From Opitutus sp. GAS368 (GTDB lineage: Bacteria; Verrucomicrobiota; Verrucomicrobiia; Opitutales; Opitutaceae), in the NCBI GenBank assembly GCA_945903465.1, contig CAMDOF010000001.1, positions 62,001 to 126,000 of the forward strand: 64,000 nucleotides of DNA, given 5' to 3'. This document shows positions 1-64,000 of this stretch, piece after piece. The notes below the pieces were generated by a model. That model was not told the DNA's origin. It made no database searches and worked only from the letters and a program-made list of their open reading frames with translations. The translations under genes were made by a program, and so were the position numbers. The first letter of the stretch is position 1. Every line of letters starts with the position of its first letter.

Positions 1-515
1 TCAGCGGTCAACCCACGGTCGCCCGTCCCTTCGTCATCCTCGGTCGCGAGCGCAACGACGTCCTCGCCCGCCCCGGCTCACCGGCTGGTCTTGGCTATCC
101 CACACGGGCGATTCGGTCCGGCAATTTTTTCTTTGTGCAAAACTTTACGCCGGATCGCTGGCCTTGCGGCAACCCCGAACTCGGAGCTAAAGACACCGAT
201 GCCAGCCCTTCCAAAACCTTCGTGACAGCTCTCGGTGAATTCAGTCCCTTCTGGCAACACGCCTTCGGGCGAAGGCCGAGCGAACAATTATTTGATCTGA
301 CGAGCGACCCCGACTGCGTGCAGAATCTCGCGGCTGATCCCGTCCACCAATCTGCTCTCAACACGCTGCGGGCCACTCTCCGTGCGGAACTTCAGCGCCA
401 AAAGGACCCACGAATTCTCGGCCAAGGTGAAATCTTCGACCAGTACCTTTCCCCTCGAGTCGACGCCTCCACCAGCGCATCCGTGCGGAAGGCCAACCGA
501 AAAGCCAAACTCTAA
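1..515 (+). CDS. Sulfatase, C-terminal part (5' end outside window)
   Basis: The reading frame is open from position 3 to the stop at 513-515, so the gene begins upstream of the window. The visible 170 residues match the C-terminal subdomain of secreted sulfatases (alkaline-phosphatase superfamily). A GRER motif is followed by YPTRAIRSGNFFFVQNF and DRWP, the usual 'your assets at your residence' segment where these enzymes pack the small beta-sheet. The end has the family's DPRILGQGEIFDQY pattern. The catalytic formylglycine motif lies upstream and cannot be checked. A second, complete sulfatase starts 114 bases downstream on the same strand, so the two may act on the same sulfated glycan. 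The sulfatase assignment is firm; the substrate is unknown. Confidence 0.85.
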   Translation, partial: SGQPTVARPFVILGRERNDVLARPGSPAGLGYPTRAIRSGNFFFVQNFTPDRWPCGNPELGAKDTDASPSKTFVTALGEFSPFWQHAFGRRPSEQLFDLTSDPDCVQNLAADPVHQSALNTLRATLRAELQRQKDPRILGQGEIFDQYLSPRVDASTSASVRKANRKAKL

Positions 516-536
516 CCGTGCGGTGTACCCGCGCGG
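516..536 (+). terminator. Weak hairpin after first sulfatase
   Basis: Arms CCGTGCGG (516-523) and CCGCGCGG (529-536) can form an 8-bp stem with one G-U pair and a 5-base loop directly after the stop codon. It is followed only by CCCTTCTT, not a true U-run, so termination is a guess. Confidence 0.3.
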
Positions 537-629
537 CCCTTCTTGATCGGCTACTATTTACCCAACATCGCCGTTCGCTCAGTCCCCTTCTTTTCTCGGA
601 ATACCCAAGGCCCAAAAAAATAAAACCGC

Positions 630-2063
630 ATGCCTAGTTATTTGTTCACCGTCGCCACCTTTTGCCTCGGATTTCTTCCTACGCTCCATGCGGCCACGCC
701 CGCTCAACCCAACATCGTCCTCATGATGGCCGATGATCAGGGCTGGGGCGAAACCGGCTACAACGGTCACCCCCACGTCCAGACCCCCGTGCTCGACGAA
801 ATGGCGCGCACCGCACTCCGACTTGATCGTTTTTACGCCGCCTCCCCCGTTTGCTCCCCCACCCGCGCCAGCGTCATGACCGGCCGCCACGCGAATCGCT
901 CCGGCGCCTTCGCCCCCAATTGGTCCACCCGCCCTGAGGAAATCACCCTCGCGCAAATCTTGAAAACCGCCGGTTACCGCACAGGCCATTTCGGTAAATG
1001 GCACCTCGGCGCCGTTAAGAGAGACTCCCCACTCAACCCTCAGCGCCTCGGTTTCGACGAGTATCTCTCGCATGACAACTTCTTCGAAATGAATCCTCCC
1101 CTCAGCCGCAACGGGGCCCCGCCCGAAATCTTCCGAGGCGAGAGCTCCGAGGTGGTTGTCGCGGAGGCCCTCAGCTTCGCCCGCAAAGTCCGCGCCGAAA
1201 ACAAACCGTTTTTCCTCGTGGTTTGGTTCGGATCGCCCCACGGGCCCTACTCGGGTACACCGGCGGATCTCGCCCTCTACCCGCGCGTCCCCAAAGAAGA
1301 AATGCGCGCTCGCTTTGCCGAAATTACCGCGATGGATCGGGCGATCGGTACCTTTCGCGCCGAGCTACGGCGCCTCGGCGTCGCCGACCAAACTCTGCTT
1401 TGGTTCAATTCCGACAATGGCATCCCCATCGCCGACGAAGCCGATTCGTTCAACGGCGGCTGGCGGGGGCGCAAGGGCGAAGTTTACGAGGGCGGTCTCC
1501 GCGTGCCTGCCATCATCGAATGGCCGGCCGTAATTACAGCTCCCCGTACTTCGAACGTCGCCTGCGTCACTTCGGATATCTTGCCGACCGTGCTCGACTT
1601 CCTCGGACTCACACATCCCTCGCCCACGCGCCCCCTTGACGGCATCAGCCTGCGCCCGCTGATCGGCGCCGGTACAATGCTGGCGCGCCCTACACCGATC
1701 GGCTTCTGGCGTTATAATTCGCAGGGTGAAAACAAAAATGCTCGCTGGGTCGCCGAGGATCTTTCCCGTGGCACCACTCCCACCACCAAACAGGCCAACA
1801 TTCTCTTCAACAATTTCAAACATCCCATCGCCAAAACGAAGGACTTCGGCGGTCACGCCGCTTGGACCGAAAATCGCTACAAACTCGTTACCGGCCAAGG
1901 CCGCAAAGGACCGCCGACCACCGAACTTTTCGACCTCAGCATCGATCCGAAGGAAACGCGGGACATTGCCGCGCAAAACCCCGAGATCGTGAAACGCCTG
2001 CAAACCGACCTCACCTCATGGCAACGCTCCGTCGAGCGTAGCCTCAGCGGTGCCGATTACTAA
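630..2063 (+). CDS. Secreted type I (formylglycine) sulfatase
   Basis: This 477-residue arylsulfatase-family enzyme should hydrolyse sulfate esters, probably on polysaccharide, in the periplasm or outside the cell. Residues 1-21 form a signal peptide ending in LHA. The metal-binding start ADDQGWG lies at 34-40. The formylglycine motif C-S-P-T-R is at 75-79, with Cys75 the residue that would be converted, followed by MTGRH. The HFGKWHLG motif and SPHGPY are also present. The C-terminal part (about 390-477) has the usual KLVTG and ELFDLSIDPKE segments. The length is typical. It lies 114 bases after another sulfatase on the same strand, which suggests a sulfated-glycan locus. Maturation needs a formylglycine-generating or anaerobic maturase enzyme, which is not in this window. 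The start is the first ATG before the signal peptide; no Shine-Dalgarno is visible. Confidence 0.93.
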   Translation: MPSYLFTVATFCLGFLPTLHAATPAQPNIVLMMADDQGWGETGYNGHPHVQTPVLDEMARTALRLDRFYAASPVCSPTRASVMTGRHANRSGAFAPNWSTRPEEITLAQILKTAGYRTGHFGKWHLGAVKRDSPLNPQRLGFDEYLSHDNFFEMNPPLSRNGAPPEIFRGESSEVVVAEALSFARKVRAENKPFFLVVWFGSPHGPYSGTPADLALYPRVPKEEMRARFAEITAMDRAIGTFRAELRRLGVADQTLLWFNSDNGIPIADEADSFNGGWRGRKGEVYEGGLRVPAIIEWPAVITAPRTSNVACVTSDILPTVLDFLGLTHPSPTRPLDGISLRPLIGAGTMLARPTPIGFWRYNSQGENKNARWVAEDLSRGTTPTTKQANILFNNFKHPIAKTKDFGGHAAWTENRYKLVTGQGRKGPPTTELFDLSIDPKETRDIAAQNPEIVKRLQTDLTSWQRSVERSLSGADY

Positions 2064-2599
2064 ACGTTCGCTCAAAATAGATGTCGCGCAAAATAAGCGC
2101 CCATCCGCCGGGGGTTAAAACAGCTGCACCGCGCGCCGACCAATCATCCCCTCTATTTTAGAAACACGCGAAACCGCCGTCCCCAATGGAGAGGACGCCA
2201 GCCAGCTGGCAACGTGCACCCGCCCACGCCATTCGAAGCGGGTGCGGCCAATTCCCCCCACCGTCTACCCATGCCTTTTGATTTATAGACTTTGGCTTCT
2301 GAGGTGGCATGGGCATCCCGCCCGTGGCTGGAGTTCAAATTTAGACAGCGAAGGGTGTAATACCACAGCCTGATAAATCCGAGACTTCAGCTTCCCTGGT
2401 GACACCCACATCTTCCCCTTGAGCGAAGGGCCCAATTTCACCAGCGATTGGCATAAAAGCGATCGCCTCCGACTTTGATTGCACAAGCAGTGCGAGCTCC
2501 CGCGCGTGCGTGCAACCTCGTACGCTGGCGCTCGCGGGTCCAGAAAGTTTCAAGCGGCCGGCGCCGTGGCGACAACGCCGTGCGCACCGCGGGATCCCA
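2064..2599. other. Intergenic region between convergent genes
   Basis: This stretch separates the sulfatase (+) from the alpha/beta-hydrolase (-). No convincing gene is seen; the ORFs in it are low-complexity shadows. It holds a perfect 10-bp palindrome GCCAGCTGGC (2201-2210) and a REP-like stem-loop (2308-2326), described separately. No clear intrinsic terminator was found for either flanking gene. Confidence 0.6.
2308..2326. repeat. REP-like stem-loop, possible interspersed repeat
   Basis: CATGGGC (2308-2314) pairs with GCCCGTG (2320-2326) around the loop ATCCC, giving a 7-bp stem with one G-U pair. Read on the minus strand, the sequence encodes the peptide HGRDAHAT. From memory, that string recurs in spurious ORFs of many Verrucomicrobia genomes, so this may be one copy of a genome-wide repeat. 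Only one copy is present in this window, so repetition cannot be shown here. Confidence 0.4.
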
Positions 2600-3535
2600 T
2601 CACGGCAATTTTTCCAACCAAGTTAAAAACGCTTCTTTCCAGCGTCCCGATTCGGCATCTCGGCCGAGCCCGAAGCCGTGACCGCCAGTTTCCACGATCA
2701 ACACTTCCGCAGGTACGCTGGACGTTTTCAGCGCCGCGGCAAACACCTCACTATTCTCCTTCGGTACGCCTTTATCGTCGTTGGCGTGGACGAAAAAATA
2801 CGGAGGCATTCCCCGCCGCGCCCGGCGTTCAAGTGAATATTCGGCCATGCGCAGCGGTGGGGGATTCGCACCCAGCAGGTTGGTCCGCGAGCCCTTGTGG
2901 GCGTGGGGACCTTCCATGCAAACAACGGGGTAAAGGAGGCACACAAAATCCGGTCGCGAGCCGTCCGCGGCATCTCCCAATACCCCGACGCTCCCTGCCA
3001 GATGCCCACCGGCCGAGCCACCCGCGATCCCGATGCGCGCCGGATTGAGCGACCACTCGCCCGCCCGTCCGCGCAACAGACGCACCGCCGCCAACGCGTC
3101 CTGCTGGCTGTGCGGCAGACCGTCCGGCGTTTTCTCTCCATCTGGCAAGCGGTACTTCAACACCGCAACAGTGATGCCCCGCGCCGAAAAATACCGCGCA
3201 ATGGCATGACCCTCAATATCGATCGCGATCCCACTGTATCCACCTCCTGGACACATAATAAACGCCGCCCCGAGGTAACCCACTTTCGCCGGATGATAAA
3301 CCGTCACCGTCGGCACACTCACGCTCCGCACTGAGCGATTAAACCCCCGCTCGTCGAGATTCGTGTGCCGATAAACGACTTCCTCTGTCGTCGGGCGCGT
3401 GCTCGCCGGCAGAGGTAAACGAAGGGGAATCTCTTCGATGGTTTGCGCGTTCGTCGGGCGATCCAGGGAGATGACAACCAACAACATTCCGCTACTCGCG
3501 AAACGGCCAATGAGAGATCTGTGGGCAAATTTCAT
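2600..3535 (-). CDS. Secreted alpha/beta-hydrolase, acetyl-xylan-esterase-like
   Basis: This 311-residue serine hydrolase resembles the BD-FAE / acetyl esterase (Aes-like) group that removes acetyl or other acyl groups from carbohydrates. An N-terminal hydrophobic segment (about 14-30) fits a signal peptide. The oxyanion-hole motif CPGGGY is at 95-100, the nucleophile elbow GGSAGG at 172-177 with Ser174, the acid residue within HANDD (Asp253 or Asp254), and His286 in GGHGFG, so the triad is complete. The start codon overlaps the stop of the upstream DUF3748 gene by 4 bases (ATGA), so the two are probably translationally coupled. As last gene of a seven-gene minus-strand run it could deacylate the glycan or sugar taken up by that locus. 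The exact substrate is unknown. Confidence 0.85.
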   Translation of the reverse strand: MKFAHRSLIGRFASSGMLLVVISLDRPTNAQTIEEIPLRLPLPASTRPTTEEVVYRHTNLDERGFNRSVRSVSVPTVTVYHPAKVGYLGAAFIMCPGGGYSGIAIDIEGHAIARYFSARGITVAVLKYRLPDGEKTPDGLPHSQQDALAAVRLLRGRAGEWSLNPARIGIAGGSAGGHLAGSVGVLGDAADGSRPDFVCLLYPVVCMEGPHAHKGSRTNLLGANPPPLRMAEYSLERRARRGMPPYFFVHANDDKGVPKENSEVFAAALKTSSVPAEVLIVETGGHGFGLGRDAESGRWKEAFLTWLEKLP

Positions 3536-4890
3536 AACCAGGGGACGGCAACGACAAAAATTTGAGGGAAACTACCTTCCTCGCCGCGAACGTTCCTCAT
3601 AAACGCGAGTGAGCTTCCGTCAGGGGAAAATACGCAGGCTAACGGGAGCGGTGCGGCGGCGTCCGGGCTCCGGGGCGTCAAGGCCACGGCCCGGCCGTTC
3701 GCGAGCTCGGTCAAAAACACCTGATTATCCCGGATGTGCGCCAACCATCTGCCGTCCGGGCTCCACGTAAACGCCGAGGTTATCCCCGTATTCTCGCGCG
3801 TGACCTGACGAGGCGCGCCCCCCGCGGGGGCGATCGTCCACAGCTGCACGACTCCGACATCGTCCTTCATCAGAAAGGCAATCTGCCCACCGTCCGGCGA
3901 GGCTCGCACCCAGTGACGTGGCGTCGTCGCCGCTCCCCGAAATCGCCGTTCCTCGGTGAACGTCAGTCGCCGTTGCACGAGGCCCGCGGGGGGCGCGGGG
4001 CGGCGGGTCAACGTGCCTTCAAGGGGCTTTCCGCCCGCAGTCTTAAGGTCTTCAGGAAGATCCGCGATGAACACCTCCGCGTGCTCACGGCCATCCCGCG
4101 CGATGACGTTGCCCAAGAAAGCCAAACGACGACGACCGTCACCGCCGACCAGCCAGCCCTCCTCGTAGGCCCGATTAATCTCGTCGGACCCGGGACGTGG
4201 GTGATTCACCGTGTGCGTGACCACCACAGAAAAAAATTCGCCGTCGTGGCTGCGCGGATGCCCACGGGCGACGCGGACACCATCAGCGCGCGGCGCGGGC
4301 ACTGAAACCGCAATATTCCGCTGATTAAAATCGCGATCGCCGTCATCACGGCTCGCCGGGCCGAGTCGCGCGAGAACTTCGTCTTCATACGTGTTGCTCA
4401 CCCACCCACCATCGGGACTGAAGACGTGTACGTGCGAACCTCCGCGCAGCGCACCGGGCGTGAACGGCGGGGCGTAGTTCATCGCATCAAGCGGTTTGGC
4501 GGCGCCGCGCGGCCGCACATCGACCGTGACACCACGACGACGCGTTGTCCCATAACCCCACTCCGCCGTCGGCCGCTCCGGACCAAGAATAAATACCACT
4601 TTCGAATCGCGCGGGTGATACGTCACCACCCCGCAAGCCGCCCCGTTAATTGATTCGTAAATCACCTCGGTTTTCCCCGTCGCGACCTCGACTTGCTCAA
4701 TCCGCGTACCCGCAAAAACCGTATCGGCCGATCGCACATCGTAAACAATCCACTGACTGTCCGGCGACCACACGTTGATATTGGTCAGCACATGGCCGTA
4801 TGGGGCGTGCGTGATCTGACGCTCAAGTGGCACCGCCCGCAGCCCGCACGTGGCGAAAGGCAAAACCATGGCCACAGTTAAGCGGGACAT
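3532..4890 (-). CDS. DUF3748 (YidR-like) beta-propeller protein
   Basis: This 452-residue protein starts with a short hydrophobic signal-like segment (1-18) and the motif GHVLTNINVWSPDSQWIVYD at about 33-52, characteristic of the DUF3748 family (Escherichia coli YidR is a member). The rest consists of TolB/WD40-type blades, each with the pattern 'W/FSPDG.W/LA', for example FSPDGGW, ASPDGGQIAFL, WSPDGRWLAHI and FSPDGSSLAFM. It therefore folds as a beta-propeller, probably in the periplasm. The function is not established; I do not assign a catalytic role. It lies 27 bases after the sialidase-like gene and overlaps the esterase gene by 4 bases, so it belongs to the same transcription unit. The family call is from motif memory, not a search. 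Confidence 0.75.
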   Translation of the reverse strand: MSRLTVAMVLPFATCGLRAVPLERQITHAPYGHVLTNINVWSPDSQWIVYDVRSADTVFAGTRIEQVEVATGKTEVIYESINGAACGVVTYHPRDSKVVFILGPERPTAEWGYGTTRRRGVTVDVRPRGAAKPLDAMNYAPPFTPGALRGGSHVHVFSPDGGWVSNTYEDEVLARLGPASRDDGDRDFNQRNIAVSVPAPRADGVRVARGHPRSHDGEFFSVVVTHTVNHPRPGSDEINRAYEEGWLVGGDGRRRLAFLGNVIARDGREHAEVFIADLPEDLKTAGGKPLEGTLTRRPAPPAGLVQRRLTFTEERRFRGAATTPRHWVRASPDGGQIAFLMKDDVGVVQLWTIAPAGGAPRQVTRENTGITSAFTWSPDGRWLAHIRDNQVFLTELANGRAVALTPRSPDAAAPLPLACVFSPDGSSLAFMRNVRGEEGSFPQIFVVAVPWL

Positions 4891-4917
4891 ACCTGAGCGG
4901 GACCGACAGGCGCCGCC

Positions 4918-5997
4918 CTAGTGTTTAGCAGAAACCAACTTAACCGCATCGAGGACCGCGTGGCGCACGCGTTGTCGTTTCCACGTGTAGGTTATATGCA
5001 CCCGCCCATCACTCGTCTGCACGATCGCCGGATAGGAATACTCGCCAGGCTCATCCTCGAGCGTGACCACGTCCTGCCAATCGCGGCCGTCACGGGATAT
5101 CGCCACTTTCAGCGGGGTGCGCCCGCGGGTCACCGGATTATAAACGATCAGATGACGGCCATCCTTGAGCGTGACCGCGTCCGTACCTGAATTCGGATTA
5201 GGCAAACCATCAATCAACGCCATCGTCCCCCAAGTCCGACCGGAATCGTTCGACGAAATCGTAAACACCTTGCCCTGGCGCGTGCGGCCGACGGCTTGGA
5301 GTTTCTCGCCACCCAGACGATCATGAAACAAAATGCTTGGCTGAATCGCCCCCACCGCGACGCCATCGTTGAAGAACGGCGTCTTCGCCCAGGTCGCGCC
5401 ACCGTCACTGCTGCGCTCAAAATACACACGCCACTTACTGGGCCGCTCGTCAGTCTCATCGCTGGTTGGCGAAAGAATCGTGCCGTCCGCGAGCTGGACG
5501 GGTTTATTTTTAATCGGACCAAAAATGCCATCAGGCAACCGGCGAGCGGCACCCCACGTCTTGCCCCCGTCCGTCGACGTGCGGAGCTCTCCCCACCATG
5601 TTTGCGGAGTAGGGCCGACTTTGTAGAAGAGCATCAGCGGGGAAGGCCCCTTTGGCTGAAAGAGAACCGGATTCCAGGTTGGCTGCCGCTTACCCGCCGC
5701 TTGCACGCCGTTAGCCACCTCAACGCTGGCCGTCCAAGCCCGCTTCGATGCATCGTAGTGCGAAACCCAGATGCCGACATCTGGATTTTTTTCCGCCGTT
5801 CCGCCAAACCACGCCGCGACGAGTCCACCCTGAGCCGTCTCCACAATCGTCGAAGCGTGGCAGGAGGGATAGGACGCTTTTTCGTAGATAAACTCGTGCG
5901 TGATGAGGGCCGGCGAAGTGGCGGCGCGAGCGGTCAAAATACCGGCGAGGGCGAGGCCAGCGCCAAGGCGGCAGAATCGGGAGCGGTGAGTTTTCAT
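4918..5997 (-). CDS. Secreted BNR-repeat sialidase-like protein
   Basis: This 359-residue exported protein has a signal peptide (1-26, ending ARAA) and a six-bladed BNR propeller. Asp-box motifs are visible as STDGGKTWG (141-149), SSDGGATWA (196-204), SNDSGRTWG (249-257) and a degenerate SRDGRDW near 301. This is the architecture of BNR_2 / exo-alpha-sialidase-like proteins. I do not see the classical (F/Y)RIP motif of GH33 sialidases; the corresponding N-terminal part reads SCHASTI, so true sialidase chemistry is uncertain. Its neighbours are a DapA/NanA-type aldolase and an MFS carrier, which fits release, import and cleavage of a sugar acid. It sits 51 bases downstream of the MFS gene in the same direction. 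Confidence 0.8.
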   Translation of the reverse strand: MKTHRSRFCRLGAGLALAGILTARAATSPALITHEFIYEKASYPSCHASTIVETAQGGLVAAWFGGTAEKNPDVGIWVSHYDASKRAWTASVEVANGVQAAGKRQPTWNPVLFQPKGPSPLMLFYKVGPTPQTWWGELRTSTDGGKTWGAARRLPDGIFGPIKNKPVQLADGTILSPTSDETDERPSKWRVYFERSSDGGATWAKTPFFNDGVAVGAIQPSILFHDRLGGEKLQAVGRTRQGKVFTISSNDSGRTWGTMALIDGLPNPNSGTDAVTLKDGRHLIVYNPVTRGRTPLKVAISRDGRDWQDVVTLEDEPGEYSYPAIVQTSDGRVHITYTWKRQRVRHAVLDAVKLVSAKH

Positions 5998-6048
5998 ATG
6001 GGTAAAAAATTGATCGATGACGCGATCGCGAGGCGTGAGGTGGTAAAT

Positions 6049-7308
6049 TTAAGCTGAATCTGGCTTGAGCGCCGGAGATTTTTCTTCCTGCGGATTGATC
6101 CGCATCACCACGAAAATGGAGAACAGGGCGATACCGGCAAACGTTCCAAAAATCAAATTGAGCGGCACGTGGCGATCCCGCAGAGCACCGAACGCCCAGT
6201 CACCGAAACCGCCGCAACTGATACTCACAAGATTCATCACGCCATAACCCGTGGCGCGCAGTTCCGGTCGCACGATCTGACAAAGAATCGGCATATTATT
6301 ACAGTCAAAGAAGCCCCAGCCGAGGCCGAAGATGATCAATCCAATGATGGCGATGGTCAAGGTATCAGCGTTACCCACGCCAAAGAGAGCGGGCAAGAAT
6401 AACGCCATTCCGATGGCGCTCGCATAAATGCGCCCGCGCGAGGTGCGCTGCATCCAACGATCCGCCAACGTACCTCCGATCACTACGCCGACTAAGGAGG
6501 CCAGTTGTACGTACAGAATCGCGCTCAACCCTGCCTTGCCCTGACCCAAGTTAAACTTCTCCCGGAGAATTTCGGGCATCCAATCCCGCACGACCCAGCC
6601 CGCAATCGCGGGGAGCGTAAAGTAAAGCACCAGCAAAAGAAAATTGCGGTTCGTCAGCAGTCCGCGAATCACTCCACCCTTTTCGGTCCGCTCACTCGCG
6701 TCGGCGGCCGAGATCTCGACCGGCGCTGGGTTACGCAACAATGCGAGTAGCGGCAGCGCGTAAATCACCCCGATCATGCCACACGTCGAAAAGGCCCACC
6801 GCCACCCAAAGTCGGACGAATCCGCCACGTAACCCGCAAATCCTCCGAGCATCTGCCCCATGTAGATACCCGTCTGATGCACGCCGACGGCCCGCGACCG
6901 CGTCGCGCTCGGATGAAAGTCGGCAATCAACGCCAAGGCCGCCGGGATATAAAACGCCTCGCTCACTCCCATCAGTGCACGCGCCGTGATCAGTTCGTTG
7001 AAGGATGTCACATGCCCGGTCCACCACGTCACCAGCGACCAGACAAATAAACTCGCGACGATCACATAACGGCGTCCCAACCGGTCGGCCACGTAACCCG
7101 CAAACGGGCTCAAAAAAGCGTAGGTCCACTTGAAACACCCCAGCACTAATCCCCAATCCGCCTTGTTCGCGATGGTCGGAATATCGCCGACCATCGAGGC
7201 CTTCATCGTCGCGAGCATCTGCCGATCGAGATAATTCAGCAGCGCCACCGGAAAGAGCAGCGCGACAACAAACCAAGCATAGCGAAGAGCGGTGGCGGGA
7301 GGGGGCAT
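6049..7308 (-). CDS. MFS transporter, anion:cation symporter-like
   Basis: This 419-residue inner-membrane carrier has about 12 hydrophobic segments. The LNYLDRQMLA motif after the first helix and GYVADRLGRRYVIV after the second-to-third helix (MFS motif A) place it in the major facilitator superfamily, closest to the ACS family that moves hexuronates, sialic acid and similar acids. The frame is open further upstream to 7554, but those extra residues are basic, non-hydrophobic and overlap the DapA-like gene, so the ATG at 7306-7308 just before the first membrane helix was chosen. No Shine-Dalgarno is visible. It lies 67 bases after the lyase gene and is the likely inner-membrane step of the locus. 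Substrate is inferred from context only. Confidence 0.88.
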   Translation of the reverse strand: MPPPATALRYAWFVVALLFPVALLNYLDRQMLATMKASMVGDIPTIANKADWGLVLGCFKWTYAFLSPFAGYVADRLGRRYVIVASLFVWSLVTWWTGHVTSFNELITARALMGVSEAFYIPAALALIADFHPSATRSRAVGVHQTGIYMGQMLGGFAGYVADSSDFGWRWAFSTCGMIGVIYALPLLALLRNPAPVEISAADASERTEKGGVIRGLLTNRNFLLLVLYFTLPAIAGWVVRDWMPEILREKFNLGQGKAGLSAILYVQLASLVGVVIGGTLADRWMQRTSRGRIYASAIGMALFLPALFGVGNADTLTIAIIGLIIFGLGWGFFDCNNMPILCQIVRPELRATGYGVMNLVSISCGGFGDWAFGALRDRHVPLNLIFGTFAGIALFSIFVVMRINPQEEKSPALKPDSA

Positions 7309-7375
7309 GGTGGAATTTCTGCAGGTTAAACGGACGATGTCCATCGGATCTCCGTCGGCCGCCGCGATCTTGATT

Positions 7376-8302
7376 TCAGCTGACCAAGGGACCGAGGGCG
7401 AGTCCCCATTGCTCAAAAAGCGCCCGCAGCTCGGCTTCAATCTTGACCGAAAGTGCCTGTGATTTTGGCGAGAGGATTGATTTGGACACACCCGGAGCGA
7501 AGCCCCGCGCCGCCAGGCCCGCCGCGACATTGGGCGGAAATGCGAGCTGATCAATCACCACTCCAAGCTGCACCATGCGCGTCGCGGAAACGGCCGCGTC
7601 CGCGGCACGACCCGCCACTGAGCAACGGTGGATATCCACCATCAGCTCCGGCACAATATTAACCAGCCCACCCGTACATCCAGCGGCACCGAGTGCGAAA
7701 ACCTCTGTCAGCCGGGTATCTGAACCGGACATAACGGCGAAGTTTTTCTCGCGGCCCAAAGCGATCAGGTCGCGGTGATAAGCGAACTCGCCGCCACTTT
7801 GCTTGATCGCGCACATCGGCGCGCGATCGGCAAATTCCGCGATCGTCTCGAGGTCGAGACGCTTGCCACAGAGTTCGGGGAAATTGTAGAGCATGACCGG
7901 CAGGTCGACCGCCTCCGCCACATGCAGGAAATAAGCGAGGATGTCGCGCTGCGCCATCGGAAAGAAAATGGGTGGCATCAAAGCCACTGCGGGCAAACCG
8001 AGCGTTTTGGCGAGACGGCCCAGCGCAATCGCGGTCCTCGCCTGAATGTCTGTGATGTTGGCGATTACCGGCAGCGGAGCCGCGCACTCCGCTACTGCCA
8101 CCAGAGCGTTCTCCCGTTCACGGAGCGAGAAATGGGGGAACTCACCCGTGCTGCCGAGGCCGAGGATACCGCTAATTCCCGCCCGCCTTTCAAAGGCGAT
8201 ATGCGCGGCGAGGCCGGCGCGGTCAAGCTGACCGGAGGCATCCGTGGGAATCCATTGAGCGGAGTAAATTCCGCTGGGACGATAGGGAGGAGCAAACGAC
8301 AT
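7376..8302 (-). CDS. DapA/NanA family aldolase or lyase
   Basis: This 308-residue TIM-barrel enzyme belongs to the dihydrodipicolinate synthase / N-acetylneuraminate lyase superfamily, which forms a Schiff base with pyruvate or a keto acid. The substrate-carboxylate motif GSTGEF is at 50-55, the catalytic tyrosine in MLYNFPE (Tyr139) and the Schiff-base lysine in CAIKQSGG (Lys167). The frame opens 14 codons earlier with TTG at 8344, but the ATG at 8300-8302 gives the normal family N-terminus. Location between an MFS carrier and the rest of a glycan-uptake run argues for sugar-acid catabolism (sialic acid or another keto-deoxy acid) rather than lysine synthesis. Which substrate it uses cannot be read from sequence. 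Confidence 0.87.
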   Translation of the reverse strand: MSFAPPYRPSGIYSAQWIPTDASGQLDRAGLAAHIAFERRAGISGILGLGSTGEFPHFSLRERENALVAVAECAAPLPVIANITDIQARTAIALGRLAKTLGLPAVALMPPIFFPMAQRDILAYFLHVAEAVDLPVMLYNFPELCGKRLDLETIAEFADRAPMCAIKQSGGEFAYHRDLIALGREKNFAVMSGSDTRLTEVFALGAAGCTGGLVNIVPELMVDIHRCSVAGRAADAAVSATRMVQLGVVIDQLAFPPNVAAGLAARGFAPGVSKSILSPKSQALSVKIEAELRALFEQWGLALGPLVS

Positions 8303-8387
8303 GGAGGAATTCGCAACGGGAAAGAACCCCAACGCTCGTTTCAATCGAAATTCAAAAGAAACGATGAGGGATAGACCCGATACCAGA

Positions 8388-10433
8388 TTATTTTTTAACG
8401 CTTGGGCGTTTCACTTGATAGAAAAAACCATCCTCAGCCCCAATCAGGAGCTGCTGGGTGGTGGCGAAATAGGTGGGCTTGGTGGCGTGGCCCGCCAGGA
8501 CATGGGCACTCACCGGTCCTTCGTCGCGAAAGGCCCATTGCCCTGCCGCATTTTTCCCAAGATTACGAAAAAAATTAACGTTGGGATTACTATTCATCAA
8601 AATATCCACCTTGCCGTCACCGTCCCAATCGACCGTGCAAAAGGTGCGTCGACCGCGACGGCCGTAGATGCCGTCATTGAGGCGCAGCAGGCCCGACTGC
8701 TGATTTTGCGGTTTGCCGTTACTGTCAAAAACGCTCGCGCCTTCACTCCAAAAAATGCGTTGGGCGGCCCCGAGCGCCAACCTGCCGTCAGCCAATCGCT
8801 GGCGTTCGTAAAGTGCGAGGTAACCATCCGGATCCGCCATCAGGAGGTCCATCAGCCCATCACCGTTCCAATCGATCATCTGCGGAGTTGTCCGCCATTG
8901 CGTACTCAATTCTCTCCCTTGCGGTTTCCACCAATTTCCCGCGAGCGCTGGCGTCAGCACGCCCGCCGGTAGGGTAAGTTCGACGGGTTGCCCAGCGGCA
9001 AGTCGCGGCGCGGTGCGTGTGCCGATGTTTTTATACCAAATAATTTTCCCCCAGATGCCATTCGTCATGATGTCGGGCAATCCGTCGCCATCCCAATCGG
9101 CGACGCTCAACACGGAGTAGCCCCACTTCGCTTCAGCGGGACCTTGGATCGATCCATTAAAGCCCGCTTGCTCGCGAATCAACTTACCTCCGGCGCTGAG
9201 ATAGCGCGGTGGCGCCCAGCGCGTCGGCTCACCACCCAGATTCTCGATGAACGCAATATAGCCGGCACTGTTCCCGCTGATTATATCCTCGTCCCCGTCG
9301 CCGTCCCAATCGATCGCATACGGCGTGGCGAGGGCGCCAAACTTCACGTCGGCGGCAAATTGCCGGAAATAACGTGGCGGCAAAAACTGCGGCATACCGC
9401 CAAGCACCTTGCCCGTATTTTCGATGAAAGCCACCCGACCGTCTTCATCCCCGACCACCAGATCAAGATCGCCATCACCATCAAAATCAACCGCCGTCGG
9501 GGTGATCATGCACAAGTCCATCTTGATCGGTAGACCAGCGCTGCTGAGCTGGCGGCCGATCGCGTAAACGGGCTGCGTACGCGTGCCGACATTTTCATAA
9601 TAAGTAAACCCGTCACGAAACTCGCCGCAAATCAGATCAAGCTTCCCTGTGCCGCGGAAATCACCCCACATGGGCGAGGGCATCCCGTAAGGGTCGATGT
9701 CCTTGCCGCCAGCCTGCAGCCGCACCGGCGTCGCGTAGACCGGGTTCGCCGTCGTTCCCTTGTTGCGGAGCAAATACACATAGCCGCGCAACTTGCCCCG
9801 CGTCCATTCACCTTGCGCGTTAAACGCACCTTCGCCGCCATTTAGAGGACCAAAGTCACCCCAAAAATCAATGCCCACGGTCACATCGAGGGCGCCGTCA
9901 CCGTCGTAATCGACGAACTTCCATTGATTCTGCCGGATGTTCCCGGCCTCCGTGTGAATTTTCTCCGGCACGGGAATTTTCACCGGCTGATTAAACTGAG
10001 ACTTCACGAAATCAGGGAAGACGTTGCCCTTGAAATCATAGATGTCACCTCGCTTTGCCGAAGCCGTCGCCGTCACCACCGGAGCGCCATTGATGTAGGA
10101 GATCCCCACGGATGGGGCGGATTTTCCAATTAACACCGCGGGCTTGAAAATCGGCAGTTTTAACTGGGAGTCGACCTGACCGCTGTTCTCAAAAAACCAC
10201 GTGCCGTTCGAAGGTTTGTCTGTGCAAACCACCACGAGGTCCATCAGCCCGTCGCCATTATAATCCATCGGCAATGGCCACGCCCAGAGCCCCACGCCGA
10301 GATCAGCCAGCGCTCCCGGGTTGTGATGCGCGAGACGCGGCATCACATCGGTAGATCCAGCGGCGAGCCCGAACCGTGGCATGAGCATCATTGTGACAAT
10401 TCCGAGCGAGCGGAGCACGAGGGTGTATTTCAT
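8388..10433 (-). CDS. Secreted FG-GAP/VCBS repeat protein
   Basis: This 681-residue exported protein has a signal peptide (about 1-25, ending GLAAG) and at least seven calcium-binding loops of the type D-x-D/N-G-D-x-x-D: DYNGDGLMD, DYDGDGALD, DFDGDGDLD, DWDGDGDED, DWDGDGLPD, DWNGDGLMD and DWDGDGKVD. These occur in integrin-like FG-GAP/VCBS propeller blades. Such proteins in Verrucomicrobia and Planctomycetes often sit in glycan-use loci and may bind or cleave polysaccharide; some polysaccharide lyases share this fold. No catalytic motif is recognisable here. It is 91 bases downstream of the TonB receptor in the same direction and was probably co-transcribed with it, so a role as a surface or periplasmic glycan-binding partner is an inference. 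Confidence 0.85.
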   Translation of the reverse strand: MKYTLVLRSLGIVTMMLMPRFGLAAGSTDVMPRLAHHNPGALADLGVGLWAWPLPMDYNGDGLMDLVVVCTDKPSNGTWFFENSGQVDSQLKLPIFKPAVLIGKSAPSVGISYINGAPVVTATASAKRGDIYDFKGNVFPDFVKSQFNQPVKIPVPEKIHTEAGNIRQNQWKFVDYDGDGALDVTVGIDFWGDFGPLNGGEGAFNAQGEWTRGKLRGYVYLLRNKGTTANPVYATPVRLQAGGKDIDPYGMPSPMWGDFRGTGKLDLICGEFRDGFTYYENVGTRTQPVYAIGRQLSSAGLPIKMDLCMITPTAVDFDGDGDLDLVVGDEDGRVAFIENTGKVLGGMPQFLPPRYFRQFAADVKFGALATPYAIDWDGDGDEDIISGNSAGYIAFIENLGGEPTRWAPPRYLSAGGKLIREQAGFNGSIQGPAEAKWGYSVLSVADWDGDGLPDIMTNGIWGKIIWYKNIGTRTAPRLAAGQPVELTLPAGVLTPALAGNWWKPQGRELSTQWRTTPQMIDWNGDGLMDLLMADPDGYLALYERQRLADGRLALGAAQRIFWSEGASVFDSNGKPQNQQSGLLRLNDGIYGRRGRRTFCTVDWDGDGKVDILMNSNPNVNFFRNLGKNAAGQWAFRDEGPVSAHVLAGHATKPTYFATTQQLLIGAEDGFFYQVKRPSVKK

Positions 10434-10524
10434 ATTAAATTAACTTGGAACGTTCGAACGACTGCCCGCTGCGCCGTCGCCGGCGGCGTCACGCCAACAA
10501 AAAATATCCCCATACTATTGAAAA

Positions 10525-13482
10525 TCAAAAGCGCCCGCTGACACCGAGGTTGACGGTGGTTCCGGTGATTACCGTGCGCTGCATCTGATCGGTGACGCCG
10601 CGATAATTCGCGATGGGTTGGTTGAAGAGATTGGAAACATCAAGGTTCAGGCCAACCCGCGGGGTGAGTTGATAGCCGAAGCCCAGGTTAACCGTCGTCC
10701 GCGCAAACTGGTATAAATTCCGGCCCAACGTAGTGGCGGTGTAAGCGGTCGTATAGTCACTCGTGTAGTTCACGAGCACGCGGGAATTGAAGCTGCGAAA
10801 ACGCCACGCGACGCTCACGTTGCCGGTCTTTGGAATAAAATTAGCGACCTGCCCCGAGGTCAGCAGCGTCGTCCCCGTGAACTTTCCATGCGTGTCAAGG
10901 ATTGTGTAGTTACCGGCAAAGCTCAGCCCCTTGAGCATTCCGGGCAACCACGTGAACTGCTGCTGATAGCTCAGCTCCCATCCCTGCACGAAGGCTGTGC
11001 CCGCATTCAGCGTGCTCAGTGCCGTGAAGTTGGCGTATTCACCATTGTAGCCGTTGTTCACGCCGCTCGGGATCACCCCGGTAATCTGACCGCTCACCAA
11101 GTAATCCGTGATCTCTTTATGGAACCAGCCAATCGAGAAATTCCCCACCGGCTCGAAATAATAGTCGAGCGTCGCGTCCCAGTTTTTTGCCATCTGCGGC
11201 TTAAGACTTGGATTATTGATCGTCAGCGTCTGCGCCGTCTCGTTGGCCGTTTCATTGGGCAAGGCATTGGTCATCGCGGGACGCCCGAAGCTCGTCGACC
11301 AGCTCAAGCGGGCCTTCACATTGGGTGTGATCTCCTGCGTGAGATGCGCGCTCGGAAATGCCTTCGTGTAGCTTCCCGCCAACTCGCGTCGCGTATTCGC
11401 ATAATCGCGCGTCGCCGCGCCCGCTGGATCAGCCGTCTGCTGCGCGGCCGTGCTCGCCGTGCGCGCCCTCACCCAGCCCCGACTGGAGGTATCCGTTTTT
11501 TCCGTACGGACACCCGCCAATAAGCCAGTATGACCTACTTTCGCCTGGCCCAGCAGGTAGCCGGCGGTCACCGCCTCGGTCACCGCGTTGGTACCCGTGT
11601 ACTTGGTGGTTTCCCTAAAATAAAGATCCTCGCTCCAAACCGTCGGAGTTACCGGCACCTCGGCTTTAATCAACGCCGCCGTCTCCCACGAGGGGATGTG
11701 CCGGCCGAGCTTAACGGTGTCCCACGTCACGATGGCCGGTTCCGCCGCGAGGGCGGTCGTTCCCGTATAAGCCCAGCGCCGATCGCGACCGACCACCTTC
11801 GCCATCTGCTCGCGCCAATCACCACCCACTTTCAAGAATGCGCTGAAATCCAAAGGCAACTTGTACCGGGCATTGGCCCGCACGTTCTTGATCTCCACGT
11901 CGCGATCGTTATTGCGCGTCACCATGAAACCCGTCGGGCGATAGTTGGCGGGATTCGTGAAATCGAGACCGCCGTTCGGCAAGAAACCTGGGTAGAGGTC
12001 AGATTTACTTCGATCCAGAATCCAGCCCGTGCCGGTGATCCGATTGGTTAACGTACCGCCTTTGCCCGATCCGAGGTTGTTGTGCGTCTGACTGTAATTC
12101 GCGTTATAATCGATTTCAAAGCCGCTTAAGATATGCTCAGCCCCGAGATCAAATTGCCGCGTGCGATTATAAAAACTGTACATCGTTTCTGACACATCAA
12201 TGACTGATGCCGCCACCGATCTGACGGTCGTCACACGATCCGAATACCCGGGCACAACTCCCGAGGTGCTCGCGTTTGGTGCCGTCTGGTTCGTAAACGC
12301 TCGCGTCCCATAAATGCGGTTATAGGGCTCATTCGCGTCATTATAAATGACATTGAAAGTGAGCTTGGTCTGCGCCGATAGGCGGTAATCCGCCTTCACG
12401 TTAATGCTGCCCTGCTTCCGATTGTTAAAGGCATCTTGCGTGCCGTAATCCCAAAGGTAAGCCGGCTGGCTCGTGGTATTTTCGAAGTCGCGCAGGGTGC
12501 GAAAATACCCCGCAACATTTTCGCTGTAGAAAACGTTGAGCGCTACTCCCAAGTTTCTTTCGCCACCGAGTACGTCAAATACCTCTTGGTAGCCGACATT
12601 AACCAACGGGTGCATCCGGTGAGCCTCGCGCAAGGGGATCTGCTGCGTAAACGACGGGGCCCAGCGCGCACTCGCACTATAGGTTAGGCGGCGCTTTTCC
12701 CGCATGCTGAGCGGCGAGCGCGTCTTCAGATTGATGGTGCCACCGAGCGAGTCAGCACCCTTGTCAGGCGTGTGGCCTTTGATCACTTCCAGTTGTTCAA
12801 ACATCGCACCCGTGAGAGAATGCGTCTGAAACTGGCGGTTCATGCCACCGACGTTCGAGATCAGGGCACCGTCGACCGTCACTCGATTTAAGGTCGGGCC
12901 CATCCCCCGGACCGTTAGTCCCGTCACGTTCCCTTCCTCGTCTAAATTACCAGCAACCCCCGGCAGCCGAATCGCTAGCTCACCCGCACTCATGTTGGGC
13001 AGATTCCCAAACGAATCCATCGCCACAATGTTCTTCACATTATCGGCATTGCGCTGGGCGGTGATCGCCGCTGCCCCGCCTTCACGCTCACCCGTGACCT
13101 TAAACTCCTGCATCTGGTAAATACTGGTCGTGAGATCAAACCTCTGCACGACGCGCTGCCCTTCGCCCACGCTCACCTTCTGCCGCACCGCATCAAGCCC
13201 GGTGTAAGAAGCGATCACCTCGTGCATGCCCGCGGGAACAGTTAAGACATAGCGACCCGTATTGTCGGCCAACGCGGTGAGTCCGAGCAGCGGCACTTCA
13301 ACTTTCGCACCTTGGAGCAGATTGCCCGTGGCAAGGTTACTCACCGTGCCTGTAAGGGTACCCGCGGGAATTGCCGCGCTGCGCCCAACCACGGCGAGGG
13401 CACACGTCAGCCAACAAGCGAAAACCAGCGTCCGCGCGAGCCGCTGACGCCAAAATAAAAGCGAGTGCCTGAATATTTGCAT
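10525..13482 (-). CDS. TonB-dependent outer-membrane receptor 1
   Basis: This 985-residue receptor should import a large ligand, probably an oligosaccharide, across the outer membrane using TonB energy. After a signal peptide (about 1-36) comes a carboxypeptidase-regulatory-like domain (GTLTGTVSN ... GRYVLTVPAG), then the plug (FKVTGERE, DSFGNLPNM, TVRGMGPTLNRVTVDGA, LEVIKGHTPDKGADSLGGTINLKT) and a long beta-barrel ending in aromatic Phe (VSGRF). The frame extends 18 codons upstream, but the ATG at 13480-13482 gives the best signal peptide. It is first of a seven-gene minus-strand run. It is closely similar in organisation and many sequence blocks to the receptor at 17189. A C9 tract lies about 217 bases upstream. 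Ligand unknown. Confidence 0.92.
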   Translation of the reverse strand: MQIFRHSLLFWRQRLARTLVFACWLTCALAVVGRSAAIPAGTLTGTVSNLATGNLLQGAKVEVPLLGLTALADNTGRYVLTVPAGMHEVIASYTGLDAVRQKVSVGEGQRVVQRFDLTTSIYQMQEFKVTGEREGGAAAITAQRNADNVKNIVAMDSFGNLPNMSAGELAIRLPGVAGNLDEEGNVTGLTVRGMGPTLNRVTVDGALISNVGGMNRQFQTHSLTGAMFEQLEVIKGHTPDKGADSLGGTINLKTRSPLSMREKRRLTYSASARWAPSFTQQIPLREAHRMHPLVNVGYQEVFDVLGGERNLGVALNVFYSENVAGYFRTLRDFENTTSQPAYLWDYGTQDAFNNRKQGSINVKADYRLSAQTKLTFNVIYNDANEPYNRIYGTRAFTNQTAPNASTSGVVPGYSDRVTTVRSVAASVIDVSETMYSFYNRTRQFDLGAEHILSGFEIDYNANYSQTHNNLGSGKGGTLTNRITGTGWILDRSKSDLYPGFLPNGGLDFTNPANYRPTGFMVTRNNDRDVEIKNVRANARYKLPLDFSAFLKVGGDWREQMAKVVGRDRRWAYTGTTALAAEPAIVTWDTVKLGRHIPSWETAALIKAEVPVTPTVWSEDLYFRETTKYTGTNAVTEAVTAGYLLGQAKVGHTGLLAGVRTEKTDTSSRGWVRARTASTAAQQTADPAGAATRDYANTRRELAGSYTKAFPSAHLTQEITPNVKARLSWSTSFGRPAMTNALPNETANETAQTLTINNPSLKPQMAKNWDATLDYYFEPVGNFSIGWFHKEITDYLVSGQITGVIPSGVNNGYNGEYANFTALSTLNAGTAFVQGWELSYQQQFTWLPGMLKGLSFAGNYTILDTHGKFTGTTLLTSGQVANFIPKTGNVSVAWRFRSFNSRVLVNYTSDYTTAYTATTLGRNLYQFARTTVNLGFGYQLTPRVGLNLDVSNLFNQPIANYRGVTDQMQRTVITGTTVNLGVSGRF

Positions 13483-13884
13483 AAAGGAGGGTTGGTAACA
13501 ACTGCCGACGGGAAACTGATCGGGTACTAACATCAAGGAGAACCTGCTAAATCGATTTTTTTTTAAAGCGCAATTCCTGATTTACTCCAGAACACGGCGC
13601 CGAGCCCCGACTCGGTTGGGCCAAAAGGGATCTCCCCGGGCCCACCGTTTTGAACCGCACGCGGTATCGTGCGATCATGCACCGATCCGTCGTGATCTCC
13701 CCCCCCCGACCAGCGCCCATCGCGCCACCCATGATCCACCCGCCAGCCTGCTGACCCCAGCAATCCAACAATTCCGCCGCCGGCGTCATTGACTCGCTGC
13801 TAAATCAATTTATTTTCCCGAAGGATCCGACTCTGATTTTCGCCCCTCCTGATCTCCAACCCACCAGTCCTTCCGCCAATCTCG
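13483..13884. other. Divergent intergenic region, TonB receptor 1 / glycosidase
   Basis: It must carry promoters for both divergent genes. A short direct repeat CTGCTAAATCRATTT occurs at 13544-13558 and 13797-13811, one near each gene, and could be a shared regulator site. A C9 tract lies at 13699-13707 and a T9 tract near 13556. No gene is seen; the 80-residue antisense ORF has no recognisable features. Confidence 0.5.
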
Positions 13885-16395
13885 ATGAGATCACACTCCA
13901 CGCCCCAGCCCGACCTTGACGCACATTTTAGCCGGAAACATCTGCAGTTGAAAAGTTGGCTCGACCGATTGCTCGGATATTTTCTGCTGGCTACCTCTTT
14001 AATTACGAGCGGATCCATGCTCAACGCCGCGGACCCCGCGTTAAACCTCAACACCGCGGTCGTCGTCGTTCCGCCGGGGTTGACCGGCCCGGAGCGCAAG
14101 GCCGTAACCCTTTTGGTTGAGGAAGCCGAAAAACGCGGGCTCGTTCGTTGGGAAGTGCGGGAAACCACCCCACCCTCCGGGCAACCGGCGATCTACCTGG
14201 GGCAAAGAGCCGCCCTCACGCGCGCCTTCCCCGCGATCGCCGCCCATCTGCCGATCACGATGAACTTGCCGCCGGAGGGGTTCACCCTTTCCACGGCACT
14301 CGCCGGCAGCATTGTGATCGCCGGCAACGACGCCCGCGGCGTTCTCTACGGCGCGGGACGCCTGCTCCGCGCGCTCAGCTACGGCCGAGAATCCATCACC
14401 CTCGAAACGCCGCTGAATCTGACCACCGCGCCCAAGTATCGCATCCGTGGCCATCAGTTCGCTTATCGCCCCAAGACCAACTCCTACGACGGCTGGACTG
14501 TGGCGATGTGGGAGCAATACCTCCGCGACCTCCTCGTCTACGGTATTAACGCCATTGAAATTATTCCGCCACGCTCCGACGATGACGCCGACAGTCCCCA
14601 TTTTAATCTCACGCCGATCCGCATGATGATCGAATTATCGCGGCTCGCCCGAGATTACGGGATTGAGCTTTGGATCTGGTATCCGGCCCTTGATAAAGAC
14701 TACGGCCAGCCTGCCCAAGTCGAATTCGCCCTGAAGGAGTGGCGGAGCGTTCTCAGCCAGTTACCGAAAGTGGACGCGTTATTTATTCCCGGAGGAGACC
14801 CTGGCCACACCCCGCCAAAAGACCTTTTCCCGATGATGGAGAAACAAGCCGCGCAACTCCGCGCCATTCACCCCCAAGCACGAGTCTGGATGTCGCCCCA
14901 AGGGTTTAACGCCGCCTGGATGGAGGACTTCTACGCGATCATGAAATTGCGACCGGCTTGGCTCGAGGGCGTGGCCTTTGGCCCGCAGCAACGCGTCAGC
15001 GTGGAAGAGCTGAAAGCTCACCTTCCCGCTGGCCTGCCCATCCGCTTCTACCCCGACATCACGCATACACTCAGTGCCCAGTTCCCCGTGCCACATTGGG
15101 ATTACCCCTTCCAAGTCACCTTAAATCGCGAGCCGATCAACCCCCGCCCGCTCGACCAAGCCGCGATTTTTCGCCGCCTCCAACCGCTAAACGAATTCGG
15201 CGTCATCACTTACTCGGAAGGCTGCAACGATGATGTCAACAAAGTCATCTGGAGCACGCTCAGTTGGGCTCCCGAGACCGCTGTCGTCGACATTCTCCGT
15301 GATTACAGTCGCTACTTTATCGGCGCCAATCTGGCCGAAGCTTTCGCCCAGGGGCTTTTAGCACTGGAGCGCAACTGGCGCGGCCCACTCGCAACCAACG
15401 CAGGAGTCGGCGTTACCCTCGCGCAGTTTCAAGCAATGGAAAAAGCAGCCACGCCCGCCCAGTTACGCCACTGGCGCTTTCAACAGGGCCTCTATCGAGC
15501 CTACTATGACGCCACCATCCGGGCCCGGCTACTCGCTGAGACCGTTCAGGAACAAGCCGCCCTCGAAGACTTGCGCGGCGCCGGCCGCGTCGGCGCGCGC
15601 GCCGCGCTCGCCGCCGCCGAGCAGCGTATCGCTCTACCAGAGACACCTCCGGCCGCGCAGCTCCGCGCCCGCACCTTTGAACTCGCGGAGGCCCTCTTCC
15701 AAAGCATTCACATGCAGCTCAGCGTCCCACGATATCAAGCCATCAATGTCGGTCGCGGCGCCAATCTCGACCTCATCGATACACCGCTCAGCAACGCTCC
15801 TTGGCTGCGCGATCGTTTCACTTTCATTCGCACGATCGCGTCCGAAACGGATCGCCTCAAGGCGATTGACGACGTTCTCAACTGGGAAAATCCCGGTGCC
15901 GGCGGATTTTACGATGACCTCGGCAACGCCACGACCCAACCTCATCTCGTCCTCGGATCCGCCTACGCTGATGATCCCGCCTTCCTCAAAGCGCCCCACC
16001 AAGCCTCCGACCGCGGCCGGAGCAGCACTCCCCTCCGAATCTCATCCCGGACGTATTCAGAATCCCGTGACGATCAACCCTTGGAGTTGCTCTATCGCGA
16101 CCTCGACCCTCGCGCGACCTACCGGCTCCGCGTCGTCTACGGCACCGGCGCGATGGGCTCGCGTGATTTACCGATGCTGGTCAAGCTCGTCGCCAACGGT
16201 CGTTTCGAGGTCCATCCCCTGCGCCCCAAAGATCCCACCGGCCAGCCGGTGGAGTTTGCCTTGCCGGTCGAGGCCACCCAGAGCGGCGAGTTGCGCCTCA
16301 CTTGGTCCCGACCGGCCGGCCTCGGTGGAAACGGGCGCGGGGTCGAAGTCGCCGAAGTCTGGCTGATCCGCACCGCACCCGCCGCCCATCCCTAA
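13885..16395 (+). CDS. Secreted glycosidase-like protein, GH20/GH67-type N-domain
   Basis: This 836-residue protein has a hydrophobic signal-type segment at about 24-48 after a 23-residue polar leader. Residues 50-180 look like the non-catalytic N-domain shared by GH20 and GH67 enzymes, including GNDARGVLYGAGRLLRALS (147-165). A barrel-like domain follows, opening with RIRGHQFAYRPKTNSYDGW (187-204) and continuing with ELWIWYP, LFIPGGDPG (299-307) and SEGCNDD. The tail (about 690-836) looks like a beta-sandwich. This pattern is seen in predicted alpha-glucuronidase or hexosaminidase-like enzymes of Bacteroidetes and Verrucomicrobia, but I cannot place it in a defined CAZy family. The acidic residues in PGGDPG and SEGCNDD are candidates for catalysis. 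It lies between two paralogous TonB receptors, supporting a glycan role. Confidence 0.65.
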   Translation: MRSHSTPQPDLDAHFSRKHLQLKSWLDRLLGYFLLATSLITSGSMLNAADPALNLNTAVVVVPPGLTGPERKAVTLLVEEAEKRGLVRWEVRETTPPSGQPAIYLGQRAALTRAFPAIAAHLPITMNLPPEGFTLSTALAGSIVIAGNDARGVLYGAGRLLRALSYGRESITLETPLNLTTAPKYRIRGHQFAYRPKTNSYDGWTVAMWEQYLRDLLVYGINAIEIIPPRSDDDADSPHFNLTPIRMMIELSRLARDYGIELWIWYPALDKDYGQPAQVEFALKEWRSVLSQLPKVDALFIPGGDPGHTPPKDLFPMMEKQAAQLRAIHPQARVWMSPQGFNAAWMEDFYAIMKLRPAWLEGVAFGPQQRVSVEELKAHLPAGLPIRFYPDITHTLSAQFPVPHWDYPFQVTLNREPINPRPLDQAAIFRRLQPLNEFGVITYSEGCNDDVNKVIWSTLSWAPETAVVDILRDYSRYFIGANLAEAFAQGLLALERNWRGPLATNAGVGVTLAQFQAMEKAATPAQLRHWRFQQGLYRAYYDATIRARLLAETVQEQAALEDLRGAGRVGARAALAAAEQRIALPETPPAAQLRARTFELAEALFQSIHMQLSVPRYQAINVGRGANLDLIDTPLSNAPWLRDRFTFIRTIASETDRLKAIDDVLNWENPGAGGFYDDLGNATTQPHLVLGSAYADDPAFLKAPHQASDRGRSSTPLRISSRTYSESRDDQPLELLYRDLDPRATYRLRVVYGTGAMGSRDLPMLVKLVANGRFEVHPLRPKDPTGQPVEFALPVEATQSGELRLTWSRPAGLGGNGRGVEVAEVWLIRTAPAAHP

Positions 16396-16576
16396 GTCCA
16401 ACAGATCCCGGCCCCACCGCAGCGCGCGCTTTATTCGCGGCGTGCTCAATCGAGCAAGTTTGCTCATGTCACCAAGCGCCGAAGAGACCGCCCCCGTTGG
16501 ACGCTCCTCTTAAGCCAAGGTTGCCACGCGAGTGCCTAAAGATCGGCTTCCGCCTGGCGCAACGTGCCGCGCGATC

Positions 16577-16590
16577 GAAAACGCGTTTTC
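16577..16590. promoter_or_regulatory. Perfect 14-bp palindrome, possible operator
   Basis: GAAAACGCGTTTTC is fully self-complementary with a central CG, the general form of LacI-family operators. It lies about 180 bases after the glycosidase stop and about 600 bases before TonB receptor 2. No regulator gene is in the window, so the function is a guess. Confidence 0.3.
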
Positions 16591-16838
16591 AAACACCCTG
16601 CGAAGGGCGCAAACCCCTGCGCTCGGAAATCTGGCCGCCGCGGCCTTCGTCCCCGTCCTCCGAACGATTCGATCCGTCGTCGTTCACCGCTGACTGCGAG
16701 TGGCGGTGACACCACCACCAAGGACCGGCAGTTTTGAAATCCCCAGTGACCGACCATCGCAAGCGACGGGTCGACAGGACGAAAAACATCTTTTTTGAAG
16801 GTCTAAGAAGATCCATCCCTACGGAAAGAACCCTGTTC

Positions 16839-16862
16839 AAACCGCCCATTTCTGGCGGTTTT
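16839..16862 (+). terminator. Possible intrinsic terminator
   Basis: AAACCGCC (16839-16846) pairs perfectly with GGCGGTTT (16854-16861) around a 7-base loop, followed by T then CG. The U-run forms part of the stem, so strength is doubtful. It lies about 440 bases after the glycosidase gene. Confidence 0.4.
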
Positions 16863-17188
16863 CGTCCTGCCACTGTCCCCGCTGACTGATCCTCCCGCAC
16901 TAATAAAAAAACGCCGCCATCTTGCAGGTTGACACGCTGGCGATCTTGCCGCGGCATTCGGTTTCCCCACCCCACGCGGCTTGCGCCAAAACGCACGGCG
17001 CTTTCGTCCAAACTCCTCGGAATTTGCCGCGATGCGCTCGTGCGCTTTTACGCAATTTCCAACCACCACGCCCCCCGCACAAAGCCCCCGAGGTGCGCCC
17101 CCCCCACCACTCATCCTCCGCCGGTTACCCGCCATAAAAATCCAATCAAAAAATCGCATTCTTTTAGTATCCATAAAAAAAGCACCTT

Positions 17189-20100
17189 ATGAAACCCAAT
17201 GATCTCGCGAGTCCACCCTGCGCCCCCCCCCGTGCCGCCTGCCTCTCTGCCGGCTTTCGATTGGTCGTTTTTTGCTTGGGAGCTTTTGCCTTAGGTCAGA
17301 GGCTGACACCGGCCCGCGCCGCTGAGGTCAGCACGATCACCGGTTCAGTCAGCAACACCTCCACGGGCAACCTGCTCGAGGGGGCTAAGATCGAAGTCAC
17401 CGCGCTCGGCCTTTCTGTTTTCACCGATAACTCCGGGCGTTTCGTGCTCACGCCGGTGCCGGCCGGTACTCATGAGATCATGGCTTCCTACATCGGGCTC
17501 GACCCCGCCCGCAGCCAGGTGACGGTCGCCGCGGGCGCCCGAGCGGTCCGCAACTTCGATCTGACGGCCGGTGTCTATAAACTTGATGCCTTTAAAGTCA
17601 CCGGTGATCGGGAAGGGGCCGCCTCCGCGATTACCGCACAGCGCAACGCCTTCAACGTGAAGAACGTGGTCGCGATGGATTCATTTGGCAATCTGCCGAA
17701 CCGCAGCGTGGGCGAAGTCGCCATCCGCCTGCCCGGAGTTGCTGGCGGGCTCGATGCGGAGGGTAACGTCACCAGTCTGACGATCCGCGGCATGGGTCCG
17801 GGGCTCAACGCCACGACCGCGGACAACACGCTCATGGCCAGCGAGGGCGGCGGAGGCCGTAGTTTCCCCATGAGCGTTCTCACCGGTGCCTTGTTCGAGT
17901 CGGTCGAACTCATTAAAGGGCAGACTCCGGACAAGAGCGCCGAATCGATGGGTGGCACGCTGAATCTCAAAACTCGATCAGCACTCAGCATGGCGGAAAA
18001 ACGCCGCCTTACCTACAATTTCTCCGGTCGACTCGCCCCGTCTTTTACCGAGCAAATCCCGTATCGCGAGCAACACCGTCTTCATCCGCTTTTTAATTTC
18101 GGTTACAATGAGATCTTCAACGTGCTCGGCGGCGAGCGGAACCTCGGCGTCGTCGTAAATATATTCTACAGCGAGAACGTCGCCGGCATGTTTCAAACGA
18201 CCCGAGATTATCAAACCACCAATACCAATCCCGCCTATCTCTTTGATTATGTCACCCAGGATATTTATAACAACCGCAAGCAGAACAGCGGAAACGTTAA
18301 GGTGGAGTACCGCCTGTCGCCTTTTACAAAGTGGTGGGCCAGCGGCCAGGCTAGCGCGAACGACGAGCCGTTCGAAAACCGCTACTTGACGCGCGCTTTC
18401 TCCGCGAATTCGACCGGCACAACGGGCACCGCGGGGGTCCTGCCTGGCTACACCGATAAAATCACCCAGATCCGCGCCAGTACCGGATCAAACATTGACG
18501 TCACCAACTCGCGCTACGTCGGTTGGAACCAGCAACTGCGCAACGCGGGCATCGGGGCCGAGCACCAATGGGGACCGCTCCTGGTTGATTACAGCGCCAA
18601 TTACAGCTCAGCGCGGATTCTTTCCAGCCGGCAACACGATGGCCAACTCGTCATGCGGGTGAGTAATATCGGTTGGATCCTCGACCGCACGCCGTCCGAT
18701 CTCTACCCGCGATTCACCCAAACGGAGGGAGCCGATCTGACCAATCCGAACAACTACCGCCCTACTGCCAACGGCCTTAACAACCGCGACAATGGCATGA
18801 TCCAGGTCATCCGGCAGTTTCAGGCCAACCTTCGCTATGATCTGCCGATCCTCGCGCCAGTCTTCGTCAAGGGCGGCGCCAGCTGGCGGCAGCAAACCCT
18901 CGCAAATTGGGCGAAGACTCGGCGCTGGAGCTATATTGGCACCGCCCCGTTAGCTTCCGAACCGACGATCCAGACGATGGAAATGATCAAGACCGGCCGA
19001 CGCGTACCACTTTGGCAGACCGACTCGTTTATCAAAGGAGGTCTTCCCGTCACTCCAGCGCTCTGGGCCGAAGATCTCTACTACCGCGCCATCACCCCTT
19101 ACACGGGCAACAACTGGACGAGCGAGATCGTACCGGCCGGCTACCTGATGGCGCAGGGTCGATTGGGCCAAGCCGGACTGCTTGGACACACGGGCTTCTT
19201 GGCGGGCGTACGCACCGAAAAAACGGAAAACGACGGCTTTGGCTGGGTAAAGGCGCGGATCGGCGCCACCGCTGCTCAGCAACTCGTCGATCCAGAGGGT
19301 TCGGCTCAACGCGACTACGCCAACACCCGGCGCGTGATCCAGGGCAGCTACACCAAGTCATTCCCGAGCATCCACCTTCACCACGATATCATACCCGATC
19401 TCAAGGCGCGCCTCAGCTGGTCGACAAGTTTCGGACGACCTAATATGAGCAACCTGCGCCCGAGCGAAAGCGTTAACGAAACCGCCCGCACGCTGACAAT
19501 CAGTAACCCGAGCCTCCTCCCCCAAGTCGGCACTAATTGGGACGCCACGCTCGAATATTATTTTGAACCCGTGGGCAATTTCTCCATCGGCTGGTTCCGC
19601 AAGCAAATCAAAGACTACATCGTCAGCGGCATCGAATCAGGCACGGTCACCAGCGGCAACAGCAACGGCTTTAACGGTGACTACGAGGGCTTCTCAATCC
19701 GCAGCACGGCCAATGCTGGTACCGCTTTCGTTCAGGGCTGGGAGGCCAGCTACCAGCAGCAATTTACTTTCCTGCCCGGCTTACTGAAGGGCCTGAGCGT
19801 CGGCGCCAATTTCACTTTGCTCAACACCCATGGCGACTTCGGTGGCACGACCTACCTCGGCAGCGGCCAAATCCAAGGGTTCATTCCGCGGACGGGTAAC
19901 GTTAACTTTGCCTGGCGCTATCGGAGCTTCAACGCTCGCGCCCTCATCAACCACACCGGCGAGTACCTCACCAGCTACTCAGCTCTCGACGCTTCGAGAA
20001 ACCTGTATCGCTATGCACGCACGACGATTAATATCGGGATGGAGTATCGGTTCCGCCCAACGGCCACGTTGACCCTCGATATTTCCAATCCCAACGGAGT

Positions 20101-20194
20101 ACCCCAGAAAGTGTACCGGGGCTTCCAGGATCGGCCCCAGAACACGATCCTCAATTTCACCACGATCACTGCTGGAATTACTGGCCGATACTAA
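17189..20194 (+). CDS. TonB-dependent outer-membrane receptor 2
   Basis: This 1001-residue receptor is a paralogue of the one at 10525-13482, with matching blocks across the whole length (for example SFGNLPN, IRLPGVAG, IKGQTPDKSAESMGGTLNLKT, VLGGERNLGV, FYSENVAG). The order is signal peptide with an unusual Pro/Cys-rich n-region (1-45), carboxypeptidase-regulatory-like domain (about 48-130), plug (about 135-270) and beta-barrel ending ITGRY. A C9 homopolymer occupies codons 12-15, ahead of the hydrophobic core; a one-base slip would frameshift the gene. ATG at 17189 is used, with no Shine-Dalgarno visible. It probably imports a related but different ligand from receptor 1, and lies on the same strand as the upstream glycosidase. 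Confidence 0.92.
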   Translation: MKPNDLASPPCAPPRAACLSAGFRLVVFCLGAFALGQRLTPARAAEVSTITGSVSNTSTGNLLEGAKIEVTALGLSVFTDNSGRFVLTPVPAGTHEIMASYIGLDPARSQVTVAAGARAVRNFDLTAGVYKLDAFKVTGDREGAASAITAQRNAFNVKNVVAMDSFGNLPNRSVGEVAIRLPGVAGGLDAEGNVTSLTIRGMGPGLNATTADNTLMASEGGGGRSFPMSVLTGALFESVELIKGQTPDKSAESMGGTLNLKTRSALSMAEKRRLTYNFSGRLAPSFTEQIPYREQHRLHPLFNFGYNEIFNVLGGERNLGVVVNIFYSENVAGMFQTTRDYQTTNTNPAYLFDYVTQDIYNNRKQNSGNVKVEYRLSPFTKWWASGQASANDEPFENRYLTRAFSANSTGTTGTAGVLPGYTDKITQIRASTGSNIDVTNSRYVGWNQQLRNAGIGAEHQWGPLLVDYSANYSSARILSSRQHDGQLVMRVSNIGWILDRTPSDLYPRFTQTEGADLTNPNNYRPTANGLNNRDNGMIQVIRQFQANLRYDLPILAPVFVKGGASWRQQTLANWAKTRRWSYIGTAPLASEPTIQTMEMIKTGRRVPLWQTDSFIKGGLPVTPALWAEDLYYRAITPYTGNNWTSEIVPAGYLMAQGRLGQAGLLGHTGFLAGVRTEKTENDGFGWVKARIGATAAQQLVDPEGSAQRDYANTRRVIQGSYTKSFPSIHLHHDIIPDLKARLSWSTSFGRPNMSNLRPSESVNETARTLTISNPSLLPQVGTNWDATLEYYFEPVGNFSIGWFRKQIKDYIVSGIESGTVTSGNSNGFNGDYEGFSIRSTANAGTAFVQGWEASYQQQFTFLPGLLKGLSVGANFTLLNTHGDFGGTTYLGSGQIQGFIPRTGNVNFAWRYRSFNARALINHTGEYLTSYSALDASRNLYRYARTTINIGMEYRFRPTATLTLDISNPNGVPQKVYRGFQDRPQNTILNFTTITAGITGRY
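17223..17231 (+). repeat. C9 homopolymer inside TonB receptor 2 coding sequence
   Basis: Nine consecutive C bases fall in codons 12-15 (Ala-Pro-Pro-Arg) of the receptor gene. Homopolymers of this kind close to the 5' end of surface-protein genes are classical sites of slipped-strand phase variation. Whether this one varies is not known. Confidence 0.6.
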
Positions 20195-21032
20195 ATAATC
20201 CCTCCGCGCGGCTGACCCCGCGCAAAATCGCCGACCGCTGGGCCCGTACGCAACGAGCTCACGCGACTCCGCGAAAAAGCGCTCAAGCGACGCCGCCAAA
20301 CCGACCTAACCAAGTTTTCCGGTGCGCGGCTGGCTGATCGAGTTCATCCCTTAGTCCCGCGCAGAGGTGCCGGTAAGGGCCGCGCGGCCGACGAACACGC
20401 GCGCTGATCGCGGGATATCGTGGCGCTTCATTACCGGCCCAGATGACAGCGGGGACCGACCGCGGTTGGTAAATTGCAGAGTGCGGAAGCCGCTGGGTGC
20501 CGTGATTTTGTGGTGGGCAGCGGCCGAAGCGCCTAAAGGCCTGGACGCGTGGCTTGGAGAGGATCCGCACACGCGGGCCGAGCGGCTCAAACGGGTGGTG
20601 CCACCGGCCCGTTTCTGCCTGCTGAAAACCCAACCCGATGTCGCCCAGTTGCGTGCTCGACGAAGCGGGCGCGCCGCTGGCCGGAGCGGTTAATCCCAAA
20701 GCACGACTCCCCTCCACTGCGCGCGGAGAGCTTCGTCGTGCCCGCCCGCTTCAGAGCAGCGCCTGCGACCACCCCCCGCCGGGGGAAATGCGAGCGCGCT
20801 CTCGGCTCGCCGGCCCCCGTCCTTTTTGGACAGATGACACGGCCGCGTAGAACATCGCGCGCGGCCCCCGGACTTCGCCGCCCCGTCCTCTTCCGCTTCC
20901 CCCACGCCGCCGCCCACATCGTGGTCGCCAGCGACAGCAACAAAAAAAGCAGCCACCGCCGTGCATTTTATTGGACATTCGAATGGCAAAGGTTGCCGCA
21001 CACAAAAAGCTCACTAGATAAATAGCGCTTCC
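20195..21032. other. Long intergenic region without recognisable gene
   Basis: This 838-base stretch lies between TonB receptor 2 and the haem-copper protein. Overlapping ORFs up to 158 codons occur in several frames but show no family motifs, and GC-rich shadowing explains them. A 5-bp GC stem with loop CGCC is present at 20772-20785. It may be an old gene remnant; I cannot name one. Confidence 0.5.
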
Positions 21033-24000
21033 ATGAATTCGTTCCGCAAAACCTTACTGTCGCAGGTCGTCGGGGCCCTCTCCCTACTCCCTTCCGCGCA
21101 TGCCATGAACCATCCGAGCACTGGGCCGGACATCCGAGCGTTTGCGGCGCTAGAAGCGGCCGGTGGGCTGGCCCCTGGGGGGGGTGTGCCGAACTTTCGG
21201 CTGACAGACCATCGCGGCGTCACGCGCGAGCTCTATTACGAGGCGAACGCCAAAGTTATTGTGCTCGTTTTTACCGGTGCTGGCCAGACGCGAGCCGTGC
21301 AAACGGCCGCGACCCTCCGGGCTTTGCGTGCGAAATTTTCGGCAAATGACGTCGTGATCTGGCAAATCGACGCGAACGTTGCGGCTAATCGCAACCTTAT
21401 CGTAGCCGAGCAAACGTTGGTGAATAATGAGACACCGGTCTTGATCGACGAAGCGCAATTGGTCGCGACTGAACTTGGGGCGACCCGCCAACTGGAGACA
21501 TTCGTAATCGGACCTCCGCCTTTTGCTAATCTCATCTACCGAGGCCCCCTCGACAACGCAGACCCAACCGGCTTAGGGGCTGCCACCGAACACTACGTCG
21601 CAAACGCGATCACGGAGACGCTGGCAAGTCGCACCCTCGCGACGCCGCGGGTTGAGCTGAGTGCCCAGGCGGAGCGGCTCGATCTTCCACCCGTGCCCGC
21701 GGCCAACTATGCCACGGACGTCGCGCCCATCGTGCAGCGGCGCTGTGTTTCCTGCCACTCCGCCGGTAATATCGCGCCGCATGTCTACGCGAAGTTCGCG
21801 GACCTTGAGCAGCGCGCCTTCCAGATTCGCGCGGATATGCTCGTGAAGCGGATGGCTCCTTGGCACGCCGATGCGCAATTCGGCGTCTTTAGCAACGACG
21901 TCGCCCTCACTCCGGCCGAAAGCGCCACGCTGCACGCTTGGGCGCGCAACGGCGCGAGCCGCGGCACCGGGCCCGATCCTTTAGCTACTCCCCCTGCCGC
22001 CACCGCTGATTGGCCCTTGGGCAAACCCGATCTCATTCTTACCCTCCCTAAAAAGGAAATTCCTGCGAAGGGCACGCTCAGCTATGAATATCCTGAACTC
22101 GAAATTCCAATTACAGAGGATAAGTGGATCCGCGCGACAGTCGTGAAACCCGGCAACCGCTCCGTCGTCCACCACGCCCTCGTCCTCGAAGGTTCCCAGA
22201 TCGAGTTACTGCTGAATGCCCTGCGAACCGGTGAGCTACCCGGGCTGAGCGGTTTCTTCGCCGGTTACGTACCCGGGTTGGCCCAGACCTGGCTGCCTGA
22301 GGGAGTCAGCAAGTTGATCAGGAAAAACTCCAAGCTCACGGTGCAGATGCATTACACGACGACCGGACGAGCGGAGACCGACGAAACTCAGGTGGGAATA
22401 TACTTCGCGGCGACACCTCCGGCGCGGGAACTTTTCACAAAATCAGTCGCCACCACCAACATCGCGATTCCGGCGGGCGCGAAGGAATACGCGCGCGAGG
22501 CGACCTTCGTGCCTTCGGCGACGCGCGATGTGATGCTTTACGAACTCAATCCCCACATGCATTACCGGGGCAAGCGCTTCCGATTTGATGCGGTCTATCC
22601 GGATGGCACCAGCGAAGTGCTGCTCAATGTGCCCCAGTACGACTTCGCGTGGCAAACCGGCTATCGCCTTGAACAGCCGAAGCGCTTACCCGCCGGCACG
22701 ATCATCAAAGCGTACGGCGCATTCGATAATTCACCCCAGAACCCCGCGAACCCGGACCCGCGCGTGGCCGTCCGATTTGGCGAACAAACCAACGACGAAA
22801 TGTTCATCGGCTACGTAAACTACACGGAACTACCCACGCGCGCCCTCACCACTCCCCCAACGATCTCGGAAAATCGGACGGCGCGAGCTCAGGTCGGGGA
22901 CCCCGTACGCCTTGATTTCCGTGCCACCGGAACTGGAGTCACCTACCGCGCGAGCGCGCTGCCGGCCGGCCTCCAGTTTGCCAGCGCCACGGGCACGCTC
23001 ACGGGCTCACCGACCACCGCGGGGCGCCATGCGCTCGTAATCACCGCCGAGAATAGCGCCGGGGCGGCCGCGACCCAACTCGATTTATTCATCATGCCAC
23101 GCCCAGGAGCGCCGGTCTTCACCCAGCAACCCCTCAGCGCGCGCGCGCGTATCGGCGAAACGGTAACACTCACCGCCGCGGTCGCCGCAGGCACCGCACC
23201 GACTTACACGTGGTACTTCCGGGGAGGAGAATTTTGCAACACCGAGTCCCCCGTCCTGACACTCAACAAAATCACGGCTGCGTATGCGGGTGATTATGTC
23301 TGCGTCGCGGCCAATGCGGCTGGCGTGACCCGGAGCGCGCCAGCCACGCTTACCCTCGAATTTAGCGGGCTCGTGAACCTCTCGGCCCGTGCCAATGTGG
23401 GCATCAACGCCAATGTAGTTATTCCCGGCATCACCATCAGGGGGACCCAGCCCAAAACGCTCCTGATCCGCGCGGCCGGGCCCGCCCTGACAAACTTCGG
23501 AATCACGGGAGCGCTGGCCAACCCCGTCGTCAGCATTTTCACGGCAGCGGGCGACAAAATCCTCGCCAACGACAACTGGAGCGAAGCGCCCGACGTGGCC
23601 GCGCTCCGCAGCGCCGCCGTCAAGCAAGGTGCCTTCGCTCTGCCCGAGAATGGCCGCGACGCGGCGATGCTCGTAACGTTACCGCCCGGCGGCTACACCG
23701 TGCAAGTCGCAGGCGCGGGCACTGGCGGAGCCGCCCTCGGTCTGGCCATCGTCGAAGTCTACGAAGCCGACGCCGGAGCGAGCAGCCTTGTTAATCTCTC
23801 CTGCCGGGCGCGGGTGGGCACGGGGGAAGACATTCTGATCGCCGGTTTCAACATCAGCGGGGCCGATGCCAAGCGCGTCCTCATCCGCGCCGTCGGCCCC
23901 ACGCTCGCCGCGCTCGGCATCACCGGTCCACTCGTTGATCCCAAGCTCGAACTGATTCGCCAAGGTGTCCCGGCAGCATCTGCGACGGTGGCGACCAATG

Positions 24001-24188
24001 ATAATTGGACGGCAGACCTCGCGCCGATCTTTGCGAGCGTCGGCGCGTTTGCCCTGCCACTCGGAAGCAAGGACGCGGCCCTCGTGGTCACCCTCCCACC
24101 TGGTAGTTACACGGCGCAAGTCAGTGGCGTGGGCACGGGCACAGCGGCCCAAGGCATCGCGATCGTCGAAGTTTATGAACTGCCGTAG
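21033..24188 (+). CDS. Exported haem c / copper type II monooxygenase-like protein
   Basis: This 1051-residue protein carries a signal peptide (1-24). Residues 45-200 have the redoxin (thioredoxin-fold) pattern, but the usual active-site Cys region reads FTGAGQTRAVQ, without cysteine. A haem c motif CVSCH follows at 238-242, with the conserved PWHAD at 276-280. Residues about 350-600 resemble ascorbate-dependent copper monooxygenases (PHM/DBM fold), with candidate ligands His380-His381, His440 (VQMHY), His508 and His510 (NPHMHYRG) and Met590 (NDEMF). Then come putative-Ig and Ig-like domains (about 605-775) and two copies of a roughly 130-residue module starting LVNLS(A/C)RA(N/R)VG that is familiar from Verrucomicrobia. 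The likely role is oxidative chemistry at or outside the cell surface; the substrate is unknown. No partner gene is adjacent. Confidence 0.75.
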   Translation: MNSFRKTLLSQVVGALSLLPSAHAMNHPSTGPDIRAFAALEAAGGLAPGGGVPNFRLTDHRGVTRELYYEANAKVIVLVFTGAGQTRAVQTAATLRALRAKFSANDVVIWQIDANVAANRNLIVAEQTLVNNETPVLIDEAQLVATELGATRQLETFVIGPPPFANLIYRGPLDNADPTGLGAATEHYVANAITETLASRTLATPRVELSAQAERLDLPPVPAANYATDVAPIVQRRCVSCHSAGNIAPHVYAKFADLEQRAFQIRADMLVKRMAPWHADAQFGVFSNDVALTPAESATLHAWARNGASRGTGPDPLATPPAATADWPLGKPDLILTLPKKEIPAKGTLSYEYPELEIPITEDKWIRATVVKPGNRSVVHHALVLEGSQIELLLNALRTGELPGLSGFFAGYVPGLAQTWLPEGVSKLIRKNSKLTVQMHYTTTGRAETDETQVGIYFAATPPARELFTKSVATTNIAIPAGAKEYAREATFVPSATRDVMLYELNPHMHYRGKRFRFDAVYPDGTSEVLLNVPQYDFAWQTGYRLEQPKRLPAGTIIKAYGAFDNSPQNPANPDPRVAVRFGEQTNDEMFIGYVNYTELPTRALTTPPTISENRTARAQVGDPVRLDFRATGTGVTYRASALPAGLQFASATGTLTGSPTTAGRHALVITAENSAGAAATQLDLFIMPRPGAPVFTQQPLSARARIGETVTLTAAVAAGTAPTYTWYFRGGEFCNTESPVLTLNKITAAYAGDYVCVAANAAGVTRSAPATLTLEFSGLVNLSARANVGINANVVIPGITIRGTQPKTLLIRAAGPALTNFGITGALANPVVSIFTAAGDKILANDNWSEAPDVAALRSAAVKQGAFALPENGRDAAMLVTLPPGGYTVQVAGAGTGGAALGLAIVEVYEADAGASSLVNLSCRARVGTGEDILIAGFNISGADAKRVLIRAVGPTLAALGITGPLVDPKLELIRQGVPAASATVATNDNWTADLAPIFASVGAFALPLGSKDAALVVTLPPGSYTAQVSGVGTGTAAQGIAIVEVYELP

Positions 24189-24507
24189 TCGCGCGGGGTG
24201 GGAACCACGGCATCGATGATTCCCGACTGCGCTAAACCTGAACCGACGCGGATCATCAACCGACGCGGATCATCAACCCATTCAACGGCGGCGCCTGACG
24301 TCACTTGCCGTTGCATTTGGCGCGAAGATTTTCTCAAGAGAAAGACGCAGACTTTGGAATAGTGACCGTTGGCCTTGGTCGGAGCGAATCCTGAAATTGA
24401 ATGCAGGAACGGTGAGCGAACGCGGATCGGTAACACGCATCTCGGGACATCTGACGGTCCGCCCGCGCGCGAGTCGGCTGCGGTTAAAAAACGGTTGAAG
24501 CTTTGGG
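24189..24507. other. Intergenic region before SGNH esterase
   Basis: No gene is seen. It contains the 17-bp tandem duplication at 24241-24274 and probably the promoter of the downstream gene. Confidence 0.5.
24241..24274. repeat. Perfect 17-bp tandem duplication
   Basis: The unit AACCGACGCGGATCATC occurs twice back to back (24241-24257 and 24258-24274), followed by AACCC, the start of a third copy. It may be a duplicated protein-binding site or a recent slippage product. Confidence 0.75.
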
Positions 24508-25845
24508 ATGGCTCGCGATGTTGCCCTGCACCGACCTGTGATTATCCACTGGCTTCCCTCGTTTAACCAGCACCGTCGCAAGTTGGCTCAAGTCGTTGCG
24601 CTGCTTGCTTGGCTCGCCGTGGCCGGACCGACGGTGCAAGCCCAGAAGTTCAGCTTTGGGGCCGAGGCAAAGAAAGCTGGCGTGACCGCGGTCGCCGACA
24701 GCGCGCGGTACACGCGAGCCCTCGGCTATGGATTTGAGCCAGGCGGGACGGAGCAAGCGTTTCGTTTCACAGTCGGGCTAGCGCAAGAAGGGAATTACCG
24801 CGTGACGATAAAAGTGGGTGACCCGAGGGTGGCGGTGCAGACGACGATTCGGGCGGAACTGCGCCGGCTGATGATAGAAAGTCGCGACACGGCGGCGGGT
24901 GAAGTCTCGGAGATCAGCTTCATCGTAAATACGCGGACGCCATTGATCGCGGGCGGCCGGGGAATCGCGCCCGGGGAGGTGCGCTTGAAAGCTCCGCGCG
25001 AAACGACGCAGGAATCGGCAGCGTGGGACGACGCGCTGACGCTTGAATTTACGAGTGAACGGCGGGCGTTGCGGAGCCTTGAAATTACGCCGGTCACCGT
25101 GCCGACCGTTTTTCTACTGGGAGATTCGACCGTGTGTGATCAGTCCAGGGAGCCGTACAGTAGCTGGGGGCAGATGCTTCCGCGCTGGTTCAATCGGACT
25201 ATCGCGATCGCGAATCACGGTGAATCGGGGGAGACCTATCGTGATTCGATCGGGCGTCGACGGCTGGATAAAATCCTGAGTGTAATGCACCCCGGCGACT
25301 GGCTGATCATGCAATTTGGGCACAACGACCAGAAGCAAATCGCAGCGAAAACGGGCAGGGCGGCGACGACCTATGCAGCGGAGATAAGAAAGCACGTTGA
25401 GGCATTTCGGGCCCGCGGAGGGGTCCCGATCATCGTGACGCCGATGGAGCGTCGCGGGTTTGATGAGGCCGGCAAAGTTCGGCCGTCATTACTCGAGTAT
25501 AGGAACGCCGCGAAAAATACGGCGGAGGAACTTGGGGTGGCGTGCCTCGATCTTAACGCGATGAGCACGATACTCTACGAGTCGCTGGGGCCGGAAAAAT
25601 CGGCGGACGCCTTCGCAAAGCCACAAGGGCGGGTGGACAACACCCACCATAATAACTACGGCAGCTATCAACTTGCGCAGTGCATTCTCCAATCGATCTG
25701 CGAGCAAAACCTGCCGCTGGCGCACTGGATTTCTAATGATTTCAAGGCATATGACCCACGGAAGCCAGACGACCTCGCCAGCTTCCACTTCCCGGCCAGC
25801 GCGGAAGTTACCCACCAGCGCCCGCTGGGGGACGAAGCGAAGTAA
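24508..25845 (+). CDS. Rhamnogalacturonan acetylesterase-like SGNH hydrolase (CE12 type)
   Basis: This 445-residue secreted esterase should remove acetyl groups from pectic rhamnogalacturonan or a related glycan. A hydrophobic signal segment lies at 27-46, preceded by a long polar n-region; a GTG at 24538 would give a shorter leader. Residues 48-195 form a carbohydrate-binding-like beta domain found in RhgT proteins. The SGNH blocks are all present: GDSTVCD (205-211, Ser207), GESGET (238-243), GHND (271-274) and DNTHHN (377-382, Asp377 and His380). The length matches two-domain RhgT/YxiM enzymes. It stands alone on the strand, about 320 bases after its neighbour, so it probably has its own promoter. 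Confidence 0.88.
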   Translation: MARDVALHRPVIIHWLPSFNQHRRKLAQVVALLAWLAVAGPTVQAQKFSFGAEAKKAGVTAVADSARYTRALGYGFEPGGTEQAFRFTVGLAQEGNYRVTIKVGDPRVAVQTTIRAELRRLMIESRDTAAGEVSEISFIVNTRTPLIAGGRGIAPGEVRLKAPRETTQESAAWDDALTLEFTSERRALRSLEITPVTVPTVFLLGDSTVCDQSREPYSSWGQMLPRWFNRTIAIANHGESGETYRDSIGRRRLDKILSVMHPGDWLIMQFGHNDQKQIAAKTGRAATTYAAEIRKHVEAFRARGGVPIIVTPMERRGFDEAGKVRPSLLEYRNAAKNTAEELGVACLDLNAMSTILYESLGPEKSADAFAKPQGRVDNTHHNNYGSYQLAQCILQSICEQNLPLAHWISNDFKAYDPRKPDDLASFHFPASAEVTHQRPLGDEAK

Positions 25846-25969
25846 CCACCGACCGTGGCGCAGCAACAAGGGCCGCGGCCCGACCCTCCCCTTGCGCGGC
25901 ATCTTCAGTTTGGTGGAAAAAAACGTCGCCCCCTGAAATGACGCGCCCAAACTGCGGGCGATAGAACAA

Positions 25970-28405
25970 ATGTCAGCCCGCGCCCCTAGCTATTTCCTAC
26001 TTCTTCTGCTCTTCGTTGGTAGCGGGTGCGCGGCCCTCATCTACGAAATCGTCTGGTTTCAGTTACTGCAACAGGTGATCGGTTCCTCCGCCGTTTCCCT
26101 CGCGGTGCTCCTCGGAACATTTATGGGCGGGATGTGCCTCGGCAGCCTCGCATTGCCGCGATACCTCGGAGCGCACCGGCATCCCCTGCGCACCTACGCT
26201 TGGCTGGAAATTGGCATTGGGCTCGCCGGCCTTGGCGTCTTGGTGACGATGCCCGTGATCAGCCATGTTTATACCGCGTTGGCCGGGTACGGCCTGCCGA
26301 GTATTTTTTTACGGGCGAGCGTCGGGATACTGTGTCTTTTGCCACCCACCGTGCTGATGGGGGCAACGCTGCCCGCCGTCGCCCGCTGGGTGGGCGCGTC
26401 ACCGCGCGGTTTGGCCTGGTTGGGGTTCTTCTACGGAGGGAATACGCTCGGGGCCGTGATCGGCTGTCTCCTGGCGGGATTCTATTTACTCCGCGTCTAC
26501 GATGCGACCACGGCAACACTCTGGGCGGTGGTAATGAATACGGGCGTGGCGGCGCTCGCGTTTGTCTTGAGTCGATCAGAAGCGTCGCCCGTCGGATCGC
26601 GCGCGGATGACCCGACCCCATCGGCCGCCCAGCTGAGCGTGAACCGAGAGCACGGTCCGAGCGAGCGAACCATTTGGGTGGCGATCGCCATTTCGGGCTT
26701 CTGCGCACTCGGGGCTGAAGTAGTCTGGACGCGTAATCTTTCGCTGGTGCTTGGGGCGACGGTCTACACATTTTCGATCATTCTCGCGGTCTTCCTCGCG
26801 GGCCTGGGCCTAGGCAGCAGCGCCGGAGCCGCGGCGACGCGAGCCAAGATTGCTCCAGCCACGGCGCTCGCCATCTGCCAGTTCCTGCAAGTTTTAGCGA
26901 TTGCCTGGGCGGCGTACACGATCGCGAACCTGCTCCCCTACTGGACGATCACCGTCTCGCCGCAGGCGCCCATCGCGACTAAATTCATGCTCGATCTCAT
27001 GCGCTGCGCCTCGGCGATTTTGCCCTCAGCGGTGCTTTGGGGTGCGAGCTTTTCGTTAGCAATGGCCGCAGCCGCGCCAAAGAGCTCGGATGCCTCCGTC
27101 CTCGTCAGTCGCACCTACGCGGCGAATACCCTCGGCGCAATCGGCGGCGCTATTTTAACCGCCTTGCTGCTTATTCCCCTGGGCGGGACGCAGGCCACGC
27201 AAATGCTGTTGGTCGCTCTCTCGGCCGGCAGTGCCCTACTCGTGTGGCAACCCCGGCGGCGGAGGGAGTGGGCCCTGGCGGCCGCGGGAGTCGCCGTGGC
27301 CGTTGGAATCGGGCGGAGCCTCCCGCGGATTCCTTGGCAGCTAGTCGCGTACGGACGCCAAATCGCCACCACGGACCACGGAGCGTGGCCGCTGTACTTT
27401 GGCGAGGGCATGAACTCATCCGTGGCGGTGACGGAGATGCCCGGAGGCACGCGGGTCTTCCATGTGAGCGGAAAAACCGAAGCTTCGAGTCTCCCGAAAG
27501 ATATGCGCCTACAACGCCTCCTCGGTCACCTGCCGGCGCTCCTGCACCGAGAACCCCAATCGGTGCTGATCGTCGGCTGCGGGGCGGGCGTCACCGCGGG
27601 CTCGTTTGTGCTGCACCCGTCCATTCGGCGTATCGTCATCTGTGACATCGAACCGCTGATTCCGCACGTCGTCGCGAATTATTTTAAATTGGAAAACCAC
27701 GCCGTGCTCGACGATCCACGCGTCGAAGTGATCTACGATGACGCGCGCCACTTCATTGCGACAACCCATGAAAAGTTCGATATTATCACATCGGACCCGA
27801 TCCATCCTTGGGTCAAAGGATCAGCCGCCCTTTATTCTCAAGAATATTTCGAACTCTGCCAGCGCCATTTGCATCCGGGCGGACTCGTCACGCAATGGGT
27901 GCCACTCTACGAAGCGAGCCTCGCGGTCGTGCAGAGCGAGATCGCGACCTTTCTATCGGTTTTTCCCAACGGCACGATTTGGTCAAACGACGATGAAGGA
28001 TTTGGTTACGACACGGTGCTTTTGGGGCAGGCGCAACCGCTGGAGATCGACGTGGACGCGCTGCGGGCGCGTTTCCAGGAGACTAATTATCAACGGGTCG
28101 GTGCCGACCTGGAGCCACTCGGCTTGGGGAACGCCCTCGATCTGCTATCGACCTACGCCGGCCGAAAGCAGGATATTGCCACTTGGCTCGCGACGGCTGA
28201 GATCAATCGCGATCGCAACCTCCGTCTCCAGTACCTCGCCGGCACGCACCTCGATTCGAACCAAGGCGAAAAAGCCCATCTGGAAATCGTGACGCGACGC
28301 AAGTTCCCCGATGATCTGTTCAAAGGTAAAACCGCCACCATAATCGAGCTGAGGAAAATTCTGGAAGATGCCCAGGACACGCCGGTCTCGCCCACGCCGC
28401 GCTAG
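25970..28405 (+). CDS. Membrane-fused spermidine-synthase-like protein
   Basis: This 811-residue protein joins an N-terminal membrane domain of about 12 to 14 helices (about 8-480), starting FVGSGCAALIYEIVWFQLL, to a C-terminal Rossmann methyltransferase-like domain of the spermidine synthase superfamily (about 480-740). The latter shows VLIVGCGAGVTAG near 530-542, DIEPLIP, YDDARHF and IITSDPIHPW. Such fusions are common in Verrucomicrobia, Planctomycetes and other phyla, but their substrate is unknown, and true aminopropyl transfer has not been shown for most. The gene ends 10 bases from the convergent DUF1552 gene, with no visible terminator between. The start is ATG with no clear ribosome-binding site. 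Confidence 0.87.
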   Translation: MSARAPSYFLLLLLFVGSGCAALIYEIVWFQLLQQVIGSSAVSLAVLLGTFMGGMCLGSLALPRYLGAHRHPLRTYAWLEIGIGLAGLGVLVTMPVISHVYTALAGYGLPSIFLRASVGILCLLPPTVLMGATLPAVARWVGASPRGLAWLGFFYGGNTLGAVIGCLLAGFYLLRVYDATTATLWAVVMNTGVAALAFVLSRSEASPVGSRADDPTPSAAQLSVNREHGPSERTIWVAIAISGFCALGAEVVWTRNLSLVLGATVYTFSIILAVFLAGLGLGSSAGAAATRAKIAPATALAICQFLQVLAIAWAAYTIANLLPYWTITVSPQAPIATKFMLDLMRCASAILPSAVLWGASFSLAMAAAAPKSSDASVLVSRTYAANTLGAIGGAILTALLLIPLGGTQATQMLLVALSAGSALLVWQPRRRREWALAAAGVAVAVGIGRSLPRIPWQLVAYGRQIATTDHGAWPLYFGEGMNSSVAVTEMPGGTRVFHVSGKTEASSLPKDMRLQRLLGHLPALLHREPQSVLIVGCGAGVTAGSFVLHPSIRRIVICDIEPLIPHVVANYFKLENHAVLDDPRVEVIYDDARHFIATTHEKFDIITSDPIHPWVKGSAALYSQEYFELCQRHLHPGGLVTQWVPLYEASLAVVQSEIATFLSVFPNGTIWSNDDEGFGYDTVLLGQAQPLEIDVDALRARFQETNYQRVGADLEPLGLGNALDLLSTYAGRKQDIATWLATAEINRDRNLRLQYLAGTHLDSNQGEKAHLEIVTRRKFPDDLFKGKTATIIELRKILEDAQDTPVSPTPR

Positions 28406-28415
28406 CTCGACGCGT

Positions 28416-29831
28416 TTAAACGCCGCGGACGCGACCGCTCGAGTCGCCGATGCGATCGAGACCAGCGACACCCATACGGTCGGTCATACTCAGGAAAAGA
28501 TTGCTCATCGGCTGGCCACCCAGCGCGGAGAACCGGCCCGGGGTTAACGTGCCGCCGCCCGCACCGGCGAGGATGATCGGCAGGTTGTCGTGGGTATGCC
28601 GGTTGCCATCGGAGTTGCCCGACCCATAAACGATCATCGAATTATGCAAAACCGAATGCCCGTCGGCATCTTTTTTTGCATCCAGTTTTTTCAGGAACGC
28701 CGCAAAGTGCGCCATGTAGTACTGGTCGATTTTACCAATTTTCTCCATTAAGTCTTCGTTATTGCGATGGTGGGAGCAAAAATGGTGCCCCTCGGGAATC
28801 CCGATCTGCGGATACGCGCGATTACTACCATCGCCGGCGAGCAGCAGGGTGGCCACCCGCGTCGAATCGGTCTCCAACGCCATGGCGAGCAATTCGAACA
28901 TCAAGTCCATGTGCTCACCAAAATCACCCGGGATACCCGCGGGGGCTTCGGCTTGAGGGTTGGGCAGAGCCCCAAACGTCTCCGTGCGCTGAATCCGCTG
29001 CTCGATCTCACGAACTCCCGTGAGGTACTCATCGAGCTTCTGCTGATCGCTCCGACCCAATTTACGCTGGAGAGAACGCGCATCGTCGATGACAAAGTCC
29101 AAAAGGGATTTCTGAGTAGCCTGACGCATTTGAAAATTTTTCTGCCGCTCGCCGGGAGCGCCGGCGCCAAAGAGTCGCTCGAAAACGAGGCGTGGATTCG
29201 ACTCGGGAGCCATTGGGGTGGACGCAGAAGCCCAGGATAAATTATACTGGTAGGCGCAGGAATAACCCGAGTCGCAGCGGCCGGACTTGCGAATGGAGTC
29301 GCACGAAAGTTCGAGCGACGGAAAGCGGGTGAGATGCCCGACCTGCCGGGCAGCAATCTGATCAACCGAAATGCCCACGGCGATGTCCGTGCTGTCGGTC
29401 TTCCGTGCCCGGGCGCCAGTCAGGAACGTCGCGTTGGCGCGGGCATGATCGCCGGCGCCATCGTTACCAGCGGTGGCATTTTTGTGGTCGAGCCCGCTCA
29501 GAATTTGAATGGATTTCTGCAGGCCGACCAACGGCTGCATGGTTTTCCCCAAGGTGAAGTCTGCGCCCGCACCCGTCGGCCACCAATAGTTTTGGTGCGC
29601 GCCATTGGGAAAATAAACATAGGCCATCCGCAAGGGTGCTCCCGTCGCCGTCACGGCCAGGCCCCCAGGAGTGGCCGCGACCGCGCCCGCCGCTCGCGCC
29701 ACCGGGCGGAGCGCAGACGCCAAAGCGGGGAGCGCCACGCATGCCCCCACTCCACGTAGAAACTGCCGGCGGCTCAGGCTGAGCGCACGTTCGTTCGCGA
29801 CAAGACGGGACGGGGTGGCAGGAGCTTTCAT
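28416..29831 (-). CDS. DUF1552 protein with Tat signal
   Basis: This 471-residue protein has a twin-arginine signal (SRRQFLRG, 20-27) followed by a hydrophobic segment, so it should be exported folded. The body matches DUF1552, a family common in Planctomycetes, Verrucomicrobia and myxobacteria: MAYVYFPNGAHQNYWWPTG, LSGLDHKNATAGNDGAGDHARA, VSVDQIAA and SMIVYGSGNSDGNRHTHDNLP. The conserved His/Asp-rich segments suggest a metal site, and some regard it as related to the alkaline-phosphatase-like DUF1501 proteins. The role is unknown. Its start overlaps the stop of the upstream DUF1592-type gene by 4 bases (ATGA), the standard pairing for this family, so the two act together. Confidence 0.9.
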   Translation of the reverse strand: MKAPATPSRLVANERALSLSRRQFLRGVGACVALPALASALRPVARAAGAVAATPGGLAVTATGAPLRMAYVYFPNGAHQNYWWPTGAGADFTLGKTMQPLVGLQKSIQILSGLDHKNATAGNDGAGDHARANATFLTGARARKTDSTDIAVGISVDQIAARQVGHLTRFPSLELSCDSIRKSGRCDSGYSCAYQYNLSWASASTPMAPESNPRLVFERLFGAGAPGERQKNFQMRQATQKSLLDFVIDDARSLQRKLGRSDQQKLDEYLTGVREIEQRIQRTETFGALPNPQAEAPAGIPGDFGEHMDLMFELLAMALETDSTRVATLLLAGDGSNRAYPQIGIPEGHHFCSHHRNNEDLMEKIGKIDQYYMAHFAAFLKKLDAKKDADGHSVLHNSMIVYGSGNSDGNRHTHDNLPIILAGAGGGTLTPGRFSALGGQPMSNLFLSMTDRMGVAGLDRIGDSSGRVRGV

Positions 29832-32398
29832 GGTGGAGGAGTGGTGAGGGAAGGAGCGGGTGGGACCAGCAAAGAGAGCGACGGTCGAGAGCTGGAGAGC
29901 AACCGTTGTTTTTGGAAAGCGGGGGACTCGATGATGCCGAATAGCAGCGAGGACATTTTGCCATCGTGCCGCTGTAACTCCTCCACAATAGCATCGCTCG
30001 ACTGCGTGTCAAAATATTCGAGGCCCCGCCCGAGGGCGTAGGTCAGCAGCTTCTCCGTGAGACACCGATAGACGTCGAGTTTACGCCCGCGGCTAAGAAT
30101 CTGCTTGAGCTCACGAATCGTGGCGAATTTCTCGCCGGTGATCAGTTGACCCGCGGCGTCAATGGGCTGATCCGCTTCCGTTTCGCGCCATCCGCCCAAG
30201 GCGTTAAAATTTTCCATGGCGAGACCGAGGGGATCCATGCGCGCATGACAAGAATGGCAGAGTTTATTACTCCGGTGCTCAGCGAGCATTTCGCTGAGCT
30301 GCGGTTCGCGATTTTTAAACTTGGTCTTGGATGCCTCCAGATCGGGGATATCGGGCGGCGGCGGCGGCGGCGGTGTACCCAATATATTTTCGAGGATGAA
30401 CAAGCCGCGTTTAACCGGAGAGGTGCGTGTCGGATTGGAAGTGACCGCCAAGACGGTACCCTGCGTGAGCACGCCGCCTCGCGGACTAGCGGGCGGCAGT
30501 ACAACGCGCCGCATCGTCTCTCCTCTGACCCCCGGCACTCCATAGTGGGCCGCGAGACGCTCATTGAGAAAGGTATAATCGCTATCCACTAGCTCGAGGA
30601 CGCTCCGGTCCTCGCGGATCACGTAGTCGAAGGTCATTTCCGTCTCGCTCCGCATGAGCCGACGCAACGGGCCGTCGAATTCGATCCGCCCATCTTTGTT
30701 ACGCGGGGCGTTGGGACCGAGCACCACGCGGGCATTAATGGGAACAAACTCGACGTCGCGCGCCTGCAGCCACTGTCCTGTGAAATTTCGAATAAAAGCC
30801 TGCGCTTTAGTATCCCGCAACATGCGGTCCACCTGCGCGCGCTGCTCCCGGCGAAGCTCGCCGCGGCCCGCTAGCCGGAGCAGTTCTTCGTCAGGCATGG
30901 TGGACCAGAGAAAATAGGAAAGCCGCGATGCCAAAGAAAATTCGTCGATTAAGGCGAACGGCTCACTCTGGGGTGTGAGCACAGGTTGCTCGATCCGAAA
31001 GAGAAACCGCGGCGAGGCGAGGACCGCCATCATCGCCCGCCCGATGCCCTCCTCAAATGTTCCGCTCGACTCGGCAAAGATCTGCCGGGCGAGAGCGACC
31101 AATTGTCTCACTTTGGCAGGTTCGGCAGATCGACGGAAGGCGCGACTGGCAAAATCGGTGAGCAGTTCGGTCGCGTAGACCTCGCGGGCGACGGGATCGC
31201 TCGGAGCGGGCCCCTTCGGAAAAAATCGTGAGTAGTTTTCCGGCGGTGACCAGAACTGCGGATTGAGAGGGCCGCGGAGACCGACGGACACGATCTTCAC
31301 GGTGACGCTGGTCGTCGATGCCCCGCGCGTGGTCCGTGCCTCGGCGGCAGGGCGGGCAACTCGTGAGGCCACCGACTTGGCCTCATCACCAGCCTTAGCC
31401 TCGCCCGAGGGCGAGGGCGGGCTCTGCGAATCCAGCTCAAGGATCGGGACGACCTCAAAGGAAACGGCGTGGTTTCCCTCCGACCAAAACCCCGTCAACA
31501 CCCGCTTCACCGTGCGGCGTTCGGACCAGACGATATTTTCCGTAAATTTCTCCTCACCATCGACCCGAGCAATCAAGCGGGCGCGCCCATCGTCGAAATC
31601 AAAAGACCCGCGGACCTCAAACTCAACGGCGAGCTCGTAGGTTTCAGATTTCTCCACGGAAAAGTTCCTGGTTACCTTGGCCGCTTTCCGAACATTGAGC
31701 AGATCACCCGTGCCGCCCCCGAACTCAGCGCGAAAATCCTTCCCACCGACTGTCCGCTCACGCATGACCGCAGAGACCTTCGGCACGGCCTTGTCGACAA
31801 TCAGCTCGGCCGCCGCGAGATACTTCTCAAGCAGCAGTGGCGATAGGGTGAGCACGTCGCCATTGTTATCGAAGCCATTCCCGCTGTCGTCAGGCGGGAA
31901 TTCCACCTCACTGTTGAAATCATAACCTAGCAGGTCGCGAATCGTATTCCGATACTCGATCCGATTCATGCGCCGAGCCGTGACGACACCTGGATCAGGA
32001 TTCAGCGGATCGATCCCAAAGGCGTCTGCTTTGATCCAGTGGACCAAGTCCGCCAGCTCTTTCGCAGAAGGACGCTCGAGCCCCTCTTCGTGGGGCGGCA
32101 TTAAGCCGGCGCGGACATTCTTCAAAACCGCCAGCCAGAGTCCCCGCTTCGCCAAAATCTCGGCATCGGACTTAAAGGTATCAAACGAAACCTGCCCCTT
32201 GCCGACCCCGCTGGCGTGACAATCGTAACAATACTTCGTGAGCAGAGGCTCGACCGTGCGGTGAAAATGAGCGGCGGCCGCCGACTCTGCTCCAATCAGA
32301 GGGAGACCCGCTCCGCCCACCCAGAAAAAACACAAGCCCACGCCGGCCCGCCAGAGCGGACGCCACGGAAAGGCAGAGGATGCAGCAAAACAAGGCAC
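29828..32398 (-). CDS. DUF1587/1595/1592/1588/1585 haem c protein
   Basis: This 856-residue exported protein begins with a GTG at 32396-32398 and a signal-type segment (about 12-42). A haem c motif CYDCH (57-61) opens a cytochrome-like domain with MPPHEE. The usual chain then follows: DUF1587 (RRMNRIEYRNTIRDLLGYDF, near 142), DUF1595, DUF1592 (FASRLSYFLWSTMPDEEL), DUF1588 (LTQGTVLAVTSNPTRTSPVKRGLFILENILG) and DUF1585 at the C-terminus. A second CHSCH motif sits at 714-718 in the DUF1588 part. It is co-translated with DUF1552, and the pair is thought to be periplasmic; the reaction is not known. A hydrophobic leader also exists in another frame around 32340-32447, so the exact start is not certain. 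Confidence 0.88.
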   Translation of the reverse strand: MPCFAASSAFPWRPLWRAGVGLCFFWVGGAGLPLIGAESAAAAHFHRTVEPLLTKYCYDCHASGVGKGQVSFDTFKSDAEILAKRGLWLAVLKNVRAGLMPPHEEGLERPSAKELADLVHWIKADAFGIDPLNPDPGVVTARRMNRIEYRNTIRDLLGYDFNSEVEFPPDDSGNGFDNNGDVLTLSPLLLEKYLAAAELIVDKAVPKVSAVMRERTVGGKDFRAEFGGGTGDLLNVRKAAKVTRNFSVEKSETYELAVEFEVRGSFDFDDGRARLIARVDGEEKFTENIVWSERRTVKRVLTGFWSEGNHAVSFEVVPILELDSQSPPSPSGEAKAGDEAKSVASRVARPAAEARTTRGASTTSVTVKIVSVGLRGPLNPQFWSPPENYSRFFPKGPAPSDPVAREVYATELLTDFASRAFRRSAEPAKVRQLVALARQIFAESSGTFEEGIGRAMMAVLASPRFLFRIEQPVLTPQSEPFALIDEFSLASRLSYFLWSTMPDEELLRLAGRGELRREQRAQVDRMLRDTKAQAFIRNFTGQWLQARDVEFVPINARVVLGPNAPRNKDGRIEFDGPLRRLMRSETEMTFDYVIREDRSVLELVDSDYTFLNERLAAHYGVPGVRGETMRRVVLPPASPRGGVLTQGTVLAVTSNPTRTSPVKRGLFILENILGTPPPPPPPDIPDLEASKTKFKNREPQLSEMLAEHRSNKLCHSCHARMDPLGLAMENFNALGGWRETEADQPIDAAGQLITGEKFATIRELKQILSRGRKLDVYRCLTEKLLTYALGRGLEYFDTQSSDAIVEELQRHDGKMSSLLFGIIESPAFQKQRLLSSSRPSLSLLVPPAPSLTTPPP

Positions 32399-32604
32399 GT
32401 TGAAGAGACGAGTGAAGATGGGCCGAGGTAACTTTTTTCTTGGGCAATAAAGGACCGGTCAGTCATTTCAAAGTAGGACTTCTGCGCAAGAAAAGTTTTG
32501 GGAATAGCGAGTCGGCCACTAGGCAAGGAACCGCCCCTCGGTTCGATTTGACCTCACGCTAGCGCCGCCCGCGGTAGTAACCGGGCGGGAGCATGGCTGG
32601 GAAA

Positions 32605-33873
32605 TCAACTCAGATCGCGAATCGAGCCGAGCTGAGGATCGAATAACCGCTGGTAAGTCCGCACGATCATCCCGTCGGTCAAACCGGCGAGCCAATCGCA
32701 AATCTGGCGGGCTTTGCCCGGCACAGAGACTTCAGCCTCGATCAGACGACCGATCCGCGGCGGCAAAATATTAATCACCCGCGCACCCTTGGTGACGTAG
32801 TTTCGCCAGCTGGAATCCCAAAGTTCCGACAAAACTCGCCGCGCTTTGTGCTCCATTTGCTGCAACTGCGGGCTCTCAAAGATGATATCGTTAGCCATCT
32901 TCTTATAAAACGCCGCCTCACGCTCGGCCGCTGGATCGACTAACAGGTCAAAACTATAACGATGAGTTCGCCCCGACATAAAATTATGGCGGGCACGGAG
33001 GCGACACGCGGTGATGAAATACCCGACCTTCCGGGAGAAAGCCTCCTCCAAACGATCGGCGCGGATCGCCGCAAACAACCCGTCGAGCCAGCCCTGCTGC
33101 TCAGGAGCCAACGGCAACCCGCCCGCCCAATGCTCGATGCGCTCTATTACAAGAAAGCCCGCCTTTACTCCGTCGACAATATCGTTGAGCGAGTAAGCGG
33201 CGTCGTCGGCCCAGTCCATAATCTGACACTCAATACTCTTGAACGCGTTAATTTTTTCAGCGTCGTGGAATTCAGCTGGAATCGCCGACCCGCCAAAAAC
33301 GAATGCACGGTGAGTCTCTTGAAAATCGTAAAGAAAATGTTTCGTCGGCGGCGCGGCAAATTCGCGAAATAATTTTTTATATTTGAGGACGCCATCGAGT
33401 AGCGCCCGCGTCGGAGCCATCCCGCGCACGCCCGCTTCGTTTTGGTAAATGGTCTCCGACAAAAGGTGAAGGGTCTGGGCGTTCCCCTCGAAACCGCCCC
33501 AAGGGCTCATCAACTCTTGGAGCGTGCGCTCGCCCGAATGGCCGAAAGGAGGATGGCCCAAGTCATGGGCTAGGCACACTGCCTCCACTAAATCCCCATC
33601 GATGAAAAAATCCGCCTCCAAAGGTCCGCCGCGCGAACTCAGGTAGACGCAAATACTCCGCCCGATTTGCGCGACCTCCATGGAGTGAGTCAGACGCGTC
33701 CGATAAAAGTCGTACTCACCCGAGAGAAAGACCTGCGTCTTGGACTGCAGTTTACGAAAAGCCTGCGCATGGATGATCCGGTCACGGTCCATCTGAAACG
33801 GCGTGCGGTAGTCGCCTTTCTGGGCACCACCCAAGGATTCACTATCGAACGCGTTATAAAACCGATTTTTCAT
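32605..33873 (-). CDS. dgt: dGTP triphosphohydrolase-like HD protein
   Basis: This 422-residue cytosolic enzyme should hydrolyse dGTP (or other dNTPs) to the nucleoside and triphosphate. The HD-domain metal ligands are His63 (RLTHSMEV), His103-Asp104 (LAHDLGHPPFGHSGE) and an Asp in MDWADDAAYS. The opening YRTPFQMDRDRIIHAQAFRKLQSKTQV is typical of the Dgt family. The frame is open upstream to 34101, but that extension is Ala-rich and unlike the family; the ATG at 33871-33873 (MKNRFYN) gives the normal N-terminus. No Shine-Dalgarno is visible. It has no obvious operon partner. Confidence 0.93.
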   Translation of the reverse strand: MKNRFYNAFDSESLGGAQKGDYRTPFQMDRDRIIHAQAFRKLQSKTQVFLSGEYDFYRTRLTHSMEVAQIGRSICVYLSSRGGPLEADFFIDGDLVEAVCLAHDLGHPPFGHSGERTLQELMSPWGGFEGNAQTLHLLSETIYQNEAGVRGMAPTRALLDGVLKYKKLFREFAAPPTKHFLYDFQETHRAFVFGGSAIPAEFHDAEKINAFKSIECQIMDWADDAAYSLNDIVDGVKAGFLVIERIEHWAGGLPLAPEQQGWLDGLFAAIRADRLEEAFSRKVGYFITACRLRARHNFMSGRTHRYSFDLLVDPAAEREAAFYKKMANDIIFESPQLQQMEHKARRVLSELWDSSWRNYVTKGARVINILPPRIGRLIEAEVSVPGKARQICDWLAGLTDGMIVRTYQRLFDPQLGSIRDLS

Positions 33874-34138
33874 GGCAATTATCGATGACACGAACGTCCG
33901 GGCCGCGACGAGGCAACCCCTATGTGCCAGATGCGCGCTGGGCGTGGCTGCCGGAGGCGCGGCCGCGGTGATTTTATCCGCCGATAAATCCGTTTGCATG
34001 GCGTGAGCAGCGATGATCGCGAAGCCGACGGGGGCGGCGACTCGCATCAATGGTTTCAAGGATAAGCACGGCCGGATAAACCCATTTTTTGAAAGCGCCA
34101 TTTTTCTGCGAAACGCTCGCCGTCGTTGCGCCGTCCAC

Positions 34139-34200
34139 GCCGCCTTCGCCGACCGCGCCAGCCTTCGCCGCCCGCGCCGCCTTCGCCGACCGCGCCAGCC
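34139..34200. repeat. 25-bp direct repeat pair in GC-rich block
   Basis: GCCGCCTTCGCCGACCGCGC followed by CAGCC occurs at 34139-34163 and again at 34176-34200, spaced 37 bases start to start. Shorter partial copies of the GACCGCGCC core continue to about 34223. It lies 150-210 bases before TonB receptor 3. Confidence 0.75.
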
Positions 34201-34324
34201 CGCCGCCCCGACCGCGCCGACCGCATCTTCCCGCCACCGACGCCGTGCCCGCGGGTTGCAACGGCCAAAACTGCGGCGGCCAAAATTCTGCCTTGCTTCA
34301 AGGAAGGCTCTTTTTAAAACCCTT

Positions 34325-34333
34325 CCCCCCCCC
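34325..34333 (+). repeat. C9 homopolymer 14 bases before TonB receptor 3
   Basis: Nine C bases lie in the untranslated leader, 14 bases before the ATG at 34348. A length change here would alter the spacing in the translation initiation region rather than the frame. Confidence 0.6.
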
Positions 34334-34347
34334 GACCTCCACCTTCA

Positions 34348-37341
34348 ATGAACCTCACGCCGCTGGCATGCGCGCTCCGCGCCGCTTTTTCAATCTGTCT
34401 TGTCTTCGCGATCTCCGAAGGTCGGGCGGCCCCGGCCACGGGCACCGGTACAATCCAAGGCCGTGTGTTTAATCCCGCGACGCAGCAATACGTTCGCAAC
34501 GCCGAGCTCTCCCTCGCCGGCACCAATCTCGTTACCTACTCCGCCGACGATGGCTCGTACGCCTTTACCGGAGTGCCCGTCGGCGAGATCACCCTTCGCG
34601 TTACCTACACCGGCTATGAAGCCGGTGCCGCCACGTTGCGCGTCGACGCGAATCTGATCGCGACGCGCGATTTCGAAATCAGGCCTTCCGGTCTCGCCAC
34701 GCCCGACAAGGCGCGCGCGGGCGGGACGGTCGTTAAACTCGCTGAGTTTAGTGTCTCGGCCGAGCGTGAAGGCAACGCCAAGGCGATCATGGAGCAGCGC
34801 GCCGCCGTGAACGTGAAGAGCGTTGTTTCCTCGGACAATTTCGGCGACCTCACGGGCGGCACCGTCGGGGAGTTCATCAAATATCTCCCGGGCGTCGTGA
34901 TGGATTACGTCGATTCCGATGCCCGCGCCGCCCGGATCAGCGGTCTCGAGCCGCGTTACGCCAGTGTGAGCGTAGACGGCATGACCATGGCCAGCGCGCC
35001 CTCGGCGTCGTTTGGCGGCGACTCCCGCCAGTTTGAATTTGAGCAGGCCTCAATCACCGGCACCGACGTGATCGAGATCAACAAGACAACCACCGCGAGC
35101 ATGGACGCGGACTCTCCCGCGGGCCGGATCAACATGCGCAGCCGCAGCGCGTTTGACCGCAAGCGCCGCGAAATCACCAGCACCGTCAGCCTGACTGGCA
35201 ACGAATATTCATGGGGTTACCAACGCACCCCCGGACCCTACAACACAAACGACTACAAGGTCCGCCCGAGCTTCATTTTTTCCTACGCTGAAGCGTTCAA
35301 ACAACGCTTTGGCCTCCAGCTAACCCTCGGTGCCAATACGCTCGCGACCGAGCAGGCGGGCGTCACGCATACCTTTAGCTACGCCGAAGCCACGCGAGGT
35401 CCCGTCATCAACCAGATTGCGTTTCGCGATGCACCGAAGCTCACCACGCGCGGTTCCCTCAATCTCAACACCGACTACAAGGTCTCGCCTTTTCTCTCCG
35501 TTTCGCTGCGCACCGCGGGCTCGCATTTCAACGACGGCACAAACCTCCGCCAGATCGCGTTTTTCGTGAGTTCCGCGCAAGTCACGCCGACCTCCACCCT
35601 CACTGATCTTACCGCGCTCACCACGGCTAACGCCAACACGCGGGTCCAATACACCACGAGTCGACGCAACAAACTCAACAGTACGCTCACCCTCACGCCG
35701 CGCGCGGAATACAAGCGCGGCGATCTCACGCTCACGCTCGGCGGCGGCTTCTCGCGCAGCCGAACCGCCTACGAGCAATTGACGGAAGGTTACTTTCAAG
35801 CCGTAACGCACCGGCTCACCCGAATGAGCTGGCGCGGCACGCGCACGAGTGCGACCGATGGCGACTGGAATCTCGGTCAACTCGCGGGTTTGGCGTGGAA
35901 CGATCCCGCCAGCTATAACCGAGCCGACGCGTTTACCAACAACATCTCCGCCACGCCACAATCCGCGCGCAACCAACTTTGGACCGGTTATCTCGACGCC
36001 AAAAAAACCGTGACGCTCTTCGGCCTTTCGGTACAGCTCGGCGCTGGTGCCAAGAGCAAGCTCGCCGTGTACGACCTCGAGAAAAACGGCGCGCTCCAGT
36101 GGACCTATGTCGGCGCCGCTAACTCAATGCTCGCGCCCTCGACGATTCTCCCCACGACAAAACTCCTCCCGTACGACGCCCGCGTCGGCGGTAACATCGG
36201 CACGATCGGCATCCCGCTCACCGATCCCTACGCCGCAGCGGAACAGTTAAAATCCAACCCGGCGTATTTTTCACCCGCGCTCACCTCCAATCGGATCAAC
36301 GAACTTTACAGTGCCCGCGCGCTGAAGGAGCAGATTGATGCGAGCTATGTGGAGGCCAACACGCGTTGGCAGACCGTGCGGTTTAACCTCGGACTCCGGC
36401 ACGAGCGGACGCGCACCGTCGGCCGCACCCAGGATGTCTTACCCAGCTCGGTCGTGCAGCGCGCCGGCTTCACACCCGGCACCATCCCCTTCACCGACTT
36501 CCAATACCGCTACGGCCGCCGCGAAAGCACTTACGGCATTTACGACAACACGTTTTTTAGCGGTGGGGCCAAGTGGTCCCTCAGCCCCAGCCTTAATCTT
36601 CAACTAGCTGGCAGCCAGTCAATCTCACGACCCAGTTACGCCAACCTCACCGGCACCATCACCATCGACGAGACCGCGCAGACCGTGCGCGTGGCCAATG
36701 CCGATTTGAAACCCGAGATGTCCGACAAGATTTTCGCGAGCATCCACTACTACCTTGAACCTGCGGGCACGATCAGTGTCTCCGCCTTCCGTCTTAAGGT
36801 GGAAAATATGGGCACCGAAACGGAGACCATCACCGCGGCTGCCGCCGGCTACGCCGACGACCCCGAGTTTACCGGCTACCGTTTCCTTCGACCCATTAAT
36901 GCACTCGGCAAGCGCACCATCGACGGCGTCGAGGTGGAATATAGTCAGCAGCTCGTCTTTCTTCCCCGAGCGCTCAGCGGCTTCAGCGCGTTCGGCTCAG
37001 TCACGCGCACGCGTTCCGACGCGCGCGTGGCCAACCACGTGCCTAAGTCCGCCAACGGCGGCCTCCGCTACGGCAATAACCAGTTTAACGCGCAGCTCCG
37101 CTGCACGTGGTCTGCCCCGCGGTTCAATTCCGAAGGCGCCGGCGAGCAACTATGGCAATACGAGCGCCTGATGTTCGATTTCAGCGGAGGCTGGCGAATC
37201 AATCCAACCTACGAAGTGACTATCTCGGGCCGCAACATTCTCAACGCCCCCATCTCCATCTACTCGAACAGCCCAGGTCTGCTCCGTGCCATCAACCATT
37301 ACGGGGCCTCCTGGACCATTGGCGTCCGCGGCCGATACTAA
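34348..37341 (+). CDS. TonB-dependent outer-membrane receptor 3
   Basis: This 997-residue receptor has a signal peptide (1-27, ending GRAA), a carboxypeptidase-regulatory-like domain (GTIQGRVFNP ... DDGSYAFTGVP, about 32-115), a plug (FSVSAEREGNAKAIMEQRAAVNVKSV, FGDLTGGTVGEFIKYLPGV, about 133-270) and a beta-barrel ending in VRGRY. It belongs to a different subgroup from receptors 1 and 2: the plug reads VDGMTMASA and INKTTTASMDADSPAGRINM, and the barrel does not share their blocks. Imported ligand unknown. It stands alone, divergent from dgt and convergent with the large haem protein gene. A C9 tract and a 25-bp repeat pair lie just upstream. Confidence 0.9.
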   Translation: MNLTPLACALRAAFSICLVFAISEGRAAPATGTGTIQGRVFNPATQQYVRNAELSLAGTNLVTYSADDGSYAFTGVPVGEITLRVTYTGYEAGAATLRVDANLIATRDFEIRPSGLATPDKARAGGTVVKLAEFSVSAEREGNAKAIMEQRAAVNVKSVVSSDNFGDLTGGTVGEFIKYLPGVVMDYVDSDARAARISGLEPRYASVSVDGMTMASAPSASFGGDSRQFEFEQASITGTDVIEINKTTTASMDADSPAGRINMRSRSAFDRKRREITSTVSLTGNEYSWGYQRTPGPYNTNDYKVRPSFIFSYAEAFKQRFGLQLTLGANTLATEQAGVTHTFSYAEATRGPVINQIAFRDAPKLTTRGSLNLNTDYKVSPFLSVSLRTAGSHFNDGTNLRQIAFFVSSAQVTPTSTLTDLTALTTANANTRVQYTTSRRNKLNSTLTLTPRAEYKRGDLTLTLGGGFSRSRTAYEQLTEGYFQAVTHRLTRMSWRGTRTSATDGDWNLGQLAGLAWNDPASYNRADAFTNNISATPQSARNQLWTGYLDAKKTVTLFGLSVQLGAGAKSKLAVYDLEKNGALQWTYVGAANSMLAPSTILPTTKLLPYDARVGGNIGTIGIPLTDPYAAAEQLKSNPAYFSPALTSNRINELYSARALKEQIDASYVEANTRWQTVRFNLGLRHERTRTVGRTQDVLPSSVVQRAGFTPGTIPFTDFQYRYGRRESTYGIYDNTFFSGGAKWSLSPSLNLQLAGSQSISRPSYANLTGTITIDETAQTVRVANADLKPEMSDKIFASIHYYLEPAGTISVSAFRLKVENMGTETETITAAAAGYADDPEFTGYRFLRPINALGKRTIDGVEVEYSQQLVFLPRALSGFSAFGSVTRTRSDARVANHVPKSANGGLRYGNNQFNAQLRCTWSAPRFNSEGAGEQLWQYERLMFDFSGGWRINPTYEVTISGRNILNAPISIYSNSPGLLRAINHYGASWTIGVRGRY

Positions 37342-37679
37342 CCTCAACCGTAAAATCACCCTTGGGCAGGCAGCTGAAAGCGGCACCTTGGCGGCATGCG
37401 GAAAGGGATGGTAGGAGGGTCGATGGCGGGATCCTTCGGAAGTTTACGAGGATTTCAGCGGCTAGAAATCGTTCAAATTTCCCCGAAGATTCCAGCCAAG
37501 TTGATCGTTTTCACGGAGACTCGCTCCCACCTTAACCAAACAAGTCATTGGGCTTTTTATTGAAGGGAAAAAGCCCGGAGGACGCTGGATCCGATGCTCG
37601 CGCCGTGATCGCGCACCAGAGTGATTTCTCCATCAATGCGCGCCTCGGTCAATGAGTTCGCGAATGCCTCGAACGTACT
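37342..37679. other. Intergenic region between convergent genes
   Basis: No gene is seen. A perfect 9-bp inverted repeat, GGGCTTTTT (37550-37558) and AAAAAGCCC (37568-37576), surrounds a 9-base loop. It has no U-tail and its AT pairs are at the loop side, so it does not look like a standard intrinsic terminator. Confidence 0.5.
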
Positions 37680-40600
37680 TCAACGCGGCGGCTCGAGTTG
37701 CCGCACCCAATGCCAAATCGCGGCAAACTGTTGGGCGGCGTCCCCTTCGAGCGGCCTATCCAAGAGCGCGTGGTCGCGATCCTTCGTGTAGCGCGGCATG
37801 ATCGTGGTTGGGGAGATTCGTTGCGGCCAATGCATCCATCGTTCGAAATAATCGTAACGCAAACGCTGTCCTGCGAGTTGGAGATTAGGCCCCTGCCCTT
37901 CAAACACCTGCAAAGCCTTCCGACCGCCCGCATCGTGACACGCCACGCATGAGTAACCAGTCTCTCCCGCCAGCGCCCCCCCGGTCGATACCCGCGCAGG
38001 CTCGGCTACTGGGGCCGCCGTTTTTGCCGGCACACCCTGACGCGCGGCCAAACCCAGCGCCAAGTTCGCGGCCCGACTCGCAAATGCGGGCATCCTTCCA
38101 TCCTGCCACGGACGAATCTTGCCGAGATGTTTTCCAGCGAAGAGATCGCCGAGCCATACTGGGTCGAATTTCTCACCGGCGAAAGTGATGTCTGGCACCT
38201 TTTGATCCCCACCTCCCGAGTGGCATTGCGCACACTGCAAGGCCTTGACTTGGTTCGCCGCGTATTCTGCCGCAGAAAAACGGCGGAGCGATTGCATACC
38301 CACGTCGCGATCCGCCTGGCGCAAGGCCTCAAGTGCGGTGACCTGGGCACGCGTGAATCGATAATTCGGCGCCTGCCCGCGATTTTCGGCTACGCAGCCT
38401 CGCGCGCTCCAATCACTTCGCGCGATCTCCTCAAGGCTCAGCGCGGCCGGACGCGCCTCCCGCTCAGCCGCATCGACCGCTCCCGCTACGTGACAGGCAA
38501 CGCACACAGCCGCGACTACGGCTTGACCACGCCTCGCCTCGCCCGGACTGGCCAGCGGCGCCACCGGTTGACGCGACCGCACGTAAGCCGCGATCGTCTG
38601 CGCCTCTTCAACGCTTAACCGCAGATCGGGAAACACCGTGTCGGGATGATGCTTAGCTGGATACTGGAGAAAATCGACCAGCCCCTCCGCCGTATGTTTT
38701 TTACCCGCGAGCAAAGGATTAACCCACGGAGCGAGCTGCAGTTTATCCACCAAGGCGGCGCCCGCCGCGATCAGCGACGCGTCCATCGACAACGCACCCA
38801 ACCCGCCTCCCGCCTCTTTCTGCCCGGCTAAGTACGCGGCGACATCCGCCGCAACCGGCGCCGCGATTGTCGGACAAAAACCCTGCGGCGAGCGCACCCA
38901 CTGCTCCAACCACCCCGCTTCCAGACGCCGGCCTACATGATTAAAGTCAGGCGCGCTGGTCCGAAACTCCGGAGAATATTCGGCCGACACCCCGTTCCTC
39001 GGCTGATGGCATTTGATACACATTGCTTGTGCAAAGATCTCTCGGCCCGCCCGTACCTTCCCCCAACTCGCCATCTCCGAACCGGGCATAAAACGAAACG
39101 CCGCCGCAGGCACCGGCTCGGTCCGGAACTGCGGACTGCTCCACATCAGGCGAACCCGCCCCTCTCCGCTCCGCGTACTCTGATAGCTGCAAAAAATCCC
39201 GTGCGGCCCCTTTGGCAATGTCACCGGGACTTTTGCCAACAGGGGAAGCGTGCCGCTCACGATGATCTGGCCGTCGATGGAAAGCGTCGCCTCGCCAGCG
39301 CCTTCCAGGGAGAACGTGAAATCATCCCTCTCCGGCGCAATCAGCGCCCCCTGAAACGCCGCCCCAAACGAGCCCGCCTTGGGGGTGATAAAAACGGAGG
39401 GCGACGTGCCCGCCGCCACCGTCAGCGCCAATTGATCCACGCGCAGGGTATCCGTAATCTCCGCATTAAAACTCAACGCCAGACCCGGCTCACCCGCTGC
39501 CACCGAAGCGACCACTTTGACGTCCGCCCAGTTCAGCCCAGCGATCGTAAACTCAGGCGCGCATTGGTGGACCGTGTGGTAAATCGTTTCGCGAATTTTA
39601 CCACCCTGCGAGTCCACCAAATCAAGCTTCAGCTCCATCTGCATCGCCGGGGTCATTTGGGGGATATAAAGAAAAACGGTCCGGCCGTCCTCCAGCAACT
39701 TGGCCGCAGCGACCGGTACGGTATCGATACGATTGTGGGCCCCCTTTGAAGGCACGGTGATGGCCTTGGCTTCCGCCCCATCATCGCGTTGATCAATCGA
39801 GAAGCGACCCGATCCATATTGCGGGCCCCACACGTAGTTCCATTTACTGATCGAATAACGAGAAGGGTCTTCAGCCGCTTGCAGATCGAGCGGTGCGGAG
39901 AAGCGCACGCGCAGGCCGTTGTGGTGCGCGTGTAATTCGACTGGCACTGGCGTGGTCACGCCCGTGTAGCGCACCCGTTGAAAAGCGTCGCGGCCGTTGG
40001 TCTGCCAACCACGAAAACCCATCACGTAAAGTTGGCCGTTCTGCGGGTGAAAACGTGCCCGCATCACCGCCGCACTCACCTCGATCGGCAATCGGTACAC
40101 GCCACCTTGGGTCACCCCATTAACCGTTTCCCGCAACACGCGGAAGACACTCGATTTCCCGTACGAGAGATGCAGCATTTCGCCGGCGTGCCGCGGATCC
40201 CACGTCGTCTCCGCCGGGACCCAAGCCTGACTGCCGCTGGAATTATCCGCGTAATAGGGGATCCAGCACAAGGGGCGATCGTAGTCCGTCGGCGCACCCG
40301 GTAACGCTCCTCCCCAAACACTGCGCGCTTCCCATTTGCTCGGGACCACCCCGTTAAAAGTGAACTGTCCTGGCGGGCTCCACGAGATCTTGCACGCAGG
40401 CACCCACGAACCTTCGTTCTCTCCCGTGGTAACAACGCCGTCTGGACTCACCCCCACGCCGCCGGGTGCGCGGAAGCCCCACGCCACCACCTCCAACCGC
40501 GAACCATCCGCGCTCACTTTCATCACCGTCCCATTGTGCGGCGTCCACGGCATGAAACCCCGCCCACCACCATTCACCGGCATCGCTTTGCTGAAATAAA

Positions 40601-41924
40601 AGTTCCCCGCCCGATCGGTCTCGAGATCAAAGCTGAACTCGTGAAAGCCCGCGGTGATCATCACATCATTATTAAAACACTCATAACTGTCCGCCTCACC
40701 ATCCCCGTTCAAATCCCGCAGGCGGGTAATCTGATCACGACCTTGGGTATAAATAACTCCATCAACAATTTTTAACCCAAGCGTCTGATAAAGCCCGCTC
40801 GCAAACCGGCGCCAGGTAACTTTCGAGAGATCGCCGTCAATCCCCTCAGCGATCCAGACGTCGCCGTTCCAAGTCGAGGCCGCAATCCGTTTGCCATCTG
40901 GAAAAAAATCGAAGCCCCCGAAGCGAGGCGGTGACTTCCACGGATTATCCACCGGCAGGGGGATCACGTCCACCGCATACGTTTTCTTCGCCGCTTCCGG
41001 ATCAAGCTGACCCTTAACCCCAAAACTTTGAGGGAAAAGCCCACCACCCCCGCGCGTCAGCTCGGCAAGATCACCCGGTGGCGAGACGGTGGCCAGATCG
41101 AGCGGACGATCACCGATCACGATCTTAAAACGCGAACGCGGCGTGCCCCGCGCAATCACCACCGCGGTCCGACCATCCGGCGCCGTTTGCAGGGACACCC
41201 CGCGCGGTGCCCCCACCAAATACACCGCAACCCCCACCTTGTCGCGGGCGAGCGCCGGTCCACGCACCAACAATTCGATGTCGGCCAACGCCTCTTCAAC
41301 ATTAACCGTCCGCGTGATCGCTGGTCCCTCGCCGACTTTCTCCAAAGCCGGCAACTCCAGCACCCTCGTGCCCGCAATTTGATAATGCACCACCGTCTGC
41401 CCACCATGTCGAAAGAGCCCTAAATAACGCCCGACCGCTTTAGGCAATGGTCCGGCCTTGAAGCCGCGCGTGTCCTGCCAGCTCCCGTTCAGAGCAAAGC
41501 CCAGACCCGTGGGATTTTGAAAATAAAAAATATCGCCGCCCGCCGGGTAATGCGAATTTCCGCTGTGGGATCCATCCCACGGTGTTCCGGCCAGAACCAA
41601 GGCACCGTCAAATCCCGCCCGCCACGTCAACAACTCGGTATCAAAAACCGCCGTCACTGTACGTGTTGCTCCAAGCCTGATCGCCAAACCTTTGAGGGCG
41701 ACGACCTCCCCGCTTCCCCCGGAGGTGATCGTATCCGCGAGGAACGGGCCCGTATCGATTTCTTGCCACCACGGCCCACCCGTGCCGCGCGCCTGCTTGG
41801 CTTTGCCAGCCGTCGCCCGCTTCGCACCCGCACTCTCCGCCGCCCAGCCCAGGGGTTCTCCGAAAACGAAAGCTATGCCGAGCAGGAAGTACGCACAGAC
41901 AGGGAAACGCATGGGAGACTCCAT
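37680..41924 (-). CDS. Giant exported multi-haem c, PA14 and dehydrogenase-like protein
   Basis: This 1414-residue protein has a signal peptide (about 1-28). The first third (about 45-300) matches a beta-rich domain found at the N-terminus of PVC haem proteins (DUF6797-like). The middle (about 320-640) resembles the sorbosone/glucose-dehydrogenase-like propeller: FGGFDFFPDGKRIAASTWNGDVW, RLRDLNGDGEADSYECF and APGGVGVSPDGVVTTGENEG. A PA14-like carbohydrate-binding segment lies at about 850-950. The C-terminal 450 residues hold four CxxCH haem sites at 969-973, 1141-1145, 1231-1235 and 1326-1330. It looks like a self-contained periplasmic or surface oxidoreductase with its own electron wire. 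A perfect AGGAGG lies 10 bases before the ATG at 41924; a second ATG four codons on gives a shorter leader. Substrate unknown. Confidence 0.82.
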   Translation of the reverse strand: MESPMRFPVCAYFLLGIAFVFGEPLGWAAESAGAKRATAGKAKQARGTGGPWWQEIDTGPFLADTITSGGSGEVVALKGLAIRLGATRTVTAVFDTELLTWRAGFDGALVLAGTPWDGSHSGNSHYPAGGDIFYFQNPTGLGFALNGSWQDTRGFKAGPLPKAVGRYLGLFRHGGQTVVHYQIAGTRVLELPALEKVGEGPAITRTVNVEEALADIELLVRGPALARDKVGVAVYLVGAPRGVSLQTAPDGRTAVVIARGTPRSRFKIVIGDRPLDLATVSPPGDLAELTRGGGGLFPQSFGVKGQLDPEAAKKTYAVDVIPLPVDNPWKSPPRFGGFDFFPDGKRIAASTWNGDVWIAEGIDGDLSKVTWRRFASGLYQTLGLKIVDGVIYTQGRDQITRLRDLNGDGEADSYECFNNDVMITAGFHEFSFDLETDRAGNFYFSKAMPVNGGGRGFMPWTPHNGTVMKVSADGSRLEVVAWGFRAPGGVGVSPDGVVTTGENEGSWVPACKISWSPPGQFTFNGVVPSKWEARSVWGGALPGAPTDYDRPLCWIPYYADNSSGSQAWVPAETTWDPRHAGEMLHLSYGKSSVFRVLRETVNGVTQGGVYRLPIEVSAAVMRARFHPQNGQLYVMGFRGWQTNGRDAFQRVRYTGVTTPVPVELHAHHNGLRVRFSAPLDLQAAEDPSRYSISKWNYVWGPQYGSGRFSIDQRDDGAEAKAITVPSKGAHNRIDTVPVAAAKLLEDGRTVFLYIPQMTPAMQMELKLDLVDSQGGKIRETIYHTVHQCAPEFTIAGLNWADVKVVASVAAGEPGLALSFNAEITDTLRVDQLALTVAAGTSPSVFITPKAGSFGAAFQGALIAPERDDFTFSLEGAGEATLSIDGQIIVSGTLPLLAKVPVTLPKGPHGIFCSYQSTRSGEGRVRLMWSSPQFRTEPVPAAAFRFMPGSEMASWGKVRAGREIFAQAMCIKCHQPRNGVSAEYSPEFRTSAPDFNHVGRRLEAGWLEQWVRSPQGFCPTIAAPVAADVAAYLAGQKEAGGGLGALSMDASLIAAGAALVDKLQLAPWVNPLLAGKKHTAEGLVDFLQYPAKHHPDTVFPDLRLSVEEAQTIAAYVRSRQPVAPLASPGEARRGQAVVAAVCVACHVAGAVDAAEREARPAALSLEEIARSDWSARGCVAENRGQAPNYRFTRAQVTALEALRQADRDVGMQSLRRFSAAEYAANQVKALQCAQCHSGGGDQKVPDITFAGEKFDPVWLGDLFAGKHLGKIRPWQDGRMPAFASRAANLALGLAARQGVPAKTAAPVAEPARVSTGGALAGETGYSCVACHDAGGRKALQVFEGQGPNLQLAGQRLRYDYFERWMHWPQRISPTTIMPRYTKDRDHALLDRPLEGDAAQQFAAIWHWVRQLEPPR

Positions 41925-41934
41925 CGTTCACGTT

Positions 41935-41940
41935 CCTCCT
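41935..41940 (-). promoter_or_regulatory. Consensus ribosome-binding site AGGAGG
   Basis: On the minus strand AGGAGG precedes the ATG at 41922-41924 by 10 bases. It is one of the few full Shine-Dalgarno sequences in the window and favours the first ATG of the multi-haem gene over the second at 41912. Confidence 0.65.
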
Positions 41941-42053
41941 CGTCCGACAAGCCAAACGAAACGCCCTGAACAATCGGGCAGGGCACCCTTCTCTTGAACA
42001 TCCCAACGACGACCGCTCGCCACCGGCATCTGCTCTCACCCGACCGTCTCTCT

Positions 42054-42089
42054 CACCATGATCCGATCGCGCACCATGATCCGCTCGCG
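42054..42089. repeat. 18-bp tandem repeat, one mismatch
   Basis: CACCATGATCCGATCGCG (42054-42071) is followed at once by CACCATGATCCGCTCGCG (42072-42089). The two copies differ at one base. It lies about 130-165 bases before the multi-haem gene start and may be a duplicated operator. Confidence 0.7.
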
Positions 42090-42255
42090 CCCGCGCGGCC
42101 CGCGAGCCTCATTTCTAGGATCCACACCCTGCACCCGGCGACCATCAAAGCCGGTGCCGACTCAGCCGACTCAGCGCGCAGACGGGGGTTCAGCCAACAA
42201 CCCACAGCCGCAGCGGCCAGCCACGCGGGCACCGGCTGATCGCATCGGCAAAATC

Positions 42256-42873
42256 TCACTCCTCGAGTTCCACATTCCAGTAGGCGATGTCGAGAAAGTC
42301 CTTCCACTCCTTGTGTTGGTGGGTGCCGAGCACCATTGAAATCACCGGTCGCCACTTGGGGCGCACGGGTTTTCGAATCAGGCGCATGCCCGCTTCGTGC
42401 GGGAGCCGATTGGCCTTTCGCGAGTTGCACCGGATGCACGAACACACGATATTCTCCCAAGTCGTTTTTCCGTCGTAGTCGCGAGGAATGACGTGGTCCA
42501 AGTTCAACTGTTCCCGAGGCAAAACGCGGGAGCAGTACTGACAGACATTTTTGTCGCGTTCAAAAACGTTATTACGCGTCAGCTTGAGTTCCTTGCAGGG
42601 CAATTTTTCAAAAAATGTGAGCAGAATTACTCTCGGCAATCTGATGAGACGCGTGGGCGTCCGCACCGACTCCTTCGGTGCGCGGGGGGGGTTGGAGACT
42701 GAAAAATCGATCCAGTCCAACATTGAAAATGTCCGGAAATCATCTTGGTGATGATGGACGACTTGGGCATGGCCTCGCGCCAGTAAACCGAAGGCACGAC
42801 GAGCGCCAATGACGTTAACCGCCTGCCAGAGGCGATTCAAGACGAGCACAGGTTGGTCGAGCGCTACTTCCAT
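42256..42873 (-). CDS. HNH endonuclease family protein
   Basis: This 205-residue protein carries an HNH/treble-clef nuclease domain at about 108-156. Two zinc CxxC pairs are Cys111/Cys114 (CQYC) and Cys146/Cys149 (CIRC). The core reads LNLDHVIPRDYDGKTTWENIV, with Asp126-His127 and Asn141. The N-terminal half (VLVLNRLWQAVNVIGARRAF) and the HEAGMRLIRKPVRPKWRP segment are conserved in a widespread stand-alone HNH family in Cyanobacteria, Planctomycetes and Verrucomicrobia whose biological role is not known. A GGAG lies 9 bases before the start. A G8 run at 42684-42691 lies within the coding sequence. No toxin-immunity or restriction partner is adjacent, so a housekeeping role is more likely than defence. 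Confidence 0.88.
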   Translation of the reverse strand: MEVALDQPVLVLNRLWQAVNVIGARRAFGLLARGHAQVVHHHQDDFRTFSMLDWIDFSVSNPPRAPKESVRTPTRLIRLPRVILLTFFEKLPCKELKLTRNNVFERDKNVCQYCSRVLPREQLNLDHVIPRDYDGKTTWENIVCSCIRCNSRKANRLPHEAGMRLIRKPVRPKWRPVISMVLGTHQHKEWKDFLDIAYWNVELEE

Positions 42874-43094
42874 TCTTGAACTCCGGATTAACGGAGCGAA
42901 CGAGCGACTGTCAAGGATGGCTCAGCCCAAGCGCAGACCAAGCGCCGCCACCGCCGAGCCCAAAGCGCTTTGATCAACGGCGCCAAAATCTTTGCCGAAA
43001 CTCCCATCGCCACGCGATCGCTCAATCGTCAGCGCCGCGCTCACCAGACTGGCCGGCCGCCGGCCACGCTTCACGTGTCACGGAACGTTTCGCT

Positions 43095-44099
43095 TCAAAG
43101 CGTACCGCCCGCCAACCGCAGAACTATTTTCCCAAATTGTTCACCCCGCTCCATCAGGGCAAACGCCGCCGCCGCCTGCTCGAGCGGGAACGCGGCACTG
43201 ATGATCGGACGGATCTGGTGGGCCTCGACAAAGCCAAGCATCCCCTGCCAGTCGGCCGGCGATCCCATCGTGGTGCCCAAGAGCGAAATCTGACGCCAAA
43301 ATATCTTGCGCACTGGCAGCAACGAATCGCCGCGAGTCGCCCCATAAAAGACGATGCGCCCACCCGAGTTCGTCACGTCGATCAAACGGCCAAACCCGTC
43401 GCCGCCGGCACTGTCGAGCACGACGTCAAAAAAACCTGCAGTCTTCAGAGCCAATTCCGACCACGCCGGATCCTGATAATTAAAACCGCCCTTGGCACCG
43501 AGCGCGACGGCGCGGGCAATTTTATCCATGGAGCTCGAGGTCACCCAAACTTCCGCACCGAGCGCGACGGCAAACTGCAAAGCCACCGCGGCAACGCCAC
43601 CCCCAACTCCGCTGATGAGGACCCGCTCGCCGGGTTGTAATTTCGCACGACAAAACAACGCGCGATACGCCGTTAAACTCGCCAGGGGCAGGGCCGCCGC
43701 TTCCTCCATGGTCAGATGAACAGGCTTTAGAGCCAACTGGGTCACGGGGACCGCAATTTTCTGCGCCAACGTTCCGGCGCGCGGCAGCCCCAAAATCGAA
43801 AAGGTGGAGCCAGCGGCTTGCTCGCGATCGCCCCATTGAAAGCTCGGATTTATAATCACCGCACGCCCGAGCCAATCGGCGTCAACCCCAGCTCCGATCG
43901 CCTGAACGACACCCGCGCCATCCGAACCCGGTAAGCACGGCCACTGCAGGCCCGCATAGTGTCCTGACTTGATCCACACGTCGCGATGATTCAGGGCGGC
44001 GGCGGCCAGCTGCACACAAACCTCGCCCGACCCCGGCGACGGGTCCGCCACATCCGCAACCGAAAATTGATTAACGCCAGTAAATTGAACAGCACGCAT
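43095..44099 (-). CDS. Medium-chain NAD(P)H:quinone oxidoreductase-like dehydrogenase
   Basis: This 334-residue cytosolic MDR-superfamily enzyme has the GroES-like domain (ALNHRDVWIKSGHYAG, LPGSDGAGVVQAIG) and a Rossmann domain with nucleotide motif LISGVGGGVAAVALQFA near 155-170. The cysteine ligands of a structural zinc are not seen, so it is closer to the zinc-free quinone oxidoreductase or enoyl reductase groups. The frame is open to 44165, but the ATG at 44097-44099 (MRAVQFTG) is the standard family start. It diverges from the pseudouridine synthase gene with about 134 bases between the chosen starts. The physiological substrate is unknown. Confidence 0.87.
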   Translation of the reverse strand: MRAVQFTGVNQFSVADVADPSPGSGEVCVQLAAAALNHRDVWIKSGHYAGLQWPCLPGSDGAGVVQAIGAGVDADWLGRAVIINPSFQWGDREQAAGSTFSILGLPRAGTLAQKIAVPVTQLALKPVHLTMEEAAALPLASLTAYRALFCRAKLQPGERVLISGVGGGVAAVALQFAVALGAEVWVTSSSMDKIARAVALGAKGGFNYQDPAWSELALKTAGFFDVVLDSAGGDGFGRLIDVTNSGGRIVFYGATRGDSLLPVRKIFWRQISLLGTTMGSPADWQGMLGFVEAHQIRPIISAAFPLEQAAAAFALMERGEQFGKIVLRLAGGTL

Positions 44100-44233
44100 G
44101 GATCGAGTGTTGATCAAAGGAACGAAACGGCGCAAGCGTGCCGGGCAGTCTCGCGTACGACGCACAGCGCCGCACGGGTGCGGGCATCGCTTTCCTATTG
44201 TCAGGTTCAGCCAGGACCGACTCAGCTTTGGGC

Positions 44234-44836
44234 GTGCTCATAGCTTTTCACAAACCTTATGGCGTACTCTCGCAGTTCACGCCAGAGCCCGGCTCGCCAT
44301 GGCGCACGTTGGCAAGCTTCGGCCTTCCGGCGGGCGTTTATGCGCTGGGCAGGCTCGATGCAGATTCGGAGGGGTTACTCCTCTTCAGCGACGAGGCGGG
44401 CTTAAACACACGCCTCCTTGATCCGACCCAAGCCCATCCGCGCGAATACTGGGCGCAAGTGGAGCGAGTGCCGACTCTCGCGACACTCGCAAAATTGACG
44501 AGCGGGGGGATCGATCTCGGCACTTATCGCACCCGACCGGCCCGCGCCCAAATCGTGGAGCCAGTTCTGACCATGGCCCCACGCGATCCCCCCGTTCGAT
44601 ACCGAAAAAATGTCGCCGACGCCTGGTTATCGATTGAACTCACGGAGGGTAAAAATCGGCAGGTGCGCCGGATGACGGCCGCCGTCGGCCACCCCACCCT
44701 TCGGTTGATCCGAGTTCGGATCGGGACATTCCAGCTGGATGATTTACCGATCGGCCGCTGGCGCCCGCTCAGCGCGCAGGACCGGCTACGCGTATTCAAC
44801 GTCGACGGCGGCGCATCGTCGGCGCAATGCCAGTGA
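44234..44836 (+). CDS. RsuA/RluB/E/F family pseudouridine synthase
   Basis: This 200-residue enzyme converts a uridine in rRNA to pseudouridine. The catalytic motif GRLDADSEGLLLF has Asp42 as nucleophile. HKPYGVLSQF at the start and GKNRQVRRM with HPTLRLIRVRIG near the end are typical of the family, and the short length without an S4 domain resembles RluE. The frame is open upstream to a GTG at 44138, adding 32 residues unlike the family. The GTG at 44234, giving (M)LIAFHKPYG, fits homologues better and was chosen. It is convergent with the SBF-like transporter gene. The assignment to RluE rather than another subgroup is not certain. Confidence 0.88.
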   Translation: MLIAFHKPYGVLSQFTPEPGSPWRTLASFGLPAGVYALGRLDADSEGLLLFSDEAGLNTRLLDPTQAHPREYWAQVERVPTLATLAKLTSGGIDLGTYRTRPARAQIVEPVLTMAPRDPPVRYRKNVADAWLSIELTEGKNRQVRRMTAAVGHPTLRLIRVRIGTFQLDDLPIGRWRPLSAQDRLRVFNVDGGASSAQCQ

Positions 44837-44898
44837 ACCAGCCGGTTCCGCACGGGACGGGGAAACCTCCGAGCCAAGACACGCTCCGTATCCACGAC

Positions 44899-44922
44899 TG
44901 GGAATCCGTGGGAATCCGTGGG
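44899..44922. repeat. 10-bp tandem repeat between convergent genes
   Basis: TGGGAATCCG occurs at 44899-44908 and 44909-44918, followed by TGGG of a third copy. It lies in the 187-base gap between the pseudouridine synthase and transporter genes, in which no other feature was seen. Confidence 0.6.
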
Positions 44923-45023
44923 TTGATTTCGACCGCGGGACGCCGCTAGCAGCGGAAGTTTCCGTACGGTCTGCGCAAAAAAGGAGCCGCGGTCCGATCG
45001 ATTACCCACCGCCGCCAGCGCGG

Positions 45024-45995
45024 TCAGGTGCGCGGCGCGCGTTGGCCCCACCGTTGCGCGAGCACTCCACAGACGATTAACTGCAGGGGGTGGTAAATCA
45101 TGATAGGCAGCAGAATTAACCCCAGGCCCGGATGCGCACCAAAGATTACCTTCGCCATCGGCACCCCTGAAGCGAGGGTCTTCTTGGATCCACAAAATAT
45201 CGCGACGATCCGATCGGCCGGGGTAAATCCCAAGCTACGCGCAACCCCATTCGTCGAAATCAGCACCAAGGTAAAAAGCGCCGCGCACACGATGGAAATC
45301 AAAATGACTTGGCGAGTGCCTTGCGCGGACCAGACATCTTGCCGGAAGGATTCACAGAACGAAGTGTAGACGAGAAAAACAATGGTGCATCGATCCACCT
45401 TGGCGATGGCGGCTTTGCGCTGCTGCGCCCAAGCACCCCACCACGGCCGCAGCACCTGCCCGACCACCAACGGCAAAACCAGCCAGCGCAACAAATCCAC
45501 GACCACTGGACCGAGCGGCGCAGCGCCACCCGAAGTTTTTAACAGCCACGCGATCCACAGCGGCGTGACCACGATTCCAATGAGACTTGAGAGCGTCGCG
45601 TTAAACACCGCGCCCGCCACGTTGCCACCAGCCGCCGCGGTCATCGCCACGGACGAAGAAACCGTCGAGGGTAACGCACATAAAAAGAAGAGGCCGAGCG
45701 CGAATTCCGGGGCGAGCGCATCTCCGATCAGAGCATTGATCATGATGCCAAGAAGAGGAAACACGAGAAACGTAAAACTCTGCACCACCAGGTGGAGACG
45801 CCAATTGAGCACACCGGCCCGCAAAGCCTGCAAGGAGAGGGCGAGCCCGTGTAAAAAAAAGATGAGCGCGACCCCTGCTTTTGTCGCGATGGCCGGATGC
45901 ATCCAACCACCCTCCGAACCGGGTCGAGGAAACGCCCACGCGAGGAAGGTCGCCAGCACCATACCTATTAAAAACCAATCTAGCTTCATTTTCAT
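45024..45995 (-). CDS. SBF-like (SLC10A7/YfeH type) transporter
   Basis: This 323-residue membrane protein has about ten helices of the bile-acid:sodium symporter fold, with FFLHGLALS, LCALPSTVSSSVAMTAAAGGN and IFCGSKKTLASGVPMA as family hallmarks (SBF-like, sometimes called P7C). The transported substrate of this subgroup is unknown. The frame extends to 46451 through the murJ gene, which is clearly shadow; the ATG at 45993-45995 (MKMKLDW) shares one base with the murJ stop (TGATG), so translation is coupled. It is the last gene of a five-gene minus-strand operon. Confidence 0.88.
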   Translation of the reverse strand: MKMKLDWFLIGMVLATFLAWAFPRPGSEGGWMHPAIATKAGVALIFFLHGLALSLQALRAGVLNWRLHLVVQSFTFLVFPLLGIMINALIGDALAPEFALGLFFLCALPSTVSSSVAMTAAAGGNVAGAVFNATLSSLIGIVVTPLWIAWLLKTSGGAAPLGPVVVDLLRWLVLPLVVGQVLRPWWGAWAQQRKAAIAKVDRCTIVFLVYTSFCESFRQDVWSAQGTRQVILISIVCAALFTLVLISTNGVARSLGFTPADRIVAIFCGSKKTLASGVPMAKVIFGAHPGLGLILLPIMIYHPLQLIVCGVLAQRWGQRAPRT

Positions 45996-47572
45996 CACGA
46001 AGCCCCGCCGAAGCGGAAACGCGAGCGCAACTTTGCCACGATCGCCGCGAGATCTTCCCGCCCTTCGATGCGCAGCGTCCACAGCATCGCCCCATAAACC
46101 CCGGCACCGATTGGTATCAGGACAAAAATCGCGAGAGTATCCGCAAAGCGCCCGACCCGGCCGGACTGCAACAGCCCAAACCACAGCCCCGCCACGACCA
46201 ACCCCATCGCCAAGGTCGCCCCGCCCACTTTCGCAAGACTTAGCCATAGCTGCCCAAACCGCATGCCGGGCATGCGCTTCACCAGCGCGCGCTGCAGCAG
46301 AACGGTCTGCACCACCACCGCCAGCGTGCTGGCGACCACGAGACCACGCGCAGCCAACGGCCCCATCAAAAGCAGACTCAAGCCAAGGTTCACCGCAAAA
46401 CTCACCGCCGCCATCCGCACGGGCGCGCCCATATCTTTGAGCGCATAACACGCGCGCGTCGTCAGGCTCGCCACCGAGAAAAAGGGCATGCCCACGGCAA
46501 AGAGCATCAACAAAGGGGCCATCGTTTGTGTCATGGGCGACGTGAATTTTCCATGCTGAAACAACCAGCGGACAATCGGTTCACTCAGCAAGGCGAGACC
46601 CGCGGCCGCCGGCACGTTGATCATGAGGATCAGCCGCACGCCCTTATGGTAAGCGGCCGCCATCGCCGTGAAATTCTGTTCCACCGCGTGTCGCGCGATC
46701 AGCGGATAAACAACCGTCGCCACCGCGATCGCAAATACGCCAATCGGCAATTCCATTAAACGGTTCGCGTAGAAAAGCAGCGTCGCGGAGGAATCACTCA
46801 CCGAAAAAGCGAGGAGGCGGGAGACATAGATATTTATCTGGTAGATCGCCGTGCCGAGCAAACCAGGCACCATCAACTGCGCAATCGTCCGCACCCGCGG
46901 CGACAACTCCAGGTCAAAGCGCGGTCGCCAGCCGGCCCTCATCAAAACCAGTGCAGGCACCCCCATCTGCAGCCCGCCGCCGACGAGCACTCCCGCGCAC
47001 AACCAATACATTGCCCGTACTTCATTTTCGGATACCGCCTTCGCCGCAAACCCGAGCGAAGCAATCATCGCCACGTTCAACCAGATCGGGGAAAGCGCGG
47101 ACTCCGTGAAGCGGCCCAGCACATTAAGCGCCGCGCTCAGCGCCGCCGCCAGGCAGACCAAGGCCAGATAAGGAAATAATATCACCGTGAGATCGGCGGC
47201 CCAGGACCACTTCGCTTCCGGGCCGCTTACTAATCGCGACTGCCCAAAAATCACCATGCCGACCAACACGCAACCGCCCGTCACCATCGCCAACCAGCTC
47301 ACCACTTTGCTCAGTAACGCAAACGCACCCGCTTGCCCGCGCTCATGAAGCTCCTCCTGTAACGTCGGAACAAACGCCGCCGTCAACGCGCCTTCACCAA
47401 GCAGTCGCCGAAAGAGATTCGGCAAACTAAAGGCCGTCACAAAAGCATCCATCGCGACACTGGCCCCAAACACGCCCGCACTCAGCAGATCTCGCGTCAG
47501 GCCAAGACAGCGCGAGACCATGGTCAAAAATGAAACCTGGCCAATATTCTTTAGGGTTTTCGACACAGCCAC
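45995..47572 (-). CDS. murJ: Lipid II flippase MurJ
   Basis: This 525-residue protein of the MATE-like MOP superfamily should flip lipid II across the inner membrane for peptidoglycan synthesis. It has about 14 hydrophobic helices. The N-terminus reads VSFLTMVSRCLGLTRDLLSAGVFGAS, followed by DAFVTAFSLPNLFRRLLGEGALTAAFVP, the diagnostic MurJ/MviN signature with essential Arg residues. The length matches family members. The start is GTG at 47570-47572, the only reasonable start before this signature. It follows a secreted unknown gene by 45 bases and overlaps the SBF-like gene by one base. Verrucomicrobia do make peptidoglycan, so the role fits. Confidence 0.95.
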   Translation of the reverse strand: MAVSKTLKNIGQVSFLTMVSRCLGLTRDLLSAGVFGASVAMDAFVTAFSLPNLFRRLLGEGALTAAFVPTLQEELHERGQAGAFALLSKVVSWLAMVTGGCVLVGMVIFGQSRLVSGPEAKWSWAADLTVILFPYLALVCLAAALSAALNVLGRFTESALSPIWLNVAMIASLGFAAKAVSENEVRAMYWLCAGVLVGGGLQMGVPALVLMRAGWRPRFDLELSPRVRTIAQLMVPGLLGTAIYQINIYVSRLLAFSVSDSSATLLFYANRLMELPIGVFAIAVATVVYPLIARHAVEQNFTAMAAAYHKGVRLILMINVPAAAGLALLSEPIVRWLFQHGKFTSPMTQTMAPLLMLFAVGMPFFSVASLTTRACYALKDMGAPVRMAAVSFAVNLGLSLLLMGPLAARGLVVASTLAVVVQTVLLQRALVKRMPGMRFGQLWLSLAKVGGATLAMGLVVAGLWFGLLQSGRVGRFADTLAIFVLIPIGAGVYGAMLWTLRIEGREDLAAIVAKLRSRFRFGGAS

Positions 47573-47617
47573 AAGGTCCGTAATTTAACGTTTTTTAGCG
47601 CACGAGCCATCCCTCAT

Positions 47618-48808
47618 TCACTTACCATCCTCACGGCGGCGGGCGCCGTCGAGGGCGGTATTCATACTCTCTTCTAATTCGGCCCCATCCCGCCAATCCT
47701 GTTCAAAGGCCGCCAGGAGCGCGCCTCGCCGCAGCGGTAACTTGACCCCCTCGCGCAGGGCGGCGTCGAGCGCGAGACCCGCGTTTCGATAAAAAGGATG
47801 GAGACGCGGGATCAAACGTTCGAGCTGAAGCCGCCGCCGGCCAATCTCCGCTAAAACGAGGGGCTCGTGAGAATTATCCAGGACCCGCCTGAAGGGCACC
47901 ACCGCATCCATTGCTTCCGTCGGACCCGCAAAAACAAAACGCGCCAGCTCAGCGAGATTCCGCCGCGACTCGTCCGCCTCGAGGGTTGGCAGAGAGCGCA
48001 TCAATCGAAAATGATGATAGCCAGTTTGCCACCAAAGCTCGCGCTCGGCCACGTCGACAAAGCGTCCTGGGTAGCAGGCCACTAAGGCGCCCAAGGGTTC
48101 TTCACCCCCGAGCAGGCGGTCGAGAAAACTCGCCCATTCTTTTCCCCGGCCGGACTCCGACTGTAAAAACATCAACAACCAAACCGACGCCGCCACCATC
48201 ACCCGCGGCTCCTCCTCGCCGGGCGCCCAACCCAGCAGCGCCTCCAGAGCAGGAGGAGCGGCGGCGGGCGATTCGTACTTCAAACCATCTAAACGCGCCG
48301 CGTCGAGCTGCGTTTCCCACCAGCCCACCCCGGCATGTTCAAGCCAAAGCGGTGCATTAAGGCGCTCGCTCACGCCAAAACGAGCCACGGCCCGCCTCAG
48401 GAGCAACGCCCGCACCACCGCCCGCCGCGACGCCCGCGAGACCGCCGGTCCCGTCATCACCCGCAGCGAAACAATTCCGCCCGGTTCAACCAGAACGTGA
48501 AAGGGATCCTCGACTTCGCCTTCAGTCCAAGGGCTGACTCGGACAAAAATCGGCGACGAAAACGCGTCGGGCAAACCCAAGGGCCCCGCCAACATCCGCC
48601 AAGCCTCTTCACTCGCCGAAACGAGCGCGTGCGCCGCCGAGGCATCCAACGCGGAAATCTCGAAACGCCCCGGTTTCGCCTGCACGCTGACCGGCACGGG
48701 GCGATCGGCCGCACTCAGCCCGAAGCCGGCCACAAATAAAAATCCCGAGGCCCAGCCTCGCCCTACCTGCCGTAATCGCGGAAACCGCCAACGCACAACT
48801 CGCCTCAC
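47618..48808 (-). CDS. Exported protein, possible inactive gluzincin-fold peptidase
   Basis: This 396-residue protein has a signal-type segment (about 18-34, FLFVAGFGLSAADRP). Residues 129-164 read RAVVRALLLRRAV followed by APLWLEHAGVGWW. This resembles the peptidase-MA pattern, in which HExxH is followed about 20 residues later by P.WL.EG.A.Y, but the HExxH position has RALLL, so zinc binding is lost. The similarity is from pattern reading and is uncertain. The GTG start at 48806-48808 overlaps the upstream stop by 4 bases (GTGA); the frame is open to 48865, but the coupled GTG is preferred. It lies in an operon with murJ, which hints at an envelope role. Confidence 0.6.
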   Translation of the reverse strand: MRRVVRWRFPRLRQVGRGWASGFLFVAGFGLSAADRPVPVSVQAKPGRFEISALDASAAHALVSASEEAWRMLAGPLGLPDAFSSPIFVRVSPWTEGEVEDPFHVLVEPGGIVSLRVMTGPAVSRASRRAVVRALLLRRAVARFGVSERLNAPLWLEHAGVGWWETQLDAARLDGLKYESPAAAPPALEALLGWAPGEEEPRVMVAASVWLLMFLQSESGRGKEWASFLDRLLGGEEPLGALVACYPGRFVDVAERELWWQTGYHHFRLMRSLPTLEADESRRNLAELARFVFAGPTEAMDAVVPFRRVLDNSHEPLVLAEIGRRRLQLERLIPRLHPFYRNAGLALDAALREGVKLPLRRGALLAAFEQDWRDGAELEESMNTALDGARRREDGK

Positions 48809-49518
48809 GGCATTGTCAATTTCAGGGTGTCGCCGGCGAGGGTGACGGCCGTCAACCCAGGCCATGCCGACTTAATATCGGCCGGAAATTCCTGGCCCGT
48901 TAAAAATAGCGAGACGAGAAACTGCGCGAAGAACGGCACGCGATGTACGGGGAACGAACCCAAGTAAAGAGTCGCGGGCGCAAACGAAAAGGAGTTACCC
49001 GATTTCTGAAAACTACCGCGGGCTTGCATGATAATTTTACGATCAAGCCCTTCAATCGTCACAGGTAAACCAACCGAGAAGATACCCTCGCGAATCCGCA
49101 CGATGGGATCCCCGAATGATCCATAACCGAACAAGGTCGTCCGCGGCTTTCCTTGATCCGGCGCGCCGGCTTTACCCCCTGGCGCGTTGGCCGCTCCAGG
49201 ACTCTTCACTGAACTCGGCGCAGACGCCAACAGCGAATTGATCTCCTGCTCCGTCGCCACGATCGACTTCCCCTCTGCGAACGCCTTGCGCTTGGCCACC
49301 GCTGAGCTCGCCTTCACCCCATCGCGCAATCCCTCCAAATAATAGACCGCTTTCGGATCGATCTGCTCAATTTTGGGTAATACCGCCACCGCCACCACCG
49401 GTCGGAACACCAAAATAGTTGCTGCGACCATAGCTCCGAGGCCCACGCTCAGAACGGCCGCAAAAACCGCCCCCGCCCAACTGCCCTCATCCTCGGATCG
49501 GGTCGCTTTTTTACTCAT
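48805..49518 (-). CDS. Membrane-anchored protein of unknown function
   Basis: This 237-residue protein has a short polar N-terminus, one hydrophobic helix (about 14-40) and an exported remainder. Residues 84-96 (EGKSIVATEQEIN) precede a Pro/Gly/Ala-rich linker (about 100-128) and a beta-rich domain containing REGIFSVGLPVTIEGLD and SFSFAPATLYLGSFPVHRVP. The pattern 'T..E(I/L)N..L' followed by beta strands recalls YpmS/DUF2140-like anchored domains, but I would not assign the family without a search. It lies 5 bases after the FmdB-type gene and overlaps the next gene by 4 bases. Position next to the murJ operon suggests a cell-envelope function. Confidence 0.75.
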   Translation of the reverse strand: MSKKATRSEDEGSWAGAVFAAVLSVGLGAMVAATILVFRPVVAVAVLPKIEQIDPKAVYYLEGLRDGVKASSAVAKRKAFAEGKSIVATEQEINSLLASAPSSVKSPGAANAPGGKAGAPDQGKPRTTLFGYGSFGDPIVRIREGIFSVGLPVTIEGLDRKIIMQARGSFQKSGNSFSFAPATLYLGSFPVHRVPFFAQFLVSLFLTGQEFPADIKSAWPGLTAVTLAGDTLKLTMP

Positions 49519-49523
49519 AAAAA

Positions 49524-49853
49524 CTATTTCTTCGCGCCCTCGCCATTCGACTTACCAGCACCGCTCGACGCGGCGGGAGTCGCGGGAGCCGCGGGAGCCG
49601 CAGTCGTCGTCGACTTAGTCTCCGTCGCGGGTTTGGCCTCACCGCCACCCTCTTTCGGCACGCCGGTCTTTTTCTTGTAGTCCGTAATGTAAAATCCGGT
49701 TCCCTTGAAGATCAAGCCCGCCCCACCGCCGACTAGGCGTTTCAGCGACAGCTTTTTGCACTTGGGACATTTTTTAAGCAATCCGTCGCTCATCGACTGA
49801 AAGTGCTCAAATTCGTGGTTACATTTTTGGCAGGCGTACTCGTAAGTCGGCAT
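49524..49853 (-). CDS. FmdB-type zinc ribbon protein
   Basis: This 109-residue protein opens with MPTYEYACQKCNHEFE, the standard start of FmdB/zinc-ribbon small proteins. Zinc ligands are Cys8/Cys11 and Cys29/Cys32. GLIFKGTGFYITDY at about 46-59 is also conserved in the family. The C-terminal 45 residues are low-complexity Lys/Ala/Thr/Gly, as is common. The biochemical role is unknown; the 'regulatory' label stems from a methylotroph operon. It is first in the five-gene minus-strand operon, divergent from the prenyl synthase gene with 123 bases between. Confidence 0.93.
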   Translation of the reverse strand: MPTYEYACQKCNHEFEHFQSMSDGLLKKCPKCKKLSLKRLVGGGAGLIFKGTGFYITDYKKKTGVPKEGGGEAKPATETKSTTTAAPAAPATPAASSGAGKSNGEGAKK

Positions 49854-49976
49854 ATCAGGATTCGCTTAGTTTCATGGGAGCGCATTGACGCCTTGGCGAG
49901 AGCGGAGTGCAAATCAGTTATCTAAGCATTTTTTCTTTGATGCCCATCTCTAAGCCAGCGGTAGTAAACGCGAGCC

Positions 49977-50861
49977 ATGAACTTTCTTGATGAACTGCAA
50001 CGCTTGGTCGCTCAGGTCGAACGGGGCATCAACCAGCACCTGCCGCTTCCAGACGCCGCCCCGCGCCGACTCCACACGGCGATGCGCTACAGCCTCGAGG
50101 CGGGCGGCAAGCGCCTTCGACCAGTCCTCGCTCTCGCCACCGCGGAAGCCTTGGGCGTCTCGGGCGATGGCGCACTCCCCGCGGCGGTCGCGCTGGAATG
50201 TATTCATACTTACTCACTCATTCATGATGATCTGCCCTGCATGGATAACGATGATCTGCGCCGCGGACGCCCCACCGCCCACAAGGCATTTGACGAAGCG
50301 ACCGCACTCCTCGCTGGCGACGCGTTGCTCACGTACGCCTTTGCACTGTTGGCCAACGCGTATGCCGACCAACCTAACCTCGCCCATGGCCTCATCCGCG
50401 AACTCGCGACGGCCGCGGGTAGCCAAAGACTCATCGGTGGACAAATGGCCGACCTCCTCGCAGAAAAAAAAGCTAACGCAACCAGCGAGGAATTGGATTT
50501 TATCCACTTGAATAAAACCGCCGCCATGATCGAAGCCTCCCTCGTGATGGGCGGGCTCGTCGGCGGTGCCGAACCCAGTCAGATCGCGACTTTGCGCACC
50601 GCCGGCCGGCACCTCGGGCTGTCCTTCCAGATCATCGATGATATCCTCGATGTCACCGCCACCAGCCACGACCTTGGGAAAACCGCCGGGAAAGACGCTC
50701 GCACGGGAAAAACCACGTACGTCACCCAACATGGCCTCGAGTCGGCGCGACGCTTCGCCGCCGCACACGCCTCCGCCGCTCGCTTGGAAATCGCGCGGTT
50801 TCCTGGGTCCGTCGGTTTTCTCATCGCCCTGATCGAATCCATGGCCGCGCGAACGAAGTAA
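49977..50861 (+). CDS. ispA: Farnesyl/geranyl diphosphate synthase
   Basis: This 294-residue prenyltransferase condenses isopentenyl diphosphate with allylic diphosphates to feed quinone and undecaprenyl synthesis. Family motifs are GGKRLRP (43-49), the first Asp-rich motif HDDLPCMDNDDLRRG (83-97, Asp84, Asp85, Asp90) and the second motif DDILD (221-225). GGQMADL and the KT motif (180-181) are also present. The length and the DDLPxMDNDD form are typical of bacterial short-chain enzymes, so C15 is the most likely product, but chain length cannot be fixed by eye. The start is ATG at 49977. It is convergent with cimA. Confidence 0.93.
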   Translation: MNFLDELQRLVAQVERGINQHLPLPDAAPRRLHTAMRYSLEAGGKRLRPVLALATAEALGVSGDGALPAAVALECIHTYSLIHDDLPCMDNDDLRRGRPTAHKAFDEATALLAGDALLTYAFALLANAYADQPNLAHGLIRELATAAGSQRLIGGQMADLLAEKKANATSEELDFIHLNKTAAMIEASLVMGGLVGGAEPSQIATLRTAGRHLGLSFQIIDDILDVTATSHDLGKTAGKDARTGKTTYVTQHGLESARRFAAAHASAARLEIARFPGSVGFLIALIESMAARTK

Positions 50862-50900
50862 GCGCACCGAGCCCAGCGCCTCCCGCCTTCCCTCGGCCGA

Positions 50901-50923
50901 GCCCGCGAACTGCTTGCGCGGGC
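50901..50923. terminator. GC-rich hairpin between convergent ispA and cimA
   Basis: GCCCGCG (50901-50907) pairs perfectly with CGCGGGC (50917-50923) around a 9-base loop, 40 bases after ispA and 20 bases after cimA on the other strand. There is no U-run, so it may slow polymerase or act with Rho rather than as a classical terminator. Confidence 0.4.
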
Positions 50924-50943
50924 ATCGCGGCCAACCGCTCGCT

Positions 50944-52506
50944 TTAACCGTGCGATAATTTAAACTCCACCGACTCACGCAGGGCCTCCCAACTCGCGTC
51001 GATGATGTTTTCGCTGACGCCGACCGTGCCCCAAAGACGTTTCCCTTCACCGCTCTCGATCAGAACGCGCGTGCGCGAACCGGTGCCGCCGTTGCCATCG
51101 AGGATGCGCACCTTGTAGTCGTGCAACTTCATCGCGGAGATCTGCGGATAGGTCTTCTCCAGGGCAAGTCGCAAGGCTCGGTCGAGTGCACCCACCGGCC
51201 CGGAATCTTCCGCGACGGTGTGAATCAAAACCCCGTTGATGCGAAGTTTGACCGTCGCCTCCGCCCAGAGCTCCTCTCCGTGGCGCTCAATGATCACGCG
51301 ATAACTCTCAACAACGAAGAAAACGTGCGTCTGCCCAAGATGCTTGGCGACGAGCAGACGGAACGAAGCGTCAGCCGCTTCATACTCATAACCACGAAAT
51401 TCACGCTCCTTCAGTTCCTCAATTAGCCCTTTCATCTCCGGGCGTTTCTCATCGAGCTCGATACCGAGTTCGCGCGCCTTCAAGGCGATGGTGGACCGGC
51501 CCGCCATGTCGGAGACGAGCACGCGGGTACGATTGCCGACTAACGACGGGTCGATGTGTTCGTAACTCCGGGCAACTTTCTGCGCCGCATTCGCATGGAG
51601 ACCACCTTTGTGAGCAAAAGCCGACTGACCGATGAAGGGCGCCTTGGGATCAGGCCGGAGATTCGCCAGTTCATCGAAAAAAAGCGAAAGATCCCGCAGT
51701 TGGGCGAGCTGGGGAGCGCAATGGGCGGTCTTCCCCATCTTTAAAAATAGGTTGGGCAAGACCGTCGTGATGTTGGCATTGCCGACACGCTCACCATAAC
51801 CGTTGGCGGTGCCCTGCACGAGGGTCGCCCCCGCGGTCACGCCAGCCAGAGTGAGCGCCACGCCCAACCCGCTGTCATTGTGACAATGTACGCCCACTTT
51901 GTCGCCGCCAAATTCCTGAACCACGCGTCCAACGATCACCTTGAACTCGTCGACCAAGGTCCCGCCATTCGTATCGCACAGCGAAAGGTTACTCGCCCCT
52001 CCCCGCATCGCCGCGGCCAAAGTCTGCAACGCATAATCCGGATCCGCTTTGTATCCGTCAAAAAAATGCTCCGCATCGTAGATCACCTCGCGGCCCTCTG
52101 CGACTAGGTAACGCGTCGAATCCTCGATCATCGCCAGATTTTCCTCCAACGTCGTGCGGATAATTTCCAAGACGTGCAGCGTCCAGGTTTTCCCCACAAT
52201 CGTCAGGACGGGCATCCCGCTTTCCAGGAGCGTCTTGAGCTGCAGATCCTCCGCCGATTTCACGCCCGCCCGACGGGTCGCCCCAAAAGCCGCCAAACGA
52301 GCGTGCCGCAACTTCAATTTGCGCGCCTCCTGAAAGAAGGTGATGTCACGCGGATTCGAGCCGGGAAAGCCCCCTTCAATATAATCAACGCCAAACTGAT
52401 CAAGGCGTTCTGCGATCAATAACTTATCCGTAACCGAAAAACTAATCCCTTCACCCTGAGTGCCATCACGCAGTGTGGTGTCATATATTTTGAGGGAGTG
52501 GCTCAT
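50944..52506 (-). CDS. cimA: (R)-citramalate synthase
   Basis: This 520-residue enzyme should condense pyruvate and acetyl-CoA to citramalate, the first step of the threonine-independent route to isoleucine. It belongs to the alpha-isopropylmalate/homocitrate synthase family: IYDTTLRDGTQGEGISFSV at the start (catalytic Arg and metal Asp), GVHCHNDSGLG (metal His pair) and a C-terminal LeuA-type regulatory domain (about 390-510). The opening, the spacing and YEYEAADASFRLLV place it with CimA rather than LeuA. The frame is open to 52545, but the ATG at 52504-52506 gives the family N-terminus. Feedback control by isoleucine is expected from the family, not seen directly. Confidence 0.92.
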   Translation of the reverse strand: MSHSLKIYDTTLRDGTQGEGISFSVTDKLLIAERLDQFGVDYIEGGFPGSNPRDITFFQEARKLKLRHARLAAFGATRRAGVKSAEDLQLKTLLESGMPVLTIVGKTWTLHVLEIIRTTLEENLAMIEDSTRYLVAEGREVIYDAEHFFDGYKADPDYALQTLAAAMRGGASNLSLCDTNGGTLVDEFKVIVGRVVQEFGGDKVGVHCHNDSGLGVALTLAGVTAGATLVQGTANGYGERVGNANITTVLPNLFLKMGKTAHCAPQLAQLRDLSLFFDELANLRPDPKAPFIGQSAFAHKGGLHANAAQKVARSYEHIDPSLVGNRTRVLVSDMAGRSTIALKARELGIELDEKRPEMKGLIEELKEREFRGYEYEAADASFRLLVAKHLGQTHVFFVVESYRVIIERHGEELWAEATVKLRINGVLIHTVAEDSGPVGALDRALRLALEKTYPQISAMKLHDYKVRILDGNGGTGSRTRVLIESGEGKRLWGTVGVSENIIDASWEALRESVEFKLSHG

Positions 52507-52878
52507 GCAGGAAGGAGACGATTGCAAAGAACCGTTTACAGGCAAGTGAGCTTTTCAGTATCGCTCCCGCGTCCCTGCCCAACCCACCGGAGCCCGGCCC
52601 ACTTCATCGCTTCGGCCGCAACTTTACCCGAACGCCCTTGGTGATTTATACTGCGGACGCGCCCCCAGCTAATCCGAGCGACCCGCCTTGCTGAGTTTGC
52701 CGAATTCCTGATCAAACGCCCACGGCTTCGAACAGCACTCGCCCCATCAGCCAACCCCAGCGCGACGCCATGCCTAACTCATAGGCCTACCCGCCCGGCA
52801 CTAATACCGTCCTAAAATTTCTAGGTTTACGGTGAGGTAAGGCTGGACGACACGTCATTCTCCAAACTAACAACTTAA

Positions 52879-52898
52879 AGCTCCCGAATTCGCGAGCT
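52879..52898. promoter_or_regulatory. 20-bp palindrome, possible operator
   Basis: The 20 bases from AGCTC (52879) to GAGCT (52898), with centre CGAATTCG, are self-complementary at 9 of 10 pair positions. The length and symmetry fit a dimeric repressor site. It lies about 320 bases before the DoxX-like gene and about 370 bases before cimA on the other strand. Confidence 0.4.
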
Positions 52899-53065
52899 AG
52901 TCATTATTTCCAAAAAACGCCTTTCGCCCCCTGCCAAATACCGCCGAGCTTTTCTCAGCGCCCAACCATCGCCGCGACCAACCGCTCACCCACTTTCCCC
53001 CAAACTATTTTCCCGCGTTCTTTACCCGCCGGACCAGCCATGCCGCGAGCGAGAGAAGTTTCCTC

Positions 53066-53102
53066 GCAAAGCATCGCACCGTTCGAGCTCTTTGCTTTTT
53101 TT
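53066..53102 (+). terminator. Possible intrinsic terminator or attenuator
   Basis: GCAAAG (53066-53071) pairs with CTTTGC (53090-53095), with a small inner TCG/CGA pairing, followed by T7. It lies about 115 bases upstream of the DoxX-like gene and could end a leader transcript. The long loop weakens the call. Confidence 0.4.
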
Positions 53103-53217
53103 GAAATAGACAATTCTCTCAGCATTCCATCGCTTTCCTTTCTTCTAATCCTCATTCAAGATCATCCGTGATTCCGCTCGCGCGGGCCACCCTCTGACCG
53201 TTGTTCCCTTTCCCGAC

Positions 53218-53679
53218 ATGAACGATTCCTCCTCCTCCCCTACCTCGTCTTCCCGCCGCGACTATACCGCGGCGTTTATTCTGCTCCGGCTCTTCCTCGG
53301 GCTCCGCACGCTCCTCGCCGGACTGGAAAAATTTGAAGCCAATAAGAGTTTCTCGTTTTCCAACTACGGCGAGAATATGAATCGCATCGCCTCGGGCATC
53401 AGCAGTTACTCCCTTATTCCCCTATGGGCGGCCAAGAGCTTCGCCCTTTCCCTCGGCTTCCTGCTCGTGACCTTTGGCGCTGGCATTTTGCTCGGTATCA
53501 AAACCCGCATGTCATTATTTTTTGGTGGCCTCGTCTACGTCGGCCTCGCCTTCGGCCTCATGGCCGTGCAGGAGGGCGACGGCGTCGCTTGGCTGGGTAT
53601 GCAGGTGCTCATGTTCTCCGTTGCACTCACCCTCGTCCGGCACAATCGCTTCGCGCTTTGGGCTGACCAAAACGATTAA
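53218..53679 (+). CDS. DoxX-like small membrane protein
   Basis: This 153-residue protein has four predicted membrane helices (about 18-37, 67-93, 97-116 and 120-140). The first helix with FILLRLFLGLRTLLAGLEKF is the typical DoxX/DoxD-family opening. The role of this group is not well defined; members have been linked to quinone- or thiol-related redox steps. It stands 49 bases before a Tat-exported oxidoreductase on the same strand, a pairing that suggests one operon. The N-terminal 14 residues are Ser-rich. No Shine-Dalgarno is visible before the ATG. Confidence 0.75.
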   Translation: MNDSSSSPTSSSRRDYTAAFILLRLFLGLRTLLAGLEKFEANKSFSFSNYGENMNRIASGISSYSLIPLWAAKSFALSLGFLLVTFGAGILLGIKTRMSLFFGGLVYVGLAFGLMAVQEGDGVAWLGMQVLMFSVALTLVRHNRFALWADQND

Positions 53680-53728
53680 ACTCCTCCCTGCCTTTGCCCC
53701 GCCGCGCCCATGACCGCTAATAAGTCCC

Positions 53729-55153
53729 ATGCCTGACTATTTCTCCTCCTCCGCTCTCTCGCGCCGCGATTTCCTCAGCACGAGCGCCAAACTCGGCGCC
53801 GTCGTCGCCGCTGCCCCCTACCTTTCGCGCGGTGCCGAAGTCGGTGCTGCCAAAAACGCCGATACCGTCAACGTCGCCATCATCGGTTGCGGTGTCGAAG
53901 GCAGTATCCTTACGAATGCGGCGTTGCCGATCCCCGGCATCCGCTTTGTCGCCGTCTGCGATATTTGGCCTTATAATCTCACCAGTTCCGAGCGCCGGCT
54001 CAAAAAATATGGTCACGACGCCAAGCCTTTCGAGGACTACCGTGAGATGCTCGCGACCGTTAAGGAAATCGACGCGGTATTCATCGCCACGCCCGATTTC
54101 ATGCACGCCGAACAGACCAACGCCTGCCTTAAAGCCGGCAAGGCCGTGTACTGCGAAAAGCTCATGTCCAACACCGTCGAGGGCGCGCGCTCGATGGTTC
54201 AGACCGCTCGTGAAACGAAGAAACTTCTCCAGATCGGTCACCAACGCCGCAGTAATCCACGCTACCTGCACGCCCGCGACAAAGTAGTCCGCGACGCTCG
54301 CCTCCTCGGCCGCATCACCAATATCTCCGGTCAATGGCACCGCGCCGTCAGCGATGACTATGGCGTGCCCCGCAACCAGGAAATGTCGGCCGAAAAGCTC
54401 AGCAAGTACGGCTACGCCAGCATGCACGAATACCGCAACTGGCGCTGGTTCAAAAAATACGCCGGAGGCGTGGTCTCCGATCTCGGCGCCCACCAAATCG
54501 ATATTTACAACTGGATGCTCGGAGCCAACCCTCGCATGTGTATCGCCAGCGGCGGCGTCGATTACTACAAAACCCACGAGTGGTACGATAATGCCATCGG
54601 GATCTACGAATATCCAACCAAAGACGGTATCGTGCGCGCCACTTACGAGGTGCTCACCACCACCAGCGCTGGCGGCGGTTACCACGAGTACTTCATGGGT
54701 GACGAGGGCGCTTTAAAAATGTCCGAAAACCCCAAGTTCACCAAGCTTTACCGCGAGGCGCGCGCGCCGGAATGGGAAGCCTTTGTCACTCAAAAAATCA
54801 TCTCTCGCCCCGACACCGGCGAAGGTGCCACGGTTGGCCTGAAACCTTGGGACAAACCTCGTCAGCGGCTGGCGATTCCGTCCAAGGTGCCAACGGGGGC
54901 TGCCGCGGGTGGGCCGGCCAAGGTCGATGTTCGCGAAACCGCGCAACTGTCCGCATGGGATATGCCCGTCACCCTCGACAAGGCCATCCACCAGCCTCAC
55001 CTCGAAAACTTCTTCGACGCGATGCGCAAAGGCGCGGCACTCAACTGCCCCGCCGATGAGGCCTTCGCTTCCGCCGTCACTGTGCTCAAGGTCAACGAGG
55101 CCATCGCGGCTCAGAGGATGCTGACCTTTGCCCCCAAGGACTTCCTCGCCTAA
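53729..55153 (+). CDS. Tat-exported Gfo/Idh/MocA oxidoreductase
   Basis: This 474-residue protein has a twin-arginine signal (SRRDFL, 11-16) and hydrophobic stretch, so it should be exported with its nicotinamide cofactor bound. The Rossmann motif VAIIGCGVEGS lies at 49-59. AVFIATPDFMHAEQTNACLKAG and YCEKLMSNT follow; the usual EKP of the family is EKL here, with Lys144 kept. VVSDLGAHQIDIYNW, with Asp and His, marks the catalytic/dimer domain. Such exported members are common in Verrucomicrobia and Planctomycetes and probably act on sugars. It sits between a DoxX-like gene and a discoidin-like gene that precedes a strong terminator, so a three-gene operon is likely. Confidence 0.9.
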   Translation: MPDYFSSSALSRRDFLSTSAKLGAVVAAAPYLSRGAEVGAAKNADTVNVAIIGCGVEGSILTNAALPIPGIRFVAVCDIWPYNLTSSERRLKKYGHDAKPFEDYREMLATVKEIDAVFIATPDFMHAEQTNACLKAGKAVYCEKLMSNTVEGARSMVQTARETKKLLQIGHQRRSNPRYLHARDKVVRDARLLGRITNISGQWHRAVSDDYGVPRNQEMSAEKLSKYGYASMHEYRNWRWFKKYAGGVVSDLGAHQIDIYNWMLGANPRMCIASGGVDYYKTHEWYDNAIGIYEYPTKDGIVRATYEVLTTTSAGGGYHEYFMGDEGALKMSENPKFTKLYREARAPEWEAFVTQKIISRPDTGEGATVGLKPWDKPRQRLAIPSKVPTGAAAGGPAKVDVRETAQLSAWDMPVTLDKAIHQPHLENFFDAMRKGAALNCPADEAFASAVTVLKVNEAIAAQRMLTFAPKDFLA

Positions 55154-55250
55154 CCCGCCTTGCCCGCCGGCCACTCCCCGAAATTACGCCACGGCGTAGT
55201 GGCTCCAATCGTGCTCGATCTCTTTTTAAGCTAAATTCTCTTTTCAAAAT

Positions 55251-55910
55251 ATGCTCCCACGCACCCTCACCCTCGCCCTCTCCGTTCTCGCGCTTACCGC
55301 CTCCGCCGGCGCAGCCGACGCTATCGCCCTCAAGGTCGAAATGCCCAAGCCCCTGTTCGCCGGCACCCCGCGGCCGATCTCCCTCGCCAACCTCGAGCCT
55401 GCTGGAGCCAAGCGCGCTGACATCATGGTCCCCGCCGGCACGACCGTGCTTTCCAAGGGCAAAACCGTTACGAGCAGCGACGCCCTGCCGGTCATCGGCG
55501 AGCTTTCCTTCCTCACTGACGGGGATAAAACCGGCATCGACGGCGCGTATGTGGAACTTGGGCCAGGCGTGCAATGGGTGCAGGTCGATCTCGGGGCATC
55601 CGCTAAAATCGCCGCCGTCGCCGTGTGGCACTTCCACTCGCAGGCGCGCGTCTATCACGACGTCGTCATCCAGATTTCGAACGACAAGGATTTCAAGAGC
55701 GGCATAACCACCCTCTTCAACAATGACGACGATAATTCATCCAAGTTCGGCAAGGGCAAAGATCTTGCCTACGTCGAGACGAACAACGGACGCGTTATCG
55801 ATGCAAAAGGCACCGCCGGTCGTTACGTCCGCCTCTCCAGTAACGGCAATACCTCCGACGAGCTGAACCACTACTGCGAAGTCGAGGTCTTCGGCACAGC
55901 TGGAAAATAA
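55251..55910 (+). CDS. Secreted discoidin-like (F5/8 C) protein
   Basis: This 219-residue exported protein has a signal peptide (1-22, ending AGAADA). Residues about 75-215 form a jelly-roll pattern of the F5/8 type C (discoidin) kind: FLTDGDKTGIDG, VQWVQVDLGASAKIAAVAVWHFH, VVIQISNDKDF, GRYVRLSSNGN and a C-terminal EVEVFGTA. Such domains bind carbohydrate or act as adhesion modules. It is 97 bases after the exported oxidoreductase and is followed by a strong terminator, so it is the last gene of that unit. It may present or bind the sugar substrate; this is inference. Confidence 0.75.
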   Translation: MLPRTLTLALSVLALTASAGAADAIALKVEMPKPLFAGTPRPISLANLEPAGAKRADIMVPAGTTVLSKGKTVTSSDALPVIGELSFLTDGDKTGIDGAYVELGPGVQWVQVDLGASAKIAAVAVWHFHSQARVYHDVVIQISNDKDFKSGITTLFNNDDDNSSKFGKGKDLAYVETNNGRVIDAKGTAGRYVRLSSNGNTSDELNHYCEVEVFGTAGK

Positions 55911-55935
55911 CCTTTCGCCAACGCGAATCCCTCCG

Positions 55936-55968
55936 GCTGGAGCGTGCCCCGCACTCTCCAGCTTTTTT
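55936..55968 (+). terminator. Strong intrinsic terminator after discoidin-like gene
   Basis: GCTGGAG (55936-55942) pairs with CTCCAGC (55956-55962), with an inner GTGC/GCAC stem around CCC, followed at once by T6 and AT. This is the clearest Rho-independent terminator in the window and closes the 53218-55910 unit. Confidence 0.88.
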
Positions 55969-56000
55969 ATTTCGTCAATTACCGTTCGTTGCTTTTTTCT

Positions 56001-56004
56001 GAGG
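56001..56004 (+). promoter_or_regulatory. Shine-Dalgarno GAGG before the Agl23-type gene
   Basis: GAGG lies only 3 bases before the ATG at 56008 but 9 bases before the in-frame ATG at 56014 (MLRWLPLA). The spacing favours the second ATG as true start, removing two residues. Confidence 0.5.
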
Positions 56005-56007
56005 ACG

Positions 56008-57522
56008 ATGCCGATGCTTCGCTGGCTGCCCCTCGCCCTCATCACCCTCGTCGCACTTTGGCTGCGCACGCATGAGCTCACCCGACGGCCGATGCACGCC
56101 GATGAGGCCAATCAGGCCGTGAAGCTCGGGAGTTTGCTCGAGACTGGCCACTACGCCTTCGACCCACGCGACCATCACGGGCCCACGCTCTACTACGCCG
56201 CCCTGCCGATCGCGTGGGTCCGCGGAGAAAAAAACTTGGCGTCCCTCAGCGAGACATCCGTCCGCCTCGTTCCTGCGTTCGCCGGCACCCTCAGCGTCCT
56301 TTTGCTCGCCGCCGCCGCCATGCCCCTTGGGCGTTGGCCAGCCCTCGCGTCCGCCGCTTTCCTCGCCATCTCCCCCCCCGCGGTTTATTTCAGCCGATAC
56401 TTCATTCAAGAAACGCTCCTCGCCACCTGCATCCTCGCGGTAGTCGTCAGCGTGCAGCGCTGGTTGCGGACCGGCGCCACCCGCTGGGCCATCGCCGCCG
56501 GCTTTTGCGCCGGTCTCGCGCAGGCGACTAAAGCCAGCGCCCCGCTTTTTTTAGTGATCGCGGCATTGGCATGGTCACTCGCGCGCCTCGTCAAATCACC
56601 GTCGTCCGCGGTCGTCTTGCCGACCGCCGCGCCGCTCCCAGCGCCCGGGCCCACTCCCCGTTGCCAGCTTTATCCCGGGCGGGCCCTCCTCCTGGCGGGC
56701 AGCGTCGGGCTCGGCACCGCCGCCCTGCTTTACTCCTCTTTTCTGACCCATCCGACCGGCCTCGTCGATGCCCTCGGCGCCTACTCGCAGGCGCTCACGC
56801 GCTTCGGCGCTACCGCCGCCCCCACCGGGCACGAGAAAGCGTGGGGATATTATTTACGGATCTTCGGTTGGTTTCGCTCGGGCGGCCTCGTCTGGCACCA
56901 ACTCGTCTTCACCGTCCTCGCCCTCGCCGGTATTCTCATAACCCTCCTCCGCCGCGACCGGTGGTGCTTCGGAGTCGCTGTTTATACCGTCACGATCTTC
57001 GCCGTTTTCTCGGGCTTCGCCTATAAAACCCCCTGGCATCTCATCCACTTTGTACCCGGCCTCGCGGTCCTCGCCGCCCTCGCCCTCGCTCGGCTCGCCC
57101 AACAACCGAGGGGCGGACTCTTCGCCACCGGGGCCGCCCTTCTTGTCGGCGGTACCCTCTGGCAACAAACGTGGCTCACCTCGTTTCTCCGCCCCGCCGA
57201 CCAACGCAATCCCTACGCTTACGTCCACAGCTCGGCCGATGTCCTGAAATACCGCGCTCTCGCCGAAGCTGCCGTCGCCCGCTCGCCCCTTGCCCCCATT
57301 CGCGTGATCAGCGAAGAGTATTGGCCTTTGCCATGGTATCTCCGCACTCTGCCGCAAGTCGGCTTCTGGAGCCAGTCGCCACCGGATGCCAACGGCTCAC
57401 TCGTCATCACTTCACCCGCCCAACTCGCCGCGGTCCGCGCCTCACTCCACGGACCCTATCGTGAATCCATCCTCGGCCTGCGTCCAGGTGTCTTCTGCAT
57501 CGTGTTAACCCCCGATCCGTGA
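56008..57522 (+). CDS. Polytopic membrane glycosyltransferase, TIGR03663 (Agl23-type)
   Basis: This 504-residue inner-membrane protein has about ten helices and matches the TIGR03663/GT39-like group ('flippase activity-associated protein Agl23'). The first extracytoplasmic loop holds the acidic motif MHADEANQAVKLG (about 29-41) and DHHGPTLYY, as in GT-C enzymes that use lipid-linked sugar donors. It probably transfers a sugar from a polyprenyl carrier. Its stop overlaps the start of a DPM1-like glycosyltransferase (GTGA), which could make that donor. A C8 run lies in the coding sequence at 56372-56379. The true start may be the ATG at 56014. Confidence 0.82.
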   Translation: MPMLRWLPLALITLVALWLRTHELTRRPMHADEANQAVKLGSLLETGHYAFDPRDHHGPTLYYAALPIAWVRGEKNLASLSETSVRLVPAFAGTLSVLLLAAAAMPLGRWPALASAAFLAISPPAVYFSRYFIQETLLATCILAVVVSVQRWLRTGATRWAIAAGFCAGLAQATKASAPLFLVIAALAWSLARLVKSPSSAVVLPTAAPLPAPGPTPRCQLYPGRALLLAGSVGLGTAALLYSSFLTHPTGLVDALGAYSQALTRFGATAAPTGHEKAWGYYLRIFGWFRSGGLVWHQLVFTVLALAGILITLLRRDRWCFGVAVYTVTIFAVFSGFAYKTPWHLIHFVPGLAVLAALALARLAQQPRGGLFATGAALLVGGTLWQQTWLTSFLRPADQRNPYAYVHSSADVLKYRALAEAAVARSPLAPIRVISEEYWPLPWYLRTLPQVGFWSQSPPDANGSLVITSPAQLAAVRASLHGPYRESILGLRPGVFCIVLTPDP

Positions 57523-58241
57523 CCAAACCGCTCATCGAATTCTCCCTGGTCATCCCCGTCTACAACGAGGCAGGCAACCTGCGACTGCTCACGCACAGCG
57601 CCATCGAGGTGCTCCGCCGCTTAGGTCGTCCTTTCGAGATCATCCTCGTCGACGATGGGAGCACCGACGAAACCCACGACGAAATCGTCGAGGCGCAACG
57701 CCTTTATCCTGAGCTCGCCCCGATCCGACTCACCCGCAATACCGGCCAAGCCGCCGCTCTACTCGTCGGCCTGCAAGCCGCCCGCGGCGATTACCTTCTT
57801 ATGATGGATGGCGATGGCCAAAACGATCCGGCAGATTTTCCCGCACTGATCGCTTTAGTCACATCGAACCAAGTCGACTTGGCCTGCGGCTGGCGCGTCC
57901 ACCGACATGATTCAGCTCTTCGCAAACTGATGTCACGTCTCGCCAACGCCGTCCGCCGCACGGTCCTCAACGACGGCGTTCACGATGCCGGCTGCCAACT
58001 ACGCGTCATGCGCCAAGCTGTCCGCACGGCATTTTTTCCAATGGAACTTATGCAGAGTTTCATTCCGGCGCTGGCGGTCGCCGCTGGTTTCCGCGTCGGC
58101 GAAATCCCCGTGCGGCATCATCGGCGGACCCACGGTCAATCGAAATACGGGCTCGCGCGTCTCTGGTGGCGTCCCGCCCTCGCGATGCTAAATCTGCGTT
58201 GGAAAATCACCTGGGCCCGCGGTCGGAAGCTTCCAAGGTAG
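57519..58241 (+). CDS. Family 2 glycosyltransferase, dolichol-phosphate-mannose-synthase-like
   Basis: This 240-residue GT2 enzyme has LVIPVYNEAGN at 10-20, VDDGSTD at 44-50 and the metal-binding DGDGQNDP at 97-104. It lacks the C-terminal membrane helices of GtrB proteins, so it is a soluble or peripheral DPM1-type transferase that would load a sugar on undecaprenyl or another polyprenyl phosphate. GTG start at 57519 overlaps the stop of the Agl23-type gene, indicating a functional pair: donor synthesis and donor use. Confidence 0.9.
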   Translation: MTKPLIEFSLVIPVYNEAGNLRLLTHSAIEVLRRLGRPFEIILVDDGSTDETHDEIVEAQRLYPELAPIRLTRNTGQAAALLVGLQAARGDYLLMMDGDGQNDPADFPALIALVTSNQVDLACGWRVHRHDSALRKLMSRLANAVRRTVLNDGVHDAGCQLRVMRQAVRTAFFPMELMQSFIPALAVAAGFRVGEIPVRHHRRTHGQSKYGLARLWWRPALAMLNLRWKITWARGRKLPR

Positions 58242-58257
58242 CGGCGAGAGGCAGCGG

Positions 58258-59097
58258 ATGATGCACACATTTCAACACGAGGCGATGGCGACCCACTGGG
58301 AAGTCATCATCGCCCAGCAGGAAAATGGCTACGCCCAGTACGCAGCCGAGGCGACATTTCGCGAGCTCGACCGACTCGAAACCCTGCTGAGCCGTTTCAT
58401 TGAATCCAGCGACATCGCCCGCGCTAACCACCTTGAAATCGGCGAGACCACGGCCATCAGCGACGAAACCCTCGAATGCCTCCTGATCGCCGCGGACATC
58501 TCCTTGGTCACGGGGCGCGCCTTCGACCCCGCCTACCATTCCCTCCGCCCAGCGGATCTCGCGACCGATTTGACCGCCTACACGCTCGATCCAACCGCCC
58601 ACACCCTGACCTCCCGCGCAACCCAGCTCCATTTGGATCTCGGCGCCGTCGGCAAAGGCTACGCTCTCGACCGCATGGCCGAAATCCTCCTCGATTGGGC
58701 CATCCCTTCGGCCTGCCTGAACGCCGGCGGCAGCAGCGTGCTCGCGCTCGCCCCACCCACCCCCACCGCGAGCGGTTGGCCCATCGGTCTGGGCGAGGGG
58801 CCTCATCGACGTACCCTCTCCCTAAAACACGCCTCCCTCAGCGCTTCAGGCACCGCCGTGCAAGGGCCCCACTTGATCGATCCACGCACCGGCCAGCCCT
58901 CTCCTCGCGTCACCCGCACCTGGGCCTTTGCACCCAACGCCGCCCAAGCCGACGCTCTTTCTACCGCCTTCTTCATAATGGAGCAATCAACGATCACCGC
59001 GCTGTGTACCGCCCACCCCCAAGTCGGCGCCGCCCTCACCTCTCTCACCGGCGATTTGAGCGTCTACGGTGCGCTCCGCACTCAACTCGATCGATAG
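58258..59097 (+). CDS. apbE: FAD:protein FMN transferase, ApbE family
   Basis: This 279-residue enzyme transfers FMN from FAD to Thr/Ser of target flavoproteins. Family motifs are LDLGAVGKGYALD (126-138), LNAGGSS (154-160), SASGT (195-199), HLIDPRTGQP (205-214) and ADALSTAFF (231-239, metal Asp). No signal peptide or lipobox is visible, so it seems cytoplasmic, unlike the classical periplasmic lipoprotein ApbE. It lies 16 bases after the GT2 gene and may be in that operon. Its target is unknown; known ApbE targets include NQR, RNF and fumarate-reductase-like proteins, none of which is in the window. Confidence 0.88.
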   Translation: MMHTFQHEAMATHWEVIIAQQENGYAQYAAEATFRELDRLETLLSRFIESSDIARANHLEIGETTAISDETLECLLIAADISLVTGRAFDPAYHSLRPADLATDLTAYTLDPTAHTLTSRATQLHLDLGAVGKGYALDRMAEILLDWAIPSACLNAGGSSVLALAPPTPTASGWPIGLGEGPHRRTLSLKHASLSASGTAVQGPHLIDPRTGQPSPRVTRTWAFAPNAAQADALSTAFFIMEQSTITALCTAHPQVGAALTSLTGDLSVYGALRTQLDR

Positions 59098-59408
59098 CCA
59101 CGACGGCGCCCGCTCCCAACTCCTCCTGATCCTCAGTAAACTCGCGTCGCGCACTTTTGGCTCAGCCACCTTTCTGATAAGATTTAAACGCCTGCTGCCC
59201 TCAAACGATTAGCTGCCGTCGTTAGCAAGCCGCTGTAAAATCGCTGAGTTGAGTTTCACGGAGGAACCGCCTTCACTCTGGAAGCAGGCAGCTGATTTCC
59301 CTTACCTCGTTCGCTTCGGCGTAACCATCGACGCTCAAGCCAGCGTTGCCTTTGAAAAATCAGCCGAGTTCTGGTCTTCCGCCCTCTTATCCCACCCCTC
59401 GCTCCATC
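59098..59408. other. Intergenic region before nuo operon
   Basis: No gene is seen. It contains a candidate extended -10 promoter (59175-59183) and a long leader of over 200 bases before nuoA. Confidence 0.55.
59175..59183 (+). promoter_or_regulatory. Candidate extended -10 promoter for nuo operon
   Basis: TGATAAGAT matches the extended -10 form TGnTAnnnT, with a weak TTTTGG 17 bases upstream of TAAGAT. It lies about 225 bases before nuoA. Position and sequence fit, but there is no other proof. Confidence 0.4.
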
Positions 59409-59783
59409 ATGACCGCCGCGCACCCTTACGCGTTCTTAGCCGTACTGGCGGCGGTGGCCGTCGCCTTTCCCCTCCTCTTACTCGGAGTTGCCCAACTTTG
59501 GTTCAAATTTTTCCAGCCGGCGAAACCGAGTAGCGTAAAAAACGACGTGTACGAATGCGGCGTGGCACCGACGGGCGATTCATGGATTCAGTTCAAGGCG
59601 CATTACTATTTATACGCTATTTTATTTCTGATTTTTGACGTCGAGGTCCTGTTTCTACTTCCCTTCGCGGTCGCCTTTACCGATCTACCGATGAGCGCGC
59701 TGCTCATCATGTCCGTCTTTATGCTGTTACTCGCGGAAGGCCTCCTCTGGGCTTGGCAACGCGGCCACCTCGAATGGAAATGA
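59409..59783 (+). CDS. nuoA: NADH-quinone oxidoreductase subunit A
   Basis: This 124-residue membrane subunit of complex I has three helices. The loop [16 protein letters not shown] carries the ECG motif, followed by [23 protein letters not shown] with the conserved acidic residues of the quinone-gate region. The frame extends back to 59346, but the ATG at 59409 gives the standard N-terminus directly before the first helix. It is first of the operon; nuoB starts one base after its stop codon. Confidence 0.95.
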
Positions 59784-59784
59784 C

Positions 59785-60432
59785 ATGAGCGATACCCCGG
59801 CAGCGGCCCACCCAGACATCGACCAAGCGACCCGCGACGAGTTACGCCGACAAGGCATTTTATTGACCAGCATGGAGGAGCTCTACAACTGGGGCCGGAG
59901 CCACTCCGTGTGGCCGCTTCAATTTGGCCTCGCCTGCTGCGCCATCGAAATGATCGCCGCTTCGATGGCCAAGTTTGACATCGCTCGCTTTGGCTCCGAG
60001 GTCTTCCGTCCTTCCCCTCGGCAAGCCGATCTCCTCATCGTCTCCGGTACCGTCACAAAAAAGATGACCCCACAGGTCGTCCGGCTCTGGAACCAAATGC
60101 CAGAGCCGAAATACTGCATCGCCATGGGCGCCTGCGCTATCTCGGGCGGCCCGTTCAAACAGGGCTACAACGTCCTCAAGGGAATCGATCGTTTTATTCC
60201 GGTCGATATCTACATTCCTGGTTGCCCTCCGCGCCCCGAGGCCTTGCTCAACGGACTGCTGGCCTTGCAGGAAAAAATCCGTGCCCAGAAACTCTCCGGC
60301 CCAGATGCGCCCCGCCATCTTCGCGCCGACGATCCGTGCGAATATCCCGTCCCCGAGTTCGGCGAGCATGACCTCCTTCCAACCAAGAATCCTGTCCTCT
60401 GGCAGGCCCCCATCATCGTTCGCAAGGAATGA
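59785..60432 (+). CDS. nuoB: NADH-quinone oxidoreductase subunit B
   Basis: This 215-residue subunit binds the terminal [4Fe-4S] cluster N2. Ligands are Cys51 and Cys52 (LACCAIEM), Cys117 (GACAISGG) and Cys147 (PGCPPRPE). All four are present. The C-terminal tail of about 50 residues follows the core and is a little longer than the minimum but within the family range. It lies between nuoA (1-base gap) and nuoC (15-base gap). Confidence 0.96.
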
Positions 60433-60447
60433 CGCCAACCAGCCAAG

Positions 60448-61290
60448 ATGGAAACCCTCGAACATCTCCGCGACCGCCTCGCCACCGCGTTCCCCCGTTC
60501 CGAGGTTGTGATTGTCAACAACCCGAGCCCATCCGCCCAACACTCGCTCCTGATCTCCGCCGATCACGCGCGCGTCATCGCCCGGCACTTACGCGACGAG
60601 GCCGACCTCCAGTTCGATTACTGCTCCAATGTGACCGGCATCGACTGGCCCGAAAAAGAGATCATCGAGACCATCAAGCCCGCTCAGACCGATCCCGCTG
60701 GCGGTGCCGCGGTGGGAACGGAACAAAAAATCAAACGTCTGCAGCCTGGTTACCTCGAGGTCGTCTATCACCTCTACTCAATGGCGCTGGGCCACGGCCC
60801 CGTCATCCTGCGCCTTCGCACCCTTAATCGCGCCGATCGCGTCGAACTCCCATCCCTCACCCCTGTCTGGCGCTCATGCGAGTTCCAAGAACGCGAAATC
60901 TTCGATCTCTTCGGCGTCCTCTTCTCCGATCACCCCGATCTCCGCCGCATCCTCATGTGGGACGAGTTTAAAGACCACCCCATGCGCAAGGACTATGTCG
61001 AACCAGACGACTACGAATGGGAACCCACCCCTCACGGCCCCGTCCTCGCTAAGGCTAAGGTCCATTACGCTGCGCTCACCCCGGTCGCCGCCGCTGCGCT
61101 GGGAACCACACCCGCGTCTAGCTCGGCACCGGCGCCGATGTCCACACCTGGACCCATCGCCTCGCCCGCTGGCGGACCCGCGATCGCGCTCCCGCTGGCC
61201 GTCGAGACGCCACCCATAACAAAAGCTCCCGCCACCGCCCAGTCGCCCACCCTCAACCCCGCCGCGCCGAGCGCCGCCCCGCGCCCATGA
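60448..61290 (+). CDS. nuoC: NADH-quinone oxidoreductase subunit C, extended tail
   Basis: This 280-residue subunit has the 30-kDa domain (about 1-195) with [22 protein letters not shown] at 148-169, the family signature, and [14 protein letters not shown] (178-191). NuoC proteins usually end soon after this point. Here residues about 210-280 form a Pro/Ala/Ser/Thr-rich tail without predicted fold. The stop overlaps the nuoD start by 4 bases (ATGA). The tail resembles that on NuoI in composition. The function of the core is firm; the tail's role is unknown. Confidence 0.95.
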
Positions 61291-62459
61291 ACGAGCTCAC
61301 GCCCCCTTCGTTCAACCCGCCTTCCGGCGCTCAGGTTCGCGCGGTGCACGACGCTTTTCACGGCGATCTCCTCGAGGTCTCCATGGGGCCCCATCATCCT
61401 TCTACCCACGGCGTCTTCCGCATGATGGTCACCCTCGATGGCGAGACCATCGTAAAACTCAAACCCGTCTTCGGCTACCTTCATCGGAACCACGAAAAAC
61501 TCGGCGAGAACACCACCTACCTGTCGTCGATGCCGTACACCGACCGACTCGATTACCTCAACTCGATGACGAATAACTGGGCCTACGCCCTCGCCGTCGA
61601 AAAACTCGCCGGCCAAAGCGTCCCCGAACGCGCCGAATACCTGCGCGTCATTCTCGCTGAACTTACCCGTCTCCTCAACCATACCTGCCTCGCGGGCTTT
61701 CTACTCCAAGACTGCGGCGCCAGCGGCACGCCGCTCATGTACGCCTTTCGCGAGCGCGAAAAAATCCTCGATCTCTTCGAGGCGCTCAGCGGCTCCCGCA
61801 TGATGTGCAACTATCAGCGCTTCGGCGGTTGCCGCGTCGACCCCTCCCCCGAGTGGCTCACCGCCGCCCAGTCGCTCACCGACGGCTACGGTCGGTTTCT
61901 CGATGAATACGAGAGCCTCATCACCCAAAATGAAATTCTAATGGCTCGCACCCAGGGCGTCGGCGTCCTTTCGCCCGCGCTCGCCGTGAGTGCCGGCGTC
62001 ACCGGCCCCATGCTCCGCGCTACCGGCGTTAACTACGACTTGCGCAAGGTCGACGCTTATGGCTTTTACCCGCGCTTCCCGTTCCGGGTCCCGCTCGGCG
62101 ATCACGGCGATACTTACGATCGCTACATGATCCGGATTCTCGAAATGCGTGAGTCCATCACGATTCTCCAACAGGCTTTTCGCACCCTCCCCTCCGGCCC
62201 GATCATCGATCCCAAAGCCAAACTCCGCGGCTTCCGACCCAAGCCGGGTGAAGCCTACGGTCGCATCGAGGGCCCCAAGGGAGAAATTGGTTTTTATCTG
62301 ATCAGCGATGGCAGCCCTAACCCCTACCGCTACCGCGTCCGGCCTCCTTCCCTTGTCAACCTGACCATCCTCGAGGACCTCTGCCTAGGCCAAACGCTCG
62401 CCGACGCCGTCATCATCCTCGGGAGCATTGATATCGTGCTCGGCGAAGTCGATCGCTGA
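61287..62459 (+). CDS. nuoD: NADH-quinone oxidoreductase subunit D
   Basis: This 390-residue 49-kDa subunit forms the quinone pocket with Nuo[15 protein letters not shown] near 33-46 contains the key His residues, and [26 protein letters not shown] and RFGGCRVDP follow. It ends in VLGEVDR, the normal C-terminus. ATGA overlap with nuoC indicates coupled translation. NuoC and NuoD are separate, not fused. In the usual order nuoE, nuoF and nuoG would come next, but here nuoI follows after 55 bases. Confidence 0.96.
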
Positions 62460-62514
62460 CCATTTTCCTCAGCCGCCACCCCGCCCGCTTCCTCCACCAC
62501 GCCCGCTCCCCGCC

Positions 62515-63261
62515 ATGCTCGGTTCCGGATTAATTCAAGGCCTCGCCGTCACCGCTAAAAATTTCGTGGGCTCATTCTACGATCCCGCCCGCCTCATCAC
62601 GCTGGAATATCCGGAACAAAAACCCCAGCTGCCGGAGAACTACCGCAACTTCCCCTTTCTCATCACGGAAAACGCCACCGACCCGATGGGCACGTTGCGC
62701 TGCGTCGCTTGCCAGATTTGCGAGAAGGAATGCCCGCCGCAGTGCATCTATATCGAGAAGAGCAAAGATAAAAAACCCGACGCTAACGGGAAATTACAAC
62801 TGTATCCCGCGATCTTCGACATCGACACATCGGTCTGCATGAGTTGCCAGATCTGCGTAGAGGTCTGCCCCTTTGACGCGATTAAAATGGACCAGGTTTT
62901 CGAGATCGCCACCACCGATCGCTTCAGTGCGTTGCTGATGGACCGCGAACAACTCGCCAAGCCCAACAGCTACTATCATAAGATCCACCCCAGCGAAGCC
63001 GCCGAAGTCGACGCACGGCTCACCGCTGAGCGCCAAGCCGCCGAAGAAAAAGCACGCGCCGCCGCCGCCGCGAAAGCCGCCAAAGTCGCTTCGGCCGCCA
63101 GCGCGCTTACCCCACCGGTCGTCACACCCGCACCTCCGCCCGCACCTCCGCCCGCACCTCCGCCCGCACCTCCGCCCGCGCCATCGACCCCAGCCCCGTC
63201 AGCGCAGCACGCGCCGGGCGCCAACCCCACGGGCGCTCCGCTCCCGCCGGGCACACCATGA
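62515..63261 (+). CDS. nuoI: NADH-quinone oxidoreductase subunit I, extended tail
   Basis: This 248-residue subunit has two [4Fe-4S] sites: C63-x2-C66-x2-C69-x3-C73 (CVACQICEKECP) and C108-x2-C111-x2-C114-x3-C118 (CMSCQICVEVCP). The core ends near residue 160. Residues 165-195 are Ala/Glu/Lys-rich and could form a helix or coiled coil, and 200-248 are Pro/Ala-rich with a PPAP tandem repeat. The frame is open back to 62428, but the ATG at 62515 gives the family start. It directly follows nuoD, an unusual position. It overlaps the 38-codon ORF that follows by 4 bases. Confidence 0.93.
   Translation: MLGSGLIQGLAVTAKNFVGSFYDPARLITLEYPEQKPQLPENYRNFPFLITENATDPMGTLRCVACQICEKECPPQCIYIEKSKDKKPDANGKLQLYPAIFDIDTSVCMSCQICVEVCPFDAIKMDQVFEIATTDRFSALLMDREQLAKPNSYYHKIHPSEAAEVDARLTAERQAAEEKARAAAAAKAAKVASAASALTPPVVTPAPPPAPPPAPPPAPPPAPSTPAPSAQHAPGANPTGAPLPPGTP
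63131..63178 (+). repeat. Four 12-bp tandem repeats in nuoI tail
   Basis: The unit CACCTCCGCCCG occurs four times in a row (starts at 63131, 63143, 63155, 63167), encoding repeated Pro-Pro-Ala-Pro. The unit is a multiple of three, so copy-number change would keep the frame. Confidence 0.9.
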
Positions 63262-63374
63262 ATCTCGCGCCTCAAGCGGCCTCGACGCCCGCCGCCACGC
63301 GCCGCTCCGACAACCAAGGCTCGCCCCTGCTCCGCTCGCGCGCTTGGCCCCAGAACCTGCGGCCAGCTCATTAA
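63258..63374 (+). CDS. Small ORF (38 codons) between nuoI and nuoH
   Basis: The ATG overlaps the nuoI stop (ATGA), and the ORF ends with TAA 8 bases before nuoH. The peptide begins MNLAPQAAST and ends NLRPAH; it is basic and has no hydrophobic helix or known motif. It could be a real coupled microprotein, a relay that keeps ribosomes on the message between nuoI and nuoH, or a chance frame. No homologue is known to me. Confidence 0.35.
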   Translation: MNLAPQAASTPAATRRSDNQGSPLLRSRAWPQNLRPAH

Positions 63375-63382
63375 AAAATCCC

Positions 63383-64000
63383 ATGAATGCCGCGCCTCCC
63401 GCCGCCGACGCCTTCCTCGAACGGCTCCCGCTCATCGCGCGCGATATGCTGACCGTCTGGTTTCCTGAACCAGCGCGCTGGTTACTCAACAGCCTGCTCG
63501 CCATCGCCGCGATCATCATCTCCTTCGCCACCCTTTTTTCTCTCCTCACTCTCGCTGAGCGCAAAATCCTCGGTCGCGTCCAAAACCGCCCCGGCCCCAA
63601 TCGCACCGGTCTGCCTTTCCTGCCGTTCACCGCTGGCCGTATCTTCGGGCTCGGCCAACCTTTCGCCGACGGTATCAAAATGCTCACCAAGGAAGACATC
63701 GTGCCGCGGGCGGCTGATCAATTCCTCCACTTCCTCGCGCCCGTCGCCTTGCTCGCCTTGTCCATTCTGACCTTCGCAGTCATTCCTTTCGGGCGTCATC
63801 TTGTGCCCGTCGAGCTCGACGCCGGCGTCCTCTACTTCTTCGCCGCCGGCGCGGCCACCGAACTCGCGATCTTCATGGCCGGATGGGCCAGCCGCAACAA
63901 GTTCGCGCTCCTCGCCGCGATGCGCGCCCTCGCGCAACTCATCAGCTACGAACTTCCCCTGCTGCTTTCCATTGTCCCGGTGATCATGCTCGCCCAGAGC
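63383..64000 (+). CDS. nuoH: NADH-quinone oxidoreductase subunit H (3' end outside window)
   Basis: The frame from the ATG at 63383 is open to the window end (206 codons). It shows the NuoH hallmarks: first membrane helix at about 29-55, LAERKILGRVQNRPGPNRTG (the conserved ERK...GPN loop at the quinone channel), QPFADGIKMLTKEDIVP, further helices, and RALAQLISYELPLLLS with conserved Glu. Complex I subunit H couples quinone reduction to proton pumping. It starts 8 bases after the small ORF. Full NuoH proteins are about 330-400 residues, so roughly half is present. Confidence 0.95.
   Translation, partial: MNAAPPAADAFLERLPLIARDMLTVWFPEPARWLLNSLLAIAAIIISFATLFSLLTLAERKILGRVQNRPGPNRTGLPFLPFTAGRIFGLGQPFADGIKMLTKEDIVPRAADQFLHFLAPVALLALSILTFAVIPFGRHLVPVELDAGVLYFFAAGAATELAIFMAGWASRNKFALLAAMRALAQLISYELPLLLSIVPVIMLAQS

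Follow-up and report, generated by a model that had tools for sequence, protein, structure and literature searches.

The receptor gene at 17189 and its poly-C tract

The analysed window, by which we mean the whole stretch of 64,000 nucleotides, contains at 17189 an open reading frame for a TonB-dependent receptor (TBDT) whose translation is intact up to the stop (Table 1). The receptor has a SusC-like layout, in which a signal peptide predicted by inspection is followed by CarboxypepD_reg (residues 49-126), Plug (residues 158-256) and beta-barrel (residues 506-967) domains, the last three matched by Pfam above curated cut-offs. Direct reading of the window sequence gave nine C bases from 17223, and in the frame set by ATG 17189 the codons across them are GCC CCC CCC CGT (A12 P13 P14 R15). 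The tract is located upstream of the signal-peptide hydrophobic core RLVVFCLGAFALG in the translation. Sequence and translation thus confirmed the initial annotation, which had placed a C9 in receptor codons 12-15, before the core.

Table 1. Coordinates of the receptor genes, C runs and neighbouring features in the window
Feature	Start	End	Strand	Remarks
TonB-dependent receptor ORF	10525	13482	-	likely start Met19 of listed 1,003-aa ORF
C9 run	13699	13707	+	divergent intergenic region between minus-strand TBDT and plus-strand ORF with GH67N domain
ORF, 836 aa	13885	16395	+	borderline GH67 N-terminal domain match, 24.3 bits (equal to cut-off)
C8 run	17098	17105	+	non-coding, begins 91 nt upstream of the ATG of the 17189 receptor
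TonB-dependent receptor (TBDT) ORF, 1,001 aa	17189	20194	+	Pfam above cut-off, intact translation
Signal peptide, predicted by inspection	17189	17320	+	long n-region with C9, core RLVVFCLGAFALG, ARA/AE
C9 homopolymer	17223	17231	+	codons 12-15, A-P-P-R
C9 run	34325	34333	+	non-coding, ends 14 nt before ATG 34348 of another TBDT
TonB-dependent receptor ORF, 997 aa	34348	37341	+	Pfam and translation

The effect of tract length was followed by translation only. A C8 variant would stop at codon 35 and a C10 variant at codon 46, and the frame is open again in a C12 variant. Inspection of the translations revealed no downstream start that would restore a full signal peptide after a slip. The earlier claim that a single-base slip would shift the frame held in translation, with early stops in both shifted frames.

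The closest ortholog of the receptor is encoded in a groundwater MAG (L091) and is 78% identical in amino acid sequence over the best segment, with residues 10-1001 matched; an identical N-terminus is present in a further genome (G208). This ortholog begins MKAINPAVPRSFPRAS... at nearly equal distance from the mature protein, shares the MK start, and has an n-region and core laid out as in the signal peptide of the 17189 receptor. At the position of the C9 it has a C5. The nearest relative is another species with C5 at the tract position, and no second genome of the same species was present among the database matches to the receptor region. The search with the 5' region returned 29 other loci, in 14 of which, ortholog included, the N-terminus was readable by motif search. 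None of these 14 genus or paralog N-termini has a C/G run of at least 8 in its 5' coding part, the longest run being a C7 (L260), and retention of the tract in orthologs was not found. Because the ortholog starts alike with C5 and none of the 14 N-termini has such a run, the upstream start at 17189 is supported and the C9 is, as judged from these alignments, a young, derived and unconserved tract.

The C9 would be irrelevant to the protein if the true start lay downstream of it or if its length were an assembly error. An in-frame TTG is available at 17261, a Shine-Dalgarno motif before ATG 17189 is not obvious by eye, and the genome was assembled as 343 contigs. However, initiation at 17261 would leave the core without a charged n-region, and the ortholog retains its ATG-MK at almost the corresponding distance. 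Moreover, the C9 keeps the frame open, and two of every three miscounts should break it. We consider this explanation highly improbable; the downstream start, which the initial annotation had raised against its own proposal, is disfavoured by both the ortholog start and the missing n-region.

C/G tracts in the window, the genome and receptor 5' regions

The count of C9/G9 tracts in the window was exactly three (at 13699, 17223 and 34325), all in TBDT 5' regions, the initial annotation having placed them in or near such regions, and only the tract at 17223 is coding. Between the tract at 13699 and the Met19 at which the minus-strand TBDT likely starts (about 13482) there are about 217 nt, the tract being on the 5' side. 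Each of the three window TBDTs, with Plug scores of 29.5, 31.2 and 38.1 bits, has a C9 no more than about 225 nt away. Runs of eight are found at 17098 and 56372 (C8) and at 21177 and 42684 (G8). Base composition predicts about 2.7 tracts of at least nine in total (about 2.4 of C and 0.3 of G), close to the "about two" of the initial annotation. The order-2 Markov model, which accounts for the rare extension of C runs in the window, predicts 0.42 C and 0.06 G tracts versus 3 and 0 seen. No tract of at least nine was found in ten 20-kb stretches chosen regardless of tracts, where 1.2 were expected. The window is locally rich in C9 tracts, in a comparison that is post hoc.

The 8.16-Mb genome (G000) gave 102 overlapping C9 matches, 100 of which correspond to at least 83 distinct C/G tracts of at least nine bases (70 of length 9, 10 of 10, 2 of 11 and 1 of 12), versus about 50 expected under the order-2 model scaled from the ten unselected stretches. 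In these stretches, 48, 11 and 4 runs of at least 6, 7 and 8 were seen versus about 85, 21 and 5 expected. The shorter runs thus do not exceed expectation, and the excess is confined to the longest runs, a pattern that fits slippage-driven growth. A C9 was found in 56 of the 57 genomes searched, G000 included, and the number of overlapping C9 matches in the relatives ranged from 0 to 391 per genome. The C9-type tract is common, not rare, in this genome.

Coding sequence avoids C/G runs about three-fold. Compared with synonymous randomisation over 572 called genes, 124 runs of length 6 were seen versus 379 expected, followed by 24 versus 95 for length 7 and 13 versus 33 for length 8; for runs of at least 9, 10 were seen versus 13.6 expected, the seen count being inflated by tract-centred sampling. 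A second coding 5' C9 like that at 17223 was observed at L139:3546-3554 (G000:C209), directly following the ATG and in frame, in a gene for a BNR-repeat protein whose start is signal-peptide-like.

The genome is extremely rich in receptors, with several hundred TBDT candidates: 427 Plug candidates were obtained at first look, and the best 150 all scored over the cut-off. The relation of tracts to TBDT 5' ends was analysed in a 1.12-Mb sample composed of stretches of up to 20 kb, mostly tract-selected, plus the ten unselected stretches and the window. The sample has 57 TBDT anchors, whose 5' zones of 450 nt cover 2.3% of the sequence, and 82 of the 83 tracts of at least nine were examined (C144:20028 is outside the examined set). 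With the window counted, 11 of 82 tracts were located in TBDT 5' zones, 9 of the 11 being sense C. Outside the window the figure was 8 of 79, against 2.3% of the sequence (binomial 0.0005), and for non-coding tracts outside the window it was 5 of 47 with 4.6% expected (about 0.07). The share of runs in TBDT zones was 53/1,624, 18/247, 8/60 and 9/36 for lengths 5, 6, 7 and 8, respectively, a rise with run length that rests on the tract-chosen sample. Strong enrichment at TBDT starts, as the 9/36 runs of 8 and the 11/82 tracts of at least 9 would indicate, is to be read with caution, as the sample was built around tracts.

A control with 138 usable TBDT 5' zones (-300 to +100) was taken from the best 150 of the 427 Plug candidates, 12 matches being dropped because the start was not recognisable. 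None of the 138 zones has a tract of at least nine, and three have a C8. All control receptors score at least 47.6 bits for Plug, above those of the window (29.5-38.1), and the null count is compatible with the census rate of 11 tracts for about 427 TBDTs, which predicts about 3 among the 138. A reading of the control as refuting the location argument is too strong, given the about 3 expected and the restriction to higher-Plug receptors. The location argument is mixed, neither established nor refuted, because the comparison with all sequence favours it, the comparison with non-coding sequence is weak and the control zones count against it. The location that had been called striking therefore stands out from the sequence as a whole but hardly from its non-coding part.

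The tract may also be a by-product of base composition, the sense strand being generally rich in C and poor in G across TBDT leaders and the first part of the coding regions; this would make for an unstructured leader, possibly as a Rho-loading or translation feature. The sense strand at -30 to 0 has a C fraction of 0.39 and a G fraction of 0.16 in 27 TBDT leaders versus 0.34 and 0.22 in 275 others, and the runs of 6-8 in the sampled TBDT 5' zones are 34 sense C and 1 sense G. The C-richness of the leaders goes with the sense-C bias of the tracts. However, composition-keeping shuffles of 108 of the 138 control zones gave more runs than were seen, with about 5.9 of length 8 and about 3.4 tracts of at least 9 expected versus 1 and 0 seen in the same zones, and we regard the by-product explanation as quite unlikely. 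A C-rich, G-poor sense strand just before the start is present, for example, at window positions 17000-17188 and is a candidate for leader regulation.

A C-rich repeat of about 330 bp with about 80% identity between copies was observed in TBDT leaders of G000 (L102:10436-10776, L139:1294-1616, L109:1930-2244 and L123:7918-8242). A search of the genome with one copy gave at least 40 strong matches (40/40 scored, from 275 first-look candidates). For 15 of the 30 copies examined, a TBDT anchor follows on the same strand 97-446 nt downstream, and several of the other 15 are near contig ends. Among the candidates scored (16-26 in each of the other genomes), near-full-length copies were found only in G000 of the 27 genus genomes; six of the other 26 contain pieces of 26-66 bp, mostly of the 3' end, and a 146-bp part with 79% identity is present in L062 of G112, which belongs to another genus of the family (Opitutaceae). 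The 3' core has a C run of variable length, from C1 to C12 in 33 occurrences. A profile search did not detect the repeat at the three receptors of the window, and its role as a source of the window tracts was rejected, the one weak window match (8712-8768, E 0.003) being away from the tracts. At gathering score, Rfam matched nothing in the window or in L102, L139 and L109, and no convincing RNA structure of the repeat was obtained from 19 sequences, where one of 14 pairs showed a two-sided change.

The 3' core of about 50 bp, consisting of a C-run followed by GCAAATCCAGTTTCCTA, recurs alone or closely spaced in several genus genomes (G214:C137:12797-12938; single matches in G210, G208, G201 and G202), and further sites are located at L102:14046-14265 and L129:11077-11123. 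In G000, the core often precedes a palindromic AAAATCGGATTTTGGCC unit and a GAAAGAAAC...GTTTCTT inverted repeat. It resembles a family of dispersed intergenic repeats.

Possible tract instability and explanations of the C9

Frame breaks were counted at coding runs with strongly coding sequence on both flanks, runs shorter than 9 being counted in the 1.12-Mb sample. The frame was broken at 30 of 3,023 runs of length 4-7, at 1 of 3 runs of length 8 and at 2 of 7 tracts of at least 9, the last with a binomial value of about 0.002 in a small set (n = 7). The break at the run of 8 (L120) is the junction of two neighbouring genes. One of the two breaks at tracts of at least 9 is in L111, which we take to resemble an IS transposase. 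The other is in a TBDT with a G11 at C156:9952 (L130:9952-9962, G000:C156), where two open frames overlap; their combined length is that of a receptor with the end ...WTFGVRGSF. The ortholog in G205 (L302), with 75% DNA identity, has no tract and is in frame across the place of the G11 (90 residues compared). The G11 receptor is thus a candidate for an OFF state, a pseudogene or an assembly error, and the frame breaks at tracts of at least 9 suggest instability or assembly error in tract length.

Two other proposals were rejected. L099:616-930 (C47:921 of G000, near a contig end) was considered as an OFF phase, its signal peptide being out of frame with the body across the C9. Downstream of the tract there are more frame changes and then, by eye, unrelated-looking sequence, and the locus was treated as a decayed TBDT-like remnant; its tract stays in the count of 8 of 79 for TBDT zones. 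Repair deficiency was the second. A MutS_V match is present in the genome (MutS_V alone was looked for), and general repair loss is not indicated.

The best explanation, which we hold to be probable by a modest measure, is that the C9 is a recent, drift-derived slippage hot spot, neither kept nor used as a switch. The tract would have arisen recently by drift, in a signal-peptide n-region that drifts fast and belongs to an intact TBDT, and it would be a probable mutational hot spot where replication slippage now and then adds or drops a C. Such a slip would lead to the stop at codon 46 or 35 and to receptor-negative cells, and this state would be reversible through another slip. We infer an appreciable slip rate at this C9. 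The drift explanation is based on the C5 of the ortholog, the 14 N-termini with no comparable run, the commonness of tracts in the genome, the 138 zones with no tract and a probability of about 0.06 for a C9 by synonymous choice given A-P-P-R and the codon use of this genome. Against it are the C9 at all three window TBDTs, the position of 8 of the 79 tracts outside the window in TBDT zones, the at least 83 tracts versus about 50 expected, and the three-fold avoidance of C/G runs in coding sequence.

A true contingency locus, in which slippage at the C9 would turn the receptor ON or OFF frequently while selection by phage, bacteriocins or substrate changes retains the tract, is possible but doubtful. 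All the sequence features required are present at 17223, namely a homopolymer of a length that slips elsewhere (G9 in Akkermansia), inside an open reading frame, with a one-unit change giving, by translation only, a frameshift to an early stop. In the same phylum, the G9 of Akkermansia muciniphila Amuc_1413 is reported to phase-vary (PMC13055324), and meningococcal hmbR is reported to be ON mainly at 9 Gs (PMC3786947). The contingency explanation is also favoured by the 2 of 7 coding tracts of at least 9 that break frame versus 30/3,023 runs of 4-7, one of the two being the G11 TBDT, and, outside the window, by the 8 tracts of 79 that are near TBDT starts. However, the C9 is not conserved, with C5 in the closest ortholog, none of the 138 high-scoring TBDT 5' zones has a tract of at least 9, and the MutS_V match does not indicate general repair loss. 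More weight is given to the drift-derived hot spot than to the selected contingency locus. The initial annotation had proposed a candidate phase-variable locus; the intact frame, the supported start, a length that slips elsewhere and the early stops stood, and the C5 of the ortholog and the 14 N-termini spoke against it. The C9 at 17223 is plausibly a slippage hot spot and, as a switch, a candidate only.

A more general scheme, which we judge unlikely, is that slippage at scattered young C/G tracts of at least 9 toggles single receptors; the sequence would then show the C9 receptor in its ON state and the C156:9952 receptor in its OFF state. If true, such toggling would amount to a population-level lottery over the receptors displayed. 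If the C9 is variable, homopolymer phase variation of TonB receptors would extend beyond host-adapted bacteria to an environmental member of the Verrucomicrobiota whose set of receptors is very large. If it has merely drifted, caution is advised, as C-rich genomes with hundreds of receptors would yield a start-proximal C9 without a switch.

Comparison with known homopolymer systems

For the systems considered here, it is relevant that the Bordetella pertussis genome is GC-rich and that HmbR is TonB-dependent. C/G runs longer than 8 in B. pertussis are reported to exceed order-2 Markov expectation, as long C/G runs do in G000, and 6 of 9 tested homopolymer loci were polymorphic (PMC1891110). 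The polymorphism in B. pertussis was measured in isolates (PMC1891110), whereas the tract at 17223 is known from one sequence. Runs near gene starts are described as inactivating efficiently by frameshift across prokaryotes; the 5' enrichment reported there is for poly(A)/poly(T) (PMC2831843), whereas the tract at 17223 is poly-C.

The hmbR gene of Neisseria meningitidis is reported to be ON at lengths divisible by three, 9 being the commonest (PMC3786947). Both hmbR and the gene at 17189 are receptor genes with an in-frame homopolymer, a G tract with a commonest ON length of 9 in the case of hmbR (PMC3786947). In contrast, the poly-G of the haemoglobin receptor genes hmbR and hpuA is reported to be shared among isolates, with lengths of 4 to 18 or more across both genes (PMC3786947), whereas the nearest ortholog of the 17189 receptor lacks the 17223 tract.

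Among the literature matches listed, no case of homopolymer phase variation of a TBDT in Verrucomicrobia appeared at the level of title and abstract, and the nearest case among them is the EPS-type gene of Akkermansia. According to the published account, the G9 tract of Amuc_1413 in A. muciniphila gains a G, with the change in 87-91% of reads, and of 100 genomes examined, 32 have 9G, three have 8G and one has 10G (PMC13055324). Amuc_1413 is an EPS-export-type gene and its variation was seen in culture, reads and genomes (PMC13055324), whereas the gene at 17189 encodes a TBDT and its tract is known from one sequence. The two share the phylum, a nine-base C/G run early in a cell-surface-related gene, and early truncation after a single-base slip (PMC13055324), which at 17223 is predicted by translation only.
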